This document shows positions 1-38,200 of a stretch of DNA of 38,200 nt, piece by piece. The notes below the pieces were generated by a model. The model searched no databases. It was not told where the DNA came from and was given only the letters and a program-made list of their open reading frames with translations. Numbering within the stretch: position 1 is the first letter of the stretch; every line of letters starts with the position of its first letter. The stretch is from an uncultured Gimesia sp. Lineage in GTDB: Bacteria; Planctomycetota; Planctomycetia; Planctomycetales; Planctomycetaceae. The DNA lies in NCBI RefSeq assembly GCF_937910335.1, contig NZ_CALEMX010000472.1:1-38200 (forward strand), read 5' to 3'. Made by a program: the position numbers and the translations under genes.

Positions 1-64
1 TCGGAATCAACCACTAAGGTAACAGGAATGTCAGATTAAGTCTTGACTATTACAGTTAAGTCAA

Positions 65-744
65 TTACTTTGACCAGACATTTCCGTCTTGATCAGCCAG
101 GTATGTCTTTTTCATACTTAGAATACGGTGATGAAAATCTGGATCATCAATGTTTGTTTGCGGTTGCATCCAGTCTTCTACAAGCCCAGGCACCTCTACC
201 ACAAAAAGCGATTCTTCAGCAAGCGCTTTCTCATCCAGGTCCTTATAAGTTTTATACACATAATCGAAATCAGGATAGTATTTCTGGTAAGCCTCTATTA
301 ACTCTCTCTCTTTGATAATCTAATCACAAAGATCGATGTCATACCAGATAAATAGTCGATCTCTCCAGTGAGTTTTCCCTCAGGTGCAAGATAGACATCT
401 GGCGTTGATCTGTACCAATCTTCAATTCTGGTTCCATTTTTTGATTGATGATCAGATAATATTCTCTGATAACGTATGTGCTCACCAAGAAATGGAAGTA
501 GCCGTACTCTCCAGTTTACTGTGTCATGATTTGTACTGGTCTCTTGAGACATCAATCCAGCGGGGGATGTCTCGTTATAGTACTTGACTGCGAGCGCGAT
601 ATTCTTGATATATAATTTGGTGTTTATTTTTGCGACATATTTTTTCATTGCCTTATTCCTCTGAGCATCCTGATAAATGATAAACAGGATGAAAGAAGAG
701 ATGATGACAATGATAGAAATCAAGAAAGAAGCATACGATCTCAT
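65..744 (-). pseudogene. DUF1559-type protein, split by a frameshift
   Basis: The reading frame opens at ATG 744 behind an AAAGG ribosome site. It codes for an N-terminal membrane anchor (about residues 5-24) and a degenerate DUF1559 body; the string NWRVRLLPFLGEH matches the SWRxRLLPFL motif common in planctomycete DUF1559 proteins. It stops at 298. Another frame continues immediately with ELIEAYQKYYPDF and reaches LFVVEVPGLVEDWMQP, which resembles the conserved DUF1559 motif ending in VVEV...WMEPxD, and stops at 65. Deleting one AG from an (AG)5 tract on this strand (plus positions 302-311) joins both halves into one protein of about 225 residues. I read this as one gene that is frameshifted, either as a pseudogene, by slippage, or through a sequence error. 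DUF1559 proteins are abundant pilin-like surface proteins in planctomycetes; their exact role is unknown. Confidence 0.72.
302..311. repeat. (CT)5 / (AG)5 dinucleotide tract at the frameshift
   Basis: Five CT units on the plus strand, read as AG on the coding strand of the DUF1559-type gene. With five units the frame stops two codons later; with four units it runs on into the second half of the protein. Five units is short for a classical phase-variable tract, so slippage is possible but unproven. Confidence 0.7.
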
Positions 745-885
745 GACACACCTTTCTTTGCTTAAGGCAGTTTATCAGGTACTAGAATACCATCACTTCC
801 CACGGAATCGCTATCGTTATGTTTTATTTATGGAACAGGAAAGGGTCAGCAAGCGTCTTGAACTTTATGACCAGTGATAAAGTTT

Positions 886-914
886 CATGTCTGACGTCTC
901 GGTTACATCGGATA
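886..914 (+). repeat. 29-bp direct repeat, copy 1
   Basis: Begins CATGTCTGACGTCTCGGTTA and ends in ATCGGATA. It is identical over 29 bp to positions 2281-2309, and similarity fades over the next 15 bases (both copies run into a TTTGTGG/TTCGTGG-like end). The copies are in the same orientation on either side of the DUF4198 gene. Confidence 0.9.
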
Positions 915-1163
915 GTGTCTCTGTTTGTGGATCGATTGCACTGACATATTTTCAAACGAATTTCTACCACGAACATCACGAAATACACGAAAAGTATTGT
1001 TGACGTCTTTGCTTTTCCTGTGTTCTGAATCTTATTGGTTTCAATAGTTCGACTTCACTGTCAGATTCCTGCTCGCTGCGCTCGGCCCGAATTGCATTCG
1101 GGCTTACCCTCCGCCTTCTTATTTTGCGTGTGCTGTTTATGCAGTTCGAAGTTTTATGAAGAT

Positions 1164-1195
1164 TTACGCTGGCGGGCAGACACATTGATCTGCCC
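1164..1195 (+). repeat. TTACGCTGGCGGG hairpin repeat, copy 1
   Basis: TTACGCTGGC is followed by a perfect 7-bp stem, GGGCAGA (1174-1180) against TCTGCCC (1189-1195), with an 8-base loop CACATTGA. Its partner at 2339-2371 shares 21 of the first 22 bases. The single difference (C to T in the left arm) is matched in the right arm (G to A), so pairing is kept. Confidence 0.8.
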
Positions 1196-1269
1196 TTGTA
1201 TCTTACTGTTGGTCAATTATCAGGTTACTGTCACCATTATCTCGCTGACACCTTTTACTCCTCAAGGCG

Positions 1270-2001
1270 TTAATTGCTTTTCTTCGCGACGGTTAAGTTC
1301 ACTGTCAATGAACTATGATGCCGTGCGATGTCGTGGTCTTTTCCTTCAAAAGTACCGCTGTGCTCTGGTTCATCGACGCTGGTTCTCATCGAATGAAAAC
1401 CACTGGCTAACGGCTTGAACCGCACGCGGCCTTCGTCGTCGGTGGTGAGATTCTTTTTCAACCCGCCGGCGCCTTGTAATTTGAACGGACGCCCGGCAGC
1501 CGGTTTGCCTTTCCAGAGAACTTGAATTTCTACGCCGTCATCCGAAAACGTCGGTACGATATCCAATTCCAATTGCCTGGCCCGCGCCAGTGCGTTTTTG
1601 TCTTTTAACGAATCTGCTTCAATGTGCTTGGCGTAATAGTGCAACAGTACGTCGGTTTTTCCATAACGGTAAACGCCCCATTTGCAGAAACTGTCGATGC
1701 TTCGCGGAGCAGAAACCTGCAGCTTGTTTGCTAACCAACGCTTGCCAGGTTTTTTGACGACCGACATTTTTAACGGCACAGGTTTATTGTTTTCAACTGC
1801 GCGAACCCAGGTGGTACCTCGTTCGATGAAGGGATCTAAATATTTACCATCGCCGGGCCCGGGGCCCCCTTCGAAATATAAGTTGGTTGTTCCCAGATCG
1901 CCAGATTTTGTATCGACATTGATCCAAAGATAATGGGCCGACGCCGATGAGAATAATACGGCGAGATTGATCGCACAGGCGAATGAGATTTTTCGAAGCA
2001 T
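1270..2001 (-). CDS. Secreted DUF4198-family protein
   Basis: A 243-residue protein starting at ATG 2001 with GGAG about nine bases upstream. A clear signal peptide (MLRKISFACAINLAVLFSSASA) precedes a mature N terminus beginning HYLWINVD. Exposed His at this position followed by LW is typical of the DUF4198 family, periplasmic beta-rich proteins linked in some bacteria to nickel or cobalt uptake (NikK-like). The C-terminal half (about residues 145-240) looks like a carboxypeptidase-regulatory-like beta sandwich (GRPFKLQGAGGLKKNLTTDD). No transporter genes lie next to it, so a metal role is only an inference from the family; in planctomycetes such genes are often orphans. Both flanks carry copies of a repeat pair, which may mean the gene sits in a mobile or recombining segment. 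Confidence 0.82.
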   Translation of the reverse strand: MLRKISFACAINLAVLFSSASAHYLWINVDTKSGDLGTTNLYFEGGPGPGDGKYLDPFIERGTTWVRAVENNKPVPLKMSVVKKPGKRWLANKLQVSAPRSIDSFCKWGVYRYGKTDVLLHYYAKHIEADSLKDKNALARARQLELDIVPTFSDDGVEIQVLWKGKPAAGRPFKLQGAGGLKKNLTTDDEGRVRFKPLASGFHSMRTSVDEPEHSGTFEGKDHDIARHHSSLTVNLTVAKKSN

Positions 2002-2280
2002 GGCAGGGTCTCCATAATTGGAAAATGATTCAACCCGACATTTCCCATTTGGGTTGAAGTGAGTTGAGCCTGGAACCGCTCCACGCCGAAATCACTCTCC
2101 ATCTTAATATCGCGCCCCCCCATGTCAATTGCGCGGCGATTTTTCTCCATTTTCTTGTCCCTCTGGTGCTGTCCACTCTGGTTCGCCGAAGGGGTGGTGT
2201 TGTCGTTTCCATATAAAGGAAATTGATGCCTTTATCTATTATTTTCTTATGCTTTGTTCTGGTCATTAGTGGTTGATATT

Positions 2281-2309
2281 CATGTCTGACGTCTCGGTTA
2301 CATCGGATA
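2281..2309 (+). repeat. 29-bp direct repeat, copy 2
   Basis: Identical to 886-914 over the full 29 bp and in the same orientation. Here the hairpin element follows after about 30 bp, whereas in copy 1 about 250 bp of other sequence lies between the two parts. Copy 1 may therefore have taken an insertion, or copy 2 a deletion. Confidence 0.9.
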
Positions 2310-2338
2310 AAATTTCTATTCGTGGTTTGGTTGTTTTA

Positions 2339-2371
2339 TTACGCTGGCGGGTAGACACATGGGTCTATCCC
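2339..2371 (+). repeat. TTACGCTGGCGGG hairpin repeat, copy 2
   Basis: GGGTAGA (2349-2355) pairs with TCTATCCC (2364-2371), leaving one bulged T. Compared with copy 1, the C-G pair in the middle of the stem has become T-A. This compensatory change suggests that the folded form, as DNA or RNA, is what is conserved. Confidence 0.78.
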
Positions 2372-3193
2372 TACTTTTGATTTTGGTCGGTCTTTTATGA
2401 GTTTGATGTATTGTGTTTTTGTTTGTTGTAATCTCACGGCGGCTGGCGCCGTGCCGTTCAGATACTTGTTGTCGGGCGCTGGTGTTGTGTTGGTTGCTTT
2501 GACTGGAAATGATTTTGTTGAAAGGCGCGGGGATGTCAAGCCAAACTGCGTTCGAAGCGTGGCAAACAGTGCACAAAATCTGCCGAATGCGTGCCAATAC
2601 GCGTCGATAAGTTACGAGACATTGGGAGTGGGTGATGTTTTTTCAGGTGAAGATTTTCAAAACATAGGAACTTTTATAGTAGTGAGATCTTCAGTGTTCT
2701 CCAAAAGCAGTGCACATAAAACGCATCTCGCGCGCGACGCGGAACAACGCATATTCTCGAAGAGCGGGACGCTGTCAAGTTCAGTTTTTTCAGTTGTTGT
2801 GTGGGAGATTCCAGCGCAGAGGTCTCTTGCTTTCAGAAAACCATTTTTAGGACTTTTTCGATTCCTGTTAAACTGCCAAGGTTTGATGGTCATTCCGCAA
2901 CACGATCCTCAGTTCAAGCCAATCGCCACACTCACACAGCTCTTTTCCCCACTAGCCCACATCTAAATTATATCCCCGTGAATTTCTAATTGGCCTGGAT
3001 CGCTGTTTAGTCGCTTCCTTCTGGACTAATTGACATCTGCCTCTTCTGGCCGCATAATAAAATCTCATGGTTTTTCTTCGATAATTTTGGATGAGAGAAA
3101 TAAGTTATGAAACAACTAATAATCAAGAATACTCAAAGTGAATTCGATGCTTGTGCTCGGTCAATAAGAGTGCCTCAAGGCAAGCGGCGAGAG

Positions 3194-3988
3194 ATGAATA
3201 GTACGGCTGCTGGGGGATTCTCGTTTGTACTTTTTTGCTTAATCCTGCTTAGCGGATACCAGAACGCTGAAGGTGCCGATCCACGCAAAGCCGCTGAGCA
3301 AGGAGATGCTGAAGCACAATACAAGTTAGGAAACATGTACGTTAAAGGAGATGGTGTCAAGCGAGATCGAAAGCAGGCGGCGGAGTGGTTTCGCAAAGCT
3401 GCAAACCAAAACCATGCCAAATCACAGGTCATATTAGGAGGCATGTACTTAATAGGAACTGGTGTCAAGCAAGATGAAACTCAGGCGGTGGCGTGGTTTC
3501 GCAAAGCTGCTGAGCAAGGAGATGCTACAGGACAATTATTGTTAGGATCATTTTTCTTTGACAAGCAAGATTATACTCAGGCGGAGAAGTGGTTACGCAA
3601 AGCTGCTGAACATGGAAATGCCGATTCACAACTCAAGCTAGGGGTCATGTATGAAGATGGAAAAGGTGTTAAGCAGGATCAAAAGCAGGCAGTGGAATGG
3701 TATCGCAAAGGTGCTAAGCAGGGAGATGCCGATTCACAACTCAGGCTAGGGGTCATGTATGAAGATGGAAAAGGTGTTAAGCAGGATCAAAAGCAGGCAG
3801 TGGAATGGTATCGCAAAGGTGCTGAGCAAGGGGATGCCAATGCACAAGCCAAGTTAGGGGTCATGTATGCTTTGGGAAAAGGTGTTGGGCAGGATCAAAA
3901 GCAGGCGGTGGAGTGGTTTCGTAAAGCTGCAAAGCAGGGACATGTGCTAGCAAAGCAACTTTTGAAAAAATTAGGAAAACTTCCCTAG
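3194..3988 (+). CDS. Secreted Sel1-repeat (TPR-like) protein
   Basis: From ATG 3194 the protein has 264 residues: a signal peptide (hydrophobic FSFVLFCLILLSG, cleavage near NAEGA) and then about six Sel1-like repeats to the C terminus. Each repeat follows the pattern AxxQxxLGxMYxxGxGVxxDxxxAxxWxRKAAxxG. The third repeat is shortened, having lost the GxGV hairpin segment. An in-frame ATG at 3107 with a weak GAGAG site would add 29 residues before the signal peptide; I prefer 3194 because it puts the hydrophobic core at the usual distance from the start. Sel1 repeats form alpha/alpha superhelices that mediate protein-protein contacts; the partner cannot be read from the sequence. The gene faces tRNA-Leu across a shared terminator. 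Two central repeats are a recent DNA-level duplication. Confidence 0.85.
   Translation: MNSTAAGGFSFVLFCLILLSGYQNAEGADPRKAAEQGDAEAQYKLGNMYVKGDGVKRDRKQAAEWFRKAANQNHAKSQVILGGMYLIGTGVKQDETQAVAWFRKAAEQGDATGQLLLGSFFFDKQDYTQAEKWLRKAAEHGNADSQLKLGVMYEDGKGVKQDQKQAVEWYRKGAKQGDADSQLRLGVMYEDGKGVKQDQKQAVEWYRKGAEQGDANAQAKLGVMYALGKGVGQDQKQAVEWFRKAAKQGHVLAKQLLKKLGKLP
3620..3835 (+). repeat. 108-bp tandem duplication inside the Sel1 gene
   Basis: Positions 3620-3727 and 3728-3835 differ at only four bases, three of them in the last 13 bp. Each unit codes for one 36-residue Sel1 repeat (containing GVMYEDGKGVKQDQKQAVEW). The neighbouring repeats are far more diverged in DNA, so this copy arose recently by unequal crossing-over or slippage. 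Confidence 0.9.
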
Positions 3989-4006
3989 ACAGTAATACTA
4001 CCAACG

Positions 4007-4041
4007 AAAAAAGACTCAGAGCGAAAAGCCCTGAGTCTTTT
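4007..4041. terminator. Bidirectional intrinsic terminator between Sel1 gene and tRNA-Leu
   Basis: A perfect 11-bp stem, AAAAGACTCAG (4009-4019) against CTGAGTCTTTT (4031-4041), with an 11-base loop. The minus strand reads into TTTTTT after the stem, just past the tRNA 3' end. The plus strand has only the four T of the stem. It lies between convergent genes and most likely serves both. Confidence 0.85.
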
Positions 4042-4052
4042 AAAGATGAAAG

Positions 4053-4135
4053 TGCCCAAGAGAGGATTCGAACCTCCACGGGGTTGCCCCCACTAGCCCC
4101 TCAAGCTAGCGCGTCTGCCATTCCGCCACTTGGGC
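4053..4135 (-). tRNA. tRNA-Leu (anticodon GAG)
   Basis: Read on the minus strand, the 83-nt sequence folds into a class II tRNA. The acceptor is GCCCAAG/CTTGGGC (7 bp, perfect) and the D arm begins GCGGAATGGCAGAC. The anticodon stem CTAGC/GCTAG encloses the loop TTGAGGG, giving GAG, which reads CUC/CUU leucine codons. A long variable arm (GGGG/CCCC) and a T arm with the loop TTCGAAT follow. The discriminator is A, as expected for leucine. CCA is not encoded and must be added by the tRNA nucleotidyltransferase. A terminator follows directly. Confidence 0.96.
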
Positions 4136-4356
4136 TGGTTTTTGAGTCAGTTACATCAACCTATACAGATGAGTGGAAACTTACTCAATGCCGAGGATTT
4201 CCCAGTATAACAATCCGGGGTAGGCCATCAAGGGAATTGGATGGCAATCTCAGGGTTAAAATACTGGGATTTTGGGAAATGCACCTGTTATGCGTTTAAA
4301 CTTCCCCTCCCGTAAAATCGTCATTTTTTGTAAACTACCGATCACCGTCGATCGAT

Positions 4357-4395
4357 GCCCCCGGTGAATCTCAGTCTGAGACTGAGCAGGGGGGC
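4357..4395. other. Two-tier hairpin upstream of the propeller/CBM9 gene
   Basis: GCCCCC (4357-4362) pairs with GGGGGGC (4389-4395) around an inner perfect 7-bp stem, CTCAGTC (4370-4376) against GACTGAG (4380-4386), with a 3-base loop. No T tract follows, so it is not a standard terminator. It ends about 38 bases before ATG 4434 and would lie in the 5' leader of that mRNA; a regulatory role is possible. The rest of 4136-4433 shows nothing else recognisable. Confidence 0.55.
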
Positions 4396-4433
4396 GCCTG
4401 TTTCGCGCTGCTTTATTCGTACAAGGATGTCCG

Positions 4434-7400
4434 ATGTCGTTTGATCTCCGAGGAATCCACAAAACACAGAGACGCTCTACTTTCAGAGGGCAACTGTTTG
4501 TGGCCAGTTTCCTGCTTGTTTCGTCTTCTCTGTTTGCAGACACGTTACCTATGACTGCAGGTTCGCCACTTCTGAATGATGCGAATTTGAATGATGTACA
4601 GTTTCTGGGATCAAAAATCGGCTGGGCGGTCGGCGATCGGGGAGTCATTCGCAAAACCGAAGATGGCGGACGTAGCTGGCAATACGTTGCTAGCCCCGTA
4701 CAAAGTCCTTTAAGGCATATCTGTTTTCTGACGAATCAGATTGGTTGGATCGCGGGCGGCGGTACAGCCGCCTATGGCCATTTGAATCAGGGAGTGCTGC
4801 TGTTCACAAAGAACGGGGGGAAGACTTGGGAAGAACTGGTTCAGAAACGTTTGCCGCGCTTGCACTACGTTCGATTTTTTGGTGTGAATGAAGGCGTGGT
4901 CGTCGGCGACGCTTCCGTTCAACATGCTACGGGCGTTTTTAAAACCACCGATGGCGGTAAGAGTTGGCAGGATGTCATTGGTTACGAATCGGCAGGATAT
5001 CGGAGCGCTGCCTTCTTTGATGTGAATACCGGTATCGTGGCAGGCACTCAGGGACGGTTGACTCTGGTGGGCGGCGGTGCTGTTTTGCCTCCCCGCTTTC
5101 CGCCTCAGGGATTGCGTGGTATTCGGGATGTCAAGCTGCCGATGAATTCCACAGGTTGGATGGTCGGCGATGGCGCCCTGTTAAGAAAAACCGAAAACAA
5201 TGGCATCGTCTGGGAGATGCCACAAACCGCGCTGCCCGATTCGATCAAAGACTTTTTTGATTTTCAGGCCGTCGAAGTTCGTGGAGATCAAGTCTGGGTT
5301 GCCGGCGATCCGGGTTCCGTCATCTGGCATTCTAAAGACCGGGGGAGAACGTGGCGCCAGCAATGGACCAGTCAAACGGCGCCGCTGTCGGCAATCCATT
5401 TTGTCGATGATCAAAACGGGTGCGCTGTCGGGGCACTGGGAACGATTTTATCTACGACCGATGGAGGTCAGACGTGGCGTTCGAATCACGCAAATTCCCG
5501 TCGCGTAGCGCTAATGTGTGTGCATGCCCAACCCGCGCAAATCTCGTTTGACATGTTAAGCAAATATGCGGGCGATCAGGGTTACCGCAGTCTCGTCGTA
5601 TTACCTGTCCGCCGAGATCTGGGGCCGGACGGCCAACCGCATCAGGATCTGGATTTGCGATTGAACGAATCGGTGACCAGCGTGGGTGGTTCGGCGGGAA
5701 CTTTGGATTGGCGGTTTCCCGTTCAGATTCCCGAATTGGAACAGAATGCCGATCGTTTGATTGAAGAATGGAATCGACATACGGAAGGTCGGCTGGCTTC
5801 GGTGACATTGAGTCGCTTTGTCGCACAACTGCGCACCTGGCGGCCTGAGGTGCTCATTATCGATCAGCCTACAGGAAAAGACGCCGCTTCGACGCTGGTG
5901 AAAGATGCCATGTTGCAGGCCGTGCGTTATGCCTCCGATTCAACACGCTACATTGATCACCGTGAACAGGCGGGTCTTGAACCGTGGAAAGTCAAAAAAG
6001 TCTATTTACGATTACCTCGGGGAAGCTCTGGACAGGTTTCGGTTGAGGCCGATGAATATCTCACGCGACTCGGCATGACGGCTTCAACCGTCGCGTCTTC
6101 CGGAAAACTGATTCTGGGAAAAACGCTTGCCTCTGAGGAAACGCGTAGCGTCTACCGTTTGATTGACGTCAATCATGTCGAAGGCTCAGATCAGCAGCCG
6201 ACCATCAAAGGGGGGACGCTCTTTGCGGGGATCGGAATCGCCCCCGGCTCCGATGCACGGCGGGATCTGTTTCCCATTAATGCTGCCGACGAAGCACGCA
6301 ATCGCAAATTGGCCGAACGTCAGCGGAACATCAAGGCGTTTGCCAAAAAGCTGATCGGCGATCCACAATTTTCGGCACAGTTGATGTCTCATCTGAAGAC
6401 GATCACAAAAGGCCTTTCCCGTCGGCAGGCCGCATTGCAACTGGAACAGCTGGCACAGCAATACATTGCCAATCAGGATTTAGTGAAAGCGGAAGCGACG
6501 AATCAGGAACTGGTGGAAGAATTTCCGAATGAACCAGAGGCCGTGCAGGCCATGTTATGGCTGTTTCAGCTTTGGTCCAGTGAAGAAGTTGCCTGGCAGA
6601 GAAGCCGTCAATCGCCCGTAGAAAGTTCGCGTTCGACCACTAAACCCACACAGGCGAAGAGCAGGGTACAAAACGCATTTCAGTTTACGCAGCAGCTTCC
6701 GTCTCCCTTATTGAATACCGTGAAACAGGTAGGACAAATCAATACGGGTGCCCGTGATAACTGGCGCACGCAAACTGCCGAGAACTGGAAGAAGCAGGCG
6801 CTGGCCGCTGTCAACTGGTTCGAGAAATATGCGCCCGCGTTTTTGAAATCTCCGGAAGTTCAAATTCCATTGGCGTCTTTGTATCGTATGATCGGGTCAC
6901 ACGGGAAATCGGATGAGATCTTTCGTGCTTTGAATGGTCCCGCCTCGAATGCATCCTGGAAAAATATTTCCAAAGCTGAAAACTGGTTATTACATCCTTC
7001 CAGTAGTCCGCCTCGACCGGTTTATCTGTGTCGTTTTACCAAATCACGACCCGTTTTGGATGGATTACTGTCCGATGAATGCTGGCAGGATGCAGATGAG
7101 CTTCGGCTTTCAGAAAAACCATTAACACTTGAGGAGAAACAGACTGAAACGGGACGCGAAAACTTGAGCCGACCTTTTGTATTATTGTCATACGATAAGG
7201 AAAATCTGTATATCGCAGCCAGTATTCCTGTAAAAGCGGGTTTGAATTATCCAGACGCATCTGATGTAGGACGCACGTATGATGCCGACTTGAAATTACA
7301 TGATCGGCTTTCGTTTGCGTTTGACATCGACCGTGATTACACCACCTATTATCAAATGGAAGTGGATCATCGTGGCTGGACCAGTGACCGTTGCTGGATC

Positions 7401-7631
7401 GATCAAAGCTGGAATCCACGCTGGTATGTGGCCCGTGAAAAAGACAAACAGTATTGGCGCATGGAAATTGCCATTCCATTGAACGAACTGGTTCCCTCCT
7501 CGCAATTGAAACGCAAAACCTGGGGGTTTTCAGTCGTCCGCATTATACCTGCCATCGGCCTTCAAAGCTGGAGTCATCCCATGTCCTCTGAACCGCGGCC
7601 CGAGACGTTTGGTCTCATGCGGTTTGAGTGA
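4434..7631 (+). CDS. Exported Ycf48-like propeller protein with PIG-L-like middle and CBM9-like C-terminal domain
   Basis: A 1065-residue protein with AAGGATG upstream of the start and a signal peptide (hydrophobic LFVASFLLVSSSLFA, about residues 21-35). Residues about 45-350 form a Ycf48/BNR-type beta propeller: the blade motif KTxDGGxxWx recurs (RKTEDGGRSW, KTTDGGKSW, STTDGGQTW and weaker copies). Residues about 355-580 follow the order of a PIG-L/LmbE deacetylase: VALMCVHAQPAQ where AHPDD is expected, RTWRPEVLIID, then a segment reading GLEPWKVKKVYLRL. The zinc ligands are absent. A helical, possibly TPR-like segment (about 610-840) follows. Residues about 855-1064 resemble the CBM9-like family (SRPVLDGLLSDECW, LYIAASIPV, FAFDIDRDYTTYYQ). 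A cell-surface, carbohydrate-related role is an inference. It appears to be transcribed alone. Confidence 0.85.
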   Translation: MSFDLRGIHKTQRRSTFRGQLFVASFLLVSSSLFADTLPMTAGSPLLNDANLNDVQFLGSKIGWAVGDRGVIRKTEDGGRSWQYVASPVQSPLRHICFLTNQIGWIAGGGTAAYGHLNQGVLLFTKNGGKTWEELVQKRLPRLHYVRFFGVNEGVVVGDASVQHATGVFKTTDGGKSWQDVIGYESAGYRSAAFFDVNTGIVAGTQGRLTLVGGGAVLPPRFPPQGLRGIRDVKLPMNSTGWMVGDGALLRKTENNGIVWEMPQTALPDSIKDFFDFQAVEVRGDQVWVAGDPGSVIWHSKDRGRTWRQQWTSQTAPLSAIHFVDDQNGCAVGALGTILSTTDGGQTWRSNHANSRRVALMCVHAQPAQISFDMLSKYAGDQGYRSLVVLPVRRDLGPDGQPHQDLDLRLNESVTSVGGSAGTLDWRFPVQIPELEQNADRLIEEWNRHTEGRLASVTLSRFVAQLRTWRPEVLIIDQPTGKDAASTLVKDAMLQAVRYASDSTRYIDHREQAGLEPWKVKKVYLRLPRGSSGQVSVEADEYLTRLGMTASTVASSGKLILGKTLASEETRSVYRLIDVNHVEGSDQQPTIKGGTLFAGIGIAPGSDARRDLFPINAADEARNRKLAERQRNIKAFAKKLIGDPQFSAQLMSHLKTITKGLSRRQAALQLEQLAQQYIANQDLVKAEATNQELVEEFPNEPEAVQAMLWLFQLWSSEEVAWQRSRQSPVESSRSTTKPTQAKSRVQNAFQFTQQLPSPLLNTVKQVGQINTGARDNWRTQTAENWKKQALAAVNWFEKYAPAFLKSPEVQIPLASLYRMIGSHGKSDEIFRALNGPASNASWKNISKAENWLLHPSSSPPRPVYLCRFTKSRPVLDGLLSDECWQDADELRLSEKPLTLEEKQTETGRENLSRPFVLLSYDKENLYIAASIPVKAGLNYPDASDVGRTYDADLKLHDRLSFAFDIDRDYTTYYQMEVDHRGWTSDRCWIDQSWNPRWYVAREKDKQYWRMEIAIPLNELVPSSQLKRKTWGFSVVRIIPAIGLQSWSHPMSSEPRPETFGLMRFE

Positions 7632-7787
7632 GCTGTTGTACGTTCGGAAATCAATGGCATTCTCTTTTTCGCCAGTCGCGGTCATTTCACTCGATGATTG
7701 ATTCTCTTATCATGATCGCGTTGCGTCTCAAGGGCGTTCAATCTATCTGGTCTTGAAAAGATCTCTCGAAAATGATGTGGACTGTTT

Positions 7788-8750
7788 ATGGGTTTATTGA
7801 TTGGCATGGACGAAGCGGGTTATGGCCCGAATCTGGGCCCGCTTGTTATCACGGCCAGTTTATGGAAAGTGCCCGGCGATCCTCGCGAATTTGATTTCTG
7901 GCAAGCGTTGCAGTCAGTCGTTTCACAAAAAAAACCGTCCAAAAGCTCTGGATTGTTACACGTTGCCGATTCCAAGGAAGTGCACTCCTCGTCAGCAGGA
8001 CTGGCGCCACTGGAAAAATCAACGTTGCCTTTTCTACAACTGTTCCATGGAGAACCGAAGCTGGAATCGCTGGAGAGTTTGTGGCAATTATTAATCGCTT
8101 CACCAGAGCATCTCGATGCGATTCACAAACAACCCTGGAATTGCAAAGACGAATTTACGATTCCCACCGCTGTCGAGAGTGAAACTGTGCAAGCCTCACA
8201 ACGTGATTTAAAACAGGCCCTCGATGCAGCGGGAATAGAGTTGCTCGCATTTTGTTCTGAGATTGTACTGCCCGAACGCTTTAACAACTTATGTGCGGAG
8301 TACGGGACCAAAGGGGTGATGCTTACGCGATTGTGCATGCAATTGCTGACGCGTGTCTGGGACAGAACATCCATAGAGCCGACGTTGATTATTGGTGACA
8401 AGCACGGCGGTCGCAATCGATACGACGAATATCTGGATGAAATTCTCGATGGCGAGATGATTTTTCGGGTTGAAGAATCGACGGCGAAAAGTATTTACAA
8501 AGTGGGAAATACCGAAGTTCGCTTTCAGACAAAAGCAGAGTCACATTTTCCGGTCGCCGTCTCTTCGATGGTTTGTAAGTATACGCGCGAAGTGATGATG
8601 GAACGGTTCAATCAATTCTGGTCGCAACACGTCCCGGATCTCAAGCCGACGAAAGGGTATCCGGTTGATGCCCGGCGCTTTAAAGACGAAATCGCAGTAG
8701 CGCAGGAGCGATTGGAAATATCCGATCAAATTCTCTGGCGCGGTCGATAA
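7788..8750 (+). CDS. Divergent RNase HII-like protein
   Basis: A 320-residue protein opening with MGLLIGMDEAGYGPNLGP, which lines up with the RNase HII start GxDEAGRGPLAGP. Other matches are ADSKEV (DSKKL in the family), LIIGD (residues 201-204), AVSSMVCKYTRE (ASIxAKVTRD) and KGYPVDARRF (KGYGT...). The acidic set reads D8, E9, D204 and E251. The last is Asp in usual RNase HII, so the set is D-E-D-E, as I recall for RNase HIII. The Arg of the GRG motif, which senses the RNA-DNA junction in RNase HII, is Tyr here. An insertion of about 80 residues (roughly 65-150) makes it longer than usual RNase HII (about 200-260). Ribosome site weak; start supported by the fold. RNA/DNA hybrid cleavage is likely but its specificity may differ. 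Confidence 0.75.
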   Translation: MGLLIGMDEAGYGPNLGPLVITASLWKVPGDPREFDFWQALQSVVSQKKPSKSSGLLHVADSKEVHSSSAGLAPLEKSTLPFLQLFHGEPKLESLESLWQLLIASPEHLDAIHKQPWNCKDEFTIPTAVESETVQASQRDLKQALDAAGIELLAFCSEIVLPERFNNLCAEYGTKGVMLTRLCMQLLTRVWDRTSIEPTLIIGDKHGGRNRYDEYLDEILDGEMIFRVEESTAKSIYKVGNTEVRFQTKAESHFPVAVSSMVCKYTREVMMERFNQFWSQHVPDLKPTKGYPVDARRFKDEIAVAQERLEISDQILWRGR

Positions 8751-8755
8751 TCCGC

Positions 8756-10246
8756 TTATTCTCCGCCATTTTGTTTTTTGTCTGGCAGAAAAATGGAGCC
8801 AAAAATACCAACGAGAAAGACCGTCGTTGCACCGATTAATGAATACCAGGGCCAGGCTACTTGATCTTGCATCTCGAAAAACACATAGAGAACAGTCGCT
8901 AAACCGATTAAGAAGCCTAGCAAGGCAGGAACCTGTGATGCTCGCTTACTAAACGCCGCTAGAAAGAAAATGCCCAGGATTAATCCGGTCGAAATAGCGG
9001 CAATTGTAAAGACATTGCCTACCACGCTCGCGGAAATCAGGCTATCAGAGATCAGTTTGTTGGCAGCAATGCCCACACTGATTTGCGCGATTCCAAACAG
9101 GGCGGTAAAATAGCGGCTGGTTTTGACGAGTTCTGCGGGTTGTTTTTTCGTGGCAGTCAGTGGCAGATAGAAGTCATTCACGAGTGCGCTGGTTGTGGAA
9201 CTGAGAGAACTGGAGAGCGTCGACATGGCAGCCGCGAAGACAGCCGCCAGTGTGATCCCTTTAATGCCGACCGGGAGATTATCGATGATGAACGTCGCGA
9301 AAACTTCATCCGATTTTGCGAACGCGGTTTCTGGTGGAAAGCTGGTATAAAATGCGGCGAGTGCAATTCCCAGTAAGAGGAACAATGCAAATTGCGCAAA
9401 TACAACAAATCCGCTGATGCCCAAGGCTTTGGCAGCGTCGCGCTGGCTGCGTGCGCCCAGATATCGTTGAATCATCAACTGATCTGCACCATGTGTGGCC
9501 ATCGAAAGAAACAGCCCCCCCACTAGCCCGGCCCAGAAAGAGTACTTGTTGGAAAGGTCCCAACTGAAATCGAACATACTCATTTTGTGATGCGTTTCCG
9601 CGAATTGTTGAAAATCGGTCCAGCCGTTGGGCAGCTTGTCAATGATGACAGCGAAAGCGAAAATCGCACCCGCGATATAGATTACAAATTGGAGGCAGTC
9701 ATTCCAGACAACCGATTTCATTCCACCCATGCAGGTATAAACAATGGTGCCGACACCAATCAAAATGATGCATGTGGATAAAGGGATGCCGACCACCTTT
9801 TCCAGAACGAGCGCAGTTAAATAGAGTCGCAAACCATCGGCCAGTGTACGCATCAGGATAAAAGCGAGCGAACTGACCTGTTCGGTTGTTCCACCGAATC
9901 GGTCTTTCAAGATTTCATAGGCGGAATAGATTTCTCCGCGATAATAAAGCGGGAGTAAAAAAGCAATGACTAGAAACCGGCCTACAATAAAGCCGATCGC
10001 AAGTTGCAGGAACTGAAGATTTCCGCCTGGTTCATATGCGATTCCCGGCACACTGAGAAATGTGACCGTACTGGTTTCGGTGGCGACAATTGAGCCAAGA
10101 ATAGCCCACCAGGGAAGTGTTTTTCCGCCGAGCAAATAGTCTGACAGGTTTTTTTGCCTGCCTCCTACCCAGGATCCGAACAGGACGACGCCGATCAGAT
10201 ACAGGCCCAAAATGAAGAGATCGGTAGTTCCAATGGCAATATTCAC
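8756..10246 (-). CDS. Sodium:solute symporter (SSS family)
   Basis: A 496-residue polytopic membrane protein with about 13 hydrophobic segments. The N-terminal region carries the SSS signature DYLLGGKTLPWWAILGS followed by ATETSTVTF, and the core has GGMKSVVWNDCLQF and GADQLMIQRYL, as in sodium/glucose-type and sialic-acid-type symporters. The start is GTG at 10246, with AGGTG nine bases upstream; no nearby ATG fits. It is transcribed divergently from murQ and a sugar kinase across a 183-bp region, so the likely substrate is an amino sugar such as N-acetylmuramic acid or N-acetylglucosamine. That substrate is inferred from context only. It ends five bases from the RNase HII-like gene, which converges on it. 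Confidence 0.88.
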   Translation of the reverse strand: MNIAIGTTDLFILGLYLIGVVLFGSWVGGRQKNLSDYLLGGKTLPWWAILGSIVATETSTVTFLSVPGIAYEPGGNLQFLQLAIGFIVGRFLVIAFLLPLYYRGEIYSAYEILKDRFGGTTEQVSSLAFILMRTLADGLRLYLTALVLEKVVGIPLSTCIILIGVGTIVYTCMGGMKSVVWNDCLQFVIYIAGAIFAFAVIIDKLPNGWTDFQQFAETHHKMSMFDFSWDLSNKYSFWAGLVGGLFLSMATHGADQLMIQRYLGARSQRDAAKALGISGFVVFAQFALFLLLGIALAAFYTSFPPETAFAKSDEVFATFIIDNLPVGIKGITLAAVFAAAMSTLSSSLSSTTSALVNDFYLPLTATKKQPAELVKTSRYFTALFGIAQISVGIAANKLISDSLISASVVGNVFTIAAISTGLILGIFFLAAFSKRASQVPALLGFLIGLATVLYVFFEMQDQVAWPWYSLIGATTVFLVGIFGSIFLPDKKQNGGE

Positions 10247-10429
10247 AGTTCCATCACCTGTTTCATTTCATTGTGTGGACGACTTCGTTGCAATCACGAA
10301 ACATAAGACAGGGCAATCTATGCTGCATTTAAAAGTTCACAGATAGATTAGTAGCTTAGATCCTTTCGGGAATCCAAATACCGGTTATTATAGTAGCTGG
10401 CAGATTAAAATTTTGACAGGCTAATCAAC

Positions 10430-11335
10430 ATGTTAGATCATTTAACAACGGAACAGCGCAACCCGGCATCGGACCGGATCGATTCCATGAGCAGTCTGGA
10501 AATCGTGCAATTAATGAATGAGGAAGATGCAAAGATTGCTGAGGCCGTGAAAAAGGAAGCTCTTACGATCGCCTCAGCCATTGATTTGATTGCAGACGCG
10601 TTTCAAAACGGAGGTCGTCTGGTTTACATGGGTGCGGGGACTTCCGGTCGGCTCGGTGTATTGGATGCCAGCGAGTGTCCGCCTACTTTTAACAGTCTTC
10701 CCGAACAGGTGGTCGGCTTGATAGCCGGCGGTAAACAGGCATTAACAAATGCGATTGAAGGCGCGGAAGACCGTTCTGAATTCGCCATTGCAGATTTGAA
10801 AGAGCTGGGTTTAAGTCAAAAAGATGTGCTGGTGGGTATCGCGACCAGTGGTCGCACGCCTTATGTGATCGCCGGTTTAAAATACGCCCAGGAACGGGGC
10901 GCCCAGGCGATTGCAGTCACCTGCAACCAGGAGAATCAACTTGCCGAAGTGGCGAATCTGACGATCTGCCCAGTCGTGGGGCCGGAAGTCGTCACTGGTT
11001 CGACTCGATTAAAGGCGGGAACCGCGACAAAAATGGTATTGAACATGCTAACGACGGGTGCCATGGTGCGCATTGGAAAAACGTATGGAAATTTAATGGT
11101 CGATTTGCGCGCGACGAATAACAAACTTGTGAATCGCTCCCTTCGAATTCTGATGGGATTTACAAATCTTCCCAATGAGGAAGCGGAGACAATTCTTGAA
11201 GAATGTAATGGCGAATTGAAAACGGCAATCGTGCATGCCATACGAGGGGTTTCTCCTGAAACGGCATGGGAACTTCTTAAAGAGAAGAACGGGCATTTGC
11301 GACAGGTACTGGAAGATGCCGAGGATGGGGTTTGA
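10430..11335 (+). CDS. murQ: N-acetylmuramic acid 6-phosphate etherase
   Basis: MurQ cleaves the lactyl ether of MurNAc 6-phosphate to give GlcNAc 6-phosphate and D-lactate in the cytoplasm, the key step in reusing peptidoglycan sugars. The 301-residue protein is the usual length. It has the SIS-domain sugar-phosphate loop MGAGTSGRLGVLDASECPP (residues 67-85), a second SIS motif GIATSGRTPYV, and the family signature GSTRLKAGTATKMVLNM. E82 and E113 sit where the two catalytic glutamates of E. coli MurQ (E83, E114) are expected. The ribosome site is AGG ten bases before ATG 10430. The kinase gene follows after 51 bp, probably in one operon, and a symporter is divergent. It shows that this organism handles muramic acid, in line with planctomycetes having peptidoglycan. 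Confidence 0.95.
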   Translation: MLDHLTTEQRNPASDRIDSMSSLEIVQLMNEEDAKIAEAVKKEALTIASAIDLIADAFQNGGRLVYMGAGTSGRLGVLDASECPPTFNSLPEQVVGLIAGGKQALTNAIEGAEDRSEFAIADLKELGLSQKDVLVGIATSGRTPYVIAGLKYAQERGAQAIAVTCNQENQLAEVANLTICPVVGPEVVTGSTRLKAGTATKMVLNMLTTGAMVRIGKTYGNLMVDLRATNNKLVNRSLRILMGFTNLPNEEAETILEECNGELKTAIVHAIRGVSPETAWELLKEKNGHLRQVLEDAEDGV

Positions 11336-11386
11336 GTTCTGTGCTGAATCAACGTGTCAGCGGTCTCAGTGGAAAGGTACAGAAGC

Positions 11387-12343
11387 ATGTCTCTACAATC
11401 GGAACAACTGGTACTGGGTATTGATGGAGGTGGCTCCAAGACACGGGCTTCGCTGGCGAGGGTCTCTTCCGGCAATGAGATTCAAATTGCGGGGTGGGGG
11501 ATTTCGGGTGCTTCGAACCTGAACGCGACTGGTCTTGCAGCGGCAGCCGAACAGGTACAACTGGCGATACAGCGGGCATTCGAAGCTGCTGAAATACCGT
11601 TTCAAATAGTCGCCGCGATAAGCATGGGTATGTCGGGCGCCGGGCGGGATGAGGAGCGACAAGCCTGGCTGAACTGGGCACAGGAAAATAATGTTGCTGA
11701 TCGAATTCAGGTTGTCACCGATGCCGAAACCGTATTGGCAGCTGGTACACCGGAAGGTTTTGGTTTGGCGTTGATCGCGGGAACGGGCTCGCTGGCGTTC
11801 GGAAAAAATAAGACGGGTGCAGAGGCCCGCGCGGGAGGTTGGGGTTATCTCCTGGGCGATGAAGGGGGTGGATACCAGATTGCGATCGCAGCCATCAAGG
11901 CCATTTTGAAATCGGCAGACGGACGCTGTTCGGAAACCAGCTTACGGCCCGCGGTTCTACAATCGCTGGGGCTGGAACATTCCGATGAGTTGATTGGCTT
12001 TGTGTATCGATCTGAAAACAATCGCAGAGAGATCGCTGAGTTATCAAAATTAGTCTTTGCTGCAGCTGAAAAGGGAGATCAAGTAGCGCTGAAGATTCTT
12101 CAGCATTCTGTCGAAGAACTCTCGGACTTAGTAAAAGCCGTGGTGAACCGTCTTGAATTTTCAGGCGCTGGTTATGCGTTGGCTTTGACAGGTGGCATCT
12201 TGATTCATCAGCAAGATTTTCGACTGTCTCTGTGTGAGCATTTATCACAACTGCAGATCGAACCATCTACAATCGAGTGTGTGGATGATGCCAGCCTGGG
12301 CGCCGTTCGGATTGCTGTGGGATTGCTGAATGACGGTGTCTGA
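11387..12343 (+). CDS. BadF/NagK-type amino-sugar kinase (GlcNAc/MurNAc kinase)
   Basis: A 318-residue ASKHA-fold kinase starting at ATG 11387, behind GGAAAGG; a longer frame from 11354 lacks a ribosome site. It shows the phosphate-1 loop LGIDGGGSKTRASLA (residues 10-24), SMGMSGAGRDEER, the phosphate-2 segment ALIAGTGSLAFG, and AGGWGYLLGDEGGGYQIA, typical of N-acetylglucosamine kinases of the BadF/BadG/BcrA/BcrD family. The adenosine motif ALTGGILIH is near residue 265. Placed 51 bp after murQ, its natural product would be MurNAc 6-phosphate, as for MurK, which phosphorylates both MurNAc and GlcNAc. The choice between GlcNAc and MurNAc cannot be made from the sequence. It ends 15 bp from a converging SDR gene. 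Confidence 0.88.
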   Translation: MSLQSEQLVLGIDGGGSKTRASLARVSSGNEIQIAGWGISGASNLNATGLAAAAEQVQLAIQRAFEAAEIPFQIVAAISMGMSGAGRDEERQAWLNWAQENNVADRIQVVTDAETVLAAGTPEGFGLALIAGTGSLAFGKNKTGAEARAGGWGYLLGDEGGGYQIAIAAIKAILKSADGRCSETSLRPAVLQSLGLEHSDELIGFVYRSENNRREIAELSKLVFAAAEKGDQVALKILQHSVEELSDLVKAVVNRLEFSGAGYALALTGGILIHQQDFRLSLCEHLSQLQIEPSTIECVDDASLGAVRIAVGLLNDGV

Positions 12344-12358
12344 GATGCAGAACTGAAA

Positions 12359-13174
12359 TTATTCTGCCGGGAATTCATCAGGAATTTGTAGATGTTTGAC
12401 AGAATAGGGGGAGCATTGTTGTTTCCAGCCGCCATCCACGGTGATGGAGGTTCCCGTGAGATAGCTGGCATCGTCGCTGGCCAGCATGACAATCGTTTGC
12501 GCGATTTCGCGTGGTTGTGCCCAACGTCTTAAGGGGATCATGTCTTCTGAGACCTGACGGATTTGATCGGCCGTTGATTGTTGATCGGCGGCAATGTCTT
12601 TTCCCATCGCGGTATCGATGGCGCCGGGGTTTACGCTGAGTGCACGAATCCCAGAAGGACCATACAGAGTTGCCAGTTCGTAAGTCAATGAATCGAGAGC
12701 ACCTTTGGCTGCGACATAAGCGGGACTGATACCGGCTGCCATTTGAGATTGAATACTGGAAACATTAATAATGACTCCCCGGCTTCTGGGTTCCATATGT
12801 TCTGCACACCAGCGTGACAGGAAGGCCGGCGCGGTCAGACAGACCCGCAAAGTGGTTTCCCAACTTGAAAGCTCGATCTTTCTCATCGTCGTAATTTCGC
12901 GCCAGGCGGCATTATTCACGAGCACATCAATGCGTCCCCAGGTTGACATACATAATTCAACGGCAGATTGTGCATACTCAAGATCCGATAGGTCGCCGAG
13001 ACAGGGTAGAAATTGAGCGCCGACTTTTTCGATGCGGCTGGTGACCGGTTCTAAATCATCTGCAGGCAGTGCCAGCAGTACACAATCGTAACCCCGTTCG
13101 GCAAAGCAGACTGCCGCCTCACCTCCTATGCCTCCTGCTGCGCCTGTGATGATAGCAACCGGTCGCTCATTCAT
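12359..13174 (-). CDS. SDR-family oxidoreductase
   Basis: A 271-residue classical short-chain dehydrogenase/reductase. The Rossmann nucleotide loop TGAAGGIG is at residues 10-17 and NNAA at 87-90. The catalytic set is S140, Y153 and K157 (in AYVAAKGAL). NPGAIDTAM and the C-terminal YLTGTSITVDGGW are standard for the 3-ketoacyl-reductase-like/glucose-dehydrogenase-like group. Start ATG 13174 has AAAGGATC upstream. The residue after the second beta strand (LLALPADD) is not the Asp that selects NAD, nor an obvious Arg pair, so cofactor choice is unclear. It is the last gene of a leftward group with the aspartoacylase-like gene 70 bp upstream. The substrate is unknown. Confidence 0.88.
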   Translation of the reverse strand: MNERPVAIITGAAGGIGGEAAVCFAERGYDCVLLALPADDLEPVTSRIEKVGAQFLPCLGDLSDLEYAQSAVELCMSTWGRIDVLVNNAAWREITTMRKIELSSWETTLRVCLTAPAFLSRWCAEHMEPRSRGVIINVSSIQSQMAAGISPAYVAAKGALDSLTYELATLYGPSGIRALSVNPGAIDTAMGKDIAADQQSTADQIRQVSEDMIPLRRWAQPREIAQTIVMLASDDASYLTGTSITVDGGWKQQCSPYSVKHLQIPDEFPAE

Positions 13175-13244
13175 GTCTGATCCTTTTGTAGCCAGAGGTT
13201 TTTAATTGCCGCGTAGAGTAATTCTTTAACGGTCATACACGATT

Positions 13245-14180
13245 TTAAACCGAGTCGCTTTTCTGGAAAGTGGTCTCGTTTTCGGTTTCCAGAATTACAG
13301 CCAGCCATTCGTCTTTTTCAACATAAGGCAATGTTCTGATTCCTAGAATGATTCCTGTCTGACTGGCAATCACGGCGGTGACATCGTCACCGGTGATCGA
13401 GCAGATTGAGCCCAGCTGGTCGCCGACTTGCACTTGATCCATCAGTTGCACTGCAGGTTCAAAGAAACCTGCTACGGGAGCGTGATTTTGAAGTTGCAGA
13501 TGGCCGCTTTCTTTACGATCATCTTCAATATGATACAGGATTGGTTTTTGTTCAGCCGGGATATCGAGTATTCCCAGTTCTGACAAAACGGACAGGCAAC
13601 CCATTGTATAACCTTCGACGGCTTCTAAATTACAGCCGCTGCCGCCTCCCCATTCAGCATAGATGGCAGGCACGCCATGGTCTCGAGCAGCAGACAATGT
13701 GCGACCATTCAGATGTGCCGATGTGCCCCATGAAACGGGTAAGTTGAAAGCGCGGGCCATGCGTCGTTGCGTTTCCAGGATGGTGGGATCAGGATGCAGT
13801 GTGTAACCGGAGAAGGGGGCTAAGTTTGAAATCAAGCCACCTGTATGCAAATCAATCAGGTAGTCTGCAGATTGAATTAACAGTGTCGCTTCATTTGCGA
13901 TTTGCTGGCTGATGGAACCCTCGGGTGATCCGGGAAACGTTCTGGCCAGATCAAGGTCATCTGGTCCACATCGATTCATGCGCTCGTAAGCCGGTTGATT
14001 CAAAACGGGAACCAGTGTTACTCTGCCGGTGAGTTTTTCCGGTACGATTCGTGATCTTAGTTGCCGCACCGCGGCCATGGGTTCATATTCATCACCATGC
14101 ACGCCTCCCAGGATCAGAAAATGCTGTCCGGGTTGGACACCTTCGATGGTAAGCGACTCAAACAGTTTTGTGTGGGACAT
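13245..14180 (-). CDS. Succinylglutamate desuccinylase/aspartoacylase-family deacylase
   Basis: A 311-residue zinc amidohydrolase/carboxypeptidase-fold protein. The zinc site is readable: GGVHGDEYEP gives H28 and E31, and LIDLHTGG gives H112. The segment PDDLDLARTFPGSPEGS resembles the substrate-binding NR...LNR region. The C-terminal part (about 215-305) has the beta-rich domain usual in this family. I start at ATG 14180 (MSHTKLFE) with AGG seven bases upstream. The frame is open back to 14345, but that would run into the upstream gene and adds no family sequence. The family removes acyl groups from N-acyl amino acids or similar compounds; the exact substrate is not clear. It lies 55 bp after the prolyl isomerase gene, probably cotranscribed. 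Confidence 0.85.
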   Translation of the reverse strand: MSHTKLFESLTIEGVQPGQHFLILGGVHGDEYEPMAAVRQLRSRIVPEKLTGRVTLVPVLNQPAYERMNRCGPDDLDLARTFPGSPEGSISQQIANEATLLIQSADYLIDLHTGGLISNLAPFSGYTLHPDPTILETQRRMARAFNLPVSWGTSAHLNGRTLSAARDHGVPAIYAEWGGGSGCNLEAVEGYTMGCLSVLSELGILDIPAEQKPILYHIEDDRKESGHLQLQNHAPVAGFFEPAVQLMDQVQVGDQLGSICSITGDDVTAVIASQTGIILGIRTLPYVEKDEWLAVILETENETTFQKSDSV

Positions 14181-14235
14181 GCGACCTGTTTTCTCAAGCG
14201 TTGTAGTGGGAGTCAATAAGAGATTGAGGAGTGTT

Positions 14236-15189
14236 CTATTTTTCGTTGTCAATTTTCCATTCGATTTTTGCTTTGCTGCGTAGACTTTGAATGGTGGAAT
14301 CCCAGAGTGTGCGAGACAGAATCCGATAAATCTCTCCGCGTACATCTTCCAGACTGAATTGACCCGGATGTTTCTTGTTGAGTGTTACAATGTGAACGCC
14401 GAATGGAGTCTGAAAGGGCGCGCTGATTTCGCCGACTTTCAAGGGAAAAACCTGTTCTGTTAAAGCAAGCGGCATTTTGCCGCGATAGGCGGATGTGACC
14501 AGCGTTCCACCATCATTCTTACTGGGGGCTTCAGAATGTTGGGCGGCTGCTTCTTTGAACGAGATTTTTTTCGCGAGGATCTTTTTGCGGAGGTCTACCA
14601 GTTTTTGTCTGGCTTGTTGTGCTGTTTCCGGATTTGAATTTTCGGGCAACTTTAACAGGATATGGCTGGCTTCCACGCGCGTGCCATCCAGCTCTTCCTG
14701 ATGTTGATTGAAGTAGTCCTGAATTTTGGCTGCTGTGATTTCACGTTTGGCGTAAATATTCCACGACAGCGGGAGCGCAATCGCAGTGCTCAGTTTTTCG
14801 GGTGTGAATCCCATTTTGGTAAGAACCTGTTCAGGTTGATCCCCTTTTTTGCGGATCAGTTTTTGGATTCGTAATACACTCTCGTCAAGTTGTTCTGGTG
14901 GTACTGTAATTTTTTGTTGAGTCAGAAAAGCCTGGATCAACCGTTGATTCACCAGACTTTCCAGTATTTGCTGTCGGGCAGGTCGTTGACGATCGGCGAT
15001 GCCAAGTGAAAGATACGCGAAATCCAGATCGGCTTGCGTAATGGCCTGGCCGTTAACGGTAACCAGTACTTTCTGAGTATCATTTGCCTGTTTTACCTGA
15101 TCCGCTGCCCACAGCGAAGTGCAGGTGGGGAATGCGTAGCAGAGCGAAATAATGCAGACTTTCAGTATGATGGGGAGCGGAGTGAGCAT
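14236..15189 (-). CDS. Exported parvulin-type peptidyl-prolyl isomerase (SurA/PrsA-like)
   Basis: A 317-residue protein starting at ATG 15189 with AGGAAG upstream; an ATG six codons earlier overlaps that site and is less likely. A signal peptide (PLPIILKVCIISLCYAFP) with cleavage near SLWAADQ places it in the periplasm. A SurA-N-like helical region (about residues 30-150, LVNQRLIQAFLTQQKI) precedes one parvulin domain (about 170-265). That domain shows EASHILLKLP, FKEAAAQHSEAPSKNDGGTL and PFGVHIVTL, as in active PpiC-type isomerases. It would assist folding of exported proteins. It is the first gene of a leftward trio with the deacylase and the SDR, but I see no functional link among the three. 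Confidence 0.9.
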   Translation of the reverse strand: MLTPLPIILKVCIISLCYAFPTCTSLWAADQVKQANDTQKVLVTVNGQAITQADLDFAYLSLGIADRQRPARQQILESLVNQRLIQAFLTQQKITVPPEQLDESVLRIQKLIRKKGDQPEQVLTKMGFTPEKLSTAIALPLSWNIYAKREITAAKIQDYFNQHQEELDGTRVEASHILLKLPENSNPETAQQARQKLVDLRKKILAKKISFKEAAAQHSEAPSKNDGGTLVTSAYRGKMPLALTEQVFPLKVGEISAPFQTPFGVHIVTLNKKHPGQFSLEDVRGEIYRILSRTLWDSTIQSLRSKAKIEWKIDNEK

Positions 15190-15466
15190 TGTGATTGCTT
15201 CCTGCAAACGGAGATTGAATATGAAGACTCAGAAAACGAATCGAGTTTCAGTCGTCTGGATTGTTTCGTGTCACCATTATGGCATTTCCCTCTCATGATG
15301 TCAGTCTGAATGAGTCCTGGAAAATAATGAATTTCAAAGTTGGTCTAAAGCAGGAAATGTCCTAGAATCATGCCCATCCGAGATCGATTCATCCTCAATG
15401 ACGATTGAATGAGTCATTTCACCATTTCGAGTTTCTCATTTTCTCATTCTAAGAAGGGACCAATTT

Positions 15467-16375
15467 ATGTGGTCAACATTATTTGCGCAGCAGGAAAGCA
15501 CTCCTGCAGATTCCATCGAGTCAGATCCCATTAAGCAGGCAAGCGAGCTTTGGACAACGATCAATGAATTCCTGACAGAAGAGGGGACCGCTCTGGCGCT
15601 CCATATTGTTGTAGCGCTGGTCATCTTTTTCGTGGGTAAATGGGTTGCGAATCTTTTGAGCCGTTTTTGTACGCGGTTAATGCGGCAGGCTAAAGTAGAC
15701 GAAACCTTAACGCGATTTCTGGCGAATATTATTTATGCGATCTTGATGGTTGTGGTCATTCTGGCGTCGCTGTCTGAATTGGGCATTAACACAACTTCTC
15801 TGGCTGCAATTCTGGCTGCTGCGGGCTTTGCAGTGGGGATGGCCTTGCAGGGAACACTGGGCAGTTTTGCATCCGGCGTGATGTTGATCCTGTTTAAACC
15901 TTTCAAAGTAGGTGATTTTGTCGAAGCAGGCGGCACTTCCGGAGTTGTGGAAGAGATTCAAATATTTTCCACACATATGCGGACTGCTGATAATATTTCG
16001 ATCATTGTACCTAATGCTCAGATTACCGGGGGAACCATCAAAAACTATTCTCATAAAGAGACACGGCGCATTGATCTGGTATTTGGTTGTGGATATGACG
16101 ATGACCTGAAAGAGGTGAAATCATTTTTGGAACAAGCTATTCGTAGCGATGAGCGAGTTTTGTCTGATCCGGAACCAGTCGTTGCAGTGAGTGAATTAGG
16201 GGACAGCAGTGTAAATTTTGTGGTGCGTCCCTGGGTTAAAAATGCAGACTACTGGGCAACCCGATGGGATCTGATTGAGAAGATCAAGCTGGGCTTCGAC
16301 GAGCGAGGTTTCAACATCCCGTATCCGACACGTGACCTTCACCTTTACAATGAAGCATCGGCAGGAAAGCTCTAA
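15467..16375 (+). CDS. mscS: Small-conductance mechanosensitive channel
   Basis: A 302-residue inner-membrane channel of the MscS family, which opens on membrane tension to release solutes after osmotic downshock. It has three hydrophobic segments (about 43-62, 84-106 and 110-145). The pore helix carries the alternating Gly/Ala pattern of MscS (AAAGFAVGMALQGTLGSFASG), followed by FKPFKVGDFVEAGGTSGVVEEI, the conserved start of the beta domain. The C-terminal cytoplasmic vestibule runs to FNIPYPTRDLHLY, matching FPYPQxDVH of E. coli MscS. The ribosome site is AAGGGACC before ATG 15467. The gene is monocistronic and ends in a strong intrinsic terminator. Confidence 0.93.
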   Translation: MWSTLFAQQESTPADSIESDPIKQASELWTTINEFLTEEGTALALHIVVALVIFFVGKWVANLLSRFCTRLMRQAKVDETLTRFLANIIYAILMVVVILASLSELGINTTSLAAILAAAGFAVGMALQGTLGSFASGVMLILFKPFKVGDFVEAGGTSGVVEEIQIFSTHMRTADNISIIVPNAQITGGTIKNYSHKETRRIDLVFGCGYDDDLKEVKSFLEQAIRSDERVLSDPEPVVAVSELGDSSVNFVVRPWVKNADYWATRWDLIEKIKLGFDERGFNIPYPTRDLHLYNEASAGKL

Positions 16376-16405
16376 CCCCGACTCTCATGCAAATAAAATT
16401 AGTTC

Positions 16406-16439
16406 AAAGCTTCGAAACCTGGGTTTCGAAGCTTTTTTT
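16406..16439 (+). terminator. Intrinsic terminator of mscS
   Basis: AAAGCTTCGAAACC (16406-16419) pairs with GGTTTCGAAGCTTT (16422-16435) in a nearly uninterrupted 13-14 bp stem, followed by a T run to 16439. It lies 30 bp past the mscS stop. Confidence 0.93.
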
Positions 16440-16818
16440 GTGATGAGTCAGGCTTGGTTTCTCAGCAAACTCGTCAGAAACGGACCAGTTTTCTATTTTT
16501 GTACTCTGCTAGAAAGTAATCTCTGACGTTTTGTAAAACCGACAAAGTGGCATGTCTATGCTGCTCCATTCACTATTGTTTTTGTAGTTCAGTTCAATAA
16601 TTCAGATTCAATCCACTGTCCTGAGTGATTTTGTATGTTAAGTTTCTTTAAATTATGACAATTACTTCAAAAGAGTCAGTTGTATTGAGTGTGTTTTTCC
16701 GTTTGATAATTAGTTCTACGAAGCGATTGAGTCGTAGAAGGACCGTAATCAACATGGTTGAGTCGGTTTCAGAAGTTAGTTCCAGTGATATACCTCCATG
16801 CAGACTTTTTTAATAGGA

Positions 16819-16824
16819 TATAAT
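16819..16824 (+). promoter_or_regulatory. Candidate -10 box TATAAT
   Basis: A consensus TATAAT in AT-rich DNA, about 105 bp before the structured terminator element. No good -35 hexamer lies 16-18 bp upstream, so this is only a candidate start for the proposed small RNA. Confidence 0.35.
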
Positions 16825-16928
16825 TAATCTCGACTTAATGTACGAAATGATATTCATGCGATAATATCTATACTAAAGTTGACTCAAAAAGCAGAATGTC
16901 CCTTAACGGTATCGTCCGTTCTCCTAAT

Positions 16929-17009
16929 ACCCGGTTGATCATTGAAGGTGGTTGATAACTCAAGCAGGCCCGAGTTGTCTTCTATTTGGTCAACCGGGTC
17001 TTTTTTTTT
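16929..17009 (+). ncRNA. Structured RNA end with intrinsic terminator (candidate small RNA)
   Basis: ACCCGGTTGA (16929-16938) pairs perfectly over 10 bp with TCAACCGGGT (16990-16999), and nine T follow after one C (17001-17009). Inside the large loop AACTC and GAGTT can form a second short stem. It is 560 bp past the mscS terminator, on the plus strand, with no open frame feeding into it. It therefore looks like the 3' end of an independent non-coding transcript, about 180 nt long if transcription begins just after TATAAT 16819. I do not recognise the RNA family. Confidence 0.5.
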
Positions 17010-17276
17010 GGAGTTTCATAAGTTATATTCCATTCGAGTTTTATATATGAGACTCGGCAGGAATTTTACTAAATGTGTAAAAATGAATACTTCGAATTCT
17101 CAGGGCATTTGTAATTACATCAGGAATTCGTATTATATGAAGTACCAGTGACAGCTCGGATGGAGATTCACTTCGCTTTTGTGATGTCCATTAATTGAGT
17201 TGATGATTCATTTGGGAATCTGTTGATAGCTTCATTTCTTTACTAATTCCATTTCTTTCACAGTACTAGAGCGACT

Positions 17277-18440
17277 ATGCAATCCCCACATCGACCGAGT
17301 TTATTACGAAAAATGAACGTTCGTAAGGTTTTGGAAGTCATCCAGGGCCAGGGAACTTTAACACGTGCTGATGTGATGCGCTGTTCTGGAATCAGTGCTC
17401 CCACTGTTTCTAAAGCGGTGAGCGCGTTACTGGATGCTGGCTTGCTGGAAGAACGGGAAACCGCAGAATTTTCAGTAGGACGTCCGGGAAAACTACTTCA
17501 GCTCCCGCGTTTTAGTGCCCAGGTCATTGGCGTCGTTCTGGAGTGGGATTACTGCTCAGTCGTTGCTTCCGGATTGGATGGTCATATACATCAAGACAAG
17601 CTGGATCGATTTAAAACTCCGAAAACCTATGCAGACTTAATTGAAACGATCTCCGGTAAAATTCAGAATCTGGTTGAGCAGCAGAAAATACCTGCTCTGG
17701 GAGTCGGAATTACAGTTCCAGGCCTGGTTAACAGTAATGATGGTCGGATCTTTTTGGCGTCGAACCTGCATATTGTTGATGGTCAGGCTCCGGCTGTCGA
17801 TATTGCCAATCAAACCAGTCTGGAATGTATACTTGTCCAGAAATCAACCGCATTGTGTCTCTCTGAAAAGACATATGGTGCAGGACAGGCGATGGATGAT
17901 TTCATCAATCTGGATGTCGTTTCCGGATTTGGAATGGGTGTCTTCACCGGGGGACAGTTGCTGGATGGCCAGCATGGTTTGGCTGGCGAGATTGCACACA
18001 TTACAGTCGAACCCGAGGACGGGCGTGTTTGCGGTTGTGGAAATCAGGGATGCCTGGAGACCGTCGCGACTGATTTGGCATTCACCCAGAATGTTTCTCA
18101 ACGCCTGGGTAAAGATTTGGATTTTGATGCGATTCAAGAACTGGTCAAGCAGGGCGAAATTGATGTGACTCCGGAGCTGGATCGAACAATCGAATTTCTG
18201 GCAATCGGTGTGGCAGCGGCGATTAATATCTTTAATCCCTCGAACATTTTTATCACATCGAAGTTGTTTGATCTTCGCGATGATATGTTTGACAAGATGA
18301 CGCAAATGGCCAAAAGCCGGGCATTGAAACCTTCCGCCAGCTCTTGTGAGATCGAGCGTTCCAAAGGGAATAAATATCTGGGAGCCGTCGCCGGTATTAT
18401 TAATCATCTGGCGAATGGTTTGGGACCACGCCTGAGTTAA
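17277..18440 (+). CDS. ROK-family transcriptional regulator (NagC/XylR-like)
   Basis: A 387-residue protein with an N-terminal winged helix-turn-helix (about residues 12-65: GTLTRADVMRCSGISAPTVS, then GLLEERE and a GRPGK wing), followed by a ROK sugar-kinase-fold domain. The ROK zinc motif is present near residues 250-258 as CGCGNQGCLE, preceded by GEIAHITVEPEDG. The position of the catalytic NDAN motif of ROK kinases reads QKSTALCLSE, so the catalytic Asp is missing and kinase activity is unlikely; this is the pattern of ROK repressors. The effector is probably a sugar or amino-sugar phosphate. It is about 5 kb from the murQ cluster, and control of that cluster is possible but not shown. Its ribosome site is weak. 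Confidence 0.9.
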   Translation: MQSPHRPSLLRKMNVRKVLEVIQGQGTLTRADVMRCSGISAPTVSKAVSALLDAGLLEERETAEFSVGRPGKLLQLPRFSAQVIGVVLEWDYCSVVASGLDGHIHQDKLDRFKTPKTYADLIETISGKIQNLVEQQKIPALGVGITVPGLVNSNDGRIFLASNLHIVDGQAPAVDIANQTSLECILVQKSTALCLSEKTYGAGQAMDDFINLDVVSGFGMGVFTGGQLLDGQHGLAGEIAHITVEPEDGRVCGCGNQGCLETVATDLAFTQNVSQRLGKDLDFDAIQELVKQGEIDVTPELDRTIEFLAIGVAAAINIFNPSNIFITSKLFDLRDDMFDKMTQMAKSRALKPSASSCEIERSKGNKYLGAVAGIINHLANGLGPRLS

Positions 18441-18477
18441 CCTGAATACGGGTTGATTCAGATAAGAAAGCAGAACG

Positions 18478-19002
18478 ATGTCACCTTCTGCAGAGGACAT
18501 TTCTCGTGAATTCATTCAAGAGTCGGTTCATTTACTTCAGCAATCAGCTGGAAAAATCAACCACTGTCTGAATCAGCTTGATACCGATCAAATCTGGTGG
18601 CGTCCCAGGCCAGAACTCAATAGCATTGGGAATCTGATTCTGCATCTGTGTGGCAACCTGAAGCAATGGGCAGTCTGCGGAATTACCGGGTCAGTCGATG
18701 AGCGTCAACGGTCACAGGAATTCCGTGCGGATGTCAAAGTTTCGCGGGACGATTTACAATCGCTGATGCATCGCACTATCGAACAGGCCTGTCTGACCAT
18801 GCAGTCCCTCTCTGCGCCTGCTTTATTGGAGAAGCGAGAGATTCAGGGTTTTTCTGTTTCTGTTTTGGGTGCCATTTCCCATACAGTGCCGCACTTTGTC
18901 GGGCATACTCATCAGATTATTTATCTTACCCGCCTGCAAAAAGGGGATCAGTATCAATTCGACTGGTCGCCCGATTCCGACCAAGAGGGTGTTCCCATAT
19001 AA
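18478..19002 (+). CDS. DinB-fold protein (DUF1572-like)
   Basis: A 174-residue, all-helical protein resembling the DUF1572/DinB superfamily. It opens with EFIQESVHLLQQSAGKI, then DQIWWRPRPELNSIGNLILH with H56, and later SHTVPHFVGHTHQIIYL. H56, H139 and H143 fit the three-histidine metal site of DinB-like four-helix bundles; H135 and H145 are also close by. Family members include metal-dependent thiol transferases and many of unknown function, so no reaction can be assigned. It lies 37 bp after the ROK regulator in the same direction and may be cotranscribed. The ribosome site is weak. Confidence 0.85.
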   Translation: MSPSAEDISREFIQESVHLLQQSAGKINHCLNQLDTDQIWWRPRPELNSIGNLILHLCGNLKQWAVCGITGSVDERQRSQEFRADVKVSRDDLQSLMHRTIEQACLTMQSLSAPALLEKREIQGFSVSVLGAISHTVPHFVGHTHQIIYLTRLQKGDQYQFDWSPDSDQEGVPI

Positions 19003-19179
19003 CCTCAGTGAGAAAAATTCGTTATTATCTGTCAGAGGAACTGCCGCAATTGAAGGCAAGGAATTGCGAAGATTTGACAAGAAGACTTCCTGTTTGTTTT
19101 TTGACTGTATATAAAACGCTACAATCCTTACTGGAGTGAGTCTGTTCATTGATGAAGTGAGACAAAAGGCGTTGATATT

Positions 19180-20970
19180 ATGTCCCGCAAAGCAAAGCGG
19201 TCTGAAAAACAGAAAGCAAAAAAGACTGCGGCGCAACCAAAGCCGAATGTCAAGCAATCGGCTGGCAATTCAGCGACGCCTGCGGCGCTGATTTCAATTT
19301 TCCCGCAAAAACGCTTTTCAGGAATGGAACTCGTTTTTTTTTCGCTGTTGCTGATCTGGTCGTTTCTAGTCGCCTGCTTTCCCATGCGAAATATGGATAT
19401 CTGGTGGCATCTGAGAACAGGACAGTTGATTCTGGAACGTGGTACGGTTCCCTATTTCGACTGGTTTACGTTTGTCGATTTTGATCGACCTTGGATTGAT
19501 CTGCATTGGGGTTTTCAGATTTTGGTCACCTGGCTGTACCGTTGGGGAGGCGTCGATTTACTGATTCTGACTAAGGCGTTCTGTTTATCTCTTACCATCG
19601 GCTTTGCCTGGTATGCTGCGGGGCGATCTGTTCCCCCCTGGTGTAAAGCCCTGCTTTGGATTTTGCCCGTCATTTGTATTTCCGGTCGTTCCGTAGTCCG
19701 TCCGGAAATGTTGTCGTTATTTTATTTATCCTTCTGGATGTTTGTTATCAGTTGTGTCCCCGCTTTTCCCAGAATGATCTGGCTGATACCACTGATTACA
19801 TTACTCTGGGTGAATAGCCATGCCCTGTTTGTACTGGGGTTAGTGGTCAGCGTTCTGTTTGTCGCCGATCATTTGATTCGTGTGGGAGCGCAAGGACGAT
19901 TTGGTTTGGAAAAACCATCAACGGCAATTTCCAGATTTACATATGTCCGAGTCGGCTTGCTTACATTATTAGCCTGTTTCCTGAATCCTTATCTGGAGCA
20001 GGGGGTTTTATTTCCGTTGACTTTGTATGAAAAGTTTTCCGTCGATCAGGCATTTTATTCGGTTCGGGTGGGAGAATTTCAGCCTCCTGTTGATTTCATT
20101 AAACAGTCTGGTTTGCAAAATTTGTATCTGTGCTCACAGGTTCTACTTGCCGGATTAACTCTCATGAGTTTTGTACCGCTGTTGTTAAAAAAGAAAGTGA
20201 ATCCCTTTCGCATTCTGTTGTTTATTGCATTTACACATCTGGCATGGAAGGCCTCGCGGAATACCGGAATATTCTCTCTAATTTCAGGCATCATTCTCTG
20301 TGGCAATATTTCTGACTGGATCCGTTTGGCTGTTCCACCGAAAGTGATATCTGCACCAGGCTCAAGGCGAGAAAATATCACTCAGACAAATGGCCTGCCT
20401 GACATCACAATTCTCGGGAGCGGGTTTTCCGCATGTGTGTTTGTATTTCTGATGGCCAGTTTATTTTCAGGGCATTGGAATCGTTGGGGAGGTGAAGGGA
20501 AAGTTCTGGGTTTAGGCGAGCAAGAAGCGTGGTATGCACATGCTGCTTCAAAATTCGCAGGCCAGCCGGGCATGCCAAGTCGCGCTTTTGTTTCCAATAT
20601 GGGCCAATCGGCTGTTTACATATTTCATAATGGCCCGGATCGAAAAGTCTTTTTTGATGGTCGACTGGAAGTAAATACCAAAGAGACATTTCAGCTTTAC
20701 GAACAAATCAAACAGCAGATGGTTTATGGAAAGGGGGATTGGGCGTATTTGCTCCAGGATGAAGAGGGGCAGCGCCCGATCATCATTCTGGATAGTCGTT
20801 CTTCCCGTAACGAAATCCGAGGAATGATTACGAATCCGGGATGGCGGCTGGTTTTTGCGGATCAGGCAGCTGCTGTGTTTCTTGATGTTCAGATGGCAGA
20901 ACGCTTGCAGCTCCCCGTTGCCGATCCGAGTCCATTGGCGGAACCTCCTGGGATGCGGCTCCGCAAATAA
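19180..20970 (+). CDS. Polytopic membrane protein, possible GT-C-type glycosyltransferase
   Basis: A 596-residue protein. It has a highly basic, Lys/Ala-rich cytoplasmic N terminus (residues 1-45), then about ten hydrophobic segments (from about 50 to 440), and a soluble C-terminal domain of about 130 residues. The first extracytoplasmic loop reads NMDIWWHLRTGQLILERGTV, then DWFTFVDFDRPWIDLHWGFQ. An acidic residue right after the first membrane helix, with a nearby second acidic/aromatic cluster, is typical of lipid-sugar-dependent GT-C enzymes (the PMT/ArnT group). The soluble end (KVFFDGRLEVNT...) resembles the C-terminal part of related planctomycete membrane proteins. Transfer of a sugar from a lipid carrier is an inference. 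AAAGG lies about 11 bases before the start. Confidence 0.7.
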   Translation: MSRKAKRSEKQKAKKTAAQPKPNVKQSAGNSATPAALISIFPQKRFSGMELVFFSLLLIWSFLVACFPMRNMDIWWHLRTGQLILERGTVPYFDWFTFVDFDRPWIDLHWGFQILVTWLYRWGGVDLLILTKAFCLSLTIGFAWYAAGRSVPPWCKALLWILPVICISGRSVVRPEMLSLFYLSFWMFVISCVPAFPRMIWLIPLITLLWVNSHALFVLGLVVSVLFVADHLIRVGAQGRFGLEKPSTAISRFTYVRVGLLTLLACFLNPYLEQGVLFPLTLYEKFSVDQAFYSVRVGEFQPPVDFIKQSGLQNLYLCSQVLLAGLTLMSFVPLLLKKKVNPFRILLFIAFTHLAWKASRNTGIFSLISGIILCGNISDWIRLAVPPKVISAPGSRRENITQTNGLPDITILGSGFSACVFVFLMASLFSGHWNRWGGEGKVLGLGEQEAWYAHAASKFAGQPGMPSRAFVSNMGQSAVYIFHNGPDRKVFFDGRLEVNTKETFQLYEQIKQQMVYGKGDWAYLLQDEEGQRPIIILDSRSSRNEIRGMITNPGWRLVFADQAAAVFLDVQMAERLQLPVADPSPLAEPPGMRLRK

Positions 20971-21148
20971 AATCGCTCTACGAGTATCCGTTCGTTCCCC
21001 AATCGATCGAATTTAGGTTTCCCGGGAGCGCTTTCTCTTGCAAATCGGTAAGACTCAGAGGACATTAGGAGAAGTCCGTTTCAGTCAATCTGTCTGCTGC
21101 TTCCGCTTGCAGGCATTTCTTTTCTATATTCGAAGTAAGGGAAACATC

Positions 21149-22549
21149 ATGAGTTATTCTCTGATCAGAAAAAAACTGATCTGTGTACTGGCAATGCTTT
21201 TGCTTTCACAGACACTGAATTTCGTGCAGGCACAGGAAGCACAACAACAAAAACACAAGGCTCCACTGGCAAAGCTGGACCTGAAATCAGGAGATTCGAT
21301 TGTCTTTCTGGGAGACAGTATCACACATCAATGTCTCTATACTCAGTACGTAGAAGATTATTTCTATACACGATTTCCCGAAATGCGGTTGAAATTTCAT
21401 AACTCGGGTGTTGGTGGAGCCAAGGCCTGGGATGCGCTGGCCCGCTTTGATCGTGACGTGGCTGCTTATAAACCAAAGTATGTGACTGTTTTATTAGGCA
21501 TGAATGACGGTCAGTATCAGCCGTTCAATGACATGATTTTTGAGACCTATTATAAGGATATGAAGGAATTGATTTCAAAAATTGAAACAATTGGCGCTCA
21601 ACCGATTCTAATGACGCCGACGATGTTTGACGCTCGAGCGGCCCGTTTGACAAAACGGAAACGAAATCCGGTTGCAACAGAATTATACAACTCTGTGCTG
21701 GCCTATTATGGAACGTGGCTGCGTGAAGTAGCTGCGGAGTCCGGCTTTGGTTTCGTTGACATGTACAGCCCGCTGAATAACATTACGTTGGCAGCGCGAC
21801 AGAAGGACCCGACCTTCACAATTATCGAAGACGCTGTCCATCCAGATCCACCAGGTCAGGTCGTAATGGCATATGCGCTGTTATCTGACATGAACGTTCA
21901 GCGTCAGGTATCAAGAATTAACATCAGTAAAAATGCCAAAGGCAATCTGGCTGCCACTGCCAAAGGGGGCACGCTTTCAGATCTGAAGCAGACCGATGAA
22001 GGTGTTTCTTTCACATGGCTGTCAAAGAGTTTGCCCTGGGTCGTACCAGCTAAGGCAGAACTGGGAGCAAAACTTACTAAGTTGGGACATCGGATGAGTC
22101 AGGAATCGCTTTCGATTCATGATTTGCCTGCCGGTCGTTATGAACTTTCGATAGATGGTGAAGCTGTCGGCCAGTATTCCAACATCGCGCTGGCACGGCA
22201 TATTGAATTGCAGAGTAATGCGAAGACCCCGCAGTATCAGCAGGCGATGGAAGTAGCACTGTTGAATAAAGAGCGAAACGAGGGGCCGGTAAAGAACAAA
22301 CGCAACAGTTGGCATGCCTTTCAAGGGTATGCACGTTTGAAACGCGTAGTAGACGCATCTGGCCAAAAGAATGAAGAAGATCTGGCGAAATTGAAAGCCT
22401 TCGAAACTCAGCTCAAAGATCACGAAAAGACGATCAAGGAAAGCGAAGCTGCCGATTTGGCATTGGAAGACAAGATTTTCAAGGTCAATCAACCAGTGGC
22501 TCGTAAATATGTGTTGAAAAAAGTGGTTGCGACCAGGAAGAAGAAATAA
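21149..22549 (+). CDS. Exported SGNH/GDSL-type hydrolase
   Basis: A 466-residue protein starting at ATG 21149, with AAGGGA upstream; the frame is open from 21038 but the signal peptide and ribosome site both point to 21149. Signal peptide: KKLICVLAMLLLSQTLNFVQA. SGNH blocks are in order: GDSIT with nucleophile S57, NSGVGGAKAWD (block II), LLGMNDG (block III) and EDAVHPDPPG with D228 and H231 completing the triad. The C-terminal 200 residues, not part of the SGNH fold, include a charged helical segment (about 415-450) and a very basic end (KKVVATRKKK). It probably removes ester groups, such as acetyl groups, from surface or dietary polysaccharides outside the cytoplasm. A strong terminator follows. 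Confidence 0.88.
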   Translation: MSYSLIRKKLICVLAMLLLSQTLNFVQAQEAQQQKHKAPLAKLDLKSGDSIVFLGDSITHQCLYTQYVEDYFYTRFPEMRLKFHNSGVGGAKAWDALARFDRDVAAYKPKYVTVLLGMNDGQYQPFNDMIFETYYKDMKELISKIETIGAQPILMTPTMFDARAARLTKRKRNPVATELYNSVLAYYGTWLREVAAESGFGFVDMYSPLNNITLAARQKDPTFTIIEDAVHPDPPGQVVMAYALLSDMNVQRQVSRINISKNAKGNLAATAKGGTLSDLKQTDEGVSFTWLSKSLPWVVPAKAELGAKLTKLGHRMSQESLSIHDLPAGRYELSIDGEAVGQYSNIALARHIELQSNAKTPQYQQAMEVALLNKERNEGPVKNKRNSWHAFQGYARLKRVVDASGQKNEEDLAKLKAFETQLKDHEKTIKESEAADLALEDKIFKVNQPVARKYVLKKVVATRKKK

Positions 22550-22594
22550 CTCAACTGAGAGTTAAGTTACCAATTTTTAGAGAGCGAAAAGCAG

Positions 22595-22630
22595 ACAGCC
22601 AGAAGTGAAATCACTTCTGGCTGTTATTGT
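22595..22630. terminator. Intrinsic terminator between SGNH hydrolase and antiporter genes
   Basis: ACAGCCAGAAGTGA (22595-22608) and TCACTTCTGGCTGT (22611-22624) form a 13-14 bp stem, followed on the plus strand by TATTGTTTTT. The genes converge here. On the minus strand the stem is followed by CTGCTTTT, so weaker termination of the antiporter transcript is possible too. Confidence 0.88.
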
Positions 22631-22676
22631 TTTTACTGCGTGGTGTTGTGGATTGATTTTGGTTTCAGATTCGTAA

Positions 22677-24113
22677 TCAGAGTAGAAACACAAAAGTCAA
22701 TACCACAGAAAGTGGTAGCAGGACGGCACAGCTATAGGCCATAAAACCAAAAAAGCTGGGCATGCGAATGTTATTCTTTTCTGCGATGGCTTTGACCATG
22801 AAGTTAGGCCCATTGCCGATATATGTCATAGCTCCCATAAAGACGGCACCGAGACTGATGGCAACTAGCGAGACTTCATTGACACCAGCGATGGCAGGCC
22901 CGTTGGTACCCGCTGCTTTTGCCGTTTCGAAAAAGACTACATAAGTAGGGGCATTGTCCAGGAAGCTGGAGAGAATGCCTGTGGCCCAGTAAAATTTCCA
23001 GGGAGAATCAATTCCCAGCGAGGCGCCATTGACATTCAGGATTTGGACGGGGGCCTGCATACAGATAAAGATGCCAACAAACAGTGCTGCCACTTCCAAA
23101 ATCGCTTCATAGTTGAAGGAGTTCTGTTTGCGAATGCTTTTTGAAGTCGTTAACAACGAGATCCCCGCGAGCAGAAACATGCAGACTTCTCGAAAAAAAT
23201 GAGGAGCATGCCAGTCTGTGCCCGGAAAAGGCTTCGAAGGGTCGAGCAGTGCCACACAAAATATGACTAACAGCAACCATAGGAAGTTAACGCCTCCTCT
23301 GAGTGCAAATGGCTCGATCGTTTCAGGAATCGCTTCGACATTTTCCTTATTTTCTTTTTTATAACGAATTGTATCGTACAGGAAATAAATCACCAGCAGC
23401 GACAGGTTCATCGCCAGCCACATGGGCCAGAGTGTGAGAGTCCAGGTGAAAGGCACTCCTCTGAGGAATCCTAGAAACAAGGGGGGATCGCCGATGGGAA
23501 GTAGACAGCCCCCCGTATTACAAACGACAAAAATAAAGAAAATGACGGTATGGGCAACATAGTTACGTTTTTGATTCGCTTTGAGGAGTGGTCGAATCAG
23601 TAACATCGCAGCGCCAGTGGTTCCGATAAAACTGGCGATCGCTGCACCGATGGCAATGATACCTGTATTCAGAGCAGGGCGGCCTACCAGATGGCCATTA
23701 AAGGCAATTCCACCACTAATCACGTATAAGCTGAAAAGCAGTGCAATAAACGGAATATATTCGACCAGCAACGCATTTTTAAGCACCACGATGGCAGCAG
23801 GAAATCCCGGAGCCGACAGTTCATGAGTGCCATGGTCTACCACACCATGCCCGTACAAGAACGTATAGTAAAGTAATGTGACTAACCCCAGGCTGACGGC
23901 TACCAGCAAGCGGTTTTTATTATGCTCCCACCATTCTTCGGTTTTATGGATTAAGGGGAGAAATGCGATGCATAACAAGAGAGCGGCGAACGGAATGACA
24001 CTGTAAAAAGCAGGTGGTTCTGCCTGTACGTGGTGCTCATCATGGGGTACTTCTGATGTCGATGTTAAGGTTGTTGCTTCCAATTGCGCCCGTGTATCAG
24101 CGATTAAGCTCAT
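22677..24113 (-). CDS. NhaD-like sodium:proton antiporter (ArsB/NhaD superfamily)
   Basis: A 478-residue membrane protein with about 12-13 hydrophobic segments. A short His/Glu-rich cytoplasmic N terminus includes [12 protein letters not shown]. It shows the IT-superfamily pattern of two half-repeats. In the first half [16 protein letters not shown] is followed by [19 protein letters not shown], and the second half has [14 protein letters not shown] and [19 protein letters not shown]. These are characteristic of NhaD/UIT3-type transporters that expel sodium in exchange for protons, fitting a marine or brackish organism. The GGAGGGCG site before ATG 24113 is one of the strongest ribosome sites in the window. 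The gene is monocistronic and ends near the shared terminator at 22595-22630. Confidence 0.85.
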
Positions 24114-24299
24114 CTCAATCGCCCTCCATTCTCTAGTCTCTGGGGATTAATGTGTGTGGGTGAGGATTCGAAAATCCGTTTTCATTTTGAGTGATGTGTG
24201 CAAAAGCGTAGTGTTTTGATGGCAATCTATAAAATCCTGAATTATGTCATGATCGGAGTCTCTCTACAATGTCCAGATCAGAATGATTTTAGATTGCGT

Positions 24300-26273
24300 T
24301 TATGAATTCGAAACCCCGCAATGTTGTACTTTCGCCGGATTCAAAGCGGGTTTCATATCTATCAGGTATTGTTTGATGAGCTCAGCAGTATGCGAACTCT
24401 CAAGAAGCTTGAGTGTGATCAGGGTTTTTCCCAGTGTAATGGGTGGTTCAATCTGCAATGCCAGCAGATAGGAAACCTGTTGTTGAGTCAGTAAATTCAA
24501 CTGTATAGCAGCGTCCCCAAACCGTTTGCCACTTTCTTTCTGAAGATCCAAAATATTGGTGACTTGTAGATCCGTTAATAATTTTTCGGCAATAGCAAGT
24601 TCGCCTGTTTTCGCCCGCTTTTCTTGCTCAGGGCATTTCAGAAGTGCTTTGGAAATAGTTGGAATATCGAAGATTTTCTTAGTCACGAGCCAGCGACTGA
24701 ATCTATTGCGTTTGACCAGTTGTTGTAGTTCCTGATCATCCTTGCTGATGATGCTACGGATTTGTACTTGATTTCTTCCCTTTTCCTTCGATTCATACAT
24801 CGCCTGATCAGACTCAGCGATCAGGCGTTCTGCATAGCCTGTGATGTCACGAGGTGGAATGCCGACAACAGCTCCCAAACTGGCTGTCACTGGTACGCGT
24901 TTCCCTTCAAACTCAATGAATTCGTTTTCAATGAGAGTCCGCAGTCTTTCTGATAGCTCCCGAATACCATTTTCTGAAGGGTTATTCGCCAGGATCACAA
25001 ATTCTTCACCACCATAGCGGCAGAATACGTCAGATCGACGTGTCGATTCGCTGGCAACTTTGGCGATGCGCTGTAATGCCAGGTCTCCAAACTGATGACC
25101 GTATGTGTCATTTAGTTGTTTAAATCGATCAATGTCTGAAAAAATGATTCCAATTGGCCGTGCAAAGCGAGCACAATGATAAAGCTCTTTTTCAAAGGCT
25201 TCGTTAAAATAACTTCGGTTATAAACCATTGTAAGAGGGTCGTGGATTGCTTTACTCTGCAGTTGTTTATTTTCCGATTCCAGTTTTATTTTTTGTTCTT
25301 CGACGACAGCTTGGCGCGCGGATGCTTGATTCGAATCGACCTGAGCTTTCATGGTCAATTTGAGTAATTGTTCGTTAGCGGTAGCCATAATATCGTATGG
25401 TGATCCGATATCATCCATATTGACCGAAAATATTTGCGCTGCTTCTTCAAATCGTGACTGGACTTGTTCAAGAAAACCGTGCAGCTCTTCATAGGGCATA
25501 TTGAAGAATTCTGATGTCAATTCCTGGAGTCGATTTAAGGCTAATCCACTATTGGTAGAACAGAAATAATCACCGATTGCTGCCGAAGATGCTATGGTAA
25601 TGATCAGATTGAAATGGGGGTGTGACGAGAGTGCTTTTAATTGTTCGAGTGTGTCATGATGGTGTTCAATAGCACTTTTGAATTGTTCTGGCAGCTCCCA
25701 GCGTTCCATCATTTTGACGCCGACTTCACAATGATTGACTCCCAAAACTTCTGTTTCGACTTCAGCACATTCTCTTTCTTGTGTTTCAGCTTGCTCAAGT
25801 ACCGGAACGAGATCGTCGGGGATGGAACGGAGCATTGCAAGATAGCCGATATCCTGTAACAAACCAATCAGAAAGCTGTCGTATTTTAATTCATTCCCCA
25901 GTCTCGAAGCTAATAACTCTGCTGCTGCAGATTGGACGATCGACTGTTTCCAGTAAGAATCGAATCGTACTTTGAGCGGTCCTGCATTGATTGCTGATTC
26001 CGAGAGCGAAAAACTCAACGCCAGAGAGGTAACAACCATGGTTCCCAAAAGAGGAACAGCGCGTTCTATGCCTTTACAATCCGACCTTAGGCCAAAAAAA
26101 GAAGAATTGCTGGCTTTCAGAATTTTGGCTGTGATGGCAGGGTCTGCTTTGATCGTCTCGATCACTTCGCTGATATCGGTATCTGGATTTTTAGAAAGGT
26201 ACAACAACCTGACCGCGACGGCAGGTAAGGTTGGTAATTGATCCGACGACCAAATTTTTTCCGGAGAAATCAT
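24300..26273 (-). CDS. HDOD-GGDEF protein with C-terminal MshEN-like repeats
   Basis: A 657-residue cytoplasmic signalling protein. Residues about 10-205 are an HDOD domain (LPTLPAVAVRLLYLSKNPD, KILKASNSSFFGLR, ERAVPLLG). A coiled coil (about 310-345) leads into a GGDEF domain (about 345-505) with active-site RYGGEEF near residue 419. The product-inhibition I-site RRSD lies five residues before GGEEF, so diguanylate cyclase activity is expected. After it come repeats of the form xxGxAxxxLxLLTxxQVxxLLxLQ (residues about 560-645: KRFGDAAIQLNLLTQQQ, TLGKTLITLKLLESS), resembling the c-di-GMP-binding MshEN/GspE N-terminal module. The protein may thus make and sense c-di-GMP. Start ATG 26273 has AAAGG upstream. 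It follows cheY- and cheX-like genes on the same strand. Confidence 0.88.
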   Translation of the reverse strand: MISPEKIWSSDQLPTLPAVAVRLLYLSKNPDTDISEVIETIKADPAITAKILKASNSSFFGLRSDCKGIERAVPLLGTMVVTSLALSFSLSESAINAGPLKVRFDSYWKQSIVQSAAAELLASRLGNELKYDSFLIGLLQDIGYLAMLRSIPDDLVPVLEQAETQERECAEVETEVLGVNHCEVGVKMMERWELPEQFKSAIEHHHDTLEQLKALSSHPHFNLIITIASSAAIGDYFCSTNSGLALNRLQELTSEFFNMPYEELHGFLEQVQSRFEEAAQIFSVNMDDIGSPYDIMATANEQLLKLTMKAQVDSNQASARQAVVEEQKIKLESENKQLQSKAIHDPLTMVYNRSYFNEAFEKELYHCARFARPIGIIFSDIDRFKQLNDTYGHQFGDLALQRIAKVASESTRRSDVFCRYGGEEFVILANNPSENGIRELSERLRTLIENEFIEFEGKRVPVTASLGAVVGIPPRDITGYAERLIAESDQAMYESKEKGRNQVQIRSIISKDDQELQQLVKRNRFSRWLVTKKIFDIPTISKALLKCPEQEKRAKTGELAIAEKLLTDLQVTNILDLQKESGKRFGDAAIQLNLLTQQQVSYLLALQIEPPITLGKTLITLKLLESSHTAELIKQYLIDMKPALNPAKVQHCGVSNS

Positions 26274-26405
26274 TATCTCTGACCTTTAGGTGATGCAATT
26301 CAATGAATATTAGCAATTTTCAAAAAAATGCATCTTAACTAGACAGCTCTGTTTTTTTGATGATGCATTCAACATCATGTAATAGGATCTCAATCGCCAT
26401 ATACT

Positions 26406-26771
26406 TTATGCGTTTGTTGTGACCCAGCGTTCTAACTTGCTTTTCAAACTGTCTGGTGTAAATGGTTTTACAAGATAGTCAGAAACACCTGCCTGAATTG
26501 CTATGACTACGCGTGCACGTTCGGCTTCGGTTGTAATCATAATGATAGGAATTTCTTTGTTAAGCAGACGGATTTCTTTCAGGAGCTGAAGCCCATCCAT
26601 ATTGGGCATGTTCCAGTCGCTCAGAACAATATCGAACGTGCCAGCATTGTATAACTCTAACGCCTGAACTCCATCTTCCGCTTCAGTTACATCTTCGATA
26701 CCTAGTTTCGACAAACATCGTTTCTGGATCGTTCTCATTGTTCCTGAGTCGTCAACAAGTAAAACTTTCAT
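26406..26771 (-). CDS. CheY-like single-domain response regulator
   Basis: A 121-residue stand-alone receiver. The acidic pocket is D7 and D8, and the phospho-acceptor is D52 in LSDWNMPNMDG. The conserved Thr is in IMITTEAE and the Lys in YLVKPF. SDWNMP is the form typical of CheY proteins that act on motors or partner proteins rather than on DNA, and there is no output domain. It is encoded 64 bp after the CheX-like gene and 132 bp before the HDOD-GGDEF gene. CheX-type proteins dephosphorylate CheY-P, so these two probably form a phosphorylation/dephosphorylation pair feeding into c-di-GMP control. Confidence 0.93.
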   Translation of the reverse strand: MKVLLVDDSGTMRTIQKRCLSKLGIEDVTEAEDGVQALELYNAGTFDIVLSDWNMPNMDGLQLLKEIRLLNKEIPIIMITTEAERARVVIAIQAGVSDYLVKPFTPDSLKSKLERWVTTNA

Positions 26772-26835
26772 TGGAATGGCCTTTATCTTTAAGTCATTAA
26801 ATTGTTCAAAAAAAAGTGTTAGTTAAGTTAGTGTT

Positions 26836-27324
26836 TTATCGATCAGAAAATCCTGCCTCGATCGTGAAGGTTCCAATTTCTGAATCAAACGCGATGCAAA
26901 TAGGTGAAACATTCGAAGGGTAATGTACGGCGTGTCCTACTCCGGTAATGATATTCGGAATACTGATTGAAGCTTCCAGGTGCTCCAGTTGGGCTTTTGC
27001 TGAGCCCGCGATCATATTTGCTAATTCACAAACGGCATCGCAGACCTCATCATTGAGTTCGTCCGTTGTAATACCCAAGAGACGATCCAAAATTCCAATG
27101 CCTACGCTTTTTGATAAACTTAGGACTAGAGTTCCGGCTGCTTTTCCCGAAATTCCAATCACAGCGCTCAATTCATGTTGTGGAATATGATCTGATTTCA
27201 AGCTCAGTCCTGTACGTTTTGGAGTACATCCCAGCATCATATCAAAAACTGAGATTGTTGAGCTGATGATAGGATTCACAAATTCGGCAGTGAGCTCCGA
27301 TTTACCTGCAATGGTTGACGTCAT
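26836..27324 (-). CDS. cheX: CheX-like CheY-P phosphatase
   Basis: A 162-residue protein with ATG at 27324 preceded by AACAGGAA; a TTG two codons earlier is also in frame but less likely. The phosphatase helix reads DEVCDAVCELANMIAGSAKAQL, with E100 and N103 in the E-x-x-N arrangement that CheX, CheC and FliY use to position water for CheY-P dephosphorylation. The alpha/beta layout and length match CheX (about 155 residues) with a single E-x-x-N helix, unlike CheC, which has two. It heads a leftward group with cheY and the HDOD-GGDEF gene. No methyl-accepting protein, CheA or CheW is in the window, so this may be a chemotaxis-derived circuit controlling something else, such as c-di-GMP or pili. 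Confidence 0.86.
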   Translation of the reverse strand: MTSTIAGKSELTAEFVNPIISSTISVFDMMLGCTPKRTGLSLKSDHIPQHELSAVIGISGKAAGTLVLSLSKSVGIGILDRLLGITTDELNDEVCDAVCELANMIAGSAKAQLEHLEASISIPNIITGVGHAVHYPSNVSPICIAFDSEIGTFTIEAGFSDR

Positions 27325-28110
27325 TATCAATTTCCTGTTTTATTACGAATAGTACAAATACGTTTTTTCAATTCTTTTAGATGAACCTCAAAAGTGTAGC
27401 CAAGAGATGGAACTCTAAGATTGATCACAGAATTCAACATTGGTTAGTTGAGTGATAAGCCGTGCGTTCCAATAATTGTGTATGTAAAACATAGATCACG
27501 AAAAAATACATGTGCCAAAATATCAACACGATATTCGCAATAAAAATTACAGGGCCGGAGAAACATTGCCGCATATGTCGAATTTGCTGAATATAATGGA
27601 GGTATTACCCCTACGGGATGTTGGCATCTCATCTGAAATCTGATCAGGAAGCGAAGAATTGCAGACAATAATGTCGAGAAATGTCTTTAGCTTCAGGATT
27701 TGGTTGGTAGAAATGTGCCTGCTTCGACAAATATGAGGTAGTGGAACCAAGAAGCAAAAAAGATAAACAGCTCTGAATAACAATCAGCGTTTGTTTAATT
27801 CGATCCGTTTCGCAGCGTTCACGATAGTATAGAAATATAAATATTTATACTTCAAAATTGCTTTGGATTGCAGTTGAGCCATGAAATGAAAATGGTATAC
27901 GATAGGTAGATGGATGTTGATAGTACAGCTTCATACTTATCAATTGCGATGTAGATGTTTTGATTCGAAACGTATTTTCAATTACATTTCCAGATAACTT
28001 ATCATGGTTTCTCTCCTCAGTAACGAAGAAACCCTTTCAGTTCTTAGTACTTGCGTGCTGATATATTCGAATAGTTGTCTAGTTTTAAAAATTCAAGAGT
28101 TTGAAAGCCA
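27325..28110. other. 786-bp AT-rich divergent intergenic region
   Basis: It separates the leftward CheX-CheY-GGDEF group from the rightward DHp/response-regulator pair and must carry promoters for both. Open frames within it are short, lack ribosome sites and match nothing. A 7-bp hairpin lies at 28006-28033 (GGTTTCT against AGAAACC, 14-base loop), about 80 bp before the DHp gene, without a T tract. I see no known riboswitch, including no recognisable c-di-GMP aptamer. Confidence 0.5.
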
Positions 28111-28356
28111 ATGATTGAGTCATTTCACCCAGACCCGATTGAATTTGCTCAAAATGTAATAACAACATGTCATCGATTGAATAATTTTTTAACGGTTTTA
28201 CAATGCCAGAGTGAATTTCTAGCGGCATTACCCTCCAATGAGACACAGCCAGAGATAGCCGGAATATTAACAGATCTAGATCCATTGATTGAATCCGCAA
28301 CAAATGATGTGCATGAGCTCTCTAAGAAATGCAGAGATTTTTTAGAGGGAAAATAA
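28111..28356 (+). CDS. Stand-alone histidine-phosphotransfer (DHp/HisKA-like) mini-protein
   Basis: An 81-residue, predicted all-helical protein. The segment CHRLNNFLTVLQCQSEFL (residues 20-37) resembles the H-box of histidine kinases, whose usual form is HELNNxLTxIxGxxEL, with H21 as the candidate phospho-site. The second H-box residue, normally Glu or Asp and needed for autophosphorylation, is Arg here. The rest (EIAGILTDLDPLIESATNDV) fits the second DHp helix. No ATPase domain follows in any frame before the next gene. The start has only a weak GAAAG site. It lies 78 bp before a LuxR-type response regulator, the likely partner. Best guess: a phosphotransfer or phosphatase protein, not a kinase. 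Homology rests on one motif. Confidence 0.62.
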   Translation: MIESFHPDPIEFAQNVITTCHRLNNFLTVLQCQSEFLAALPSNETQPEIAGILTDLDPLIESATNDVHELSKKCRDFLEGK

Positions 28357-28434
28357 GAGATGCTGAATGTAGATGGAACCATAAGTAAATTGATATCTAT
28401 CATTTCTAGTAATTAAAATTATCCGGGAGCCACC

Positions 28435-29100
28435 ATGCTTACTTCAACTGATCTGATACGAGTTGTAATCGTAGACGACCATGCCATGCTTGTTGATTCA
28501 TTAGTTTCGCGATTCCAAAAAGACTCTGGAATCGATGTTGTGGGAACGGCAACAGATGCTGATCAGGGTTTGGCTTTAATTCTGGAAACCGAGCCGGATG
28601 TTGTGATTCTGGATGTCGAATTACCGGGCAGAGGATCATTTGATATCGGACAAGAAATTTCAACGAAATTAAAAAACACAAAGATGATTTTTCTGACGGG
28701 TTATCTCTCTGATATTTTCATTGAATTGGCATTAAGGGTGAATGCAGTCGGTTATCTTTTGAAAGGCGAGCCGATTGAATCTCTGATTCACGCAATCAAA
28801 AAAGCGGCCCGAGGTGAATATTGCTTTTCTCAATCGGTTCAGGAACGACTGATTTTTGATCACAAGCAGAATCGTTATTTAATTCATTCAGAAAGCATGC
28901 TGGCATCACTGACTTCTCGGCAGATTGAAGTACTCCGGCATCTGGCGCGCGGAAAAAGTGTCAAGGAAGTGGCTCGTTCAATGCACCTTTCTGAAAAATC
29001 AATCGACAGTCATAAATACCGTATCATGCATAAACTGGGAATTCATGATCGAGTAGAATTGGCCCGGTATTCCATTCGTGAAGGTTTGACACTTCCCTAA
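28435..29100 (+). CDS. NarL/FixJ-type response regulator
   Basis: A 221-residue protein with an N-terminal receiver domain (about 8-125) and a C-terminal LuxR-type helix-turn-helix (about 155-217). The receiver has D14 and D15, phospho-acceptor D60 in VILDVELPG, Thr in FLTGY and Lys in YLLKGEP. The HTH reads LTSRQIEVLRHLARGKSVKE, then ARSMHLSEKSIDSHKYRIMHKLG, a textbook GerE fold with the recognition helix intact. It should bind DNA when phosphorylated. A ribosome site (GGGAG) precedes ATG 28435. No histidine kinase is nearby except the truncated DHp-like protein 78 bp upstream, so the phosphate source must be encoded elsewhere or come through that protein. Confidence 0.93.
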   Translation: MLTSTDLIRVVIVDDHAMLVDSLVSRFQKDSGIDVVGTATDADQGLALILETEPDVVILDVELPGRGSFDIGQEISTKLKNTKMIFLTGYLSDIFIELALRVNAVGYLLKGEPIESLIHAIKKAARGEYCFSQSVQERLIFDHKQNRYLIHSESMLASLTSRQIEVLRHLARGKSVKEVARSMHLSEKSIDSHKYRIMHKLGIHDRVELARYSIREGLTLP

Positions 29101-29125
29101 GTTGGTGTCAGTGATATTATTTCGC

Positions 29126-30079
29126 TCAGGAGCATATCGGTCCGCGCTGCTGGATCAGATGATTGATCGATTCAATTTGTGAAGCCGATAGTTCAAAGTT
29201 CAAAACTTCTGCGTTCTCTTCAATCTGCTCAGGTCGCTTTGCTCCACATAATGCGCATGTGATTCCTGTTTGCTGAATCGTCCAGCGAATCACTACTTGA
29301 GCAATCGTGCAATTGAATTCTTCTGCCAGAGAACGCAACTGGTCCAGGAAATCCTGGTTTTTTTCCCATTCTTCTCCATGAAACATCGGATATTTTTGTC
29401 TGCCGTCCTCGGGAGCAAATTGATGATAGCGCGCTAACTTTCCGGCTAGTAAACCTTTCATCAAAGGCCAATAGACCATGACCGAAACCTGATTCTCGAT
29501 ACACCAGGGCAGTCGGTCCGCTTCGATTTCTCGCTGGAGCATATTGTATCGAGGTTGGTAAGCAGAGATTGGACAGACAGCCGCAAACTCCTGAAGTTGA
29601 TCCAGAGTGAAATTCGAAACACCCACAGAAAGAATTTTACCCGCCTCCAGCAATTCTTTAAAAGCGCCCGCTGAATCACTGACAGGAATTTCAGGATCAG
29701 GACCATGCAAATAGTAAAGTTCCACCCGGTCTGTATTAAGTCGCTCCAGGCTCTCATCGCATTCCCTTTTGATTCTCTCAGGCGAAGCATCGCGTATCTG
29801 TTTCGTACCAGACCAGTGGATGCCTCCTTTCGTAGCGATGACGATCTGGTCTCGCTTCTCTCCTAAAGCTCTGGCAATCAATCGCTCACTTTCTCCTTCA
29901 TAGCCATAACAATAAGCGGTGTCAAAAAAGTGGATCCCTGAATCAAAGGCCGCGTTTAAGGTAGCCAAACTTGCCTGCTCGGTCACATCAACACTCGTGA
30001 CTCCCGAAATTGGCCAGCAGCCCATCGCGATTGGCGTAATCTGAATGTTCGTATTTCCAATATTTCGCAAGAGGGTCAT
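29126..30079 (-). CDS. Aldo/keto reductase
   Basis: A 317-residue NADPH-dependent oxidoreductase of the AKR superfamily, usual length, TIM-barrel fold. The catalytic tetrad is complete: D53 and Y58 (FFDTAYCYGYEGESE), K84 (ATKGG) and H125 (YYLHGPD). The cofactor end includes GVSNFTLDQL and ALCGAKRPEQIEENA. AGGAAG precedes ATG 30079. The C terminus ends in GPICS. The substrate cannot be named; members of this branch act on sugars, aldehydes and ketones. It converges with the response-regulator gene (25 bp apart) and is divergent from the SRAP gene. Confidence 0.9.
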   Translation of the reverse strand: MTLLRNIGNTNIQITPIAMGCWPISGVTSVDVTEQASLATLNAAFDSGIHFFDTAYCYGYEGESERLIARALGEKRDQIVIATKGGIHWSGTKQIRDASPERIKRECDESLERLNTDRVELYYLHGPDPEIPVSDSAGAFKELLEAGKILSVGVSNFTLDQLQEFAAVCPISAYQPRYNMLQREIEADRLPWCIENQVSVMVYWPLMKGLLAGKLARYHQFAPEDGRQKYPMFHGEEWEKNQDFLDQLRSLAEEFNCTIAQVVIRWTIQQTGITCALCGAKRPEQIEENAEVLNFELSASQIESINHLIQQRGPICS

Positions 30080-30228
30080 CTGATATCTTCCTGTTGGAGA
30101 TTCGAAATTGATATAATGTCTTGTAACCGGTGAATGGAGATTCGATCCAAATTGAATTACGATAGAGAACAGACGCTTTAAAGAACATCATATTGTTTGC
30201 CCAAAACAAATGAAGGCTTAAAGAGATT

Positions 30229-30915
30229 ATGTGTGCTCGGTTTTTCTTATTTTCGCCTGACGCAGAGATCATGAAATTATTTCACATGGTCAATTTTCCG
30301 CGCATTGCTCCCCGATACAATATTGCCCCTTCGCAACCTGTATTGGCGATCTCCCATGATCATCACGGTTTCAACGTAAGTCATTTTCAGTGGGGGTTAA
30401 TTCCAGGCTGGTCAAAAAATCTCGCACCAGGTCATGCGATGATCAATGCTCGTTCTGAAACGGCATCAATAAAGCCGGCATTTAAAAATGCGTTTCGCTA
30501 TCGCAGGTGTCTCATTCCTGCGAACGGGTTTTATGAATGGAAAAGTACGGGAAATCGTTCCCGGCAGGCGATGTGTATTCGATTAAAGGATGAACCGTTG
30601 TTTGCGATGGCGGGTATCTGGGAGCAGTGGCAGAGTCCTGATGGGACAGAACTGGAAACCTGCTCGGTCTTAACCACGGCCGCGAATACATTGCTCGAAA
30701 CTATTCATCCCAGAATGCCCGTGATTCTGCGTCCGAATCAGTTCGGTCGTTGGCTCAGTTCCGAAACCACACCCACTCCGCAGCTGGAACGATTGCTCCA
30801 GACCTTCCCTGCAGAAGAAATGCAGATTTTTCCCGTCAGTTCTTATGTGAATAAAGTCACCCATGATTCTCCGGAATGCATTGTACCAACTCAGGAGCAG
30901 AAAACTCTTTTTTGA
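30229..30915 (+). CDS. SRAP-domain protein (YedK/HMCES-like abasic-site crosslinker)
   Basis: A 228-residue SOS-response-associated-peptidase family protein. After removal of Met, C2 becomes the N terminus and forms the thiazolidine crosslink to abasic sites in single-stranded DNA. The active residues described for YedK are present: C2, N73 (INARSET), E103 (NGFYEWK) and H160 (ETIHPRMP). Length and order match YedK. The ribosome site AAAGAG is modest. The gene is divergent from the aldo/keto reductase and converges with a HAD phosphatase gene only five bp away. Its role is to shield abasic sites during replication; I see no LexA-type operator that I could name in the 149-bp upstream region. 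Confidence 0.93.
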   Translation: MCARFFLFSPDAEIMKLFHMVNFPRIAPRYNIAPSQPVLAISHDHHGFNVSHFQWGLIPGWSKNLAPGHAMINARSETASIKPAFKNAFRYRRCLIPANGFYEWKSTGNRSRQAMCIRLKDEPLFAMAGIWEQWQSPDGTELETCSVLTTAANTLLETIHPRMPVILRPNQFGRWLSSETTPTPQLERLLQTFPAEEMQIFPVSSYVNKVTHDSPECIVPTQEQKTLF

Positions 30916-30919
30916 AGGA

Positions 30920-31606
30920 TTAATGGGGAGACTGGAACAGCGAAAGCAGGGGCTCGCTCTCTTCAAAATGGGCAAACAGATAATCTGGTTCGCATTTTCT
31001 CAGATCTTCCAGGGGATAAACTCCCGTAGCGACCGCAATCACGTTTGCTTCGATAGCGCGGGCGCAGTGGATATCACTGGGAGTGTCTCCAATTACCCAA
31101 ACCGTTGCCGCTTCCACTAATTCCGGAGCGTGGCGTTTTTGAATCTGTTTGAGAGCTTCATGAGCGACATCATTGCGGTCTGAATGATGATCACCGTATG
31201 CGCCAAAGTCAAAGAAATGATTCAGGTCATAGTGTTTCAGTTTCTTCCGGGCACCATGTTCGAAATTACCGGTCAGTAGACCAAGATCAACATGAGCGCG
31301 TTCTGAGAGCGATTCCAGAATCGACTTGATTCCCGGCAGAACATGGCCTTTTTGTTCTTTCAGTTTTTCTGCTAGCAAGTCAAGATAGGCTCTCTCAAAT
31401 CGTTTTCGATTCTGACTTGTGTTGGGAATATCGAAATATTCAAACAGATCTACCATGATGGCATGATCGGTTCTACCAGCAGTCGGAATGCCCTCAACGG
31501 GCGCGGAAACCTGAAACTCTTCTTCCAGCATATGCAGGATCGACCGTTGGCCGGCACCACCGGTATCGAGCAAGGTACCATCAATATCAAATAAACAAAT
31601 ATGCAT
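30920..31606 (-). CDS. HAD-family phosphatase (phosphoglycolate phosphatase-like)
   Basis: A 228-residue haloacid-dehalogenase hydrolase starting at ATG 31606; a TTG six codons upstream is in frame but has no ribosome site. Motif I is CLFDIDGTLLDTGGAG with D7 nucleophile and D9. A helical cap follows (about 18-85). Motif II is the Thr of GLLTGN, and motif IV is VIGDTPSDIHCA. This is the Gph/PGP-like subfamily with cap type C1, which removes phosphate from small metabolites such as 2-phosphoglycolate. The exact substrate is unknown. It lies 51 bp after the ExeA-like ATPase gene, in the same direction, probably in one transcript. Confidence 0.88.
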   Translation of the reverse strand: MHICLFDIDGTLLDTGGAGQRSILHMLEEEFQVSAPVEGIPTAGRTDHAIMVDLFEYFDIPNTSQNRKRFERAYLDLLAEKLKEQKGHVLPGIKSILESLSERAHVDLGLLTGNFEHGARKKLKHYDLNHFFDFGAYGDHHSDRNDVAHEALKQIQKRHAPELVEAATVWVIGDTPSDIHCARAIEANVIAVATGVYPLEDLRKCEPDYLFAHFEESEPLLSLFQSPH

Positions 31607-31657
31607 TTTCAGTGAATGATTCAAAGGTGACGTGAGTGAGTTTTAACACACACTATT

Positions 31658-32494
31658 CTAGACACCTTGAACGACTTCGGAAATGCGGTTTATTGAAAGA
31701 GGAGCTGTTTTTATTTCAGTTCCTGCTCGGGAGATCACTTCCGAGCCTATTTCCGGCAGATTTTGCTCATATCCTGCCAGCAGCGCCAGATCACAAAGCT
31801 GATTCACTTTTTTGAGTACGCCCTTCGTCTCCTTATGAATTTCCTCGAAGGCATCAACGGTGAAGAGTGGCTTTGTGCGACCTGATACATTGAGACGGTG
31901 AGCGATGTAGTTTTCAGTCGTTTTCAGATCGAAGGGAGTGAGTTCAATCGCCAGATCAGAGAAACGGGTTACAGCATTCGCAGCTTCCGAATTCAGATTT
32001 TCGAATGTCGTTACGATGGATAATGAAGTGTGCCGCTGGTTTCCAGTATGGAGCAATCGTTCAATTGTATTGTGACATCCGGAACGACTCTCGTCGACGT
32101 GATCCAGAAGCAGGATCACACGATCCTGCGTCAACTGCAAGCCAGTCAGGTAATCCGTCAGCATTCTCCAGAGTTGAGCTGGTCTGGTATCATAAGCGGG
32201 GCCCAGGCGAAACTGAGCGCACAACTGCCATAGAAATTCTTCTTCACCCAGTCCCAGCAGATCAAAATATTCGCAGTGGTGCGGACTCCTTTTGGATAAG
32301 TGCTGCAGCACTTTGAGCGTCAGCGTCTTACCTGTTCCCGATGGTCCTGTGAAGAGGGAACATTTTTTTTGCTCATCCGCTACATAAAGTAAGCGGGCTA
32401 ATGCCTCTTCATGGATTTCACTTTCGAAAAAGAAATCCAGATCCAGTTGTTGATGAAACGGAGCGTGTGTCAAATTCCAGAAATCGCAATACAT
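31658..32494 (-). CDS. ExeA-like AAA ATPase
   Basis: A 278-residue ATPase starting at ATG 32494 with MYCDFWNLTHAPF, the usual ExeA/TniB-like opening (MYxxFFGLxxxPF). The frame is open to 32614 without family sequence. Walker A is GPSGTGKT (residues 50-57), Walker B is ILLLDHVDE, and a sensor-like TTFEN segment is near residue 165. The C-terminal lid region contains FTVDAFEEIHKETKGVLKKV. ExeA partners ExeB in type II secretion, and similar ATPases work with transposons or pili. No peptidoglycan-binding domain or secretion gene is attached here, so the job is not known. It precedes the HAD gene by 51 bp. Confidence 0.82.
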   Translation of the reverse strand: MYCDFWNLTHAPFHQQLDLDFFFESEIHEEALARLLYVADEQKKCSLFTGPSGTGKTLTLKVLQHLSKRSPHHCEYFDLLGLGEEEFLWQLCAQFRLGPAYDTRPAQLWRMLTDYLTGLQLTQDRVILLLDHVDESRSGCHNTIERLLHTGNQRHTSLSIVTTFENLNSEAANAVTRFSDLAIELTPFDLKTTENYIAHRLNVSGRTKPLFTVDAFEEIHKETKGVLKKVNQLCDLALLAGYEQNLPEIGSEVISRAGTEIKTAPLSINRISEVVQGV

Positions 32495-32774
32495 GATTCT
32501 CTTTTGACCTGTTGATTTTGAGTTCGAACCTCTTGTTCTGATTCTCTGCTCCTTGCATAAGGCACAGGAAACGAGATACCATCCATAAACGGGGATCGAC
32601 ACGTTCAGGGTCATCGATTTGAGAGACCACTGAGCGGGGAGATTCCCGTATGATTAAAATCGGCCTTTCAGTGCTATCGGCATGACTGATCCCCGTCTGT
32701 CTATTCTTTTTTTCTCAACTTACGTATTTTAAAGAGCTTAAAGTTTCTTGGTTCCGCCTCTTCTCGAGATATTT

Positions 32775-33506
32775 ATGCCGCACCGTTTTTTCTTCCCAGG
32801 TTCATTTGAACCAGATCGACTACTTCTGGAAGGCAGTGAAGCCCATCATTTGCTGCATGTTTTACGAATGCAGGCAGGCGATACTCTGCTGGTATTTAAT
32901 GGGACAGGAGCCGAGGCAGAAGCGGAGATTACAAAAACGGGACGAAAAACGGTCGAAATCAAGATCACAGAGCGACTCGAAGTTCAAGCGAATACTCAGG
33001 TTCCTCTGATTTTAGCTACAGCGGTTCCCAAGGGAGATCGATTTCGCTGGCTGGTTGAGAAAGCGGCGGAACTGGGTGTTACCAGATTAGTGCCTCTCAT
33101 CACAGAACGCAGCAGTGTTGATCCCGGCGAGAATCGTTTGAAAAAATTACAACAAACAATTGTGGCTGCGGCAAAACAGTCGGGGCAGACTCGCTTGATG
33201 GAATTGGCCCCTTTGCAGACATGGGAAGATTTTTTAGAAGAAACATGCCAGCCGGACTGTCATTTGTTGATTGCCGACCCGAATGGAAGTGCCTTAGACC
33301 TTTTGTGCCAGACTGAGACGAATCTGGTGATGAGCCCTGTGATTCTGATGATTGGTCCGGAAGGGGGCTTCTCTTCTGAGGAACTCAATTCCGCGATAGA
33401 TAAAGGAGCGAAGTCGGTCAAATTAAGTAAGGGTATATTACGGATTGAAACCGCAGCCATTGTATTCGCCGGACTGATTCGCCTTACATCCAACAAGCCT
33501 GAATGA
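32775..33506 (+). CDS. rsmE: 16S rRNA (uracil1498-N3)-methyltransferase
   Basis: A 243-residue RsmE, of usual length, which methylates U1498 of 16S rRNA using S-adenosylmethionine. The N-terminal PUA-like domain opens with MPHRFFFPGSF and contains SEAHHLLHVLRMQAGD. The C-terminal SPOUT knot has TAVPKGDRFRWLVEKAAELG, TERSSVD, AKQSGQTR, ILMIGPEGGFSSEEL and LSKGILRIETAAI; the last is LGxRILRTETA in most relatives. I chose ATG 32775 over the TTG at 32748 because MPHRFF is the family start. The ribosome site is weak. It is transcribed alone and converges with the DUF5658-like gene. Confidence 0.92.
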   Translation: MPHRFFFPGSFEPDRLLLEGSEAHHLLHVLRMQAGDTLLVFNGTGAEAEAEITKTGRKTVEIKITERLEVQANTQVPLILATAVPKGDRFRWLVEKAAELGVTRLVPLITERSSVDPGENRLKKLQQTIVAAAKQSGQTRLMELAPLQTWEDFLEETCQPDCHLLIADPNGSALDLLCQTETNLVMSPVILMIGPEGGFSSEELNSAIDKGAKSVKLSKGILRIETAAIVFAGLIRLTSNKPE

Positions 33507-33529
33507 TGCGTAAAAAGATATCGCTTAAA

Positions 33530-33919
33530 TCAGCCAAGATGTCCCTCCCGGACGTAGAGCATGAAACTATAAATCACGACCGCAGCAACCACCAGTGAGC
33601 CAAGATTCAACAATAATCGCGCTGTTGTTGGTCTCTTTGTGAACACAATTTGTGCAATCACAGTGACAACGGCCACCAGTCCAAATTTGAAATAGACCAT
33701 GCCTTTAATGCCCCAACCGGCAATAAAGTAATTCGCAATCTGGTTCGATTCAACGATATAATTCGAACCCCCGGGTTGTTGGTTAGTCCTCAGAAGCAGA
33801 TACGTCATGAAGACATCAAGGGCATTAACCAAAATAAAAACGCTGGTCTCGCGCTCCAGCGGCAATTGACGACTCCAGAAAGAGCCACTCTTTTTCTCTT
33901 CAGAAGGAGTTTCTTCCAT
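33530..33919 (-). CDS. Small membrane protein (DUF5658-like)
   Basis: A 129-residue protein. A polar N terminus (1-25, ending LPLERE) precedes about three hydrophobic segments (27-46, 62-90 and 98-122). The pattern FILVNALDVFMTYLLL, then a polar loop with Glu and Asn (IVESNQIANYFIAGWGIKGM), then KFGLVAVVTVIAQIV is like DUF5658 proteins (N..D...T followed by E.NP). No function is known for that family. It is 41 bp after the sugar-isomerase-like gene on the same strand and may be translated from the same message. GAGAG lies about seven bases before ATG 33919. Confidence 0.7.
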   Translation of the reverse strand: MEETPSEEKKSGSFWSRQLPLERETSVFILVNALDVFMTYLLLRTNQQPGGSNYIVESNQIANYFIAGWGIKGMVYFKFGLVAVVTVIAQIVFTKRPTTARLLLNLGSLVVAAVVIYSFMLYVREGHLG

Positions 33920-33960
33920 GACTGACTCTCACTTAACCAAAGACCAAAGTAGAAGTACCG

Positions 33961-34926
33961 CTAAACCAGTTTACGCAGTTGATCTATGTAAGCCGGAATG
34001 GCTGCCTTGGGTTCTTCTTTCGCTTCATACTCAAGAACGAGAAAGTTTTTGTAGTGCGCATCTTTTAGAATTTTAATGATGCGTGGAATATCAGCGGGAA
34101 CCTCTTTACCTCTCACTCCCATTTCTACTTTGATTTGCGCATTGATCGCCAGCGGTGCAATTTTCTCTAGATCGGCATAGGGGTCTTCCGTTCGGAAATT
34201 TCCACTGTCAAAGTTAATGCCGAAATTCGGTGCTTTATTAATACCGTCAATAATTCTCATCATCTGCGCGGGAGTAGAAGTGATCCCTCCATGATTCTCC
34301 AGCGCCAGACTGACTCCTTTTTGTTCTGCATATTTGAGGGATTCGTTAATGCCTTTCTGGCACATGCGGATTGCCTCGGCTTCATTGCCCCCTTTAGGAA
34401 CTCTGCCTGCGAAAATACGAATCACGGGCGCGCCCAGAATGGCGGAGTAATCAATCCACTTGCGCGTCATTTGCAGTTGCTCATCACGGGCTGTTCCCAG
34501 GGGTAAGCAGAAATCGTTGCCAATGGCGGTGCCGGATACTTCCATGCCGAGTGATCCCGCCAGATCGCGTGTCTTTTTCAGGTAGTCATTGCTGACGGGA
34601 TTCGGAAAGTAATAGCTGGTCAATTCACAGCCATCCAGTTTCAATTTGCCGCAGTAGCGAACGAAATCCATGATATCCATGGTGGCTTTCGTTTTCCTGG
34701 GGCGTGGCTTCGGCCAGTTATGTTGCATATAACGATGGAAAGAATAAGCGGCCAGACTCAGTTTCAGCTTCTTCGATGCGTCTTTTTTCTGAACTCCTGC
34801 CGCCAATGTGGTGTCTGAAATCAAGGTGCCAGCTGTCAAAGCGCCCCAGCCCCAAAGCGAAGTGGTTTTCAGGAAATCACGCCTGTTGGATTCGTTATGA
34901 TCCAGGGTCGGTGAATCAACTGCCAT
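33961..34926 (-). CDS. Tat-exported sugar phosphate isomerase/epimerase-like TIM-barrel protein
   Basis: A 321-residue protein with a twin-arginine signal: NRRDFLKTTSLWGWGALTAG (residues 14-33), then a small-residue stretch and TLAAG cleavage region. The mature part is an AP-endonuclease-2/xylose-isomerase-like barrel. Candidate metal ligands lie at the expected strand ends: LALENHGG, GINFDSGNFRTEDPY, AQIKVEMG and LVLEYEAKEEP. Planctomycetes encode many exported proteins of this type, often linked with sugar or sugar-acid breakdown, but the substrate is unknown. GGAG lies about ten bases before ATG 34926. It is divergent from leuS across a 301-bp region, with the DUF5658-like gene downstream. 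Confidence 0.88.
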   Translation of the reverse strand: MAVDSPTLDHNESNRRDFLKTTSLWGWGALTAGTLISDTTLAAGVQKKDASKKLKLSLAAYSFHRYMQHNWPKPRPRKTKATMDIMDFVRYCGKLKLDGCELTSYYFPNPVSNDYLKKTRDLAGSLGMEVSGTAIGNDFCLPLGTARDEQLQMTRKWIDYSAILGAPVIRIFAGRVPKGGNEAEAIRMCQKGINESLKYAEQKGVSLALENHGGITSTPAQMMRIIDGINKAPNFGINFDSGNFRTEDPYADLEKIAPLAINAQIKVEMGVRGKEVPADIPRIIKILKDAHYKNFLVLEYEAKEEPKAAIPAYIDQLRKLV

Positions 34927-35227
34927 TATGTTTACTCCAGATGTGAGTCAATGAAATTGAGATGGTTAAGGTAAGTTGCCACTCTACTAGGAAAAGAGGC
35001 TTGTTTATTTTGACAAATCACAGGCGGTAAAGAAACCCTCGATATCAAAAACAGGCAGAATTGCAAAGTTTCCACGGATGGCTAAACTAACTCTATTATT
35101 GTAGCCATCACTGACAGCCTACCTGTTTGTTTGTTACGATATGCGGCCAGGGAATTTTCCTCGCAAATTGGTAACTGAATTTTGACCGGGCCATCGTGCC
35201 CATGACCTATTAGGAAGACCGGACACA
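34927..35227. other. 301-bp divergent promoter region of the TIM-barrel gene and leuS
   Basis: It contains no gene I can support. A TTGACA hexamer is present near 35011 but without a matching -10 box. Just before the leuS ribosome site a short GGGC/GCCC hairpin (35189-35202) could form. I looked for a T-box or leader-peptide arrangement, which might be expected for a tRNA synthetase, and saw none. Confidence 0.45.
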
Positions 35228-38152
35228 ATGCCTCGTTACGACGCCAAGCGGATCGAAACCAAATGGCAGACATATTGGGATCAGCACGAAACTTTCAAGA
35301 CGGGAGAATTTGTTGAAGGCAAAGAAAAGCTCTATGTGCTTGATATGTTTCCCTATCCTTCAGGCGATGGTTTACATGTGGGTCATCCGGAAGGCTATAC
35401 GGCAACAGACATTGTATGCCGTCACGCTCGTATGCAGGGTAAACAGGTTTTGCATCCGATGGGTTGGGATGCCTTTGGTTTGCCCGCCGAGCAGCATGCC
35501 ATCAAAACAGGCACCCCTCCGCGGATTACGACGCAGAAAAATATCGACACATTTCGTCGCCAGCTAAAAATGTTGGGTTTCAGCTATGACTGGAGCCGCG
35601 AGTTTTCTACTACCGATCCAGAATACTTCCGCTGGACACAATGGATCTTCCTCCAGTTGTTCGAGTCCTGGTTTGATCCGGAAAACGAGTGGACAGGCCC
35701 CGATGGTAAAAAACGTGTGGGTCGTGCCAGGCCCATTAGTGAGTTGCCGATTCCCGAAAAAATAAAATTTGCAGGTGAAGAAGCGATTCGCCATTATCAA
35801 AACCGTAATCGCTTAGCATATCAGCATGAGGCGCCCGTTAACTGGTGTTCCGCGTTGGGAACCGTGTTGGCGAATGAAGAAATCATCGACGGAAAAAGTG
35901 AGCGAGGCGATCACCCTGTCGAACGTATTCCCTTACGGCAATGGATGCTCCGCATTACAAAATATGGAGACCGATTGATCGATGGTCTTGAGGGTCTTGA
36001 CTGGTCTGAGTCGATTAAATCGTTGCAAAAAAACTGGATTGGTCGCAGTGAAGGGGCTGAAGTCGATTTCTTTATCGGCTCCGAAAACCAAACGACAGAT
36101 TTGGATCAGGCATTCGAAACATGGAAGTCAACTCGTGCCGCATCAGGCTTTTCAGAAGAGCCAGAGGCAGACGTGTTGCGAATTTATACGACACGCCCCG
36201 ATACATTATATGGGGCAACCTACATGGTGTTGTCCCCGGAGCATCCGTTTGTAGACCGGTTGACGATAGCCGATCAGAAACAGGCCGTTGAGGCCTATCG
36301 GCAGAAAGCAGCACTCAAGAGCGACCTCGATCGAACCGATTTGGCCAAAGAAAAAACGGGCGTCTTTACCGGTAGTTATGCCGTGAATCCTGTCAATGGG
36401 GCACGGATTCCCGTGTGGATCGCCGACTATGTTTTGATCAGCTACGGCACCGGTGCCATCATGGCGGTTCCCGCGCACGACTTACGCGATTGGGAATTTG
36501 CCGTTGAATTCAGCTTACCCATCATTCCTGTTGTGCAACCTGCTGACAATTATGAGCCTTCAAAAGACGAGTTGGCGTTGGAAACTGAAATCGATGGCGA
36601 AAAACGAACACCGTTTTCCGGAATGGGAACGGCCATTCATTCTGGTGAATTTGATGGAATGAAAACGGCAGATTTCAAAAAACAGATCACAGCCAACCTC
36701 ATCGAGCAGGGGGTTGGTAAGGGGGCCGTCAACTATCGTTTGCGCGACTGGCTCTTCAGTCGGCAGCACTTTTGGGGCGAACCATTTCCGATCTGGCATG
36801 AATTGGATGCCGAGGGAAAGATTACAGGCTTGATGCGGCCCGATCCGGAAGAGAGTTTGCCCGTTGAATTACCCGACTTGAAAGAGTACAAACCAACAGG
36901 AACGCCTGAGCCACCACTTTCTTCTGCTCCGGAAGAATGGCTCTATAAAACCGACTCTGATGGCACGCGTCTCTATCGTGAAGTGAACAGCATGCCACAA
37001 TGGGCTGGCTCCTGCTGGTATTATTTGCGGTTTGCTGATCCAGAGAACAATGAGCGGTTCGTCGATCTCAGGAACGAACAAAACTGGTTGCCCGTGGACC
37101 TTTATATTGGCGGTGGCGAGCATGCGGTTTTACATTTGCTTTACGCGCGTTTCTGGCATCAGGTTTTGTTTGATCTCGGGCATGTGACTTGCGCTGAACC
37201 ATTCCAGAAGTTGGTCAATCAAGGCATGATTTTGGGTGATGTCGAATTGACGGGATTTCAGACAGCTGACGGTACCTGGGTTTCTTCCAAAGCCGTTGAA
37301 GAATCAGATGAGTTCGACACGGGATGGATTGAGAAATCGTCAGGCAAGCCCGTAAGTATCCTGAGCCTGGAATCTGATCAGGTACAGAAGCAAGGTGAGG
37401 ATTTCACGCTTGTCGATGATTCCACGATTTATGTGAATAGTCGCGCCTATAAGATGTCGAAGGCGCGAGGAAACGTAGTAAATCCTGATTTTGTGGTTGA
37501 ACAGTATGGTGCGGATTCTCTACGTATTTATGAAATGTTTATGGGACCATTGGAAGCTACAAAACCGTGGAGCATGAGCGGCTTAGATGGAGTCAGCCGA
37601 TTCCTAGGGCGGGTCTGGCGGTTGATGATTGAGGAACGCGACGAAGAAGTTACCTTAAGTGCAGCGGTGACGGACGATGCACCATCTGAAGAACAGTTAC
37701 GAATCTTACATAAAACGATCAAAGCAGTCACCGAAGACATTGAAAAATTGTCCCTCAACACGGCGATCAGCCGCATGATGGAATTTACAAATGCGATGGG
37801 ACAACAGAAAAGCAGATCCAAGGCCGTCCTGTCTGAGTTCGTGTTGCTCCTTTCACCATTTGCGCCCCATATAGCTGAAGAACTCTGGAGTGTTCTGGGA
37901 AATACCGAATCGTTAGCGTATCAGCCCTGGCCAATCTATGATGAATCGTTATTGCAGGAATCAATTGTGGAGATTCCCGTTCAGGTCAACGGGAAATTAC
38001 GTTCCAAAGTTTCTGTCGCGGCCGACGCCGATCAGGCAACGATGCAGCAGGCGGCAGAGCAGGATGAAACGGTTGTCAAGTTTCTTGAAGGGAAAACGAT
38101 TGTCAAAGCCATCGTCATTCCTGGCAGAATGGTCAATTTTGTTGTGAAATAG
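35228..38152 (+). CDS. leuS: Leucyl-tRNA synthetase
   Basis: A 974-residue class I synthetase that charges tRNA-Leu. The HIGH motif is HVGH (residues 50-53, in [15 protein letters not shown]) and the KMSKS motif is KMSKA (742-746). The CP1 editing domain is present (TTRPDTLYG near 320, and [20 protein letters not shown] near 405), so mischarged tRNAs can be cleared. It is about 110 residues longer than E. coli LeuS (860). One extra stretch is at about 155-195, before [14 protein letters not shown]; another lies just before KMSKA (about 670-740). The zinc-ligand cysteines of the ZN-1 module after VLANE are missing ([12 protein letters not shown]). AGGAAG precedes the ATG. tRNA-Leu(GAG) is in the same window but 31 kb away. 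Confidence 0.97.
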
Positions 38153-38161
38153 AAGAGGAAG

Positions 38162-38192
38162 CAGGGGAGTGGAAATGACTCTCTCCTGTTTT
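38162..38192 (+). terminator. Intrinsic terminator of leuS
   Basis: CAGGGGAG (38162-38169) pairs with CTCTCCTG (38181-38188) through eight bases including one G-T pair, with an 11-base loop, followed by TTTT. It lies ten bases after the leuS stop. The T tract is short, so strength may be moderate. Confidence 0.65.
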
Positions 38193-38200
38193 CGTCTTCT

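Follow-up and report, generated by a model that had tools for sequence, protein, structure and literature searches.

The window analysed here, a stretch of 38,200 nucleotides from an uncultured Gimesia sp. (contig NZ_CALEMX010000472.1), carries on its forward strand a gene for a small DHp protein of 81 aa (positions 28111–28356). The protein contains the H-box-like motif CHRLNNFLTVLQ, in which the histidine is residue 21. It is followed on the same strand by the gene of its presumed partner, a REC-LuxR response regulator of the NarL/FixJ type (28435–29100, 221 aa, Response_reg and GerE domains), which begins 78 bp past the stop codon of the DHp gene. Open reading frames and Pfam revealed no ATPase (CA, HATPase) domain in the 81-aa frame or between it and the regulator. 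The preliminary description of the locus was accurate in its coordinates, in the 81-aa size, the H-box-like motif and the 78-bp gap, in finding no ATPase domain before the next gene, and in calling the downstream regulator complete.

The neighbouring genes upstream lie on the reverse strand and encode a CheX-type phosphatase (26836–27330), a single-domain, CheY-like receiver (26406–26771) and an HDOD-GGDEF protein (24300–26273). The CheX gene is located divergently upstream of the DHp gene in all 17 genomes of the genus and is recognisable by likeness in a genome of another genus (G305), where an HDOD protein, truncated at the edge of the contig, is present too; genes similar to that of the CheY-like receiver are found in G305 and in a further genome, G034. 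CheX is a possible member of the circuit, and the CheY-like protein a possible donor or sink of phosphate. Two conserved noncoding blocks accompany the forward genes. The first, TGCTGATATA (28056–28065, forward strand), lies 46–55 bp before the DHp start, resembles an extended −10 element by eye in several species and is probably a promoter, while the second, GAACCATAAGTAAATTGATATCT (28376–28398, forward strand), lies between the DHp and regulator genes and is possibly a second promoter or an operator. Both blocks are conserved across the genus and have TGATAT in common.

The 81-aa frame is a real gene that occurs beyond chance. A single-sequence search recovered an orthologue in 17/17 genomes of the genus and, at an E-value of 0.01, in none of 42 other relatives outside it, and when a profile was run against 297 genomes of the class, 15 genus members matched, with none of the genus among the unmatched genomes listed. 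The protein is found in four named records, two of them labelled Gimesia and the closest (90% identity) labelled Planctomycetota. Every one of the 17 orthologues starts with ATG, and the 16 complete ones are 81–91 aa long. The coding status of the frame, on which the preliminary description rested, is supported by dN/dS values of 0.04–0.48 in the eight ortholog pairs compared, which indicate that the frame is under purifying selection. The regulator lies 48–96 bp downstream on the same strand at all 16 genus loci that have it on the contig; the 17th locus is split across contigs, and at the start of its regulator contig the end of the DHp is weakly recognisable (E 0.0103). Minus-strand open reading frames over the DHp gene were considered and rejected, being unconserved and interrupted by stops in all minus frames across the 17 sequences.

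A predicted DHp hairpin related to HisKA

Scans of the single 81-aa sequence against Pfam and NCBIfam returned no match even at an E-value of 10, and none to Hpt in Pfam. Alignment of the genus profile by hhalign to the HisKA domains of the same genome (22 matches, 19 of them above the Pfam cut-off) gave P 5.9e-5 and a probability of 65% over 58 columns, with His21 aligned on the H-box histidine. The reversed-profile control gave P 0.37, and the score of 27.3 compares with a maximum of 17.5 among 200 column permutations, a null built from the first 81 columns of the profile. With the DHp sequences of four genera combined, the match to HisKA reached P 2.1e-6. The HMM comparison suggested in the preliminary description thus bears out a link to HisKA at the level of profiles and comes back empty for the single sequence. 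No likeness to HisKA_3 was detected in a profile alignment with 19 same-genus HisKA_3 domains (P 0.34), and HisKA_2 was absent from all 17 genus genomes at an E-value of 1e-5.

AlphaFold, given five sequences as input, predicted for the single chain a helical hairpin of residues 9–39 and 42–78 with a mean pLDDT of 88.2. The second helix is strongly amphipathic, its moment being reached by a fraction of only 0.0002 of shuffles, and the amphipathicity of the first is ordinary (0.216 of shuffles). Structural comparison with Foldseek and VIA-align retrieved generic helical hairpins, with no DHp domain among the 50 matches listed of each, and of the five matches that the profile found among PDB sequences, none was credible and none was a kinase. 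The profile match and the predicted fold, together with the invariant residues described below, indicate that the protein consists of a DHp hairpin of HisKA origin that stands alone, with neither a CA nor a sensor domain, in agreement with the DHp-only nature first proposed for it.

Three residues are invariant in the 17 orthologues and in the diverged relatives from three other genera (G036, G291 and G305): the candidate phospho-accepting His21 (codon 28171–28173, forward strand), Asn25 at position +4 (28183–28185), which occupies the position of the phosphatase Thr/Asn of HisKA, and Cys32 at position +11 (28204–28206). The conservation of His21, on which the original proposal depended, therefore holds throughout the genus. 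The residue after the histidine varies. It is Arg in 12/17 orthologues, Gln in three, Lys in one and Asp in one, and it is Asn in G036, Glu in G291 and Gln in G305. The preliminary description had reported Arg22 correctly for the window and had laid weight on it, a weight it does not bear: HWE/HisKA_2 kinases normally carry HRxxN (PMC5898713), so an Arg in this place does not by itself mark a kinase as dead. In the aligned sequences, the telling trait is the free +1 position beside a fixed +4 Asn, rather than Arg22 itself.

Other domain assignments were tried and set aside. The HRxxN motif of the HWE/HisKA_2 group is formally present in only 12/17 orthologues. At the level of profiles, membership in this group was set aside on the absence of any Pfam match and of HisKA_2, the model of the group that was run on the genomes, from the genus; an Hpt domain was rejected on the absence of a Pfam match at an E-value of 10 and on the prediction of two helices only; and an autokinase-competent HisKA kinase was rejected because there is no CA domain and the acid at +1 is not kept.

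The protein resembles the DHp domain of HisKA kinases in its H-box His, its Asn at +4, its predicted helical hairpin and its profile match, and differs from these kinases in lacking a sensor and a CA domain and in not keeping the +1 acid. Spo0E-type aspartyl-phosphate phosphatases are small helical proteins that act on the aspartyl phosphate of a regulator; unlike them, the 81-aa protein has no SQELD motif and no Pfam match. Spo0B of Bacillus has a C-terminal domain, whereas the window protein is just 81 aa long. In Spo0B, DHp-type hairpins form a four-helix bundle that acts on a receiver (PMC5231405, PMC3433190). ChpT of Caulobacter is a kinase-like phosphotransferase without autokinase activity (PMC3433190), but it is described as retaining a CA-like fold, which is missing from the 81-aa protein. 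The PhyT/PhyP system of Sphingomonas is similar in combining a DHp protein whose ATPase is degenerate, an HRxxN motif, a single-domain receiver and an output regulator in one circuit (PMC5898713); it differs in being membrane-bound and of the HWE/HisKA_2 type, HisKA_2 having no match in the 17 genus genomes at an E-value of 1e-5. Phosphotransferases with a kinase DHp fold are already known from Spo0B, ChpT and PhyT, the last two of which keep a degenerate ATPase domain according to these sources. A natural protein consisting only of a DHp hairpin and conserved with a LuxR-type regulator was not found in the literature searched, which was mostly openly accessible, and the main text of the survey PMC4558063 does not mention HisKA, HATPase or DHp.

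The regulator and DHp genes in other genera

The regulator of the window has all of the receiver residues D14, D15, D60, T88 and K110. At an E-value of 1e-55 the regulator was found in 58 of 170 genomes of the family, 41 of them outside the genus; 40 of these 41 loci were read, the remaining one (G342) being cut by the contig end. DHp genes were sought upstream on the same strand by two motif scans and the profile, with less than 1 kb of upstream DNA at three of the 40 loci (L116, L121 and L124). A CA-less DHp was present at two loci (G036 and G291), and no same-strand upstream DHp was detected at the other 38.

The G036 protein, of 234 aa, has a DHp end with HNLNN and a weak PAS match that falls under the cut-off (E 0.0028). 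In G291, a 78-aa DHp protein with HEINN precedes the regulator, and its stop codon overlaps an in-frame regulator ATG as TGATGG, a second in-frame ATG following 39 bp on. HisKA is the best Pfam family of the G291 protein, weakly and under the cut-off (E 0.093), and the HisKA model built from the domains of the genome to which the window belongs finds it with an E-value of 0.0014 among 1,830 open reading frames. Both proteins are 19–20% identical to that of the window. A third case, G305, came from a search with a widened profile and lies outside the 40-locus set: a 76-aa protein with HQLTN stands before a regulator that runs off the contig, and genes recognised by likeness as CheX, CheY and HDOD diverge upstream in the order of the window. 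No CheX-CheY genes were seen in the stretch of G291 that was read, and G034 has CheX-CheY genes and no DHp. The survey of related genomes proposed in the preliminary description finds the pair conserved at every readable locus of the genus, and three other genera have a diverged version of it.

All 20 DHp-linked regulators examined keep the phospho-acceptor Asp and an intact receiver site, one of them (G015) being split over two contigs. Outside the genus, 26/38 regulators without a DHp keep the Asp, and the remaining 12 (L105, L108, L109, L110, L112–L117, L121 and L122) are pseudo-receivers in which it is replaced by G, A, E, N or Q; in several of these, the other acid of the pair or the Lys is missing as well. 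Because the 12 losses fall in four genera, retention of the Asp together with the DHp is not independent evidence. Second copies of the regulator are present in two genus genomes (L073 in G014 and L074 in G016); they are 85–87% identical, keep the Asp and have no DHp within 1.5 kb, and a single DHp may serve two regulators in these genomes. In a regulator tree of 49 rows, which took in 6 of the 17 genus orthologues, the deep forks are unresolved and the nine DHp-linked rows require five changes, so that one gain followed by losses is indistinguishable from several gains.

Possible removal or transfer of phosphate

The DHp-only protein is very likely a partner of the adjacent LuxR-type regulator, which it probably switches off or supplies with phosphate. 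The motif pattern leans to removal of phosphate over its passing, and our preferred reading, which we rate as an even call, is that an ATP-free phosphatase is the main activity. We infer that the hairpin would dimerise into a four-helix bundle, that the bundle would bind the receiver of the adjacent regulator, and that His21 and Asn25 would dephosphorylate this receiver without ATP. A remote kinase would then turn the regulator on and the 81-aa protein would turn it off; His21 may also shuttle phosphate in both directions.

Work on HisKA kinases describes the +1 acid as needed only for the kinase reaction and the +4 Thr/Asn only for the phosphatase reaction, with phosphatase retained when the +1 acid is substituted (PMC3510030). 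The isolated DHp of HK853 dephosphorylates its regulator alone, more weakly when the His is mutated and dependent on the +4 Thr (PMC5727384), but that DHp is a laboratory construct whereas the protein described here is encoded by a natural gene. The absence of an ATP domain, the drifting +1 residue and the kept His and +4 Asn favour a DHp that would be kinase-dead and phosphatase-competent. Several points count against this reading. The ATP lid and nucleotide are described as aiding the phosphatase reaction of known kinases (PMC7005713), and the 81-aa protein has neither. The promoter-like block between the two genes may allow expression of the regulator alone. With 38/40 loci lacking an upstream DHp and 26 of these 38 retaining the Asp, the regulator manages elsewhere without a DHp neighbour. 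What the His contributes to phosphatase catalysis is disputed as well (PMC5231405), and for this reason the invariant His fits phosphotransfer too.

The main rival, possible if on the unlikely side, is a phosphorelay intermediate resembling Spo0B, ChpT or PhyT, in which a receiver would phosphorylate His21, which would in turn phosphorylate the regulator. The receiver could be the neighbouring CheY-like protein, or that of a hybrid kinase. Such a relay would account for the His kept in all orthologues, and has precedents in ChpT and Spo0B (PMC3433190, PMC5231405). It is consistent with the CheY-like receiver and CheX phosphatase that adjoin in the window and in G305, CheX being present throughout the genus, with the 19 HisKA matches above the cut-off in the genome itself and with a same-genus kinase that has a receiver-like end (G013). 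PhyT was first named a phosphatase and later found to relay phosphate to PhyR from SdrG, a single-domain regulator, and to have no phosphatase activity in vitro (PMC5898713), a history that calls for caution in naming the 81-aa protein a phosphatase. However, a relay explains the His and gives no clear ground for the invariant +4 Asn, and the CheX-CheY genes do not track the DHp in G291, where none appear in the stretch read, or in G034, which has both without a DHp.

There are kinase-like proteins whose action lies in binding, and the 81-aa protein might be a non-enzymatic adaptor of this sort. By joining or obstructing the DHp bundle of a distant kinase, or by binding the regulator, it would set signalling without handling phosphate. 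A small hairpin with a strongly amphipathic second helix would suit this role, yet the first helix is not unusually amphipathic, and the His and +4 Asn are kept across four genera in the manner of a catalytic site, despite identities as low as those of G036 and G291; we consider an adaptor of this kind improbable. An unrelated helical hairpin, its H-box likeness due to convergence or chance, would fit the lack of Pfam, NCBIfam and PDB sequence matches and the generic fold matches, but is very improbable given a profile–profile match beyond the permuted null and in register on the His, the weak HisKA character of the G291 relative and the presence of a DHp before the same regulator in four genera.

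Were a DHp that removes or passes phosphate confirmed, a natural DHp-only gene would allow kinase-independent DHp roles, phosphatase and transfer alike, to be studied without engineering the CA domain away. The drifting +1 residue and fixed +4 Asn would form a testable evolutionary prediction of the division of labour between kinase and phosphatase in HisKA. Since Pfam and NCBIfam miss the 81-aa protein, regulators that appear to be orphans may have hidden DHp partners. A broader proposal, tentative and rather doubtful as a whole, is that Planctomycetes possess a class of natural DHp-only adaptors (minimal hairpins of 76–91 aa, alongside PAS-DHp and DHp-REC forms) serving LuxR/FixJ-type regulators, in a circuit running from a remote kinase through the CheY-like receiver and the stand-alone DHp to the regulator, with CheX draining the receiver.

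Further DHp-like frames from the profile searches

The profile widened with the DHp sequences of the other genera also matched long, kinase-like frames. Three of these were partly read and, by eye, have an ATPase-like end (L175) or receiver-like ends (L177 and L178). Cys at His+11 is also found in the three kinase-like matches that were read, though its presence there may reflect selection by the profile itself. The matches in G154 (L169) and G236 (L174) were set aside, their frames being opposed to longer open reading frames, and among the 12 weak matches outside the genus in the class-wide search only L039, L040, L042 and L043 were DHp-like by eye.

DHp-REC fusions of 215–251 aa without a CA domain occur in four genomes of one further genus (L171, L172, L173 and L179 in G371, G281, G372 and G215), the domain scan having covered one of them, and each fusion is followed by a FixJ-like REC-LuxR regulator. 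In G256 (L176, 1850–2704), a protein with PAS-like and DHp regions ends right after the DHp and may be a truncated kinase; a transposase-like gene adjoins it.
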